In this document: one piece after another, positions 1 to 37,367 of the stretch | Layout: the number at the start of each line of letters is the position of its first letter | How positions within the stretch are numbered: the stretch's first letter is position 1 | Origin: Acidimicrobiales bacterium | GTDB taxonomy: Bacteria > Actinomycetota > Acidimicrobiia > Acidimicrobiales > RAAP-2 | Reading direction: 5' to 3' | DNA length: 37,367 nt | Assembly: GCA_017883135.1 (NCBI GenBank) | Contig: JADGOE010000028.1 | Span: 1 to 37,367 of the forward strand | Translations under genes and position numbers: made by a program | Notes under the pieces: model-generated | Databases searched by the model: none | What the model saw: only the letters and a program-made list of their open reading frames with translations | Told to the model about the DNA's origin: nothing

Positions 1-90
1 CTGTGGCCGAGCAGGTGGACATCGTAGCCCGCCTCCGAGAAAGGCAATCTCCGGGCGAACCAGCACCCACCTCATCTGCCGTCCGGTCGG
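1..90. other. Window edge, 3' of the amidase gene
   Basis: This is the left edge, downstream of the amidase stop. On the minus strand an ATG at 75 opens a frame that runs off the edge. A second minus frame just below it reads a plausible protein end (SEAGYDVHLLGH), but it has an in-frame stop and no clear start. Either could be the beginning of a following gene. Nothing can be called with confidence from this little sequence. Confidence 0.2.
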
Positions 91-1524
91 CTACGCGTGC
101 GACGACCCGGCGGCACCCGCAGGAAACGGGGCCACGGTGTCGAGGCCAAGCGCCTCTTCCAATGCTGCAGCCGATCGCAGCACGACCAGGTCACCGTGTT
201 GAGGCCCGATCAGTTGCAGGCCCACCGGCAGTCCGGCCGAAGTGAACCCGGCACAGACGGTGGCAACCGGTGAACGGGTCATGTTGAACGGATAGGTGAG
301 CTTGACCCAGTTGAAGTCGGTCGCCCCGTTGATCATCCCCGAGCCGCCCAGCGAACGGGGTGGAGGGCTGGCAGCCATCGTGGGGGCAATAAGCAATCGC
401 ACGTCGTGGAAGAGGTCGACCAACCTGAGGTTGAGCAGGTGACAGGCATCCTCGGCCAACACCACGTCGAGTGCACTAGTCGCTGCGGCCCCGTCGATCA
501 CCATGCGCAGGATCGGATCCACATGCTCCCAGGCTGGTGTGCCCCGAATACCGGCGTAGGTCCGGAGGTTGTAGACGCCGGACAGGGTCAACCACTGGTC
601 GACGGGGTCGGCGTCGAAGACGGTGTCCACTTCGACCACCTCGGTGCCCAAGCCGGCCATCACCTCCACTGCGTGCCGGCAGATGGCCAACACCTCTGCG
701 TCGATCTCCGCGTACCCGAGTGTCGGGGACCACGCCACCCGACGAGGTGGCTTCGCATCATCGAGCGCGGCGGTCCACGACGCCTCGGGGCGGGGTAGGG
801 ACCGGAGGTCGGTCGGATCCGGCCCGACCACGACATCCAGCGCGGCCACCACATCGGAGATCCTGCGGGCCATCGGGCCCTTGGTCGAGAGATGCTGCCA
901 GTCGGGCGCATGCGGTCCACCGCTCGGCACCCGGCCGAGCGAGGTCTTCATGCCGGACAGGCCGCAACACGACGACGGGATTCGAATCGAGCCGCCCCCG
1001 TCGGAACCCGTTGCCAGTGGGACCATGCCCGAGGCGATCGCCGCCGCACTCCCCCCGGACGAGCCGCCCGGCGTGTGATCGAGGTTCCACGGGTTGAGCG
1101 TCGGCCCGAAGACCGGGTTGTCGGTGTCCGGCTTCCATCCAAGCTCAGGTGTGTTGGTCTTACCGACCACAACACACCCGGCGGCCACCAACCGCGCGAC
1201 CAACGCCGAGTCCGCCGTGGCCGGCGGATCAGCGGCAAAGGCCATCGAGCCGCAGGTGGTCACATATCCGGCCGCGTCCTCGAGGTCCTTGACCCCGATG
1301 GGGATACCGGCCAACGGACCGGGGTCCTGTCCGGCGGCCACCTGAGCATCGACTGCAGCAGCCGCTGCTCGCGCCCGTACTTGGTCGACAGCGACAAAGG
1401 CGTTGACCGTCGGATTGTCCGCGCCGATCCGGGCAAGGGCGTGATCGACCAATTCGGCCGCAGACAGCTGACCGCTGCGCACCTGGCCTGCCAGGCTTAC
1501 CACTGACTCTCGGCGGAAGTCCAT
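91..1524 (-). CDS. Amidase signature (AS) family amidohydrolase
   Basis: This 477-residue protein is an amidase-signature enzyme that hydrolyses a carboxamide bond; the substrate cannot be told. The Ser-cisSer-Lys triad is visible: Lys79 in GIPIGVKDLEDAAG, the Ser pair in TPGGSSGGSAAA (155/156), and the nucleophile Ser179 in the Gly/Ser-rich stretch GSDGGGSIRIPSS. The length is normal for the family. An upstream in-frame ATG would add 41 residues of unlikely composition and overlap the divergent VOC gene, so the ATG at 1524 (MDFRRESVV) is preferred. It diverges from the VOC gene across about 100 bases that must hold both promoters. No signal peptide is seen, so it is probably cytoplasmic. Aryl-amide, fatty-amide or nitrile-derived amide hydrolysis are all possible. 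It is unlikely to be GatA because no gatB or gatC is adjacent. Confidence 0.9.
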   Translation of the reverse strand: MDFRRESVVSLAGQVRSGQLSAAELVDHALARIGADNPTVNAFVAVDQVRARAAAAAVDAQVAAGQDPGPLAGIPIGVKDLEDAAGYVTTCGSMAFAADPPATADSALVARLVAAGCVVVGKTNTPELGWKPDTDNPVFGPTLNPWNLDHTPGGSSGGSAAAIASGMVPLATGSDGGGSIRIPSSCCGLSGMKTSLGRVPSGGPHAPDWQHLSTKGPMARRISDVVAALDVVVGPDPTDLRSLPRPEASWTAALDDAKPPRRVAWSPTLGYAEIDAEVLAICRHAVEVMAGLGTEVVEVDTVFDADPVDQWLTLSGVYNLRTYAGIRGTPAWEHVDPILRMVIDGAAATSALDVVLAEDACHLLNLRLVDLFHDVRLLIAPTMAASPPPRSLGGSGMINGATDFNWVKLTYPFNMTRSPVATVCAGFTSAGLPVGLQLIGPQHGDLVVLRSAAALEEALGLDTVAPFPAGAAGSSHA

Positions 1525-1627
1525 GTCCCCGAAGGTACTGGAGCATCCGCCCAGGCCACAAGCGGTTGTCTCCCAAGGCGACCACCCCGTTTCGACAACC
1601 CGAGCCACCTGCATGCAGTCTGTGGCC

Positions 1628-2527
1628 ATGAGTGGAGCGACCATCATCGGAACCGTGCTCGATCACGTTGCCCACGCCGTGCCCCGATGGCACGACGTCT
1701 GGACCCGCTATGTGGTCGACCTCGGGGCGGAGTGGAATTCGGGTGGTCCCGGGCCCGGGTTCGCCCCGGCCCAGCTGCGGTTCGGCAACGGCGCCCGAGT
1801 TGAGGTGCTCATGCCCTACAACGTCGAGGTCAACGACTTCCTCGCTCGGTTCATCACCGCCAATGGTCCGGGCGCCCATCACCTCACTTTCAAGGTCCCC
1901 GACCTGCGTGCAGCGCTCGAACAGGTCGAGCGCGCGGGGTTCGAGCCGATCGGCGTCAACCTCAGCGATCCGGAGTGGATGGAGGCCTTCATCCACCCCA
2001 AGCAGGCCACAGGGGTCGTCGTCCAGTTGGCCGAGGCCCCGATCCCCTGGGTCAGCCAGCCGCCTCCTGACTTCCCGAGCGAGCGCCGGCAGCGAGACGA
2101 CGGGTCCGGCGCCGTTCCCCCAGCATCGCTCGGCCGGGTGGTCCATGTCGTTGCCAACCTGACGGTGGCCACTGGTCTCTTCGTCGAGTTGCTCGGCGGC
2201 CAAGTCGTGGACGAAGGCGTGTTCGCCGACCATCGCTGGGTGGACCTGCAGTGGGGAGGTCCGCTCGGGCTGCGGCTGATCGCGCCCACTAACCGCGCCG
2301 ACCCCACCGATCCAGCCGCCGACCGCCCCCTCGCCGACTGGTTGGGCGGTCGGTCCGGGCGGATCCACCATCTCGAGCTGACCGTCGAGGACCCGGCGGG
2401 GATATCCGGAGCCCGACCGGCCCGATCATCGCTGGCGCTCATGGGAGGACGCGGCGATCAGAACGGGTTTCGGGAGCTCCTCCCCGAGGAGAACTTCGGG
2501 CTGAGCCTGGTGCTCGCTCCCGCATGA
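1628..2527 (+). CDS. Two-domain VOC (glyoxalase/epimerase-like) protein
   Basis: A 299-residue protein with a methylmalonyl-CoA-epimerase/glyoxalase-like N-terminal half and a weaker second VOC half (about 150-299). Visible first-half motifs are LDHVAHAV (His13) and GAHHLTFKVPD (His84/85), followed by HPKQATGVVVQL. The family normally has a metal-binding Glu at the end of that last strand; here it appears to be Gln133, so metal binding or catalysis may differ from true epimerases. The ATG at 1628 is chosen because the fold starts immediately after it; the longer frame adds 35 residues of non-family sequence. The reaction and substrate are unknown. It is divergent from the amidase and followed after 90 bases by a membrane protein gene with no obvious functional link. 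Confidence 0.8.
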   Translation: MSGATIIGTVLDHVAHAVPRWHDVWTRYVVDLGAEWNSGGPGPGFAPAQLRFGNGARVEVLMPYNVEVNDFLARFITANGPGAHHLTFKVPDLRAALEQVERAGFEPIGVNLSDPEWMEAFIHPKQATGVVVQLAEAPIPWVSQPPPDFPSERRQRDDGSGAVPPASLGRVVHVVANLTVATGLFVELLGGQVVDEGVFADHRWVDLQWGGPLGLRLIAPTNRADPTDPAADRPLADWLGGRSGRIHHLELTVEDPAGISGARPARSSLALMGGRGDQNGFRELLPEENFGLSLVLAPA

Positions 2528-2617
2528 CGTGCGGTCAGGATGCGGCATCGACCCGGAGCGCGCCCGGCAAGGGGCCTGCCTACGAAGCTCACCGTCAGGA
2601 CCGGTAGCCTTTCCGCG

Positions 2618-3358
2618 ATGGCCAAGCGAACTGCAGATCCAGATTGGGACGGCGATTCCGACTCCGAAGCGCACACAGACCGCGTATCAGCGGAACGGCC
2701 GGCGCCCAAGCCTGGTCGGATGGAACGGATCCGCAACAGCGTGCAGTCTGCCAACATCGAGCCCGGAAAGGCCGACATTCCCACCAAGTGGGCGATCGAC
2801 CGCCTCGACGAGCGTGAGAAGCGCTTCTCCTTCGCCGCTGCAGGTGGGTCCGCGCTGTTCGGCACCATCCTCTACCTGGCAGAGACCAACAACGCCCACT
2901 TCCATCCGGTCAAGGGCCAGTTCGCGCCGACGACCACCCTGGTCGTCAGCCTGATCGCGGCAGGGATGTTGCTGGCCACCACGTTGATCGGCCGGCGGGC
3001 ATTGGTCGGCTTCGTGGCCCTGTTCACCTTCTTGGCCTTCGCCAACTCGGCTCTCTTCCTCGGACTTCCCTTCCTCGCCCTCGCCGCCTGGCTGCTCTAC
3101 CGCTCCTACAAGATCCAGCGGGACGCTGCCGCCAACGTCCGAGCCGCCCGGGCGGGCGGGTCCTCCAGCGGTGCATCGGGCACCCGGTCCTCGTCTGCCA
3201 GATCGACGGCGAAGCCTGCAACTAGGGGCTCCCGGAACAAGGGGCCGGCCATGCCCGAACCGAACAAGCGCTACACGCCGAAACGGACCGCACCCCCTGC
3301 ACCGCCGACGCCCAAGCCATCGTGGCGGGAGCGCAGGGCTACCAAGACCACCGACTGA
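2618..3358 (+). CDS. Actinobacterial small membrane protein, unknown function
   Basis: This 246-residue protein is not recognised as a characterised family. It has a charged N-terminus (about 1-60, with many Asp, Glu, Arg and Lys), a first hydrophobic helix around RFSFAAAGGSALFGTILYL, and then two or three more helices (TTTLVVSLIAAGMLLATTL, GFVALFTFLAFANSALFLGL, FLALAAWLLYRSYK). It ends in a long, basic, Pro/Ser/Thr-rich tail of about 75 residues that is probably disordered and cytoplasmic. The ATG at 2618 (MAKRTADPDW) is preferred over an upstream ATG that would add 26 residues of low-quality sequence. It ends 7 bases before the convergent TetR stop. The layout suggests an integral membrane protein with four helices. 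Confidence 0.75.
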   Translation: MAKRTADPDWDGDSDSEAHTDRVSAERPAPKPGRMERIRNSVQSANIEPGKADIPTKWAIDRLDEREKRFSFAAAGGSALFGTILYLAETNNAHFHPVKGQFAPTTTLVVSLIAAGMLLATTLIGRRALVGFVALFTFLAFANSALFLGLPFLALAAWLLYRSYKIQRDAAANVRAARAGGSSSGASGTRSSSARSTAKPATRGSRNKGPAMPEPNKRYTPKRTAPPAPPTPKPSWRERRATKTTD

Positions 3359-3365
3359 GCCGGCT

Positions 3366-4052
3366 TCAGCCTGCGTCGGTCACCAGGGCCGAGCGCAACA
3401 GATCGAGGATCTCGTTGCGCCGTCGCACCAGTGAACGGGCGGTCGGCTCCTCGCCGAAGGCGCGCAGCACCTCGACCTCGGTCAACATGCCGATCACCGT
3501 GGAGTAGATGGCCAGCAGCAACAGGCGGGGCTCGTGGCGGCGCATGTGCCCGGCATCCATCTCCGCTTCGAGGAACTCCGAGGCGCGCTTCACCAACGGG
3601 TCGAGCGCGGTGACGAAGCGAGTGGCGGCCGGGGTACCGAGGCGGCCCATCTCACGCACCAGCCCCACCAGCTCGGGTCGCCTGGCCGCCAGCCGGAACA
3701 CCGAACGGACCACCGCGTCCACTCGCGCCCACCCGCTGCCGGCGGAGGCGAGCGAGCCCTCCAACGCAGACGACAACTCGACGGCACTGCGGTCGATGAC
3801 CGCCTCGAGGAGGACCTCTTTGGAAGGGAACCAGTAGAGGATGGTCTGTTTGCGAACCTCGAGGCCCTGGGCCAGGGCATCGAGCGACGACGCCTCGTAG
3901 CCGCGGTTGGCGAACGAGGCCAGGGCTGCATCGAGGATGCGCTCGGAGGTGCTGGCTCCGTCGGGCCCCGACCGACCACCCGGAGGGACCGGACGGGGGC
4001 GGCTCCGATCGCGTCCTCCCGGGGCTGTCTCGCCCACTGTCGACTCGGTCAC
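3366..4052 (-). CDS. TetR/AcrR family regulator, divergent from the lipid operon
   Basis: A 228-residue TetR-family repressor. After an unusually long Pro/Arg/Gly-rich leader (about 1-33), the N-terminal DNA-binding domain is clear: SERILDAALASFANRGYEASSL, then an HTH reaching the LYWFPSKEVLLEAV signature. The C-terminal half is the ligand-binding/dimer domain and gives no hint of the ligand. The start is GTG at 4052; a second in-frame GTG lies at 4037. It diverges from the reductase-HAD gene with just 23 bases between start codons. That gap contains a perfect 12-base palindrome, so this protein very probably represses both itself and the operon. An acyl-CoA or other lipid effector is a reasonable guess from context only. 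Confidence 0.92.
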   Translation of the reverse strand: MTESTVGETAPGGRDRSRPRPVPPGGRSGPDGASTSERILDAALASFANRGYEASSLDALAQGLEVRKQTILYWFPSKEVLLEAVIDRSAVELSSALEGSLASAGSGWARVDAVVRSVFRLAARRPELVGLVREMGRLGTPAATRFVTALDPLVKRASEFLEAEMDAGHMRRHEPRLLLLAIYSTVIGMLTEVEVLRAFGEEPTARSLVRRRNEILDLLRSALVTDAG

Positions 4053-4053
4053 T

Positions 4054-4065
4054 TACCATATGGTA
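4054..4065. promoter_or_regulatory. Palindromic operator between tetR and the lipid operon
   Basis: The perfect palindrome TACCATATGGTA sits in the 23-base gap between the two divergent start codons (GTG at 4052 minus, GTG at 4076 plus). On the minus strand TACCAT ends 7 bases before the tetR GTG, as expected of a -10 box for a leaderless transcript. On the plus strand TAGACA (4064-4069) is similarly placed for the GTG at 4076. One bound TetR dimer could therefore block both promoters. The -35 elements would have to lie inside the opposing coding regions. Confidence 0.65.
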
Positions 4066-4075
4066 GACAGATCCG

Positions 4076-6520
4076 GTGACCCGCGTCCGCGACGCCCTGG
4101 CCGGCAAGCGCTTCTTCATCACCGGCGCCACCGGCTTTTTGGGAACTGCCCTGGTCGAGCGCCTGCTCCGGTGCGTCCCCGACAGCGAGGTAGTGCTCCT
4201 CATCCGACCCGGGCGCCGTGCCACCCCGATGCAACGGGCCACCAAGGAGATCCTCAAGAACGACTGCTTCGATCGGCTCCGCCAGCAACACGGGGCGGGG
4301 TTCGAGGCCGAGGTGGCCTCACGTGTCTCGGCGGTCGCCGGCGACGTGGCGACCGACGGTCTCGGCCTCGACGAGGAGGGGCGCCTCTCGATGTCGGAGT
4401 GCGACATCGTGGTGCACTCGGCGGCATCGGTCAGCTTCGATTCGCCTCTCGACGCGGCTGTCGAGGTCAACCTGCTCGGACCCTCGCGAGTGGCAGCAGC
4501 CATGGTGGCCGCCAGGCAGCTCGCCGAGCACCAGGGTCGCCTCGGTCCGGTCCATATGATTCCGGTCTCCACCGCCTATGTGGCCGGCACGCATCAAGGC
4601 GAGGCCAAAGAGGAGTTGTTGGACGCCAACCCCTTCAGCGTGGAGGTGGACTGGCGCACCGAGGTCGACGCGGCCAGACGCCAGCGGGGCGATACCGATG
4701 CCGAATCCCGCCGTCCCAAGCGACTGGTCCAGTTCAACAAGGAGGCCCGCGGAGAGCTGGGAGCAGCCGGCCTGCACCTCCTCGCCGAGCGGGCCGAGCG
4801 GCTCCGTGAGGACTGGGTGAAGAAGCAGATGGTCGAGGCGGGCAAGGCGCGGGCCCAGTCACTCGGGTGGCCCGATGCCTACCCGTACACCAAAGCCCTC
4901 GGTGAGCGGGCCCTCGTCTCCCAGTTCGGGGACATCCTCCCCATCACCATCATCCGGCCGTCGATCATCGAATCGGCGCTGGCCGAGCCCCGCCCGGGCT
5001 GGATCCGCGGCTTCCGGATGGCGGAGCCGATCATCATCTCCTACGCCCGGGGCCTCCTGCGGGAGTTTCCGGGTGTGCCCGAAGGGATAACCGACGTGAT
5101 CCCGGTCGACCTGGTGGTGGCCGCCATCATCGCCGTGGCCGGCGAGAGCCTCATCGAACCGGCAGAGAGCTACCAGGGGCCGACCGTGTACCACGTCGCC
5201 TCCGGGATCCGGAACCCGTTCCGCTACGGGCGCCTGGTGGAGCTGGTCACGGCGTGGTTCACCGAGCACCCCCTCTACGACAGCGACGGCCAGCCCATCG
5301 TGGTGCCGGCCTGGTCGTTTCCGGGTCGGGGTCGGGTACAGCGCCAGCTCACACGAGCGAGCCGAGCGATGGACCTCGCCGAAAAGTTGGTGGGCTCGCT
5401 GCCCATCCGGGGCCGGCAGGCCGAGTGGATGGCCGCCCTCGAAGAACAGCACCTCCTCGCCGATCGGGCCCTCGGCTACGTCGAGCTCTACGGCGCCTAC
5501 ACCGAGACCGAGGCCCTCTACCGGGTGGACCGCCTGCTGGCCCTGTGGGACCGGATGGACGACGACGACCGCCAGACCTTCTGCTTCGATCCCGCCGCAG
5601 TGGACTGGGAGACCTACATCCGCGACATCCACCTTCCGTCGATCATCGAACACGCCCGGGTCCGTACGACGCCGGGCAGGTCGATCAAGCCCAACCGATC
5701 CGAGCGGGCGCGCAAGGCCATCCTCTCCCCCGATCGACATCTGGCGGCGTTCGACCTCGAGAACACGCTGATCGCCTCCAACGTGGTCGACTCATACGCG
5801 TGGCTCGCTTCGCGCCACCTTCCCGCCGGGGAGCGCGCTGCCTTCGTGGCCGACCTGCTGGGGGAGGCGCCGTCGCTGCTCGCCCTGGACCGCCGCGACC
5901 GTGGCGACTTCCTACGCTCCTTCTACCGGCGTTACGAAGGAGCGCCCGTCGACCGATTGCGGGACGACGGCTGGGAGCTCTTCCACCACCTGCTACTGGC
6001 AAAGTCGTTTCCCGCCGGAATCGCACGTGTCCGCGAGCACCGGGCCCTCGGGCACCGCACCATCTTGATCACCGGTGCCCTCGATTTGGTGGTCGAGCCA
6101 CTGCGACCACTCTTCGACGACATCGTCTGCGCTCGCCTCGGCGAAGCCGACGGCAAGTTCACCGGCCGGCTCGAGGAGCTGCCCCCCATCGGGGAGGCCC
6201 GGGCCCTGGTACTGGCCGACTACGCGGAGGCCGAAGGGCTCAAGCTCGAAGAGTCGATGGCCTACGCCGACTCGGCGAGCGACCTTCCCATGCTCGAAGC
6301 GGTCGGCTTTCCGGTGGCGGTCAACCCCGAGGCCAAACTGGCCGCCATCGCTCGGCGACGCGGCTGGCACGTGGAGAACTGGCACAAGGCCGACGGAGGG
6401 TCCCAGCCTCTGCTGCCGCTCGGGCCCCTCGACCGACGGGGCTCCCTCCGGCGTGGTCGCACCAGTCCGGCGGCACTCGCCGGCTCCATCCGGCGGAACG
6501 CCGATGGGGGTCACCGATGA
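4076..6520 (+). CDS. Acyl-thioester reductase-like SDR fused to a HAD-IB domain
   Basis: An 814-residue fusion. The N-terminal part (about 10-400) is an extended SDR of the male-sterility/thioester-reductase (fatty acyl-CoA reductase-like) type. It has the nucleotide motif GATGFLG (17-23), the HSAASVSFD segment, and the catalytic pair Tyr269-x3-Lys273. A linker of about 150 residues leads to a C-terminal HAD-IB (phosphoserine-phosphatase-like) domain: motif I FDLENT (Asp560, Glu562), motif II ILITGALD, motif III ADSASDLPML (Asp732, Asp736). The second motif-I Asp of HAD phosphatases is Glu here, so the phosphatase activity may be altered. Inferred role: reduce an acyl thioester to aldehyde or alcohol, possibly coupled to a dephosphorylation. 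The GTG start at 4076 gives a probably leaderless mRNA. The stop overlaps the next start by 4 bases (ATGA). Confidence 0.85.
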   Translation: MTRVRDALAGKRFFITGATGFLGTALVERLLRCVPDSEVVLLIRPGRRATPMQRATKEILKNDCFDRLRQQHGAGFEAEVASRVSAVAGDVATDGLGLDEEGRLSMSECDIVVHSAASVSFDSPLDAAVEVNLLGPSRVAAAMVAARQLAEHQGRLGPVHMIPVSTAYVAGTHQGEAKEELLDANPFSVEVDWRTEVDAARRQRGDTDAESRRPKRLVQFNKEARGELGAAGLHLLAERAERLREDWVKKQMVEAGKARAQSLGWPDAYPYTKALGERALVSQFGDILPITIIRPSIIESALAEPRPGWIRGFRMAEPIIISYARGLLREFPGVPEGITDVIPVDLVVAAIIAVAGESLIEPAESYQGPTVYHVASGIRNPFRYGRLVELVTAWFTEHPLYDSDGQPIVVPAWSFPGRGRVQRQLTRASRAMDLAEKLVGSLPIRGRQAEWMAALEEQHLLADRALGYVELYGAYTETEALYRVDRLLALWDRMDDDDRQTFCFDPAAVDWETYIRDIHLPSIIEHARVRTTPGRSIKPNRSERARKAILSPDRHLAAFDLENTLIASNVVDSYAWLASRHLPAGERAAFVADLLGEAPSLLALDRRDRGDFLRSFYRRYEGAPVDRLRDDGWELFHHLLLAKSFPAGIARVREHRALGHRTILITGALDLVVEPLRPLFDDIVCARLGEADGKFTGRLEELPPIGEARALVLADYAEAEGLKLEESMAYADSASDLPMLEAVGFPVAVNPEAKLAAIARRRGWHVENWHKADGGSQPLLPLGPLDRRGSLRRGRTSPAALAGSIRRNADGGHR

Positions 6521-7782
6521 AGGCACTGGTCTTCGAGCGGAACCTCCCCCGGTTTGCCGCCTCACGGGTGGCGTCGGTGTTCGGTTCGGGTCGGGGCGCG
6601 GGCATCGGCCCACTGCAGCTGCTCGAGTGCGAACCTCCCGAACTGCCCGGCGAGGGATGGCACCACCTGCGGCCCCTGCTTTCCGGTATCTGCGGCTCCG
6701 ACCTGGCCACACTGGACGGGCGCAGCTCCCGCTACTTCGAGGACATGGTCAGCTTCCCGTTCGTGCCGGGCCACGAGGTGGCGGGCATCCTCGACAGCGG
6801 TGGGGTCGACCACGCGGGCAGGCCGCTGGAACCCGGTGCCCGTGCGGTGATCGAGCCGGTACTGGGCTGTGCCCCGCGTCACATCCGCCCCCTCTGCCCG
6901 CAGTGCGCCGGGGGACACACCGGGTTGTGTGGCAATGTCGCCTTCGGGGACCTCGCTCCCGGGCTGCAGTCCGGATTCTGCGCCGATACCGGGGGCGGGT
7001 GGTCGACCGCCGGCCTGGTGGCCCACTCCTCGCAACTACACGCCGTCCCCGAGGGATTCTCCGACGAGGACGCCGTCATCATCGAGCCCACCGCGTGCGC
7101 GGTGCATGCCGCGCTCTCCGCCGGTATCGAGAACGACGACCTCGTGGCGGTCATCGGGGCGGGTACCCTCGGGCTGACCACCGTGGCCGCACTGCACCGC
7201 GTGGTGCGGCCCGCCACCTCGTGCACGGTCATGGTCGGGGCCAAGCACGCCCATCAGCAGAAGTTGGCCGCGACCCTCGGCGCGGACACGGTGGTCCACC
7301 CCGATCAGCTCGCACGCTCCGTGCGCAAACGCGCCGGCTCCCTGGTGCTGGCCGGGCGGTTGACCAACGGCGCCGACGTGGTCTTCGACTGCGTGGGCAC
7401 CGCCGAGTCGCTGACCCAGGCCCTGGCCATGGTCCGGCCCCGCGGCCGGGTGGTGCTGGTAGGGATGCCGGGCAAGGTGTCGGTCGACCTGGCTCCCCTC
7501 TGGCATCGCGAGCTGACCCTGGTGGGTGCCTACGCCTACGGAACGGAATCCAGTGCGGACTCGGGGACCGCTGACTCGGGGACAGCGGACGCCGTCCGCC
7601 CGCGGCGGAGCTTCGAGCTGGCCATCGAGCTGGTGTCCGCTGCCGGGCTCGGGAGGCTGGTGTCGGCCGCCTATCCCCTCGAACGCTACGACGAGGCCAT
7701 CGCCCACGCCGGTGCTGCCGGCCGCCGGGGCGCGGTGAAAGTGGTCTTCGACCTTCGCAACCCGAAAGGAAGCACCCGATGA
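6517..7782 (+). CDS. Zinc-dependent alcohol dehydrogenase (MDR family)
   Basis: A 421-residue medium-chain dehydrogenase/reductase. Catalytic zinc ligands are visible: Cys59 in GICGSD, His86-Glu87 in GHEVAG, and Glu190 in IIEPTACAVH. Four structural-zinc cysteines are spaced as Cys118, Cys127, Cys130 and Cys138. The Rossmann motif is GAGTLGL (214-220). The protein is about 60 residues longer than a typical MDR, mainly through an N-terminal extension and insertions, including a repeated ADSGT stretch near the end. It should oxidise an alcohol or reduce an aldehyde with NAD(P). Placed directly after an acyl-thioester reductase, it could handle the aldehyde or alcohol from that step, or a polyol headgroup. 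It overlaps both neighbours by 4 bases, so translation is probably coupled. Confidence 0.88.
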   Translation: MKALVFERNLPRFAASRVASVFGSGRGAGIGPLQLLECEPPELPGEGWHHLRPLLSGICGSDLATLDGRSSRYFEDMVSFPFVPGHEVAGILDSGGVDHAGRPLEPGARAVIEPVLGCAPRHIRPLCPQCAGGHTGLCGNVAFGDLAPGLQSGFCADTGGGWSTAGLVAHSSQLHAVPEGFSDEDAVIIEPTACAVHAALSAGIENDDLVAVIGAGTLGLTTVAALHRVVRPATSCTVMVGAKHAHQQKLAATLGADTVVHPDQLARSVRKRAGSLVLAGRLTNGADVVFDCVGTAESLTQALAMVRPRGRVVLVGMPGKVSVDLAPLWHRELTLVGAYAYGTESSADSGTADSGTADAVRPRRSFELAIELVSAAGLGRLVSAAYPLERYDEAIAHAGAAGRRGAVKVVFDLRNPKGSTR

Positions 7783-9368
7783 GCCCCAGGCCCGGATTCG
7801 TGCTCGACGTCGACCGCTCGACCCCGCCCACCCTCTTCTGGCACGGCGAGCGGTTCAGCCTCGAGCGTCTTCCCGAGGGCAGCCGGGTGATCTATGCGCC
7901 CGAGCCGATCGACCCGTTGCAGGACCCCTCGGCCGCCATCCGGGCAGCGCTCAACTACCCGGTCGGTGACAGCGACCCGCTCCCCTCCCTGCTCCGCCCG
8001 GGCATGAGGCTGACCATCGCCTTCGACGACATCTCCCTGCCGTTGCCGCCGATGGAACGACCTGACATCCGCCAGCTGGTCATCGAGCAGGTGCTCGACA
8101 TGGCCGCCGAGGCCGGCGTCGACGACGTGGTTCTCATCGTGGCACTCGCCCTCCATCGGCGGATGACCGAACCGGAGCTTCGCCACGCCATCGGGGACCG
8201 GATCTACGACGCGTTCGCCCCCGCTGGGCTGTTGACCCAGCACGATGCCGAGGACCCGGATGCCCTGGTCCACCTCGGCCTCACCGATGAAGGGGAGGAC
8301 GTCGAGATCAACAAGCGTGCAGCGGAGAGCGACCTGTTGGTCTACGTCAACATCAACCTGGTGGCCATGGACGGCGGCCACAAGAGCGTCGCCACCGGCC
8401 TGGCCAGCTACAAGAGCCTGCGCCACCATCACAACCCGTTGACGATGCAGAAGAGCCGATCGTTCATGGACCAGCACCGTTCGGAGCTGCACTCGGCCAA
8501 CTGGCGGATGGGGCGCCTGATCGCGGCAGCCGGTGTGAAGGTCTTCCAGATCGAGACCACCCTCAACAACGACACCTTCCCCGAGGCCTTCCGATTTCTC
8601 CAGAAGCGCGAATGGGAGTGGAAGGCCAAGGATCGCATCGGGTACCTGGCGGCGTCCAAGGCCCTCGACCGGACACCGGCCCGCTATGCGCGCCAGATCT
8701 TCCACTCGGTGAAGGCCCCCCATCGGATGACCTCCGTGCAGGCCGGGGAGGTCGAAGCCGTCCACGCCATCACCACCGAGCACGTGTGGGAGCAGCAGGG
8801 CGTGATCGTCGAAGGCCAGACCGACATCTTGACCATGGGTCTCCCCTACATCAGCCCCTACAACGTGAACTCCATCCTCAACCCGATCTTGGTGGCGTGC
8901 CTGGGCCTCGGGTACTTCTTCAACCTCTACCGAGGCAAACCGCTGGTCCGCGAAGGCGGGGTCCTGATCATGACCCACCCCACCCGTTGGGAGTTCAACC
9001 CGGTCCACCACCCGAGCTACATCGACTTCTTCGAGCAGGTGTTGAGCGAGACGACCGACCCCGTCGAGGTGGCGGATCGGTTCGAAGAGGGGTTCGCCAC
9101 CGACCCGTGGTACATCCATCTGTACCGCACTGGGCACGCCTACCACGGCGTCCACCCGTTCTACATGTGGTACTGGTGCGCCCACGCGCTCCAGCACCTG
9201 GGCGCGGTGATCATCGTCAGGGGTGACCAGGCAGCCGTGCACCGTCTCGGGTTCCGGGCTGCATCCACCCTGGCCGATGCGCTCGAAATGGCCCGCGACG
9301 TCGTCGGGCCGTCGCCGTCACTCACCCACCTCCACGCCCCCCCGCTCCTCATGGCCGACGTGCAGTGA
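7779..9368 (+). CDS. LarA-like (lactate racemase domain, DUF2088) protein
   Basis: A 529-residue member of the LarA superfamily, nickel-pincer-cofactor racemases of 2-hydroxy acids. Visible landmarks are the early Asp-rich loop FDDISLPLPP, ALALHRRMTEPEL (His126, matching LarA His108), and GGHKS (Lys202, matching the cofactor-bearing Lys184). A His cluster at 216-218 sits 16 residues after the Lys, as LarA His200 does. The residue 10 before the Lys, where LarA has its second catalytic His174, is Ile here. Ordinary two-base racemisation is therefore doubtful. The C-terminal half is longer than in LarA and less conserved. No larB, larC or larE maturation gene is present in the window. It overlaps both neighbours by 4 bases in the TetR-controlled operon. 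Its role is unknown: a hydroxy-acid or polyol epimerase-type step is an inference. Confidence 0.75.
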   Translation: MSPRPGFVLDVDRSTPPTLFWHGERFSLERLPEGSRVIYAPEPIDPLQDPSAAIRAALNYPVGDSDPLPSLLRPGMRLTIAFDDISLPLPPMERPDIRQLVIEQVLDMAAEAGVDDVVLIVALALHRRMTEPELRHAIGDRIYDAFAPAGLLTQHDAEDPDALVHLGLTDEGEDVEINKRAAESDLLVYVNINLVAMDGGHKSVATGLASYKSLRHHHNPLTMQKSRSFMDQHRSELHSANWRMGRLIAAAGVKVFQIETTLNNDTFPEAFRFLQKREWEWKAKDRIGYLAASKALDRTPARYARQIFHSVKAPHRMTSVQAGEVEAVHAITTEHVWEQQGVIVEGQTDILTMGLPYISPYNVNSILNPILVACLGLGYFFNLYRGKPLVREGGVLIMTHPTRWEFNPVHHPSYIDFFEQVLSETTDPVEVADRFEEGFATDPWYIHLYRTGHAYHGVHPFYMWYWCAHALQHLGAVIIVRGDQAAVHRLGFRAASTLADALEMARDVVGPSPSLTHLHAPPLLMADVQ

Positions 9369-10411
9369 GCCCGAGGCCCGGATCCTCCAACTCGTTGCGT
9401 CCCCGGCGGGCCGTGCGCACCGACGCCAGCCTTGGCACGAGCGAACCCGGGGCGGGCTCGGCAAGGGTGCGCGCCTCCCTGCACCGGCTGACGCCCGCCG
9501 CGGTGGCGGCCCGGCTGGGCAGAAGCAGGTTCCCGCTGGCTGCCCCCAGCTGGCCCGAATCGATCCCCCGGCCGGCTCCGGCACCAGAACTGGGCGTGCA
9601 CTACGACACGGCCTGGTCGCGGAGGTACCCGGTGCGCCTGGCTCGAGCAATGGTGCTGGACAACGTGACCCGGCCGGTGGCCCGGCTGGTCGCTTCGCCG
9701 CTGATCCGGGGCGAGGAGGTGCTCAAGGGGATCGAGGCGCCGGTCATCTTCGCGGCGAACCATGCCAGCCACATCGACACGCCCCTGCTCCTCAGCTGCC
9801 TCCCCCTGCGCTTCCGGCACCGGACCGTGATCGCCGCGGCCGCCGACTACTTCTTCGACCGGCGGTGGAAGGCCGACGCCTGGTCGTTCCTGCTGGGTGC
9901 CATCCCCATCGAGCGGACGAAGGTCAACCGACGCTCGGCCGACCTGGCCGCGGACCTGCTGGCCGACAACTGGAACCTGGTGATCTTCCCCGAAGGAGGT
10001 CGGTCTCCCGATGGATGGGCACAGACCTTCCGCGGCGGCGCTGCCTATCTGGCCGGCCGCACCGGGCGACCGGTGGTGCCGGTGCACCTGGACGGCACCC
10101 GGCACATACTCCCAAAGGGGAGGAACTCCCTACGCAGGTCCCGGACCACCGTCACCTTCGGCACTCCTCTCTGGCCCGAGGAGGGTGAGGGCGCACGCCG
10201 CTTCGGAGGGCGAATCGAATCCGCGGTGGCCACCTTGGCCAACGAGGCCGGTTCGGACTGGTGGACGGCTCGCAAGCAGGCAGCGTCCGGGGACACCCCC
10301 TCGCTGCAAGGTCCCGACGCGGCAACCTGGCGACGGTCGTGGATGCTCTCGTCTGCCCCCGAGCGCCGGGACACCGATGACGGCGTGGAGTGGCCGAAGA
10401 TGGCTCGCTGA
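9365..10411 (+). CDS. PlsC-like 1-acylglycerol-phosphate acyltransferase family protein
   Basis: A 348-residue protein with an LPLAT/PlsC acyltransferase domain (about 110-310). Motif I is NHASHID (His133-x4-Asp138), motif II is around ERTKVNRRS, motif III is FPEGGRSPDGW, and motif IV contains VVPVHLDGT. It transfers an acyl chain to a glycerol-phosphate-type or related hydroxyl acceptor at the inner membrane face. About 110 N-terminal residues precede the domain, which is longer than minimal PlsC. The GTG start at 9365 overlaps the LarA-like stop by 4 bases; no better start is nearby. It is the last gene of the TetR-controlled operon, which suggests the product is a membrane lipid. It converges on gatD with 63 bases between the stops. 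Confidence 0.85.
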   Translation: MSPRPGSSNSLRPRRAVRTDASLGTSEPGAGSARVRASLHRLTPAAVAARLGRSRFPLAAPSWPESIPRPAPAPELGVHYDTAWSRRYPVRLARAMVLDNVTRPVARLVASPLIRGEEVLKGIEAPVIFAANHASHIDTPLLLSCLPLRFRHRTVIAAAADYFFDRRWKADAWSFLLGAIPIERTKVNRRSADLAADLLADNWNLVIFPEGGRSPDGWAQTFRGGAAYLAGRTGRPVVPVHLDGTRHILPKGRNSLRRSRTTVTFGTPLWPEEGEGARRFGGRIESAVATLANEAGSDWWTARKQAASGDTPSLQGPDAATWRRSWMLSSAPERRDTDDGVEWPKMAR

Positions 10412-10474
10412 CTGCTGCACCCACGGTGGACGGCGCGGCGCCCGGTTGCCGAGGGCCCTCCGGAAAGAGTGCTC

Positions 10475-11284
10475 TCAACCCCGGCGACGGAGCAGCCGGC
10501 GCACGACGTCGCGCCGGCCCGACTCGTGCACCACGGCCAGCCGTTCGGCGCGCAACGCCAACTCCTCGGTGTCGTCCAGCGGCTCGAGAGACTCGCGCCC
10601 ACCCGGACCGGACAGCGCCCAACCCAACAAGAGGTCGGCAAGTGCCGTGTTGCGGGCCAGAACCGGGCCATGAAGGTACGTGCCCACCACCCGGCCTGAC
10701 CAGGCGCCCTCGCCCCCGTCACCTGCGCCGTTCCCGACCCCTTCGACCACATGGGACAGCACCCGCGCCCCGGCGCCCACCGAGGTCACCCCCCCATGGT
10801 TCTCGAAGCCGGTGAGCCGTGGCAGCGATCCACCGTCGGGCGAACGCGGTCCATCGGAGGCCACCGTCGCGACGAGCTCGCCCACCGCCCGCGTACCGGT
10901 GCCCTTGCGGGTCCGCACGTCGAGCAGGCCGAGGCCCTGGTGGGACCGGTCCTCACTATCGGGGAAGGATCCTCCGAGCAGTTGGAACCCGGCGCAGACG
11001 CCGAACACGACTGCACCTCGGTCCGCGGCCCCTACTAGCGTCCCATCCTCGCGGAGGGCGGCGGCGGCACGAACCTGAGGGCCGTCCTCGCCACCCCCGA
11101 TGCAGTAGAGGTCGGCGGTGGGCAGCGGCCGGCCCGAGCTCGCCTGGATCAGGTCCGTGTCGATGCCGCGCCACGACGCCCGGCGGGCCAGAACCAGTCC
11201 GTTCCCCCCGTCCCCGTAGGTACCGAGCAGGTCGGGGTAGACCACGGCGATGGTGAGTGGGGAGCTGCGGGCTGCCGTGGTCAC
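10475..11284 (-). CDS. gatD: Lipid II isoglutaminyl synthase, glutamine amidotransferase subunit GatD
   Basis: A 269-residue class I (CobB/CobQ-like) glutamine amidotransferase. The nucleophile is Cys97 in FGVCAGFQLLGG; the catalytic His205 is in GTYLHGP; FENHGG is the substrate-loop signature of GatD/CobQ-like proteins. GatD releases ammonia from glutamine for MurT, which amidates the D-Glu alpha-carboxylate of the lipid II stem peptide to D-isoglutamine in the cytoplasm. The GTG start at 11284 overlaps the murT stop by 4 bases, as expected for an obligate complex. The length is normal. CobQ is excluded by the short length and the adjacent murT. Confidence 0.93.
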   Translation of the reverse strand: MTTAARSSPLTIAVVYPDLLGTYGDGGNGLVLARRASWRGIDTDLIQASSGRPLPTADLYCIGGGEDGPQVRAAAALREDGTLVGAADRGAVVFGVCAGFQLLGGSFPDSEDRSHQGLGLLDVRTRKGTGTRAVGELVATVASDGPRSPDGGSLPRLTGFENHGGVTSVGAGARVLSHVVEGVGNGAGDGGEGAWSGRVVGTYLHGPVLARNTALADLLLGWALSGPGGRESLEPLDDTEELALRAERLAVVHESGRRDVVRRLLRRRG

Positions 11285-12663
11285 AGTTGCCTCCCCAGCT
11301 CGGCGAAGGCGGTGTAATTCCCGAGGAATTCGATGGGGTCCGGGGCGGCGGCCCCCAGGTCCGGGGCAGCGGCCGTGCCCGCAGTGATCGAGGTTCGCAT
11401 GGCCACCGCCCGGTCGAGCGCCGCCAGGGGCCCGGCGACCACCGTGTGGGACACCTCCGCGTACCGCAACCGCACCGCCAAGTCGAGACGCCGATCACCG
11501 GTGGCCACCACCGGCCGTCCGGCCAGGCGCTCGAAGGGCACGTCCCACAGCCAGCTGGGGTCCAGCCCGTCGGCGATGCGGGCGTTGACCGAGAGGACTA
11601 CCGGGGCTCCGCTCGGTGCACCCTCGTCCAGAAGGTCGAAGATGGCGGTCCAACCGGCCGGGTTCTTGGCCAGCAGCAGACGTACCGGTTGCCCCTTCCA
11701 CGACGTGGAGGAGAACCGGCCGGCCACCTCTTCGACCAAGGGGAGGCGGGCCAGCACCGCAGAGAGTGGAAGCGGTGCTGCAGACCCGCCCGGTGGCCCC
11801 GCACCGGGCATCACGGTCGCAGCGAGGGCGACCATGGCGGCGTTTGCCCGGTTGAACTGGCCGGGGAGGCCCAAGGACAGCACGTGCCGTGAGCGATCGG
11901 CCATGACCAGCTCGGCACCCTCGAGCCATGCATCGCGCTCCGGCCGAGCGAACTCGCACCGGTCGCAGGCCCACTCGCCCCCGGGGCCGAACTCGATCCT
12001 GCCGCCACAGGCAGGACAACCCACAGCATCGTCGTGCCACACCTGGCCAGCGCCCACCCAGAGCACCTGGGGTGCGGCCACGGCCGCCCACACCACCATG
12101 GGATCGTCAGCATTGGCCACCACCACCGTGGCGTGCTCACCCGGGCCGGCGTCACCGGCAAGGCGACCCAGGGCCGACCGCCATCGATCGACCAGCATCC
12201 TGACCTCGGCGATCCGATCGAGCTGGTCCCGTGACAGATTGAGCAGGATCACCACACGTGGGCGGCTCTCTTCGATCAGCCGGCCGAGGTAGCTCTCGTC
12301 CACCTCGAGCACCGCGGCTGTGGCCCGAGGCGACTCGACCAAGGCGGCCACGTGGCCGGCGGGCATGTTGGACCCGGTGTCATTGGTCGCGACGGCGGGT
12401 CCCTCCGCACCCGAGAGAGCCGCCACCATCAGGCGGGTGGCGGTGGTCTTCCCATTGGTGCCGGTGACCAGGGCCACGGCCCTGCCTCCGACCAGGGCGG
12501 CCAGCAGGGTGGGGTCGACGGCCAAGCCGGCCCGGCCGCCGGCCACCGTCCCGCTCCCCCGTCCGAGCAGCCGCGACAGCTGATTGACGAACCTGACCAC
12601 CCACGTGGCAACCGAGGCGCGGGCCGACAGGGTGCGTGGGTTCGCGACGGCCGTAACGGTCAC
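11281..12663 (-). CDS. murT: Lipid II isoglutaminyl synthase, Mur-ligase-like subunit MurT
   Basis: A 460-residue Mur-ligase family protein. The ATP P-loop TGTNGKTT lies near residues 68-75. A four-Cys zinc ribbon typical of MurT (CPAC...CDRC) is in the central domain, and the C-terminal DUF1727-type region contains LLLAKNPAGW and VLSVNARIADG. MurT activates the glutamate carboxylate of lipid II with ATP and receives ammonia from GatD. The GTG at 12663 is chosen because it overlaps the upstream HAD-PlsC stop by exactly 4 bases and precedes the family's N-terminus. A much longer open frame upstream is the shadow of the HAD-PlsC gene. It is co-transcribed with an acyltransferase gene upstream and gatD downstream. 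Confidence 0.93.
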   Translation of the reverse strand: MTVTAVANPRTLSARASVATWVVRFVNQLSRLLGRGSGTVAGGRAGLAVDPTLLAALVGGRAVALVTGTNGKTTATRLMVAALSGAEGPAVATNDTGSNMPAGHVAALVESPRATAAVLEVDESYLGRLIEESRPRVVILLNLSRDQLDRIAEVRMLVDRWRSALGRLAGDAGPGEHATVVVANADDPMVVWAAVAAPQVLWVGAGQVWHDDAVGCPACGGRIEFGPGGEWACDRCEFARPERDAWLEGAELVMADRSRHVLSLGLPGQFNRANAAMVALAATVMPGAGPPGGSAAPLPLSAVLARLPLVEEVAGRFSSTSWKGQPVRLLLAKNPAGWTAIFDLLDEGAPSGAPVVLSVNARIADGLDPSWLWDVPFERLAGRPVVATGDRRLDLAVRLRYAEVSHTVVAGPLAALDRAVAMRTSITAGTAAAPDLGAAAPDPIEFLGNYTAFAELGRQL

Positions 12664-14042
12664 GCGGTAGGTCGGGTGCGGGCGAGTTCCTCGTCCGTCG
12701 GGTCCCGCTCGAGGCGGGACTCCTCCGGCAACAGGTCGGCGATGGCCGCCATCAATGTGGCGGTGTCGGCGGCCGCGTCCTCGAGTCCGAGGCCGACGGC
12801 CGGTCCCACCGTGACAGTGACCCGGGGCGGGTGCTGCAGGGTGGCCACGTTCGGCACCTTGGACGATCGCGGCCAGACCTCCTCGGTACCCCAGACCCCG
12901 ATGGGGATGACCGGAGCCCCGGTCTCGGCGGCCAGACGGGCCGCCCCGGTGCGGCCCTTCAGGACCGGATCGAAGAACTCCGCACCCCGCGGGATCGTCC
13001 CCTGAGGGAGGACGACGACGACTTCGCCGGCGCGAAGTGCGGCGGCGGCCCGACGCATCGAGTCGGAGGACCCGCTCCCCCGCTCCACCGGAATCCCTCC
13101 CAGGGCCCGAGCCAGATGCCCGACGATCGGGGCATCGAAGATCTCCTGTTTGCCCAAGAAGCGGACCGGCCGGCCGAGCCGGGCCGCGACCATCCCGAGG
13201 GCCGCCACATCGAAGTAGCTCCGATGGTTCGACGCAAGCAGCACCGGGCCGGACTTCGGGATGTGATCGACGCCGGTCACAGTGAAGCGCGCATAGGGGA
13301 ACACCTCGGGCCGGAAGAACAGCCGCAGCAGGTGATAGGGCTCCAGTCCGACAACCGACGGGACGCCGGGGGCGCGGTCCCAGTACTCGAGGGGCCATCG
13401 TCGGGCCAAAGCCACCGCCGCCAACCGCGGGTCGGGGTTCAACGGGTGGGGATGGCCGACCTCATGCAGCAGGGGAAGGTCGAAGAAGCTGTCCGAGTAG
13501 GCATGGGAGGCCCCGAGGTCGACGCCGTGGTCGGTGGCCCACTGCCTCACTGCCGCCCGCTTGCCCACGCCCCAGACGAATCCACCCTCCAACCTGCCGG
13601 TGTAGCGACCATCGGACTCGGCGTAGCGGGTGGCGATCACCCCGTCGAACCCCAGCGCGTCGGCCAGGGGGGCAACGAGATCCACCGGGGAGGTCGTGGC
13701 CACCACAAGGGGCATTCCTTCGGCACGGTGAACGGCCAGGGCATCGAGGGCCCACGGTTGGACCAGGTCGACCAGGGGCTCCACCGCGCGCTTCCCCGCC
13801 CGGCGAACGGCGTCGGCAGAACGATTGCGCATCAGCGGGGCGGCGGCACGCGCCAACCCCATGAAGGGCACCGACTCGCCGAAGAGATCGTAGAACCGAT
13901 ACATGTACCGGTCGCCCGGAAGATGGCGACCGGTCGGCAGGACGCCCTCGGCCACCATCGCCTCGTGGAAGACCGGCCCACTGGCCGACCGGAGCAGGGT
14001 CCGGTCCAGATCGACGAACACCGCGCCTGACGATTCGGACAT
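12660..14042 (-). CDS. HAD-IB phosphatase / PlsC acyltransferase fusion
   Basis: A 460-residue bifunctional protein. The N-terminal HAD-IB domain (about 1-215) keeps the full motif I VDLDRT (Asp11, Asp13), motif II VVATTSP and motif III YSDSFFDLPLL. The C-terminal LPLAT domain (about 245-440) has NHRSYFD (His273-x4-Asp278) and VLPQGTIPRG, where the usual Glu of FPEGT is Gln. This is the architecture of mycobacterial PlsC-type proteins (for example Rv2483c), which are assigned to phosphatidic acid synthesis; the HAD part may dephosphorylate a lipid phosphate. The ATG is at 14042. Its stop overlaps the murT start by 4 bases, putting phospholipid acylation and peptidoglycan amidation on one message. 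A C-rich-loop RNA candidate lies in its upstream region. Confidence 0.88.
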   Translation of the reverse strand: MSESSGAVFVDLDRTLLRSASGPVFHEAMVAEGVLPTGRHLPGDRYMYRFYDLFGESVPFMGLARAAAPLMRNRSADAVRRAGKRAVEPLVDLVQPWALDALAVHRAEGMPLVVATTSPVDLVAPLADALGFDGVIATRYAESDGRYTGRLEGGFVWGVGKRAAVRQWATDHGVDLGASHAYSDSFFDLPLLHEVGHPHPLNPDPRLAAVALARRWPLEYWDRAPGVPSVVGLEPYHLLRLFFRPEVFPYARFTVTGVDHIPKSGPVLLASNHRSYFDVAALGMVAARLGRPVRFLGKQEIFDAPIVGHLARALGGIPVERGSGSSDSMRRAAAALRAGEVVVVLPQGTIPRGAEFFDPVLKGRTGAARLAAETGAPVIPIGVWGTEEVWPRSSKVPNVATLQHPPRVTVTVGPAVGLGLEDAAADTATLMAAIADLLPEESRLERDPTDEELARTRPTA

Positions 14043-14129
14043 GCGCTCACGCTACCGCCGACCCGAACGGGGTGGGAGACGAAACTGGGCCGGCCGCCAA
14101 GAGACCTGGCACTGCCGCATTCTGCCCTC

Positions 14130-14224
14130 GGACGCGGCGAAGGGACCACCAGGGGGGGTAGGCGGTCCCTTCGCACTGACTCAACCAGGAAAGGAGGGGG
14201 ATTCCTATGATCCTGTGGTCGTGA
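14130..14224 (-). ncRNA. Candidate 6C small RNA (two C-rich-loop hairpins)
   Basis: On the minus strand a start near 14224 would yield an RNA with two hairpins. Hairpin 1 pairs 14202-14206 with 14187-14191 (AGGAA/TTCCT), with a 10-base loop containing CCCCCTCC. Hairpin 2 pairs 14164-14174 with 14137-14147 (GCGAAGGGACC and its complement, 11 perfect pairs), with a 16-base loop containing seven consecutive C. Two stem-loops with C runs in the loops define the actinobacterial 6C RNA. A sigma-70-like promoter sits at the right distance upstream. Loop 1 has five rather than six uninterrupted C, and no U-tract follows. It could instead be a structured leader of the HAD-PlsC/murT/gatD mRNA. Confidence 0.6.
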
Positions 14225-14230
14225 AGTGAT

Positions 14231-14258
14231 CGTATAACACTCGCGAGCAATCAGTCAA
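14231..14258 (-). promoter_or_regulatory. Sigma-70-like promoter for the 6C-like RNA / murT operon
   Basis: Read on the minus strand, TTGACT (14258-14253) is followed after 16 bases by TATACG (14236-14231). This is one of the most consensus-like promoters in this GC-rich window. The predicted start is near 14224, directly before the first C-rich hairpin and about 180 bases upstream of the HAD-PlsC ATG. It lies back to back with the lysR promoter region. Confidence 0.55.
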
Positions 14259-14270
14259 GCAGCTTATGTC

Positions 14271-14283
14271 GATACCTGGTATC
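14271..14283. promoter_or_regulatory. Inverted repeat just upstream of the lysR-type gene
   Basis: GATACC-T-GGTATC is a perfect inverted repeat with a one-base centre, ending 10 bases before the ATG at 14294. TATCTT (14280-14285) overlaps its right arm and is placed as a -10 box for leaderless transcription. The repeat could be an autoregulatory site of the LysR-type protein, although LysR sites usually follow a T-N11-A pattern. Confidence 0.4.
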
Positions 14284-14293
14284 TTGATTAGCG

Positions 14294-15208
14294 ATGGAGC
14301 TCCGACACCTGCAGGCCCTCACCGCCATCAGCGACCATGGCACCTTCTCGGCTGCGGCCCAACACCTCGGGACGGTGCAGTCCAACGTCTCCGCCCACGT
14401 CGCCCGCCTCGAGCGGGAGCTGGGCGCCCCGCTGATCGACCGGTCCGACGGCCGACTCACCGAGGAGGGGCTGGCGGTGGTGGCCCGGGCCCGCCGGATC
14501 CTCTCCGAACTCGATGCCCTGGTCTCCGACGTTGCCGCCTGCAGGGACGAGGTGACCGGCACCGTGCGGGTGGGGATGATCGGTACCACCGCCCGATGGC
14601 TGGTCCCCCGGTTGATGGACGCCGCCCGTCAGCGCCACCCCAAGCTCCGCCTGGTGATCGTGGAGGGCACCAGTACCGGGCTGGAGCCCCAACTGGCCTC
14701 CGGCCAGCTCGATCTGGCCGTCTTGAACCTGCCGATGCCCGGCCGCGACCTGGTCGCCACGCTCCTCTTCGAGGAGGACCTGATGCTCGTGGTACCCGAG
14801 GGCCACGCCATGGCCACCCCTGATCGCCCCCTCTGCCTGGAGGACCTAGCCGAGATGGAGCTCCTCTTGCCCCTGCCCGGCACCTCCTTCCGCGATGAGC
14901 TCGATGCAGTCACCCTCCCCCTGGGGATCACCCTCCTTCCGGTCGCCGAGATCGACGGCCTCCGCCTGATCGCGTCGCTGACCTTCGAGGGGTACGGACC
15001 GGCCATCCTGCCCGCCACCGCCATCCCCGCCTTCCTCAGGTCCGAGTTCCACCCGGTGTCGGTCGAGGGCCTCCCCCGCCGGCGGGTCGGTGTGGCCCAG
15101 CGGAGCCGCGGGCTTCCCTCGGCGCCGACCCGTGCCCTGCTCGAGCTGCTCGGAGAGGTGGTGGCCATGCCAGAAGGCCGCCCCCAGGGCCTCCACGTGC
15201 CCGGCTGA
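14294..15208 (+). CDS. LysR-type transcriptional regulator
   Basis: A 304-residue LysR-family regulator. The N-terminal winged HTH (about 1-60) is typical: MELRHLQALTAISDHGTFSA, then an HTH ending in HVARLERELGAPLIDRS. The C-terminal substrate-binding domain starts around VRVGMIGTTARWLVP and contains LDLAVLNLPMPGRDLV. The effector is unknown. No Shine-Dalgarno sequence is seen before the ATG and TATCTT lies 8 bases upstream, so the mRNA may be leaderless. It diverges from the murT operon and 6C-like RNA and is followed by the secreted IPT-like gene, either of which could be a target. Confidence 0.93.
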   Translation: MELRHLQALTAISDHGTFSAAAQHLGTVQSNVSAHVARLERELGAPLIDRSDGRLTEEGLAVVARARRILSELDALVSDVAACRDEVTGTVRVGMIGTTARWLVPRLMDAARQRHPKLRLVIVEGTSTGLEPQLASGQLDLAVLNLPMPGRDLVATLLFEEDLMLVVPEGHAMATPDRPLCLEDLAEMELLLPLPGTSFRDELDAVTLPLGITLLPVAEIDGLRLIASLTFEGYGPAILPATAIPAFLRSEFHPVSVEGLPRRRVGVAQRSRGLPSAPTRALLELLGEVVAMPEGRPQGLHVPG

Positions 15209-15264
15209 CCACCTGCGGGCGCCCCAAGTGGGGTGAGGTCCGAACTCCTCGGCGCCCACGACAT

Positions 15265-15278
15265 GTGAGAACTCTCAC
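15265..15278. promoter_or_regulatory. Short inverted repeat upstream of the secreted protein gene
   Basis: GTGAG-AACT-CTCAC, with perfect 5-base arms, directly joins and overlaps the first of three CTCTCAY boxes. It could be part of the same control region or chance. Confidence 0.25.
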
Positions 15279-15300
15279 GGATCCCTCATCCTCCTCTCAT
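15272..15300 (+). promoter_or_regulatory. Three tandem Pho-box-like direct repeats
   Basis: CTCTCAC (15272-15278), CCCTCAT (15283-15289) and CTCTCAT (15294-15300) are separated by 4-base spacers, so the period is exactly 11 bases, one helical turn. PhoB-type response regulators bind 7-base direct repeats with 4-base spacers (enteric consensus CTGTCAT), and CTCTCAT matches 6 of 7. They lie 58-86 bases before the ATG of the secreted protein at 15358. Inferred: OmpR/PhoB-family control, possibly phosphate-responsive. No good -10 was recognised downstream. Confidence 0.45.
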
Positions 15301-15357
15301 GATCCTCCCGCAACCTGATCCTGTCTCGTCCGAGCTGCCCGATGGGAAGGACCTGCC

Positions 15358-17403
15358 ATGCACCTCAAGACCCTCGACCGCCGGGCCGCGCTCCGGCTGC
15401 GGATGGCCCGCAAGGGCCTGTTCATCGCAATGGCCTGCATCCTCGGACTTCTCGGGCTCTCGGGCATCACGGCGCGCCCGGCAGCGGCCGCCCCACCGTC
15501 GATCGCCGGGTATGCGACGAACTTCGACGTCCCCAACGGCACCGACAAGGAGTGCGAGGGCTTCGAGGTAGACATCGAAGACGTCACGGACACCCAGATC
15601 ACCTACACCTGGCCGGGCAGCCCCGGCTACACCAACCCCTACGGGTCGGCCACGCCTTCCAACATCGTCAACACCGTATTCCCCGACGGCCACAGCGGGG
15701 TCCGGATCAAGTTCGTCGCGGCATACGCCGGTGGGGCATGGAGCGCGAAGACGCCGATCGGAACTGTCAATCACTTCGGCGTTCACATCACCGCTAACCC
15801 GGGGGTCCAGCACTACACGTGGCTGTCCGACCTCGGGGGCTCGAGCGTCGGCTCGACCGGGACGTTGACTGAGTACGGCGGCACCACGCAGGGGAACTTC
15901 TACCCGATACCGAGCGTCCCTTCGATCGTGCCCGGCATCGTCTCCACCCCGACCGGTGAGGGCGTGCAGCCCGTCGTCGTCCCCGCAGAAACAACACAAC
16001 CGGCCGAGCCCCGGTTTCCTGACGCGGTCTGGGTCAACAAGTACGAGGCCCCGTCCACCAACGTGGTCGGCGTCGATCAACTGCTGATCACCGACCCCGA
16101 GGTGCAGAACGCGATCACCAACTCCCAGATCTCCTCGATCGCCGAGCTGTTCCAACCCGATCCTTTGACCAACGGCGGTGCGGAGACCGAACCGGCAGAC
16201 TTGATGAAACCCGGGGACCAGTCGAGCGTGACGGTCACCGAGACGTACCGGTACACCGGCCCGGTCGATCCCATCGACAACTCCGTCACCTGCAATGAGA
16301 TCGTCGGCGATCCCAACAACTGCAAGAACTTCGTAGGCACCTTGATCGCCCGGCAGATGCAGTCGACACAGCTTGCGCCCGTGACACCGCGTGCGCCGTT
16401 GAACGTTGCCGTCCACACCGGCACCGCCCTGTCCGGTGTGGGCGGCAACGTGACCAGCGGCCCACTGCCCGGCAATGCGAATCCAGCCAACATCGACTGC
16501 GGTTCCCATGGGGGGTCGTGCTTCACCAACGTGGACAATCCGACCTCCGCCACCCTCACGGCAACCCCGAACGCCGGCTACGACTTCCTCGACTGGAGCG
16601 GTGCCTGCAGCGGTACGGCGCCCGTCTGCGTGGTTACCGTCACCGCGAGCAAGCTCGTAAGCGCGACTTTCGTCCTCCACGTCAGCCCCACTTCGCTGAA
16701 CCCGTCCAAGTTGCCCCGGCGCACGGCCAAGACGGTCACCGTCACCGGGTCAGGCTTCCTTGCCGGGGCCACGCTCTCCGTCTCCGGCACAGGAGTCTCT
16801 GTCGGAGCTGCCGTCGTGAGCGGGACCCAGATCAAAGCGACCCTCACCGTTTCGTCGACCGCGGCCCTGGGCCCGCGTGACCTCAGCGTGACCAACCTCA
16901 ACGGTCACTCGGGGAGCTGCAGCGGGTGCCTCACCGTCTACTCGCCGGCGATCTCGGCTGTGACGCCGAACACCATCGGTGTCGGCGTGGCCAAACGAGT
17001 CATCACCTTGGACGGTTCCAACTTCGTCTCGGGGGCCAAGGTCGTCGTTTCCGGCACAGAAGTCAAGGCCAAGGCAACGTTCGTCAGCGCCTCTCAACTG
17101 CAGCTGGCGGTGGCAGCGTCGAGTACAGCAACGACGGGACCACGCGATGTGACCGTCACCAACCCCGACGGCGGTACGACGTCCTGTGTGGGCTGCCTCA
17201 CGGTCGATCCGCTTCCGACCCTCTCGTCGGCGGCGCCGGGCTCCCTCGCGCGGGGCACCACCGGCCTGGTCGCCCCCTCCGGCACCAACTTCTCGCCGGG
17301 CGCGACGGTGGGGGTCCAGGCACCGGAATCGCCGTGGGCACGGTCACCTACGTCAGTCCGAGCGAGATCGACGTGTCCGTGGCAGTCGCGTCCACCGCCG
17401 TGA
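15358..17403 (+). CDS. Secreted IPT/TIG-like repeat protein, 3' end frameshifted
   Basis: A 681-residue exported protein. The ATG at 15358 follows GGGAAGG at good spacing. A signal peptide is clear: RMARKGLFIAMACILGLLG, with likely cleavage after ARPAAAA. Next come a domain of about 300 residues that I do not recognise, and a divergent InlB-type segment around TLTATPNAGYDFLDWSGACSG. At least three Ig-like IPT/TIG units of about 85 residues follow, each with 'GSxFxxGAxxxVSG', 'GPRDxxVTN' and a 'CxGCLTV' Cys pair. After FSPGATVGV the reading frame departs from the repeat and ends at 17403 in unrelated sequence, while the expected continuation is in another frame to 17480. It is therefore a surface or adhesion-type protein with a disrupted last repeat, or a sequence error. 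Pho-box-like repeats precede it. Confidence 0.75.
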   Translation: MHLKTLDRRAALRLRMARKGLFIAMACILGLLGLSGITARPAAAAPPSIAGYATNFDVPNGTDKECEGFEVDIEDVTDTQITYTWPGSPGYTNPYGSATPSNIVNTVFPDGHSGVRIKFVAAYAGGAWSAKTPIGTVNHFGVHITANPGVQHYTWLSDLGGSSVGSTGTLTEYGGTTQGNFYPIPSVPSIVPGIVSTPTGEGVQPVVVPAETTQPAEPRFPDAVWVNKYEAPSTNVVGVDQLLITDPEVQNAITNSQISSIAELFQPDPLTNGGAETEPADLMKPGDQSSVTVTETYRYTGPVDPIDNSVTCNEIVGDPNNCKNFVGTLIARQMQSTQLAPVTPRAPLNVAVHTGTALSGVGGNVTSGPLPGNANPANIDCGSHGGSCFTNVDNPTSATLTATPNAGYDFLDWSGACSGTAPVCVVTVTASKLVSATFVLHVSPTSLNPSKLPRRTAKTVTVTGSGFLAGATLSVSGTGVSVGAAVVSGTQIKATLTVSSTAALGPRDLSVTNLNGHSGSCSGCLTVYSPAISAVTPNTIGVGVAKRVITLDGSNFVSGAKVVVSGTEVKAKATFVSASQLQLAVAASSTATTGPRDVTVTNPDGGTTSCVGCLTVDPLPTLSSAAPGSLARGTTGLVAPSGTNFSPGATVGVQAPESPWARSPTSVRARSTCPWQSRPPP

Positions 17404-17480
17404 TCGGCGCCCGTAGTGTCACGGTCACCAACACCGATGGTGGCCACGTCACCCGTCCCCACGCAGTGGCGGTCACGTAG
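17319..17480 (+). pseudogene. Out-of-frame remainder of the last IPT-like repeat
   Basis: Frame shifted relative to the gene at 15358, this stretch reads GTGIAVGTVTYVSPSEIDV, then IGARSVTVTNTDGG, and stops at 17480. It lines up with the earlier units (GTGVSVGAAVVSGTQIKATL, LGPRDLSVTN) and completes the final repeat. A run of five G at 17310-17314 sits at the switch point. A one-base deletion or a homopolymer sequencing error is the simplest explanation. Confidence 0.65.
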
Positions 17481-17573
17481 GGGGAGCTCGCCGACCGCCC
17501 ACGGGCGCACGCGCTACAAGACCGGTTCCACGGCGTCATCAACGGTCATTGCGAGGTGGCTGTTGGCATCGAC

Positions 17574-18200
17574 CTAGGGGAGGTCCGGGACGCGCGGCTC
17601 ACGCCACATGCGCCAGATGGGCGGGCTGCCCACCTTCGAGTGGAGCTCGTCGATGACCTCGAACCCGAAGCGCGCATAGAGGGTCACGTTGCGCTCCTTG
17701 GAGGACTCGAGATAGGCCGGGAACCCTTGGTGGTCCACCGAGTCCAACATCGAGCCCAGCAGCGCGGTGCCGATGCCCTTCCCCTGCAGCTCCGGCTCGG
17801 TGCCGAGCGTGGCCAGGTACCAGTGCGGCTCCTTCGGGTGGAGCCCCTCCAACTCGAGCAGCAGCCGGAGGGCACGGTGAACCCGGGTGCTCACCGCGAA
17901 CGGGGCGGTCGCCAACAGCTGCAGTAGCTCCTTCAGCCCGTTCTTCGCCACATCGGGCGGACCCCACAGCCCCACCCCGCCCAAACCCTCGGTGGTGTAC
18001 ACCTGGCCGAAGGGCAGGTACTGCCGCCGGATCTGTGCGGTGAAGAAGGAGTGGAGCCCGCGGCGCCGACGCCACTCGCCCGCGAACATGAAGTGGGCCA
18101 CCGGGTCGTCATCGAACGAGCGCACCAGCATGTCGACGAGCGCCGGAACGTCACCGACGACCACCGGTCGCACCACCGGGCGACCGGCCGGGTTCTCCAT
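17574..18200 (-). CDS. GNAT family N-acetyltransferase
   Basis: A 208-residue GNAT protein. The acetyl-CoA-binding motif A is WYLATLGTEPELQGKGIGTALL (Q-G-K-G-I-G), followed by motif B with YLESSKERNVTLYARFGFEV. The opening PVVRPVVVGDVPALVDML is the usual first strand and helix of the fold. The acceptor (small molecule or protein amine) is unknown. The ATG at 18200 begins 24 bases after the stop of the yqgE-like gene, so the two may share a transcript. It converges on the frameshifted secreted protein gene with about 90 bases between. Confidence 0.9.
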   Translation of the reverse strand: MENPAGRPVVRPVVVGDVPALVDMLVRSFDDDPVAHFMFAGEWRRRRGLHSFFTAQIRRQYLPFGQVYTTEGLGGVGLWGPPDVAKNGLKELLQLLATAPFAVSTRVHRALRLLLELEGLHPKEPHWYLATLGTEPELQGKGIGTALLGSMLDSVDHQGFPAYLESSKERNVTLYARFGFEVIDELHSKVGSPPIWRMWREPRVPDLP

Positions 18201-18224
18201 TGGGTGATGGTAGCGCCGACCGGC

Positions 18225-18878
18225 TCAGTTGACGGCGGGATCGGATGGGAATCCGGACACCAGGGCCAAGGCACCTCCCTGGCGACGAAGGACCCGCCGC
18301 CACAGTCCTTCGGGGTCGGCCGATATCGGGTCGCGGGGCTCTGCCCGCACGACGTACCACGACCCCTCCTCGATCTCCTCTTCGAGCTGGCCCGAGTCCC
18401 ACCCCGCATACCCGGAGAAGAGGCGAGCCTCCGCGATCGAACCGGCCCTGCCCGCGGGGTCGACGGAGAGATCGACCATTCCCACCGGGCGCTCGCCATC
18501 CACCAACAGCCTCCACCCCGTGGGGCAGGTGTCCGACTCCTCGGTGGCAGCGTCGCGGGAGCCCAGCCGGACCAATCCGATCAGGGCGTTGCGGGCCACC
18601 GGTCCACCGGTGAACAGCTCGGAGGGAGGAGTGGCCAGCGGCTGCCAGCGCGGCAGCAGTTGATCCACCGCCACCCCGCCCGGCCGGTCGAGGACCACCC
18701 CGAGCGCACCGTGGTCGCCGTGGTCGAGCACCAGGATCACCCGACGCGAGAAGTTGGGGTCGGGCAGGCGCGGAACCGCCACCAGAAGGTATCCGGTCAG
18801 AGTGACGGGGGGAGCGGCACCGCCATAGGGCTCGAATGCGCTGAACGGTTCGATCGGCACGTCACGATGATGGCTCAT
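18225..18878 (-). CDS. YqgE/AlgH family (DUF179) protein
   Basis: A 217-residue protein of the YqgE/AlgH family. Signatures are TGYLLVAVPRLPDPNFSRRV, LVLDHGDHGALGVVLDRP, LFTGGPV and FSGYAGWDSGQLEEEI. The family is widespread and its biochemical role is not settled. The ATG at 18878 gives the expected family start; a longer frame upstream overlaps the divergent enoyl-CoA hydratase gene. It is followed closely by the GNAT gene. Confidence 0.92.
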   Translation of the reverse strand: MSHHRDVPIEPFSAFEPYGGAAPPVTLTGYLLVAVPRLPDPNFSRRVILVLDHGDHGALGVVLDRPGGVAVDQLLPRWQPLATPPSELFTGGPVARNALIGLVRLGSRDAATEESDTCPTGWRLLVDGERPVGMVDLSVDPAGRAGSIAEARLFSGYAGWDSGQLEEEIEEGSWYVVRAEPRDPISADPEGLWRRVLRRQGGALALVSGFPSDPAVN

Positions 18879-18926
18879 TCGGCGGCCCGAGTGGCGCCGG
18901 ACCTCGCCGTGGGTGAGGCTGGGGCT

Positions 18927-19727
18927 ATGCGCCTCGTCTCCGTCGATCCGGTTCATCCCCACGTCCGGGTGGTGACTCTGGACAACCCCTCCCGTCTCAA
19001 CTCGATGTCCTTTGCACTCGTGGGCGACCTCTACGCCGCCCTCGAGGCGGTGGCCGACGACAACGAGTGCCGAGTGGTGGTCCTGACCGGCGCGGGGCGG
19101 GCCTTCTGCTCGGGCCTCGAGCTCGAGCATGCGGGCCTGCCTCCGGGCACCGAGGACCTGGGCCGGCACCGGATGGGCATGCGGGCCATGGAGTACATGG
19201 GCGGGATCGTGCCCGCGATGCGGTCCATCCCCCAGCCGATCATCGCAGCCATCAAGGGGCCGGCCTACGGCGGGGGCATGTGCCTGTCGCTCGGCGCGGA
19301 CATCCGCGTGGCCGGTTCGACGGCGGTCTTCTGCGGTGCCGGGATCAACAACGGGCTGTCGGGTACCGAGCTCGGAGTGAGCTGGTTGCTCCCCCGCGCC
19401 GTGGGCACCTCCAACTCGGCCGAGATCCTGCTGACCGGCAAGTCGGTGGACGCAGACGAAGCGCTCCGGATCGGACTGGTCTCCCGGGTGGTGGCCGACG
19501 ACGAGGTCCTCGACTTGGCCGTCGACATGGCGGTGGGGATGTGTGCGTTCAGCCCCTTCGGCCTCGCCCTGACCAAAGACACCATCTGGTCCTCACTGGA
19601 GGTGGGCAGCCTGCGGGCCGCGATCGATCTGGAGAATCGCACCCAGTTGCTGGCCGGGCACACCGGAAACCTGACCGAGGCAACGGCCGCCTTCAAGGAG
19701 AAGCGGCCGCCCGTCTACACCGAGTAG
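18927..19727 (+). CDS. Enoyl-CoA hydratase/isomerase family protein
   Basis: A 266-residue crotonase-fold protein. Oxyanion-hole segments are AGRAFCSGLELEH (Gly63) and KGPAYGGGMCLSLGADIRVA. The active-site segment GLSGTELGVSWLLPRAVG has Glu in TELG and resembles the EchA12-like actinobacterial subgroup more than classical fatty-acid hydratase, which carries PEINLG. It probably hydrates or isomerises an enoyl-CoA; the substrate is unknown. The ATG at 18927, preceded by GTGAGG, gives a normal length. In-frame ATGs at 18867 and 18870 would run into the divergent yqgE start and are less likely. Confidence 0.9.
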   Translation: MRLVSVDPVHPHVRVVTLDNPSRLNSMSFALVGDLYAALEAVADDNECRVVVLTGAGRAFCSGLELEHAGLPPGTEDLGRHRMGMRAMEYMGGIVPAMRSIPQPIIAAIKGPAYGGGMCLSLGADIRVAGSTAVFCGAGINNGLSGTELGVSWLLPRAVGTSNSAEILLTGKSVDADEALRIGLVSRVVADDEVLDLAVDMAVGMCAFSPFGLALTKDTIWSSLEVGSLRAAIDLENRTQLLAGHTGNLTEATAAFKEKRPPVYTE

Positions 19728-19745
19728 CCCGAGCGTTCGGTCCCG

Positions 19746-19976
19746 ATGGCCAAGGCCCGCCGAGGAGGGAAGCGCTCCCGCTCCCCGTCGACCCCGCCTG
19801 AAGGGGGAGGCCCGCGCGAACACTGGCGGGCCGACGGGCAGGCGAAGACCCGGTTCCCCTCCCAGGACGAGGCCAACCGCTCGGCGCTCCAATTGCGGCT
19901 CGAGGAGTCGGCCGATCTCGACCCCTACCGGTGCGGGTTCTGCGGTGGGTGGCACCTCGGGAACCGCCGGGACTGA
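19746..19976 (+). CDS. Small Cys-rich protein, possible half zinc-ribbon
   Basis: A 76-residue protein of unknown function. The N-terminal half is basic and Ser/Pro-rich (MAKARRGGKRSRSPSTPP). The C-terminus ends in PYRCGFCGGWHLG, a CxxC followed by His that could bind zinc together with a partner. In the middle, a helix-like stretch (SQDEANRSALQLRLEE) could pack on the knuckle. It starts 19 bases after the enoyl-CoA hydratase stop and may be in the same transcript. Coding potential is supported by the conserved-looking Cys/His motif rather than by length. Confidence 0.65.
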   Translation: MAKARRGGKRSRSPSTPPEGGGPREHWRADGQAKTRFPSQDEANRSALQLRLEESADLDPYRCGFCGGWHLGNRRD

Positions 19977-20001
19977 GGCGGACCACCCGAGACTGTCGCT
20001 T

Positions 20002-20027
20002 TACCGTCCAGACGGTATAGTGACGCC
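20002..20027 (+). promoter_or_regulatory. TetR operator with overlapping leaderless promoter
   Basis: TACCGTC-CA-GACGGTA (20002-20017) has perfect 7-base arms. TATAGT (20016-20021) overlaps the right arm and ends 6 bases before the ATG at 20028, placing transcription start at or near the start codon. Binding of the TetR protein would directly cover the -10 box, which fits autorepression of the tetR-MFS pair. A weak -35 (CTGTCG) lies about 17 bases upstream. Confidence 0.72.
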
Positions 20028-20633
20028 ATGGAGCCGGACACCATCACCAGCGGCCGAGTCCGTCGTTCGGCACCTACCGGCCCGAAGACGGTGCCCGACA
20101 CCAAAGGCCGCATCCTCGATGCCGCCGAAGACGTGGTGTTGCGCGACGGCGTGGCCCGCCTCACCTTGGATGCCGCAGCCGCCGAGGCCGGTCTCAGCAA
20201 GGGCGGCATTCTCTATCACTTCCCCACCCGTGATGCCCTGGTGGCGGCCATGGTCGACAAGATCATCGAGGAGTTCGACCACGACATCGACCGCGAGCTC
20301 GGTACCTCGGACGAGCCCGGCTCCTTCACCCGCGCCTACATCCGGTCCACCATGGACCCGGGCGCCTCCAAGCCGGATCGGCAGGACCGCCTGGGAGCGG
20401 CACTCATCGCGGCCGCCGCCGCGGAGCCGGCCCTTCTGGTACCTCTCCAGCAGGCCGCCGACCGCTGGCAGGCCCGGCTCGAAGACGATGGGCTCGACCC
20501 CACGGTGGCCACCGTGCTGCGGCTGGCCTGCGACGGTCTGTGGCTGTGCGACCTGTTCGGTCTGGCACCACCTTCGCCTGCACTGCGGTCCCGGGTCGGC
20601 GCCGAGCTCGAACGAATGCTCCAGGGCCCGTGA
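20028..20633 (+). CDS. TetR family regulator of the adjacent MFS transporter
   Basis: A 201-residue TetR-family protein. The HTH region (about 24-70) reads KGRILDAAEDVVLRDGVARL, then an HTH ending in GLSKGGILYHFPTRDALVAAM, the typical TetR signature. The C-terminal ligand domain is of the TetR_C type that follows such regulators. Its own operator lies directly upstream. The stop and the MFS start share one base (TGATG), so the pair is co-translated. It most likely senses a substrate of that exporter. Confidence 0.93.
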   Translation: MEPDTITSGRVRRSAPTGPKTVPDTKGRILDAAEDVVLRDGVARLTLDAAAAEAGLSKGGILYHFPTRDALVAAMVDKIIEEFDHDIDRELGTSDEPGSFTRAYIRSTMDPGASKPDRQDRLGAALIAAAAAEPALLVPLQQAADRWQARLEDDGLDPTVATVLRLACDGLWLCDLFGLAPPSPALRSRVGAELERMLQGP

Positions 20634-21955
20634 TGACCGGGACCGACCGGGTGAAGTCCCCTGCCGGTGCGGACGGATCCGCGCGACTGATCCGCACCCT
20701 CACCCTCACCGTCTTCCTGCAGTGGATGGGTGCCACCGCCATCGTTCCCATGCTTCCGGTCTACATCCGGCGGCTGGGTGGCTCGGATGCCCTGGCCGGC
20801 CTGGTGATGGCGTCGTTCTTCGCCGCCGGGGTGCTGTTCCAGTACCCGATCGGCCGGATCACCGACCGGGTGGGCCGGCGTCCCGTGCTCATCGCCGGCC
20901 TGGTCGTCTACGGAACGGCCAGCCTGCTGTTCCTCGCGCCGATCGTGCCCTCGGCCGCCATCGCCCTCCGCTCGCTCCAGGGAGTGGGAGCGGGGGCTGC
21001 CGCTGTGGCCTCGCTGGCCATGATCTCCAGCTCGGTCGCCGAGGAGCGCCGCGGTCGGGCCTTCGCCTCGATCTTCGGTGGTGAGATCGCCGGCATGGCC
21101 GTCGGTCCCCTCATCGGAAGCGTCCTCGGCGAGCACTACATGTGGGCGATCTTCCTCGGCTCGGGGATCATCTCCTTCGCCGCCTGTATCCCCGCACTCC
21201 GGATCGCCGAGCCTCCCCACGTGGCCGAGCGCCGGGCCCAGGCCGCAGCCCGCAGAGCCGAGGGCACCGCGTCACCGCTTGCCCGGATCGCCCTGAACCG
21301 CTCGATGGTGGGCGCGCTGATCTCGGGCTCCGCACTGGGCCTGGCCAACGGCGTCTACGACATCTGCTGGACGCTCCTGCTGGTGGCACGGGGGGCGGCG
21401 GGGTGGGAGATCGGCGTGTCGTGGACGCTCTTCTCGGTGCCGTTCGTGCTGGCCGCAAAACCCAGCGGGTGGCTGGCCGATCACGTGGACCGCCGGGTAC
21501 TGGTGCTTGCCGGCATCGGCCTCGCCGCCACGCTCTGCGCCTCCTACCCCTTCATCCACAGTGTGCCCCTGCTGATCGCGCTGGCCGCGTTCGAGGCACT
21601 CGGGTTCGCCGCCGCGCTTCCGGCAGGGCAGTCGCTGCTGAACCAGGGGTCGGACCCCGCACAGGTCGGCCGGGTGCAGGGCCTTTTCGCCACGTGCCAG
21701 ACCGCCTCCACCGCCGCGGCTGCGGCGGCGGCCGGGGCTGCCTTCGCGTTGGCCACCTGGCTTCCCTTTGTGGCCGCCGCCTCGATCGCCCTGGTCAGCC
21801 TGGTGGTCGCCGCGATGATCTGGCGGTCCGTCCCCGGAAGAGTGCAGCCGGCCGAGGCTGCAGCCGCCACCGAAGCAGCATCGGCCACCACCCCGCCATC
21901 GCTGGTTCAGTCCCCCATACCCGAGCCGGTCGGGCTGAGCTGGGACGTGCAGTAG
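20633..21955 (+). CDS. MFS transporter (drug/metabolite efflux type)
   Basis: A 440-residue major facilitator with 12 predicted membrane helices. The loop 2-3 motif is DRVGRRPVLIAGL, and a weaker counterpart, WLADHVDRRVLVLAG, is found in the second half. The first helix begins LTVFLQWMGATAIVPML. The layout fits DHA1-like antiporters that expel toxic or signalling molecules with protons. The ATG at 20633 overlaps the TetR stop. The last 49 bases overlap the convergent mscL gene. The substrate is unknown; regulation by the adjacent TetR is strongly suggested. Confidence 0.9.
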   Translation: MTGTDRVKSPAGADGSARLIRTLTLTVFLQWMGATAIVPMLPVYIRRLGGSDALAGLVMASFFAAGVLFQYPIGRITDRVGRRPVLIAGLVVYGTASLLFLAPIVPSAAIALRSLQGVGAGAAAVASLAMISSSVAEERRGRAFASIFGGEIAGMAVGPLIGSVLGEHYMWAIFLGSGIISFAACIPALRIAEPPHVAERRAQAAARRAEGTASPLARIALNRSMVGALISGSALGLANGVYDICWTLLLVARGAAGWEIGVSWTLFSVPFVLAAKPSGWLADHVDRRVLVLAGIGLAATLCASYPFIHSVPLLIALAAFEALGFAAALPAGQSLLNQGSDPAQVGRVQGLFATCQTASTAAAAAAAGAAFALATWLPFVAAASIALVSLVVAAMIWRSVPGRVQPAEAAAATEAASATTPPSLVQSPIPEPVGLSWDVQ

Positions 21956-22329
21956 GCACAGCGGGTGGCTGCCTCGGGTACCTTGCTCAGGCACTCGGGG
22001 CACTCGCGGACCGGATCATCCTGGGGGGTCAGGCCGAGCCTGTTCATCAGATGGTTGACCGGCTTGATGACGAAGAAGAAGATCACCGTGGCGATCAGCA
22101 CGAACGAGAGCAGCGCGTTGAGGAAGCCGCCGTAGTTGAACTGCGAGCCGTTGACGGTGAAGTACAGGCCGTCGAAGCTCTGCTTGCCGACGATGGCGGC
22201 GATCAGTGGGGTGATCAGATCCTTCACGAAGGAGTTGACCAACGCGGTGAACGCGACACCCATCACGACCGCCACCGCCAGGTCGAGCAGATTCCCCCGC
22301 AACAAGAAGTCCTTGAAGTCCTTCAGCAT
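21907..22329 (-). CDS. mscL: Large-conductance mechanosensitive channel MscL with zinc-ribbon tail
   Basis: A 140-residue MscL. The N-terminal amphipathic helix MLKDFKDFLLRGNLLDLAVA and TM1 with VVMGVAFTALVNSFVKDLI are highly typical. TM2 is ALLSFVLIATVIFFFVIKP. It opens under membrane tension to release osmolytes on hypo-osmotic shock. The C-terminus departs from the enteric protein: after the bundle it carries two CxxC knuckles (CPECLSKVPEAATRCAYC). The ATG at 22329 is preceded by GAAGGAG. Its 3' end overlaps the convergent MFS gene by 49 bases, so this tail is encoded opposite the MFS C-terminus. Confidence 0.93.
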   Translation of the reverse strand: MLKDFKDFLLRGNLLDLAVAVVMGVAFTALVNSFVKDLITPLIAAIVGKQSFDGLYFTVNGSQFNYGGFLNALLSFVLIATVIFFFVIKPVNHLMNRLGLTPQDDPVRECPECLSKVPEAATRCAYCTSQLSPTGSGMGD

Positions 22330-22388
22330 GGCGACCGCTCCTTCTCTGCGCAGTGCCGGCGTGGGAGTGCGCATGACCGACTCCGACC

Positions 22389-22874
22389 CTAGGCGAGCCC
22401 GGCGTGGACCGAGGCCAGCCACCGTCCGGTGGATGGGACCTGGCACAGCGCAGTCGCGGCGAGTAGCAGCCAGTTGACGACTGCGGCGTTGTCCTCCTCG
22501 CCCGGCACCATCGCCACCAGGCCGCGCCTCGGGTGGTCCTGGGTGATCCGCCATCCTTCGGGAAGGGGAAGGCCGAGATCGCGGAGTCTGGAAGCGACGC
22601 GTGGCCCGGTGGCATGCTGCAGCCCCACCGTCGTCGGCTTCACCGTCCCGTCACCGGCGCGCTTGCCGGGCATCCACGTGACGATGGGGACCTTGTGGGT
22701 GGATCCACCCAGGAACGCGAAGGGTCCCGGCGGCGGCGGTTCCTGATCCTCTGCGATCAGCGGCTCCACGTTGATCCAGCCGGTGCCGCCGGCTTCGATC
22801 GAGCTCATGTAGGCCAACAGCTCAGGATCGTCGCGTGCCACGAACTCCAATTCCGCGGGCCGGGCCCTCGTCAT
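22389..22874 (-). CDS. Hypothetical protein, coupled to an LLM oxidoreductase
   Basis: A 161-residue protein that I do not recognise. It has no signal peptide or clear membrane helix. The middle is Gly/Pro-rich with FAFLGGSTHKVPIVTWMPG, and the C-terminus includes GWRITQDHPRRGLVAMVPG. It starts at an ATG (22874) overlapping the LLM oxidoreductase stop by 4 bases, so it is translationally coupled and may be a partner or accessory of that enzyme. Codon use resembles its neighbours. Confidence 0.65.
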   Translation of the reverse strand: MTRARPAELEFVARDDPELLAYMSSIEAGGTGWINVEPLIAEDQEPPPPGPFAFLGGSTHKVPIVTWMPGKRAGDGTVKPTTVGLQHATGPRVASRLRDLGLPLPEGWRITQDHPRRGLVAMVPGEEDNAAVVNWLLLAATALCQVPSTGRWLASVHAGLA

Positions 22875-23761
22875 GTCTGGAGATCGAGGACGGCGGAGGC
22901 CAGTGCCTCGAGCTCGGCCCGCCACGACCCGGGGCGCTCGATCGGGCGCACGACGAACTTGGAGAATCCCACCTCGAGGAATTGCTCGAGCAACCTGCGC
23001 AGCCCATCGAGGCCCACCGGCACCACCTGAATCGGGTCGACCCCCTTGCGGGCAGCTCCGAGCGCCCGGATCATCTTCGGCTGGAGGGGGCCGCGGGCAT
23101 AGGCGACGGAGACCCCGAAGTGCTCGGCGCTGATCGCCCGCCCGGAGCGTTCGGCTGCCTCGTCGATCACCACCCGGGCGGCGGCGACCTCCTCGGGGGT
23201 GCACGAGGAAGGTAGCCAGCCGTCGGCGAAACGACCACACCGTCGGAGTGCCGCCGGCACCATGCCACCCGTCCAGAATTCGAGAGGCTGCTGCACCGGG
23301 AGCGGCGCAAGTGCTACATCCTCGAAGTCCGCGCACTCGCCGTGGTGGGTCACCCGCTCCCCCGCCCAAAGCTGGCGCAGGAGGGGGAGCATCTCGTCCA
23401 TCGCACGCCCCTTGTCCGGTCCAGCCACCCCGACCGCTCCCGATTCGGGTTGCCGGGGCAGGCCGGGCACGAAGGTGACGAGAAGTCGCCCACCGGACAG
23501 GAGATCCAACGTGGCCAGCTGTTTGGCCGTCCGGACCAGGTTCCTGCCGGGTAGCAGCATGGTGGTTCCCAGCTTCAGGTGGGAATTGTGGGCTGCAGCG
23601 AAGGCCAGGGCGGCCAGCGGGTCGAGCGTGGGGGCGGCCAACACTTCGGGCAGCCAGATCGAGTCGAACCCCAGCCCGTCGACGTCGTCAACCAGTCGCG
23701 AGAAGTCCCCGTGATCATCCGGCACCGTGGGTCCCATACTCACGCCGATCCGAACCTTCAT
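22871..23761 (-). CDS. LLM class F420-type oxidoreductase
   Basis: A 296-residue luciferase-like TIM-barrel protein. Landmarks are VRIGVSMGPTVPD at the first strand, GFDSIWLPEVL, LKLGTTMLLPGRNLVRTAKQ, LLSGGRLLVTFVPG, and FWTGGMVPAALRRCGRFADGW. Actinobacterial members mostly use F420, others FMN, so cofactor use is inferred. The substrate is unknown. The ATG at 23761 (MKVRIGV) is preferred; an upstream extension of 17 residues looks non-family. Downstream it overlaps a hypothetical gene by 4 bases. Upstream, 58 bases away, is a nitroreductase on the same strand. Confidence 0.88.
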   Translation of the reverse strand: MKVRIGVSMGPTVPDDHGDFSRLVDDVDGLGFDSIWLPEVLAAPTLDPLAALAFAAAHNSHLKLGTTMLLPGRNLVRTAKQLATLDLLSGGRLLVTFVPGLPRQPESGAVGVAGPDKGRAMDEMLPLLRQLWAGERVTHHGECADFEDVALAPLPVQQPLEFWTGGMVPAALRRCGRFADGWLPSSCTPEEVAAARVVIDEAAERSGRAISAEHFGVSVAYARGPLQPKMIRALGAARKGVDPIQVVPVGLDGLRRLLEQFLEVGFSKFVVRPIERPGSWRAELEALASAVLDLQT

Positions 23762-23819
23762 CCGAGCGTTCGCCGCGAGCGACAGTCGGTGCATTCGGAG
23801 CGGTCGGTGCACCCGGACA

Positions 23820-24512
23820 TCACGGGACCACCAGCGGGACGCCGTCGAACCGGTCGATGGTGGCGAAGCACTCCACTGGATCCCTCCGCAAGCTGGTCGG
23901 TTGGTGCACCGGTCGGCCCAGGGCCAGCACGCCGGCCACCGTGAGGGTGTCGGGAACGCCGAGCAACTCCTTGACCGCCGCTTCGTCCCTCACCACCATG
24001 GTGGTCATCACGCCGGCCAGGCCCTCGGCCCGAGCCGCCAGCAGGATGCTCCACGCGAAGGGGTAGACCGAGGCCCCGCCGACCAGTGTGTAGTGCCCTG
24101 CGTCACGGTCCACCGTGGCCAGCCTGGCAAAGTCGGCCAACAGCACCAGCATGACCGGCACCTCGTCGAAGTGCTCGGCAAACCCACCCTGGCCCTCGGC
24201 GGCGGCCCGGGCGATGGCCCCGGCACCGGCGACCGACCGGCGCTCCATCTCGCGGTCGGTGACCACCGCCCACGGAGTGAGCCCGGCCTTCACCTGGGCC
24301 AGGTACTCGTACCAACCGGGCAGGTAGATGTCCCGCATGGCTCGCCGGAGCGCGGGGTCCTTCACCAGAATCACCCGCCACGCCTGACGATTTCCTCCAC
24401 TGGGTGCGAAACGGGCGGTGTCCAACAGCCGGTGGACCGTCTCATCGGAGACCTCCGCGTCCTGGTACTCACGCACGGCACCGGTGGTTCGAAGCGCGTC
24501 GATCAGTTGCAT
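23820..24512 (-). CDS. Nitroreductase family (FMN) protein
   Basis: A 230-residue nitroreductase-fold flavoprotein. The N-terminal FMN-binding segment is typical: DALRTTGAVREYQDAEVSDE, then LLDTARFAPSGGNRQAWRVILV. The C-terminal part contains GLAGVMTTMVVRDEAAV and ALGRPVHQPTSLRR. Members reduce nitro groups, quinones or other electron-poor substrates using NAD(P)H. The ATG at 24512 gives a normal length. It may be transcribed with the downstream LLM oxidoreductase. Confidence 0.88.
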   Translation of the reverse strand: MQLIDALRTTGAVREYQDAEVSDETVHRLLDTARFAPSGGNRQAWRVILVKDPALRRAMRDIYLPGWYEYLAQVKAGLTPWAVVTDREMERRSVAGAGAIARAAAEGQGGFAEHFDEVPVMLVLLADFARLATVDRDAGHYTLVGGASVYPFAWSILLAARAEGLAGVMTTMVVRDEAAVKELLGVPDTLTVAGVLALGRPVHQPTSLRRDPVECFATIDRFDGVPLVVP

Positions 24513-24613
24513 GCCCTTGACGGTAGTGGCCGAGCAAGCGGCCTGTGCAAACTGACACGCTTCCCCCCGACTCGTGCGACGCCAGGCCGGATCCCGATTT
24601 CAGCTGCACTGAT

Positions 24614-24633
24614 CATCGCGCCGGCCGGCGATG
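24614..24633 (-). terminator. Possible hairpin terminator after the peroxiredoxin gene
   Basis: CATCG-CG-CCGG pairs with CCGG-CGATG (9 pairs with a 2-base bulge) 25-44 bases past the peroxiredoxin stop. There is no clear U-tract, as is common in actinobacteria, so this is weak. Confidence 0.3.
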
Positions 24634-24657
24634 AGGTTGGCAGTCAGGGCGCGGGGG

Positions 24658-25140
24658 CTACAGCTCCTCGAGGATGGCGTCTGCCGCACTTACCGACAGG
24701 CCCGCACCAGGTTCGACATTGAGCCTAGTCACCACGCCGTCCTCGATGACCATCGCGTAGCGCTGCGACCGGGTCCCCAGGCCGAAGCCGCTCCCGTCCA
24801 TCTCCAGCCCGATCTCCCTGGTGAACTCCCCGTTCCCATCGGCCAGCAACAGCACCAGATCACCGACATGCTGGTCCTCGCCCCAGGCGCCCATCACGAA
24901 CGGATCGTTGACCGAGATGCAGGCCACCAGGTCCACGCCCTTGGCCTGCAACTCGTCGTGTCGGATCACGTAGCTGGGAAGGTGGAAGTCCGAACAGGTC
25001 GGGGTGAACGCCCCAGGCACGCCGAACAACACCACCGTGCCGGAACCGAGAACCGCGCCGGTCTGCACATGGGTCGGCCCGTCCGGGCCGAACGTCATCA
25101 CCTTGATATCGGGGATACGGTCGCCGACGGCAATCGTCAC
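24658..25140 (-). CDS. Peroxiredoxin, Prx5-like (redoxin domain)
   Basis: A 160-residue thiol peroxidase of the Prx5/hybrid type. The peroxidatic site is PGAFTPTCS with Cys49 and Thr46, and the supporting Arg is in RSQRYAMV. It reduces H2O2 or alkyl hydroperoxides in the cytoplasm. No second Cys in the C-terminal region is placed to act as a resolving Cys, so it is probably a 1-Cys or glutaredoxin/mycothiol-linked enzyme. The GTG at 25140 is preceded by AAGGAGGAG at ideal spacing, the best ribosome-binding site noted here. Confidence 0.92.
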   Translation of the reverse strand: MTIAVGDRIPDIKVMTFGPDGPTHVQTGAVLGSGTVVLFGVPGAFTPTCSDFHLPSYVIRHDELQAKGVDLVACISVNDPFVMGAWGEDQHVGDLVLLLADGNGEFTREIGLEMDGSGFGLGTRSQRYAMVIEDGVVTRLNVEPGAGLSVSAADAILEEL

Positions 25141-25231
25141 GGGTCTCCTCCTTGTCGTTCCGGTCCTAACCCGCAGTGGGTTCGCCCGCCTGGGGCAGTC
25201 TGGTCAGCATACGGCTCCGTCGGGCAGCCGG

Positions 25232-26485
25232 TCACCACGGGATGGCGGGCTCACCACGGTCGCCCGCTGCGGGCACCGGACCACCGAGGGGAGGTGTCGC
25301 CCCGCCTCGCCCGGCGGCCAGCAGGATCACGGCACCGACCGCGAATGCCAGCGCCGAGCCGGCCAGAAGCCCGAGTTCCGCCGCCACCACCAACGGAACG
25401 TTGGTGGTGAACGCCCGCTCGGCCACGAGCAGTGGGACGGTGAACCCGATACCGGCCACCGCCGCGCCTCCGGCGACGTGTCTCCAGCGGACCCCCTCTG
25501 GTAGCCGTCCCAGCCCCAACCTCACCACGACCAGGCAGGCCACGGTGATGCCGGCCAACTTGCCGACCACTCGGGCCGCGGTGATGCCGTCGAACACTGC
25601 GGAGGCACCGGGTGGCGACAGCATCCCGGCATGCAGGGTGATGCCAGCATTGGCCAGGGCGAACAGCGGCAGAATGACGAAGGCCGAGATAGGGGCGATC
25701 CGGCGCTCGAGTTGCTCCGCCGGGTTCCCGGGCGTACCGGCCACCCGGCTCGGCACCAGCACGCCGACGACCACACCGGCAAGTGCCGGCTCCACTCCGC
25801 CCGCCGCCAGCAGCACCCATACCGCCAGCCCCCCGACGAGGATCGGCCACGCAGGCAGGCTCCTCCAGCGGCGCAGGACCACCATCCCCATGGTGACCAC
25901 CACCGCGCCGACCAGTGCAAGGGCGCTGGTCCGTCGGGAGTAGCAGACGGCCAGCACCAGCACCGAGCCGACGTCGTCGGCCACCGCCAGCGTCAACAGC
26001 AACAGACGGAGGCCGGGTGGGACCCGCCGGCCAAGCAGGGCGAGCGCTCCCAGCGCGAAGGCGATGTCGGTGGCCATGGGGATGCCCCATCCCGACGATC
26101 CGGGACCCCCGTGATTGAACAGCGCGTAAACCAACCCGGCACCGGCCATTCCCCCGAGGGCTCCGACCACCGGCACCACCGCGGTTCGCGGGTCCCCCAA
26201 CTCGCCGGTCCGCCGCTCGCGCCCAATCTCGAGACCGACGACGAGGAAGAAGACCGCCATCAGGCCACCGTTGACCCACGACTGCACGGTGGACAACTCG
26301 GCGAAGGCCGATCCCCCGATCTGGACAGCATGGCCCCACACCGCGCCGTAGCTCGATCCCCACGGGCTGTTGGCCCACACCAGGGCGGTGCCGACCGCCA
26401 CCACCAACACCCAGCTTCCGGCGATGTCCGACTTGAAGATCAGGCGGAACGAGTGCCCGAACGACTTCTTCCCGGTTGGGCTCAC
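25232..26485 (-). CDS. nhaA: Na+/H+ antiporter NhaA
   Basis: A 417-residue NhaA antiporter exchanging Na+ (or Li+) for H+ across the membrane, used in pH and salt homeostasis. Signatures are FFLVVGLEIGRERRTGEL, GIPMATDIAFALGALALLG (matching the TDIAF helix), and LTLAVADDVGSVLVLAV with the ion-binding Asp pair. GKLAGIT carries a Lys at the place of the conserved Lys300 region. The start is GTG at 26485. Its length is a little above the enteric protein. No regulator or partner is adjacent. Confidence 0.93.
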   Translation of the reverse strand: MSPTGKKSFGHSFRLIFKSDIAGSWVLVVAVGTALVWANSPWGSSYGAVWGHAVQIGGSAFAELSTVQSWVNGGLMAVFFLVVGLEIGRERRTGELGDPRTAVVPVVGALGGMAGAGLVYALFNHGGPGSSGWGIPMATDIAFALGALALLGRRVPPGLRLLLLTLAVADDVGSVLVLAVCYSRRTSALALVGAVVVTMGMVVLRRWRSLPAWPILVGGLAVWVLLAAGGVEPALAGVVVGVLVPSRVAGTPGNPAEQLERRIAPISAFVILPLFALANAGITLHAGMLSPPGASAVFDGITAARVVGKLAGITVACLVVVRLGLGRLPEGVRWRHVAGGAAVAGIGFTVPLLVAERAFTTNVPLVVAAELGLLAGSALAFAVGAVILLAAGRGGATPPLGGPVPAAGDRGEPAIPW

Positions 26486-26626
26486 CGTTCCGATTCCACG
26501 GTCACACCGTACCGGTCGATGGTCACCACCTGGCGGAGCCGATCACCGGCCCGAGGCGCTTACCAACCAGAGGCCCGACGTGAGTTTGGAACATCCACCT
26601 TGGTCACCTATTCGAGCACAGCCACA

Positions 26627-28852
26627 TCAGCCGAAGGACATGCCCACGATCGGCTTGTTGAGGTGTTGACCACCCATCGAGCCCGAGAACGGCGCCCCGA
26701 AGGCGAAGATGCCGCCGTCGGAGGCAACCTCGTAGTAGCCGCCGGTGACGAAGTCGAAGGCCATGCCGACAACCGGCTTGTTGAGGGCCACGGCCCCCAT
26801 CGAGCCCTGGAACGGCGCCCCGAAGGCGAAGATGCCGCCGTCGGAGGCCACCTCGTAGTAGCCGCCGGTCGCCGAGTCGAAGGTCATACCGACGATCGGC
26901 TGGTTGAGGGGTGTGGCCCCCATCGAGCCCGAGAACGGCGCCCCGAAGGCGAAGATGCCGCCGTCGGAGGCCACCTCGTAGTAGCCACCGGTCGCCGAGT
27001 CGAACGCGATGCCGACGATCGGCTTGTTGAGGTGCTGACCACCCATCGAGCCCTGGAACGGCGCCCCGAAAGCGAAGATGCCGCCGTCGGAGGCCACCTC
27101 GTAGTAGCCACCGGTTCGGCTGTCGAACGCGATGCCCACGACGGGTTGGTTCAACGGATGGCCGCCCATCGAGCCCTGGAACGGCGCCCCGAAGGCGAAG
27201 ATGCCGCCGTCGGAGGCAACCTCGTAGTAGCCGCCCGTGTCAGGCTCGGCAGCCATGCCCACGATCGGCTGGTTGAGGGGCGTACCGCCCATCGAGCCCG
27301 AGAATGGCGCGTTGAAGGCGAAAATGCCGCCGTCGGAGGCAGCCAGCTGGTAACCGGTCAGACCGGGAGAGCTGTCGATGAAACCGCCATACCCGGAGGC
27401 GGTGGCATAGGAACCCGTCGTGCTGCAAGTTCCGGCCACGCACGAGATGGCGCTGGCGGCCAGCTCACCGAGGCCCCACATCATCGAGTTGGGAACCGTG
27501 GCATCGGACGGCAGGACCGCTGCCGTCTCGGTCCAGGTGCCCCCCGCAAGGGTCTCGATGAACCCCGAGGTGCTACCCCCGCCCCCGCTCATCCCCACGG
27601 CCGAGCAGGACCCGGGCCACGAGCACGAGACACCCACCGGGATCGACTGCGCTGCCGGATCGAAGGACCCCGCGCCGGCGCTCGGAGCCCAGGCGCCCCC
27701 CGTGAACGTCTCGATGAGGGGGACGCTGCCGGTGCCGGTCGTCTTCACGTAGGTGCCGGTAGCCACGCAGAACTGGGTCGATGGACACGACACGCCGTAG
27801 AGGGCGCTGGAGGGGTTGGGGCTGGATCCGCTGGTCTTGGCGTCGGCCGGATGTGGGGCCTCGGTGACGGTTGCGGTCCCGTTTGAAACGGACTCGATGA
27901 GGGAGTGGACGTTGGAAGATGCATCCTCATACACCCCGACCACGGTGCAGCTCCCTGCTGCCGGGCACGATGCGCCGATCAACGTCACATGGGGGACCGG
28001 TCCGGCGTCGCTCGGCAAGGGCGCCTCGGTGGCGCTCCACGCTCCGCCGGCCAGCGTCAGGAGAAGTCCCTGGGCGTGAGCTGCACCGTCGTTGTAGTGG
28101 CCGATCGCCATACAAGAGCCTGGCCCGCCGCACGACGTCGCCAGCTGCTGGACACCCTGGGAAGCAGCGGCGCCCGGGGGAAGCGGTGCCTCGGTCGCGC
28201 TCCACACGCCACCGCTCAGGTTCAAGAGCAGACCCTGGGTGTTGGCGCCACCGTCGCCGTAGCTCCCCGCAGCGACGCACGCCCCGGGGGCTCCACACGA
28301 CACGGTGTAGATGGACACACTGGGGTCGGCAGCAGCACCCGGGGGAAGCGGCGCCTCGGTGGCGCTCCACACGCCACCGGTGAGAGAGAGCAGGAGCCCT
28401 TGGTTGTAACCGCCCGTGTCCTTGTAGATACCGACCGCGGTGCACGACCCCACCGACGGGCAGGCCAACGAAGTCAGTGCGGGATGTGGGCTGGCAGCGG
28501 CATTGGCGGGCATCGGCGCCTCGGTGGCACTCCACGTTCCGCCCGACTGGGTGTCGATGAACCCCTCGGGCAGGCCCCCGGCCAAGTACATGCCGGCGGC
28601 CACGCAGTTACCGGGTGCGGGGCAGGACGTCGTCATCAGTTCGGCCTGATTGCCCGGGTCCGAATTGGCAGGTAGCACAGCCCCGATGCCCGACCACGTG
28701 GCCACGGTCGCGGCCGAAGCGGGAGCGCTCGACACGCCGAGGAGACCTGCCGAGAGCGCTGCGGACAGCACCAGCACCGCCCCGAGCGATCGACGCACCC
28801 TTCGCGCCATTGACGTTTGAACAGAACTTGATCCTTGGGCCTCGGTCGCCAT
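26627..28852 (-). CDS. Secreted repeat protein with six C-terminal 41-residue units
   Basis: A 741-residue exported protein. The ATG at 28852 is preceded by AAAGGG; a signal peptide follows (RRSLGAVLVLSAALSAG, likely cleavage after APASA). The N-terminal half carries several 55-residue units, each with WSATEAPLP and a Cys pair (for example CGGPGSC), and related weaker units with GTWTE. The C-terminal 245 residues are six tandem 41-residue units: GYYEVASDGGIFAFGAPF, then a GSMGG, LNQPVVG core. Blade-like lengths suggest two beta-propellers or a similar closed repeat fold. The same C-terminal family ends the GH43-like protein at 34100. The function is unknown: surface attachment or polymer binding is plausible. 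An internal ATG 14 codons in is a less likely start. Confidence 0.82.
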   Translation of the reverse strand: MATEAQGSSSVQTSMARRVRRSLGAVLVLSAALSAGLLGVSSAPASAATVATWSGIGAVLPANSDPGNQAELMTTSCPAPGNCVAAGMYLAGGLPEGFIDTQSGGTWSATEAPMPANAAASPHPALTSLACPSVGSCTAVGIYKDTGGYNQGLLLSLTGGVWSATEAPLPPGAAADPSVSIYTVSCGAPGACVAAGSYGDGGANTQGLLLNLSGGVWSATEAPLPPGAAASQGVQQLATSCGGPGSCMAIGHYNDGAAHAQGLLLTLAGGAWSATEAPLPSDAGPVPHVTLIGASCPAAGSCTVVGVYEDASSNVHSLIESVSNGTATVTEAPHPADAKTSGSSPNPSSALYGVSCPSTQFCVATGTYVKTTGTGSVPLIETFTGGAWAPSAGAGSFDPAAQSIPVGVSCSWPGSCSAVGMSGGGGSTSGFIETLAGGTWTETAAVLPSDATVPNSMMWGLGELAASAISCVAGTCSTTGSYATASGYGGFIDSSPGLTGYQLAASDGGIFAFNAPFSGSMGGTPLNQPIVGMAAEPDTGGYYEVASDGGIFAFGAPFQGSMGGHPLNQPVVGIAFDSRTGGYYEVASDGGIFAFGAPFQGSMGGQHLNKPIVGIAFDSATGGYYEVASDGGIFAFGAPFSGSMGATPLNQPIVGMTFDSATGGYYEVASDGGIFAFGAPFQGSMGAVALNKPVVGMAFDFVTGGYYEVASDGGIFAFGAPFSGSMGGQHLNKPIVGMSFG
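26630..27361 (-). repeat. Six 123-base tandem coding repeats
   Basis: Near-identical blocks recur every 123 bases and encode the 41-residue units. The GATGCCGCCGTCGGAGGC core (plus-strand reading) appears six times, first near 26708 and last near 27325. The high nucleotide identity among units implies recent duplication or gene conversion. Confidence 0.85.
28000..28560 (-). repeat. Four 165-base tandem coding repeats
   Basis: Blocks centred on a GCCTCGGTGGCGCTCCAC core (plus-strand reading) recur at about 28021, 28187, 28351 and 28514. They encode 55-residue units with WSATEAPLP and a Cys pair in the N-terminal half of the secreted protein. Confidence 0.7.
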
Positions 28853-28929
28853 CGTGTTCCCTTTCGCCGGCAGTTCGGTTGCGCGCTCGCCAGCATTCCA
28901 TACCGGTGTGCGCAAAGGCGGGACCGTGC

Positions 28930-29856
28930 TTACGTCGGGGCCACCTCGGCGAGCACCTCGCTCCCGAACCGTCCGATCGCGGTCAGCTGTGTTTCGACGG
29001 TCTCACCGGGGAGGGCCACGCTCACCCAGTGGACCCCGATCGCCTCGAGTTGCCGGATCGAGGCGATCACCCGCCCTTCGTCGACCGCTCCCCCGCCGCC
29101 CATGGACAGGCCTTCAGGGATGAAGCACACCGTGAGAGGTGCGCTGCGTCCGATCGATGCCGCATGCCCTCGGGCGTAGTCGAGCGAGGCAGCAAGGTCT
29201 TCCGGCGTCTCCATCGGGGCGGTCCGGGTGCGTGCCGCCAGACGGGCCGAATTGGGGAAGGGGCACCACCCGTCGGCCAACTCCACAGCTCGGCGGATCG
29301 CCCGACGGCTGTTGCCTCCGATCCACAAGGGTGGGTGAGGATGCTGGCTGGGCTTGGGGAGCATGGTGTTGCCGGCCGCCCGGTAGCCGGAGCCCTCGAA
29401 GGTGGTGCTCGACCCGGTCCACGCGGCGCGCATCGCGGCGATGGACTCGTCCATTCGATCGTTGCGGTCGGCGAACGACGCGCCGAGTGCCTCGAACTCG
29501 GGTTCGAGGTAGCCGGCGCCGAGGCCGAGGATGACCCGTCCCCCGCTCAGCACATCGAGGGTGGCGATCCCCTTGGCGAGCACGAACGGATTGCGGTAGG
29601 CAGCGATGAGGAGATTGGTGTGGAGGCCGATGGCGGTGGTTGCAGCCGCAGCGAAGGACAGCGCCACCAGAGGATCGAGCGCATGGTGACCGCCGTGGGC
29701 CAGCCAGGCGTCGTCCGGAAAGGGGTGGTCGGTCGTATAGACGGCCCCGAACCCGGCAGCCTCGGCAGCGGCAGCCAGTTCGCCGATGGCACCGGGGGCG
29801 AGGAACTCTCCTTCGATGTCCACCCGGTGGGTCGGCAGACCATAGGAAACGTGCAC
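28930..29856 (-). CDS. LLM class F420-type oxidoreductase (second copy)
   Basis: A 308-residue luciferase-like protein, clearly distinct from the one at 22871. Landmarks are GFGAVYTTDHPFPDD, ATTAIGLHTNLLIAAYRNP, ATLDVLSGGRVILGLGAGYL, FEALGASFADRNDRMDE, and HPPLWIGGNSRRAIRRAVELADGW. It probably binds F420 and oxidises or reduces a small organic substrate. The start is GTG at 29856, 15 bases after the thioesterase stop, so it closes the six-gene minus-strand cluster. Confidence 0.9.
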   Translation of the reverse strand: MHVSYGLPTHRVDIEGEFLAPGAIGELAAAAEAAGFGAVYTTDHPFPDDAWLAHGGHHALDPLVALSFAAAATTAIGLHTNLLIAAYRNPFVLAKGIATLDVLSGGRVILGLGAGYLEPEFEALGASFADRNDRMDESIAAMRAAWTGSSTTFEGSGYRAAGNTMLPKPSQHPHPPLWIGGNSRRAIRRAVELADGWCPFPNSARLAARTRTAPMETPEDLAASLDYARGHAASIGRSAPLTVCFIPEGLSMGGGGAVDEGRVIASIRQLEAIGVHWVSVALPGETVETQLTAIGRFGSEVLAEVAPT

Positions 29857-29871
29857 CCGATGAACTCTCGG

Positions 29872-30327
29872 TCAGACCGCAGGCTCGGGGCCGACCAACT
29901 CGGCGAGCCACAACGGCATGCGGAGCGGTCTGCCCTCGGCGTCGACCGCGGCATGGACGGTGACCGCGCTGGAGCGGGTCTCACCTGCCACCTGCAGCAG
30001 GTATCCCACCTGGAAGGTGGTCCGGGTGAGCTCGCCCACGCTCAGATGGATGTCCACCTCATCCCCGAATCGAAGTGGTTGGCGGTACCGCACGTAGAGT
30101 TCCAGCACCGCAAAGTCGACACCGTCCGCTCGCACCCGGTCGTAAGGATGGCCCGCCGCCGACAGCATCGCGGCACGGGCCTCCTCGAGATAGGGGATGT
30201 AGGCGCTGTGGTGGATGATCCCCATGGCGTCCGTCTCCGCGAACCGGGTCCGGAGCCGGTGCACGAACCGGTACTCCGAGGGATCGAGCGGCGGGCTGAA
30301 CGAGAGGCGCACCGACCGGGCTATCAT
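29872..30327 (-). CDS. 4HBT-type acyl-CoA thioesterase
   Basis: A 151-residue hot-dog-fold thioesterase. The active-site segment FAETDAMGIIHHSAYIPYL carries the catalytic Asp33 of the 4-hydroxybenzoyl-CoA thioesterase family. Later strands read VRYRQPLRFGDEVDIHL and TRTTFQVGYLL. It hydrolyses an acyl-CoA to free acid and CoA, probably as a tetramer. The ATG at 30327 overlaps the upstream gene's stop by 4 bases. The cluster context suggests a CoA-linked catabolic intermediate. Confidence 0.9.
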   Translation of the reverse strand: MIARSVRLSFSPPLDPSEYRFVHRLRTRFAETDAMGIIHHSAYIPYLEEARAAMLSAAGHPYDRVRADGVDFAVLELYVRYRQPLRFGDEVDIHLSVGELTRTTFQVGYLLQVAGETRSSAVTVHAAVDAEGRPLRMPLWLAELVGPEPAV

Positions 30328-31262
30328 GCGGCCGTCGTGAGATCGGGCTGGTTCCACTCGATCCATCCGGTGCCCGTGCGGCCATCGCGGGCAACGAAGC
30401 GGGCCACCGCACGCGGGAACCGGCTCACCCGGCCGTCGGGAGCCACCAACAGCAACGGCCCGAAGGCCAGTGGCTGGATCTCGAGGCCGAAGCCGCCGGG
30501 CTCGATTCGAGCCTGGCAGGTGCTCGGCAGTCCTTGGTCGCCCAGCACCTCGGTCACCTCCAGTGTCTCCACCGGATGCACCTCGTCCTCGGACTGGACA
30601 TAGCCGAAGGCCACGGGAAGGCCCGGAATCCGGATGTCGGCGGCGTGCACCCTGGTTCCGTCGTCGAGTCGCGCCGCCATCCAGCACCACCCGAATGCCC
30701 ACCAGTCGCGTACCCCCCAGGAGTGGTCACGCTGGCCGTGCCCCTCGACGGTGAACTCCTCGTCGCCGACGGTGACGGCGCCCGTCACCAGGCACGGAAC
30801 TTCGTACCGGGTGGCGACGTCGTAGTGGTAGGGCATGCCGTCGGTCGTCCAGGTGAGGTCGAACCCGACCCTTGTCGGGTCGCCGGCTGCTCCGTGGTAC
30901 ACCGCAGTCGGATCACCGAAGCTGACCGCCGGGGCGGTGCCCCGCAGGGTCATCGCCGCGAGGGGATCGTCCACAACGCAGCTGATGTCATGCCCATCGG
31001 CCCCGATCACCAATCCGGTCCCCTCCCCGACCGGTAGGTCGTAGGCCACCGAGGCGACCGTCGGGCGTCCCGGGCCGACGACCATCGTCGTCCACCAGGT
31101 GACCCCGAGGTTGGGGTAGAGGCCGATCCGTGCGTATCCGGCCACCGCTCCGTCGCCCCCGACGAAGTCGAGGTAGTAGGATTCGTTCCAGAGCGGATCG
31201 GATCCGGGGTCGTGCCGTTGCTCGTCGGCGGGGTCCACGGCATGGCTGCTCAGGTCTGGCAC
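30324..31262 (-). CDS. CrtC/AttH-like (DUF7064-type) protein
   Basis: A 312-residue protein resembling the uncharacterised DUF7064/DUF7065 group, related to AttH/hydroxyneurosporene-synthase-like folds. The clearest motif is GHGQRDHSWGVRDWW (residues 174-188), followed by FGWCWMAARLDDGTRVHA. No signal peptide is seen. The start chosen is GTG at 31262, because AGGAG lies at ideal spacing before it and the upstream frame overlaps the kinase-like gene. Assignment to the exact family is from memory of the motif; the chemistry is unknown. It lies 19 bases after the kinase-like gene and overlaps the thioesterase by 4. Confidence 0.75.
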   Translation of the reverse strand: MPDLSSHAVDPADEQRHDPGSDPLWNESYYLDFVGGDGAVAGYARIGLYPNLGVTWWTTMVVGPGRPTVASVAYDLPVGEGTGLVIGADGHDISCVVDDPLAAMTLRGTAPAVSFGDPTAVYHGAAGDPTRVGFDLTWTTDGMPYHYDVATRYEVPCLVTGAVTVGDEEFTVEGHGQRDHSWGVRDWWAFGWCWMAARLDDGTRVHAADIRIPGLPVAFGYVQSEDEVHPVETLEVTEVLGDQGLPSTCQARIEPGGFGLEIQPLAFGPLLLVAPDGRVSRFPRAVARFVARDGRTGTGWIEWNQPDLTTAA

Positions 31263-31281
31263 GGGTTCTCCTGTCGTTCGG

Positions 31282-32472
31282 TCATCGGTGAGGTGGACCC
31301 GGCAGGAGTGTCTCGGCATCGAGGTCGAGGGCCTGCTGGGCATAGCGGCCCACGGTGGTCACGAACATGTCGTCACCGCGCTCGGTTCTCTTGACCAGCA
31401 TGGAGGCACCGATCGACATGACCAACCCCCCGAAGCACATGCGGCGGAAGTCCTCCTCGAGTTGGCCCAGACCGTACCCGGTCACCCCCTGGGCGACCAG
31501 AGCGCCATGATAGGTGCGCAGCAGCTGTTCGCCGTGCCGGCGCCGGTCCTCCACGGTCAGGCTGCCGGCCACGAGGTAGGACACGTCCGAGGCTGCCGAT
31601 CCCCAGTCCGCCGTCTGCCAATCGACCACATAGGGGCGGGTCTGTCCGGGGCAGAACAAGAGGTTGTCGAGGCGGAAGTCACCGTGGACCACCGTGTTCG
31701 CCGCCGAGCGATCCGCCAACCACGGACCCAGCACGCCGATCAAGTGATCGCCCAGGTCGAGATGGTCCGCATCGATGCGCGACCCGTACCGTTCGACGAA
31801 GCCGGGCCACAGCGAGGTGACCAGTCCGGCAATGAACTCGTCGGCCTCCGGTCCACCACGGTGGAGCCACCCCACCTTGGCAAGGTGGCGGTCGGACCAG
31901 GCCGGACCGTGGAGAGCGGCCATCTCGACAAGGGCCGCTTCGGCCACATCGGCGTCACAACCCTCGAGATGGGCCCCCTGCACGCCGTCGACCACATCCT
32001 CGAGGAGGATCACGAACCACCCGGTGTCGGGCTCGAAGTGACTCAGATAGCACTCGGGCATGCGCGTGCCCACCCGGCTGGCCACTTCGCCGTAGAAACC
32101 GACTTCGATCTCGTAGGCCCGGGTCATCAGACCGGTCGACCGGCTCTGCTCGTCGGCCGAGGCGAACTTGGCGATGACCGAGCGAGGGGCCTCGACTGAA
32201 GGATCGGTCGAGAAGCAGACGCGCACGGTGTCGGCCATCTGCCCGGTGCCCACCGGACTGACCGAAAGGGTGTGCGCCACACAGCCGGGGGCGAGCACTC
32301 CTGCATCGGTGAGGACAGAGGTCAGCCACTCGGCGGTCAGGTCCTCGGGGCGGCGTACCGGACCCGACGGGGCCCGAGCCCTCACGCGGGCACGGTCAGG
32401 TCGCTCAATGACCTGGATCGGGCCACCCGGCCACGCGGCAAGTGGTCCGAGCCAACGGCCGACCATCGCCAT
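31282..32472 (-). CDS. APH-like phosphotransferase (kinase fold)
   Basis: A 396-residue aminoglycoside-phosphotransferase-fold protein. The catalytic loop is VVHGDFRLDNLLF (His263, Asp265, Asn270) and the metal-binding Asp284 is in VVDWQ. The N-lobe Lys is probably the one in RSVIAKFASAD. Such kinases in catabolic clusters can phosphorylate 4-hydroxyacyl-CoAs (ACAD10/11, LvaA), and thioesterases occur in the same kind of pathway. Resistance is unlikely given the context. The ATG at 32472 is the upstream choice; another ATG lies two codons later (MVGRW), and the first 40 residues are poorly family-like. Confidence 0.85.
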   Translation of the reverse strand: MAMVGRWLGPLAAWPGGPIQVIERPDRARVRARAPSGPVRRPEDLTAEWLTSVLTDAGVLAPGCVAHTLSVSPVGTGQMADTVRVCFSTDPSVEAPRSVIAKFASADEQSRSTGLMTRAYEIEVGFYGEVASRVGTRMPECYLSHFEPDTGWFVILLEDVVDGVQGAHLEGCDADVAEAALVEMAALHGPAWSDRHLAKVGWLHRGGPEADEFIAGLVTSLWPGFVERYGSRIDADHLDLGDHLIGVLGPWLADRSAANTVVHGDFRLDNLLFCPGQTRPYVVDWQTADWGSAASDVSYLVAGSLTVEDRRRHGEQLLRTYHGALVAQGVTGYGLGQLEEDFRRMCFGGLVMSIGASMLVKRTERGDDMFVTTVGRYAQQALDLDAETLLPGPPHR

Positions 32473-32551
32473 GATTCCGGAAGTCTGTCGGGCTGCATCC
32501 CGGCGACGCTATCCATTCGGTCGAGCACGTGCACGGTGTCGGTGGCGCCGA

Positions 32552-33139
32552 TCAAACCTCCACCACCGGTTCGACCCGATCGTCGAACTCGGTACGCAAG
32601 GCCCTCGACATCACCGCGTGCTGCAGGTAGAGGGCAGCAATGTAGGTGAGCTCGAGGATCTCCTCGTCACCCAGGTGGGTGCGAAGCGCGTCGAACAGTC
32701 CGTCGGGCACCCGCCCATGGTCGAAGACCAGGCAGTCCGTATAGGCCAGGACCAGACGCTCGGACTCTTCGTAACAGCCGGCAGCTGCCCAATGGGGAAT
32801 GGAAGCGACGAGGAGCTCGTCCACACCGAGGTCCCGCAGCGACTTGCAATGCTGGGAGAAGACGAACTGGCTGCCTGCCGCCCAGCCCACTCGGGCCTGG
32901 GCCAGCTCCCGCAGCCGGGGCGCCAGACGCCGTTTCGGGCTCTGATAGGGGCCGATACCCTGCACCGCGTGCTCGAGCACATCGGGAACCAGGGCGAACA
33001 CCGTCCACCAGTCCCCGGGTGATCCGGTGGCGGTACCCGGTTCGGCCACTGGATCGCGGCCTTCGAACACGAGGTCGTAGATCACCGACACGATGGGTGC
33101 GTCGGCCTCGGCCTTGGGCACCTGACGCAGTCGCGGCAT
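32552..33139 (-). CDS. Carboxymuconolactone decarboxylase-like (AhpD-like) protein without Cys pair
   Basis: A 195-residue all-helical CMD/AhpD-family protein. The key helix GSQFVFSQHCKSLRDLG holds the conserved His97, but the redox Cys-x-x-Cys of AhpD is absent: the position three before His97 is Phe94. The single Cys98 lies after the His. ERLVLAYTD is typical of the family. It is therefore not a normal peroxidase-type AhpD and could act as a hydrolase, isomerase or decarboxylase. It starts 9 bases after the VOC gene's stop; the next gene follows after 79 bases. Confidence 0.85.
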   Translation of the reverse strand: MPRLRQVPKAEADAPIVSVIYDLVFEGRDPVAEPGTATGSPGDWWTVFALVPDVLEHAVQGIGPYQSPKRRLAPRLRELAQARVGWAAGSQFVFSQHCKSLRDLGVDELLVASIPHWAAAGCYEESERLVLAYTDCLVFDHGRVPDGLFDALRTHLGDEEILELTYIAALYLQHAVMSRALRTEFDDRVEPVVEV

Positions 33140-33148
33140 CCGGTGCGC

Positions 33149-33703
33149 TCAGACCTTGGCCGCGTCGACGGCCCCGGCGGGCACGTGCCGGACGTCTTCG
33201 GGGGCGAGATCGCGCGCCCAGCAGGCGAACTCCAGCAGGATGCCGTCGGGGTCCTGGAAGTAGATGGACCGGACGAACACATCGGGGTGGGGGTCCTCGC
33301 TGATTCCCCACTCGCTGTCGTCGTGGTTGGCCACATGGGTGCAGTCGATTCCGGCGGCCCGCAACCGGTCGCGATAGACGTCGATCTGCTCGGGAGGGAC
33401 GGCGAAGGCCACGTGGTCCATCGATCCGACGGCGCTGGTCAGGCTGCCTTGGTCCGGGCGGGCCGCAGGTGCGGCGACGCCCGGGGCCGGCGGCGGCGCG
33501 TCGGGGAACCAGAAGAAGGCCAGGGCGTCCCCCCCGCCACAGTCGAAGAAGAAGTGCTGGCCCATCCTTGCGGGCAGCTCGATCGTCTTGATCAGTCGCA
33601 TCCCGAGGACACCGCTGTAGAACTCGACCGTTCGAGCCATGTCGCTGCACACCAGCGCCAAATGGTTGATCCCGCGGAGTTCGAAGCCGTGCGCCGAAGA
33701 CAT
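33149..33703 (-). CDS. VOC family (extradiol dioxygenase/glyoxalase-like) metalloenzyme
   Basis: A 184-residue single-domain VOC protein. A complete 2-His-1-Glu metal site is visible: His14 in INHLALV, His97 in SMDHVAFAV, and Glu158 in DGILLEFA. It could be a glyoxalase-type, dioxygenase or epimerase enzyme. The ATG at 33703 (MSSAHGFEL) is preferred over a GTG 24 codons upstream because the fold begins just after it. It is the first gene of the minus-strand cluster, and its promoter must lie in the 396-base gap to the divergent GH43-like gene. Confidence 0.88.
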   Translation of the reverse strand: MSSAHGFELRGINHLALVCSDMARTVEFYSGVLGMRLIKTIELPARMGQHFFFDCGGGDALAFFWFPDAPPPAPGVAAPAARPDQGSLTSAVGSMDHVAFAVPPEQIDVYRDRLRAAGIDCTHVANHDDSEWGISEDPHPDVFVRSIYFQDPDGILLEFACWARDLAPEDVRHVPAGAVDAAKV

Positions 33704-34099
33704 CACTGCATCCTCACCGTCCCCTCCACGGCATCCGGGTGCCCCGGATTCACCGCTCTCGCTGATGGCACCCACTCGCAGCCGACCGGCCTACCGTGCC
33801 AAACAGTAACGGAACCACGAGGTGCCGATGATTCGGCACCGGCCCAAGGAGTGCAGCTACTCCCCTGCCATTGCCGACATCAGCACCTGGGACGTTTCGC
33901 TATCACCGGATCGAACCGTTCGGCGCCCCACCGCCAGGTGATGGCGGGCGCTATTGTCGGCGGTGGGCACGTCAGGAAAGGGCGCTCGATCTCAGCGCAC
34001 TTCCACCTCGGGCCCGATCGATTCGCGTCCGAGGCACCGGTTCCTGTCCTCACCAGTGGACGGAGCCTCGACCTCTTGACCATTCACAAGGCGGTGGCC
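33704..34099. other. 396-base intergenic region between VOC and GH43-like genes
   Basis: No convincing gene is present. It separates divergent genes and must hold both promoters. It contains a perfect 8-base-arm inverted repeat (33821-33840) and a looser 9-base one (arms CCCACCGCC at 33927-33935 and its complement at 33959-33967). No clear consensus promoter or known riboswitch was recognised. A small regulatory RNA cannot be excluded. Confidence 0.5.
33821..33840. promoter_or_regulatory. Perfect 8-base-arm inverted repeat in a divergent intergenic region
   Basis: GGTGCCGA-TGAT-TCGGCACC has 8 perfect pairs around a 4-base centre. It lies 118 bases before the VOC gene start and about 260 bases before the GH43-like start. 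As no gene ends here, a repressor site or RNA hairpin is more likely than a terminator. Confidence 0.4.
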
Positions 34100-35884
34100 A
34101 TGCGACATGTTGTCAAGTGCGTGGCAGCGACCCTGATGGTGGCCGCCGGCCTGGCGGCCGCAGGCCCGGCCGTGCCGGGCAGCGCCGCCGGGGCCCGAGG
34201 GATCGCGACGATCGATGTCGCTGCATCCGGCTCGCCCGCTTTCGACGGTGACGCCCCCGACCCGAACGTGGTGCGGGACGGGTCGGACTACTACGCCTTC
34301 ACCACCGGGACGGTGCTCGGCAACCACATCCAGGCCCTGGTCGACACCTCGGGCTCACCCGCATCGGGATGGCACTCCTACACGGGCGGCCCCTACGGAT
34401 CCACGGCCCTCCCGGTGTACCCCAGCTGGGAGGCCAAGGACACCCAGACCTCGCCGGGCGTGTTCCGCTGGGACGGCAAGTGGATCATGTACTACGACGC
34501 GGCCACGGTCGGCCACCTCGGTGACACCGGGTTCAACTGCCTGTCGGTGGCCACCGTCACGACCCTCACCGTCGGTCACCCCGTCTTCACCGACACCTCC
34601 TCCCAGCCCCTGGTCTGCCAGACCGGCCTGGGAGGAGCGATCGATCCGAGCCCATTTGTGGACCCGGTCAGCGGAAATGCCTATCTGATCTGGAAGTCCA
34701 ATGACGGGACGTTCCCCGACCCGGCGATCATCTGGTCGCAGCAGCTCAGCGCCGACGGGATGTCACTTGTCGGATCACCCCAGCAGCTCCTCGCCCAGGA
34801 CAGTGCCGGCTTCCAGTGGGAGTCCACCATCGAAAATCCCGACATGGTCGATGTGGGCGGAACCTACTTCCTTCTCTTCTCTGCCGGCATCTACAGTTCG
34901 CCCTCCTACACCGAGGCGTTCGCCACGTGTGCGGGCCCGGCCGGCCCGTGCTCCCAGAGCCAGGCCACACCCATCCTCACCTCCTTCGGTTCTGCGTCAG
35001 GGCCGGGGGGCGGCTCGCTCTTTCAGGACTCCACGGGTAACTGGATGCTCGCCTACGCCGCCTGGCCTCCCCAATGCACGGACTACTCCTGCGGCGGTGC
35101 GCGTCGCCTCTTCGTGGCACCCGCGTCGATCAACGCGGCATCTCTTCCGGCCCCGGTCACCGGTATCGCCTCGACCTCGTCAGGCGACGGGTACTGGTTG
35201 ACGGATGCCCAAGGTGGAGTGACCGCCCATGGTGCAGCGCAGCTGTTCGGGTCGATGGCCGGCCAGGCCCTCAACGCACCGATCGAGCACATCGTGCCCA
35301 CCCCTGATGGCAAGGGGTACTGGCTGGTGGCCGCCGACGGTGGAACCTTCGCCTTCGGCGACGCCCAGTTCCGTGGATCGATGGGAGGCCAACCCCTCAA
35401 CGCCCCGGTGGTCTCCATGTCACCCACCAAGGACGGCAACGGATACTGGCTGGTGGCCGCCGACGGTGGGATCTTCGCCTTCGGCGACGCCCAGTTCCGT
35501 GGATCGATGGGAGGCCAACCCCTCAACGCCCCGGTGGTCGGCATCTCCTCCGACTACGCCACCGGTGGCTACTGGGAGGTGGCCACCGATGGAGGCATCT
35601 TCTCCTTCGGCGCTCCCTTCTACGGTTCCACCGGCAACCTCACCCTCAATCAGCCGGTCAACGGGATGACCGGCACGGCCGACGATGGGGGCTACTGGTT
35701 CGTAGCCTCCGACGGGGGCATCTTCTCCTTCGGCGACGCCGGGTTCCACGGCTCGATGGGCAGCGCCTACCTGAACGCTCCCATCATGGGGATGGCGGCC
35801 AGCACCGGGACGGGCGGTTACTGGCTGGTCGGGGCAGACGGAGGCATCTTCGCCTTCGGGGCACCTTTCTACGGGGCGGACTGA
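34100..35884 (+). CDS. Secreted GH43-like glycosidase with C-terminal repeat domain
   Basis: A 594-residue exported protein with a signal peptide (VVKCVAATLMVAAGLAAAG, likely cleavage after GSAAGA). Residues about 45-345 are a GH43-like five-bladed propeller: Asp54 in DAPDPNVV (base), Asp182 in IDPSPF (modulator) and Glu245 in IENPDMV (acid) match the family triad. The usual GPGH motif reads GPGGG, lacking the His. The rest is six 40-42-residue units (GYWLVAADGGIFAFGDAQF type), the same family as the protein at 26627. It probably cleaves alpha-L-arabinose or beta-xylose type polysaccharide linkages outside the cell, with the repeats binding surface or substrate. The ATG at 34100 directly precedes the signal peptide. 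Confidence 0.82.
   Translation: MRHVVKCVAATLMVAAGLAAAGPAVPGSAAGARGIATIDVAASGSPAFDGDAPDPNVVRDGSDYYAFTTGTVLGNHIQALVDTSGSPASGWHSYTGGPYGSTALPVYPSWEAKDTQTSPGVFRWDGKWIMYYDAATVGHLGDTGFNCLSVATVTTLTVGHPVFTDTSSQPLVCQTGLGGAIDPSPFVDPVSGNAYLIWKSNDGTFPDPAIIWSQQLSADGMSLVGSPQQLLAQDSAGFQWESTIENPDMVDVGGTYFLLFSAGIYSSPSYTEAFATCAGPAGPCSQSQATPILTSFGSASGPGGGSLFQDSTGNWMLAYAAWPPQCTDYSCGGARRLFVAPASINAASLPAPVTGIASTSSGDGYWLTDAQGGVTAHGAAQLFGSMAGQALNAPIEHIVPTPDGKGYWLVAADGGTFAFGDAQFRGSMGGQPLNAPVVSMSPTKDGNGYWLVAADGGIFAFGDAQFRGSMGGQPLNAPVVGISSDYATGGYWEVATDGGIFSFGAPFYGSTGNLTLNQPVNGMTGTADDGGYWFVASDGGIFSFGDAGFHGSMGSAYLNAPIMGMAASTGTGGYWLVGADGGIFAFGAPFYGAD
35165..35881 (+). repeat. Six 120-126-base tandem coding repeats
   Basis: The C-terminal repeats of the GH43-like protein. 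Units at 35318-35413 and 35444-35539 are almost identical over 96 bases at a 126-base period, pointing to recent duplication. The remaining units are more diverged. Confidence 0.8.
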
Positions 35885-35900
35885 CACACCCGCGCCGTCG

Positions 35901-35914
35901 GCCCGCGTGCGGGC
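35901..35914. terminator. Possible bidirectional terminator hairpin
   Basis: GCCCG-CGTG-CGGGC is a perfect 5-pair hairpin with a tetraloop in the 61-base gap between two convergent genes. No T-run follows on either strand, so the call is tentative. Confidence 0.3.
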
Positions 35915-35945
35915 AACACCAGCCGCCAAGGGGAGAACCGTTCGG

Positions 35946-37367
35946 TCAGGGCGCAACCGGGCCGATGGGCAGAGTCACAGTCTCGACGACCCCGCCCGCA
36001 TTGGTGGCGGAAACGTAGAGCACGAGGTCTGTCCCGACGTCGCCGACCGGCACGGTATAGGTGAACGCGGTGGCCGAGGGCAGTCCCGAGGTGACACTGG
36101 TCTGTGCATAGGTGGAAGCGATGTCGCTGCTGCAACCGGTGCCACTGCTGTGACACAGCTTCGCCCATACCGAGATCGATCCGGTGCCAGACCAACTTCC
36201 CCAGGTAGCGGTCAGCACCTGGCCGACCTGCGGCGTCCCGATCAGTGTCGGAAGGGTCAGCGAGGCCGGCGGGATGATGTACACCGTGATCTGGGTCGAC
36301 GAGGAGAGGGACGAGGTGCCCGGGACGACCGCCGACGAGGTCGAACCGTAGGTCCCAGTGGTGAACGTTCCACCGGCGGGCGGCGCCGTCAGCTGTGCCA
36401 CCAGGGTGACCGAACCGTTCGGTGGGATGGTGCCGAACGAGCAGTTGATCCGTCCGCCCACCCGGTACCCACTGTGATAAACACACGTCCCGGGCCCGGT
36501 CGTGGTCCCCACTCCAAACACCGAACTCTGGTCGGTGAGCACGACGTTGAGGGCCTCGGTACTGCCGATGTTGGTGATGGTGTACGTCCTCGGGAACACG
36601 GACCCTGCTTCGACAGAGGCGAGATTGGCGATCGACAGGCTGAGGTCGGCTCCGGTCCCGTTTACAGCGATGGCGGGCGACGGAACAGTGAAGTTGCCGG
36701 TGGAATCAGAGGCGACCAGTGTCAGTGGGCCACCGAGGGGAGCCTCCGGGTAGGCGGTCACCGTCACTGATCGGCTCCCGCCCGGGGAGATGGCGGACAT
36801 GTCGCAGGACGCGCCGTCGGGACTGCCGCCTGCGGTGTCCCAAGCACAGTAGGCGCCCGACCCCGATGGTGACACCGCCCTCCAGCCGATGTTGAACGCA
36901 GCGGGGTCACTCGGTCGGATTGCGACAACCTCACCTATCGGGCTGGCCCAGATACCGCTGTTGGCGACGGTCAGTATCGCGGTGGTGGGCGCTCCCCAGT
37001 CGGTACTTGCCAGCACGCTCGTCCAGACGGCTGAGAGCTGCGAATAGGGAAGTACCCACTGCCAGGTCAGCGCGATGACAGTTCCGTCCGGCCCGGTGGC
37101 GCGGGCGACGACCGTTGCGGGAAGCCCGGTGTTGTGGGACTCCGAACCGACGATGGTGGCGATGTCGAGCTTGGCCCCGGCGGCAAGTCTGGGCACGGTA
37201 CAGGTCCAGGTCTGCACGGTCGCAGTGGTCTTGAAGGTGCACTTGCTGACGGTGGTGGCAGGAGTCACCACGAAGTTGGCGGTGTCGGTCTGCACCGGCA
37301 CCTGTACCTTGACCTTCTGTCCGGAGCTTCTGGTCGATCCGTGGTTCACAGCGGTGACGGTCGAGAA
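35946..37367 (-). CDS. Surface protein with DUF11/Ig-like repeats, 5' end outside the window
   Basis: At least 474 residues at the C-terminal end of a protein that continues past the right edge. The frame is open to the last base, and the first Val-Asn-His codons (GTG) are inside a beta-strand context (FSTVTAVNHG), so GTG at 37349 is probably not the true start. The content is Ser/Thr/Gly-rich beta repeats of the DUF11/Ig type: VTVTAYPEAPLGGPLTLVA, YTITNIGSTEALNVVLTD, with paired Cys in several units. A final module around WGSWSGTGSISVWAKLCHSSGTGCSS resembles Ig-like repeats of cell-surface adhesins. No LPXTG motif is visible at the C-terminus. It converges on the GH43-like gene. Confidence 0.72.
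   Translation of the reverse strand, partial: FSTVTAVNHGSTRSSGQKVKVQVPVQTDTANFVVTPATTVSKCTFKTTATVQTWTCTVPRLAAGAKLDIATIVGSESHNTGLPATVVARATGPDGTVIALTWQWVLPYSQLSAVWTSVLASTDWGAPTTAILTVANSGIWASPIGEVVAIRPSDPAAFNIGWRAVSPSGSGAYCAWDTAGGSPDGASCDMSAISPGGSRSVTVTAYPEAPLGGPLTLVASDSTGNFTVPSPAIAVNGTGADLSLSIANLASVEAGSVFPRTYTITNIGSTEALNVVLTDQSSVFGVGTTTGPGTCVYHSGYRVGGRINCSFGTIPPNGSVTLVAQLTAPPAGGTFTTGTYGSTSSAVVPGTSSLSSSTQITVYIIPPASLTLPTLIGTPQVGQVLTATWGSWSGTGSISVWAKLCHSSGTGCSSDIASTYAQTSVTSGLPSATAFTYTVPVGDVGTDLVLYVSATNAGGVVETVTLPIGPVAP

Follow-up and report, generated by a model that had tools for sequence, protein, structure and literature searches.

The 37,367-nucleotide stretch of Acidimicrobiales DNA analyzed here (contig JADGOE010000028.1; hereafter the window) carries a regulator gene and, divergent from it, four consecutive genes on the forward strand, with the following layout:

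3366..4052, − strand: TetR-family regulator, 228 aa, divergent (Pfam TetR_N, 44.9 bits, cut-off 24)
4054..4067: putative palindromic operator in the gap separating the two divergent starts, core TACCATATGGTA
4076..6520, + strand: predicted fatty acyl-CoA reductase (FAR)-HAD phosphatase fusion, 814 aa (Pfam; PDB 7eoz)
6517..7782, + strand: zinc medium-chain dehydrogenase of the polyol/threonine dehydrogenase kind (ADH), 421 aa (Pfam ADH_zinc_N, ADH_N)
7779..9368, + strand: LarA-like protein of 529 aa, assigned to the LarAH14/15/16 family (NF052592), with a single catalytic His and probably dependent on NPN (nickel-pincer nucleotide)
9365..10411, + strand: PlsC-type (1-acylglycerol-3-phosphate) acyltransferase, 348 aa (Pfam PF01553, 68.5 bits, cut-off 23)

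The four forward genes are joined by three consecutive 4-base start/stop overlaps (ATGA, ATGA and GTGA, in that order), as the original prediction had it. The four domains that it had named from motifs were also confirmed above the curated Pfam cut-offs: NAD_binding_4 (193 bits), Sterile (36.0 bits, cut-off 35.4) and HAD (91.9 bits) in the fusion, ADH_zinc_N and ADH_N in the dehydrogenase, Lar_N (135.6 bits) in the LarA-like protein, and Acyltransferase in PlsC, as well as TetR_N in the regulator. The operon had been placed at 4053–10411; the end is right, whereas 4053 is the first intergenic base past the TetR start and the first structural gene begins at 4076. The operator pattern TACCANNTGGTAGA matches once in the window and in none of 100 shuffles. 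A scan for sigma-70 promoters found none, and a terminator scan returned one terminator-like site against 2.1 expected.

Within the fusion, the FAR domain spans about 4118–5128, the FAR C-terminal domain about 5465–5635 and the HAD domain about 5744–6298. Its best PDB chain is 7eoz (227 bits over residues 5–529), and the TGxTGFxG and YxxxK motifs are kept in 78/78 aligned rows, save one S for the first T. By homology, the reductase is thus predicted to be specifically a fatty acyl-CoA reductase. Of 84 rows, 76 have D-x-E as HAD motif I, seven have D-x-D and one has a gap; D-x-E is unusual for a HAD phosphatase, and we count it against the assignment of the genes to a lipid module. The PDB chains near the dehydrogenase include ketose reductase and xylitol, sorbitol and threonine dehydrogenases. 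The NHxSHxD and PEG motifs of PlsC are present in 36/36 rows.

Gene order was examined in the best 80 of 569 confirmed LarA relatives (loci L014–L093), which are 70–94% identical, so all 80 loci come from close relatives. Among these, FAR-HAD and then ADH lie in order upstream of larA in 64/64 loci with sufficient contig, and plsC lies downstream in 70/71 testable loci, L071 being the exception. The genes cluster far beyond chance, and the scattering of homologues that the original prediction had named as its own refutation was not what we found. The divergent TetR was recovered by tblastn in 42/56 testable loci of the same 80. An operator-like palindrome occurs 16–114 bases upstream of FAR, and nowhere else there, in 43 of the 65 loci with at least 60 bases upstream of FAR; the other 15 of the 80 lack that region, including L031, whose operator lies at the locus edge and outside this count. 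The predicted divergent control of the operon by TetR is borne out. The 4-base ADH/LarA overlap is not general: by alignment ends, 13 of the 80 loci overlap and the others are 1 to 296 bases apart.

Additional operon members were sought by clustering the called genes of 91 loci and by tblastn. In the best 80 of 569, a GatD-like amidotransferase (32/80, − strand), a HAD-PlsC fusion (24/80, − strand) and a LysR regulator (36/80, + strand, mostly 3–9 kb after LarA) recur further downstream. Since the first two are on the opposite strand and LysR is distant, we regard them as local synteny and not as operon members, and part of the conservation of the cluster is such wider synteny among close relatives. 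Nevertheless, the core order is far better kept than these next downstream genes, which supports a single pathway module. Support also comes from a distant family, in which FAR-HAD, ADH and LarA remain together amid other neighbors, and from co-inheritance within the class: in the phylum sample, full-length FAR-HAD is present in 6/6 tested class genomes (of 21) with this LarA and in 0/17 without it, five of the latter having a match to the HAD part only. In genome G065, LarA is separate from FAR-HAD. Homologues about 40% identical that belong to the same NCBIfam model (NF052592) have no FAR, ADH or PlsC in the examined stretch at 14/14 loci; thus, a LarA-like fold is not by itself a sign of lipid synthesis. 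A search of a plasmid collection with LarA gave one match, 22% identical. Many of the operon carriers are little-known soil and water actinobacteria.

The LarA-like protein scores 893.6 bits against NF052592 (cut-off 740; residues 7–529 on profile positions 1–520) and 73.5 bits against the canonical lactate racemase model NF033504, below its 460-bit cut-off; it is the sole Lar_N match in the genome. Its active-site residues were located by alignment to 9q2u and LarA, and motifs were counted only in tblastn matches with a query coverage of 85% or more, excluding L001–L013 and L119. D84 (ribose Asp), H126 (first catalytic His), K202 (NPN-binding Lys), and H217 and H218 (Ni-ligand His) are kept in 122/122 core sequences, and Y361 is nearly invariant. 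The second catalytic His, which is H174 in the L. plantarum enzyme, is replaced by Asn (N193) in 120 of the 122 and by Cys in two. R75 of the same enzyme, an Arg that binds the cofactor phosphate and the substrate carboxylate, is replaced by Leu, Ile or Cys at position 87 in all 122, with Leu in the window protein. The score against NF033504 and these residues rule out an ordinary lactate racemase. A Frankia LarAH14 protein was negative for all seven racemase/epimerase activities assayed (PMC7583248), and we found no substrate reported for it. Because the second His and the carboxylate-binding Arg are missing, and in view of the Frankia result, the hydroxy-acid/polyol epimerase-type chemistry originally predicted probably does not apply in its ordinary form. 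The protein is probably an NPN hydride-transfer enzyme rather than a normal 2-hydroxyacid racemase.

The window protein belongs by score to the LarAH14/15/16 groups of Desguin et al. 2020 and keeps the NPN-binding Lys, His and Asp. In the 2024 paper (PMC11770544), the name LarAH15 is given to a D-gluconate epimerase whose pocket resembles those of known GntEs, although the LarAH numbering of PMC7583248 and PMC11770544 may not match. The AlphaFold model (pLDDT 86.4; low confidence at 359–364) has as its closest solved structures the single-histidine LarA proteins of Blautia and Streptococcus (9q3j, 9q2u/9q3k), with Z scores of 39.5 for 9q3k (over 455 residues, rmsd 2.4) and 36.4 for 9q3j. By alignment, these proteins share the His-to-Asn exchange, but the window protein is only about 20–26% identical to them and has other gene neighbors. 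The Lys that replaces the Arg in them is Leu in the window protein, and their His306 aligns with Pro360, within the low-confidence segment of the model.

The whole NPN-cofactor route is encoded in this genome, with LarB (203 bits, cut-off 175), LarE (292, 150), LarC1 (185.5, 90) and LarC2 (102.8, 50) above the NCBIfam cut-offs. LarC occurs in 19/21 sampled class genomes with this LarA and in 0/17 without it (Fisher p 1e-8, which ignores relatedness). Both observations point to NPN dependence of the LarA-like protein. We count against the lipid module the LarA genomes without LarC, namely G263 and G294 of the same class (98 and 96% complete; no LarC match) and 10/86 in the phylum sample.

In 6/6 Rubrobacter-like genomes examined, PlsY lies directly upstream of FAR-HAD. 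Genomes of this kind carry PlsY, FAR-HAD, ADH and LarA; the window PlsC as query gave no match in any of six Rubrobacter-like loci around LarA. The pairing of FAR with PlsC in the window and with PlsY in these genomes supports a role in glycerolipid or glycerol phosphate metabolism, while the absent PlsC, together with the split in G065, counts against the module. Genome G041 is presumably Rubrobacter xylanophilus. Together with G011, G053, G026 and G080, it has weak AGPS matches only (22–34% identical, E 3e-15 or weaker), and WS/DGAT was not found in G041 and three others of its family. The anaerobic ether-lipid enzyme Ger/PlsA carries a DUF2229-type domain, for which 0/8 genomes, including G041 and three of its family, gave a match, while the control Thermotoga maritima did; Ger-type ester reduction is ruled out in these eight. 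About 46% ether-linked core lipids are reported for Rubrobacterales (PMC10821996). Since these bacteria are reported to be ether-rich, yet G041 and three others of its family have no close AGPS, DUF2229 or WS/DGAT match, the operon may be linked to ether lipids through its Rubrobacter-like carriers, a link that depends on G041 being a Rubrobacter.

Taken together, we consider it an even call that the four genes form a co-regulated module for a glycerolipid derived from a fatty alcohol; the likeliest product is a glycerophospholipid of the 1-O-alkyl (ether) or mixed ether/ester type. Starting from an acyl thioester, the FAR domain would yield a fatty alcohol (or aldehyde). The LarA-like enzyme, with its NPN covalently bound, may use its single catalytic His to abstract a hydride from a secondary alcohol. 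This alcohol would probably be at C2 of a backbone of glycerol or glycerol phosphate rather than of a 2-hydroxy acid, and the hydride would be returned elsewhere on the substrate, allowing or completing attachment of the alkyl chain. The zinc dehydrogenase could act on this C2 position with NAD(P)H, reducing the carbonyl or oxidizing the alcohol, PlsC would acylate sn-2, and the HAD domain may remove a phosphate at some point. TetR would keep the divergon repressed in the absence of its signal, a lipid or a compound resembling an acyl-CoA. The hydride and dehydrogenase steps are the least certain. The specific proposal that the LarA-like enzyme swaps a hydride with glycerol C2 while the FAR-derived chain is attached, the dehydrogenase closing the redox cycle, is tentative and rather doubtful; it would place an NPN enzyme in membrane-lipid synthesis. 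The originally predicted synthesis of an unusual glycerolipid is partly supported: FAR with PlsC/PlsY and the ether link speak for the lipid, but its ordinary epimerase step needs changing.

An ether lipid could also arise by the classical aerobic route, in which an AGPS encoded elsewhere converts the FAR alcohol to 1-O-alkyl-DHAP, the operon ADH yields 1-O-alkyl-glycerol-3-phosphate, PlsC acts at sn-2, and the contribution of the LarA-like protein is a minor one. The window genome has two proteins with AGPS as their best solved relatives (L165, 219.6 bits; L166, 158 bits), and in the related genome G382 only a few kilobases separate the operon from an AGPS gene. A looser search of ten carriers gave AGPS-like matches below the strict threshold in G134, G188 and G284 (E 4e-52, 5e-41 and 2e-36), that in G134 being a 54% identical stretch with an internal stop. 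Some carriers could thus make ethers by this known route. However, AGPS orthologues at the strict threshold (E ≤ 1e-60) are present in 8/86 genomes with LarA versus 58/310 without it, which rules out AGPS as an obligatory partner, and the five genomes with weak matches only speak against it as well; we consider this route unlikely. A slim prospect is that the alcohol feeds WS/DGAT for wax esters or neutral lipids, with the other genes degrading or balancing it. The FAR family and the presence of WS/DGAT in 12/20 operon genomes, with five matches in the window genome, fit this idea, but the enzyme is absent from 8/20, including 5/5 Rubrobacter-like genomes examined and G080, so that wax esters are ruled out as the general product. 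Moreover, PlsC/PlsY indicate glycerol phosphate, and the NPN enzyme would be left without a reason.

Quite improbable, too, is a 2-hydroxy-fatty-acid or 1,2-diol lipid, in which LarA would isomerize a long-chain 2-hydroxy acid, FAR would reduce it to the 1,2-diol and PlsC would acylate the product. The later steps suit FAR and PlsC, and the characterized LarA homologues covered in PMC7583248 and PMC11770544 act at C2 of 2-hydroxy acids; the exchanges of the carboxylate-binding Arg and the second catalytic His argue against it. Finally, the pathway might not concern lipids at all, and FAR could reduce another thioester in carbohydrate or secondary metabolism. In favor are the similarity of the ADH to polyol dehydrogenases and a tentative link, drawn from gene context, of 9q2u/9q3k and 9q3j with carbohydrate metabolism (PMC12611868). 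However, the FAR is full-length, including the C-terminal Sterile domain, and PlsC or PlsY adjoins it, which makes this reading very unlikely.

The alkyl-glycerolipid module that we favor shares parts with known systems. The animal-type FAR1-AGPS-AGPAT pathway likewise has a FAR, a candidate ketone-reducing dehydrogenase and an sn-2 acyltransferase, but AGPS lies outside the window operon and is not co-distributed with it, though present in the window genome. The elb ether-lipid operon of Myxococcus xanthus shares with the window operon its FAR domain, HAD hydrolase and acyltransferase (PMC9131029). ElbD unites FAR, acyl-CoA synthetase, ACP and acyltransferase in one protein, whereas the window fusion contains only FAR, its C-terminal domain and HAD, PlsC is separate, and ACS/ACP domains are absent; ADH and the LarA-like protein replace the NAD-dependent epimerase-type proteins and ElbC. 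The set joins a probable NPN enzyme to lipid enzymes, and its product is probably an unusual membrane lipid, perhaps with ether-linked chains. The original prediction knew of no characterized pathway with this set, and our literature search, of limited coverage, found no paper recognizable as describing it. That claim is qualified by Sinninghe Damste et al., who in 2023 reportedly proposed a putative 1-O-alkyl glycerol phosphate operon in Rubrobacterales, in an abstract said to name no genes; it is possibly related and may share the core of PlsY, FAR-HAD, ADH and LarA.

If the proposal is correct, the module would constitute an AGPS- and Ger-independent bacterial route to ether lipids, with proteins distinct from those of the elb route, spread across Acidimicrobiia, the Rubrobacter-like genomes and further families within the phylum. 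We know of no earlier lipid role for the NPN cofactor, and this would be the first as far as known; NPN biochemistry would gain lipid polyols without a carboxylate as a candidate substrate class. The module would supply Rubrobacterales with candidate ether-lipid genes, would bear on AGPS-free ether lipids in aerobic bacteria, and would predict ether lipids in many uncultured Acidimicrobiia, whose MAGs come from bogs, palsas, soils and other sources.

The source genome (2.96 Mb in 126 contigs, 98% complete) carries the operon on contig C57, which is the window, and the genes are arranged as follows:

3366–4052, minus strand, TetR regulator, divergent from the operon
4076–6520, plus strand, fatty acyl-CoA reductase–HAD fusion (FAR-HAD)
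6517–7782, plus strand, zinc alcohol dehydrogenase (ADH)
7779–9368, plus strand, LarA-like protein
9365–10411, plus strand, PlsC acyltransferase
10475–15208, genes after the operon: GatD-like, MurT-like, a HAD-PlsC fusion (12660–14042, minus strand) and a LysR regulator

The GatD-like and LysR homologues were recognized by Pfam, and the MurT-like one was judged by eye. The junctions between FAR-HAD, ADH, LarA and PlsC read ATGA, ATGA and GTGA, forming 4-base overlaps throughout, and the Pfam matches of the operon domains exceed their cut-offs. The four-gene set with three such overlaps and a divergent TetR gene, as originally predicted, is thus borne out by coordinates, junctions and domains. 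Among solved structures, the ADH resembles ketose reductase and xylitol, sorbitol and threonine dehydrogenases. The nucleophile motif of phosphatases is usually D-x-D. Motif I of the HAD part of FAR-HAD (window 4076–6520) is D-L-E, and D-x-E occurs in 76 of 84 aligned rows; the phosphatase activity of this domain is therefore uncertain.

The start codons of TetR and FAR are separated by 23 bases, which contain the palindrome TACCATATGGTA. The pattern TACCANNTGGTAGA matches once in the window and not at all in 100 shuffles. Of the best 80 of 569 confirmed loci, 65 include 60 bases or more of the region preceding FAR. The pattern lies 16–114 bases upstream of FAR in 43 of these 65 and nowhere else in those loci, is doubled in several, and is missing in its exact form from 22.

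The loci were obtained by a contig scan with the LarA-like protein, and the best 80 of the 569 are 70–94% identical to it, their named members being mostly metagenome-assembled genomes of Acidimicrobiia or 'Actinomycetes'. Among these best 80 of 569, the genes are not scattered: FAR, HAD and ADH stand in order upstream of LarA in 64/64 loci with enough contig, PlsC lies downstream in 70/71 (the exception being locus L071), and TetR is present by tblastn in 42/56. Synteny extends further downstream in the same best 80 of 569 loci, with the GatD-like gene in 32/80, the HAD-PlsC fusion in 24/80 and LysR in 36/80. The pairwise identities of the operon proteins correlate (r 0.62 to 0.87, species kinship ignored), as expected for shared inheritance. 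A second LarAH14/15/16-like branch (loci L124–L137) is 39–43% identical to the window protein; no match to FAR, ADH or PlsC was found beside its LarA in 14 of 14 fetched stretches, some short on one side.

The LarA-like protein scores 893.6 bits against the NCBIfam family LarAH14/15/16 (cut-off 740). Lactate racemase identity was rejected, with 73.5 bits against a cut-off of 460. The AlphaFold model, built from 40 sequences, has a pLDDT of 86.4, falling below 50 at residues 86–88 and 359–364. Its nearest structures are the single-histidine LarA proteins 9q3k (Z 39.5, rmsd 2.4, 455 residues) and 9q3j (Z 36.4), and ordinary LarA structures rank behind them (Z 32 and below). Active-site residues were placed by alignment to 9q2u and LarA and counted over 122 operon-type sequences. 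The ribose-binding D84, the first catalytic histidine H126, the NPN lysine K202 and the nickel histidine (H217/H218) are kept in 122/122; conservation is at least 97% for Y361, H456 and H459. N193 stands in place of the second catalytic histidine in 120/122 (Cys in two), and the phosphate/carboxylate-binding arginine is replaced by Leu, Ile or Cys. These replacements, together with the Frankia LarAH14 protein showing none of seven assayed activities in the excerpted text of PMC7583248, make ordinary epimerase-type chemistry, of the kind first proposed for LarA, improbable. Excerpts of PMC12611868 describe a His-to-Asn LarA subfamily as octameric with unknown substrate, and groups 14 and 15 as being without the second catalytic histidine.

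In the source genome, LarB, LarC1/C2 and LarE exceed their NCBIfam cut-offs. On contig C26, larB and larC are neighbours that overlap (L189:2702-4995, minus strand; L188:4226-5077, plus strand), with larE about 14 kb away on the same contig, and the window protein is the sole Lar_N match and LarA client found in this genome. A phylum sample comprised 396 genomes, 86 with LarA over the cut-off and 310 without; its class subset comprised 38 (21 with, 17 without). LarC occurs in 76/86 LarA genomes vs 172/310 others in the phylum sample, and in 19/21 vs 0/17 in the class (kinship ignored in both). Full-length FAR-HAD was found in all six class carriers tested (of 21) and in 0/17 class genomes without LarA, five of which match its HAD part. 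In the class sample, LarC and the operon thus come and go together, kinship being ignored. LarC has no match in G263 and G294 (98 and 96% complete), though both genomes keep FAR-HAD and the LarA-like protein.

The operon core also stays together amid different neighbours in the distant Rubrobacter-like family f25. There, LarA has FAR-HAD and ADH no more than a few kb away in five of six loci, and no PlsC match was found around LarA in any of the six; the sixth genome (G065) has LarA on its own and FAR-HAD at another site. PlsY is directly upstream of FAR-HAD in 6/6 fetched f25 genomes by tblastn (Pfam-confirmed in L138, L143 and L186), and the same search found PlsY neither in the window nor among the best 80 of 569 loci (L014–L093). 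Two Rubrobacter-like genomes carry, within the cluster and after ADH, a protoglobin-like gene (L142:11667-12323, Pfam Protoglobin 133 bits; L159:11804-12394, by eye). We take one f25 genome to be Rubrobacter xylanophilus and one member of the window's class to be Acidimicrobium ferrooxidans. Sinninghe Damste et al. (2023) reportedly put forward an operon in Rubrobacterales that would make 1-O-alkyl glycerol phosphate. Ether-linked lipids make up about 46% of Rubrobacterales core lipids, according to excerpts of PMC10821996, which cites Sinninghe Damste et al. (2023) for this. In four f25 genomes, AGPS matches are weak (22–34% identical, E 3e-15 or weaker) and DUF2229 has no match; WS/DGAT was found in none of five f25 genomes tested. 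If the Rubrobacter identification is right, the module is present there and known ether-forming enzymes other than ElbD are not found.

The known AGPS route could nevertheless supply the ethers in some carriers, because AGPS-family proteins occur twice in the window's own genome and near the operon in G382, with intermediate AGPS-like matches in G134, G188 and G284; in the phylum sample, however, genomes with LarA carry AGPS (E<=1e-60) if anything less often than those without (8/86 vs 58/310). One AGPS-family gene of the source genome (L187:5395-7284, contig C63) lies just upstream of a gene with the complex-I-like domains Proton_antipo_M and Oxidored_q6.

FAR enzymes yield a fatty alcohol or aldehyde, and acyl- or alkyl-glycerol phosphate is the substrate of PlsC. 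The product that we favour for the operon is a fatty-alcohol-derived glycerolipid, with an alkyl ether the likeliest form. The data establish the gene content and order, the palindrome and the cofactor genes, whereas all catalytic steps are ones we infer. The LarA-like protein and ADH would act on the hydroxyl or ketone that the glycerol backbone carries at C2, PlsC would complete sn-2, and HAD may take off a phosphate. The elb operon of Myxococcus likewise combines FAR, HAD and an acyltransferase; in contrast to the window operon, it has ACS and ACP domains and, in the excerpts of PMC9131029, no LarA is described and the function of ElbC is given as unknown. No description of the present gene set was recognized in the literature searched. 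We place the operon among the ether and fatty-alcohol lipid clusters as a new variant, in which the NPN enzyme is the unusual part.
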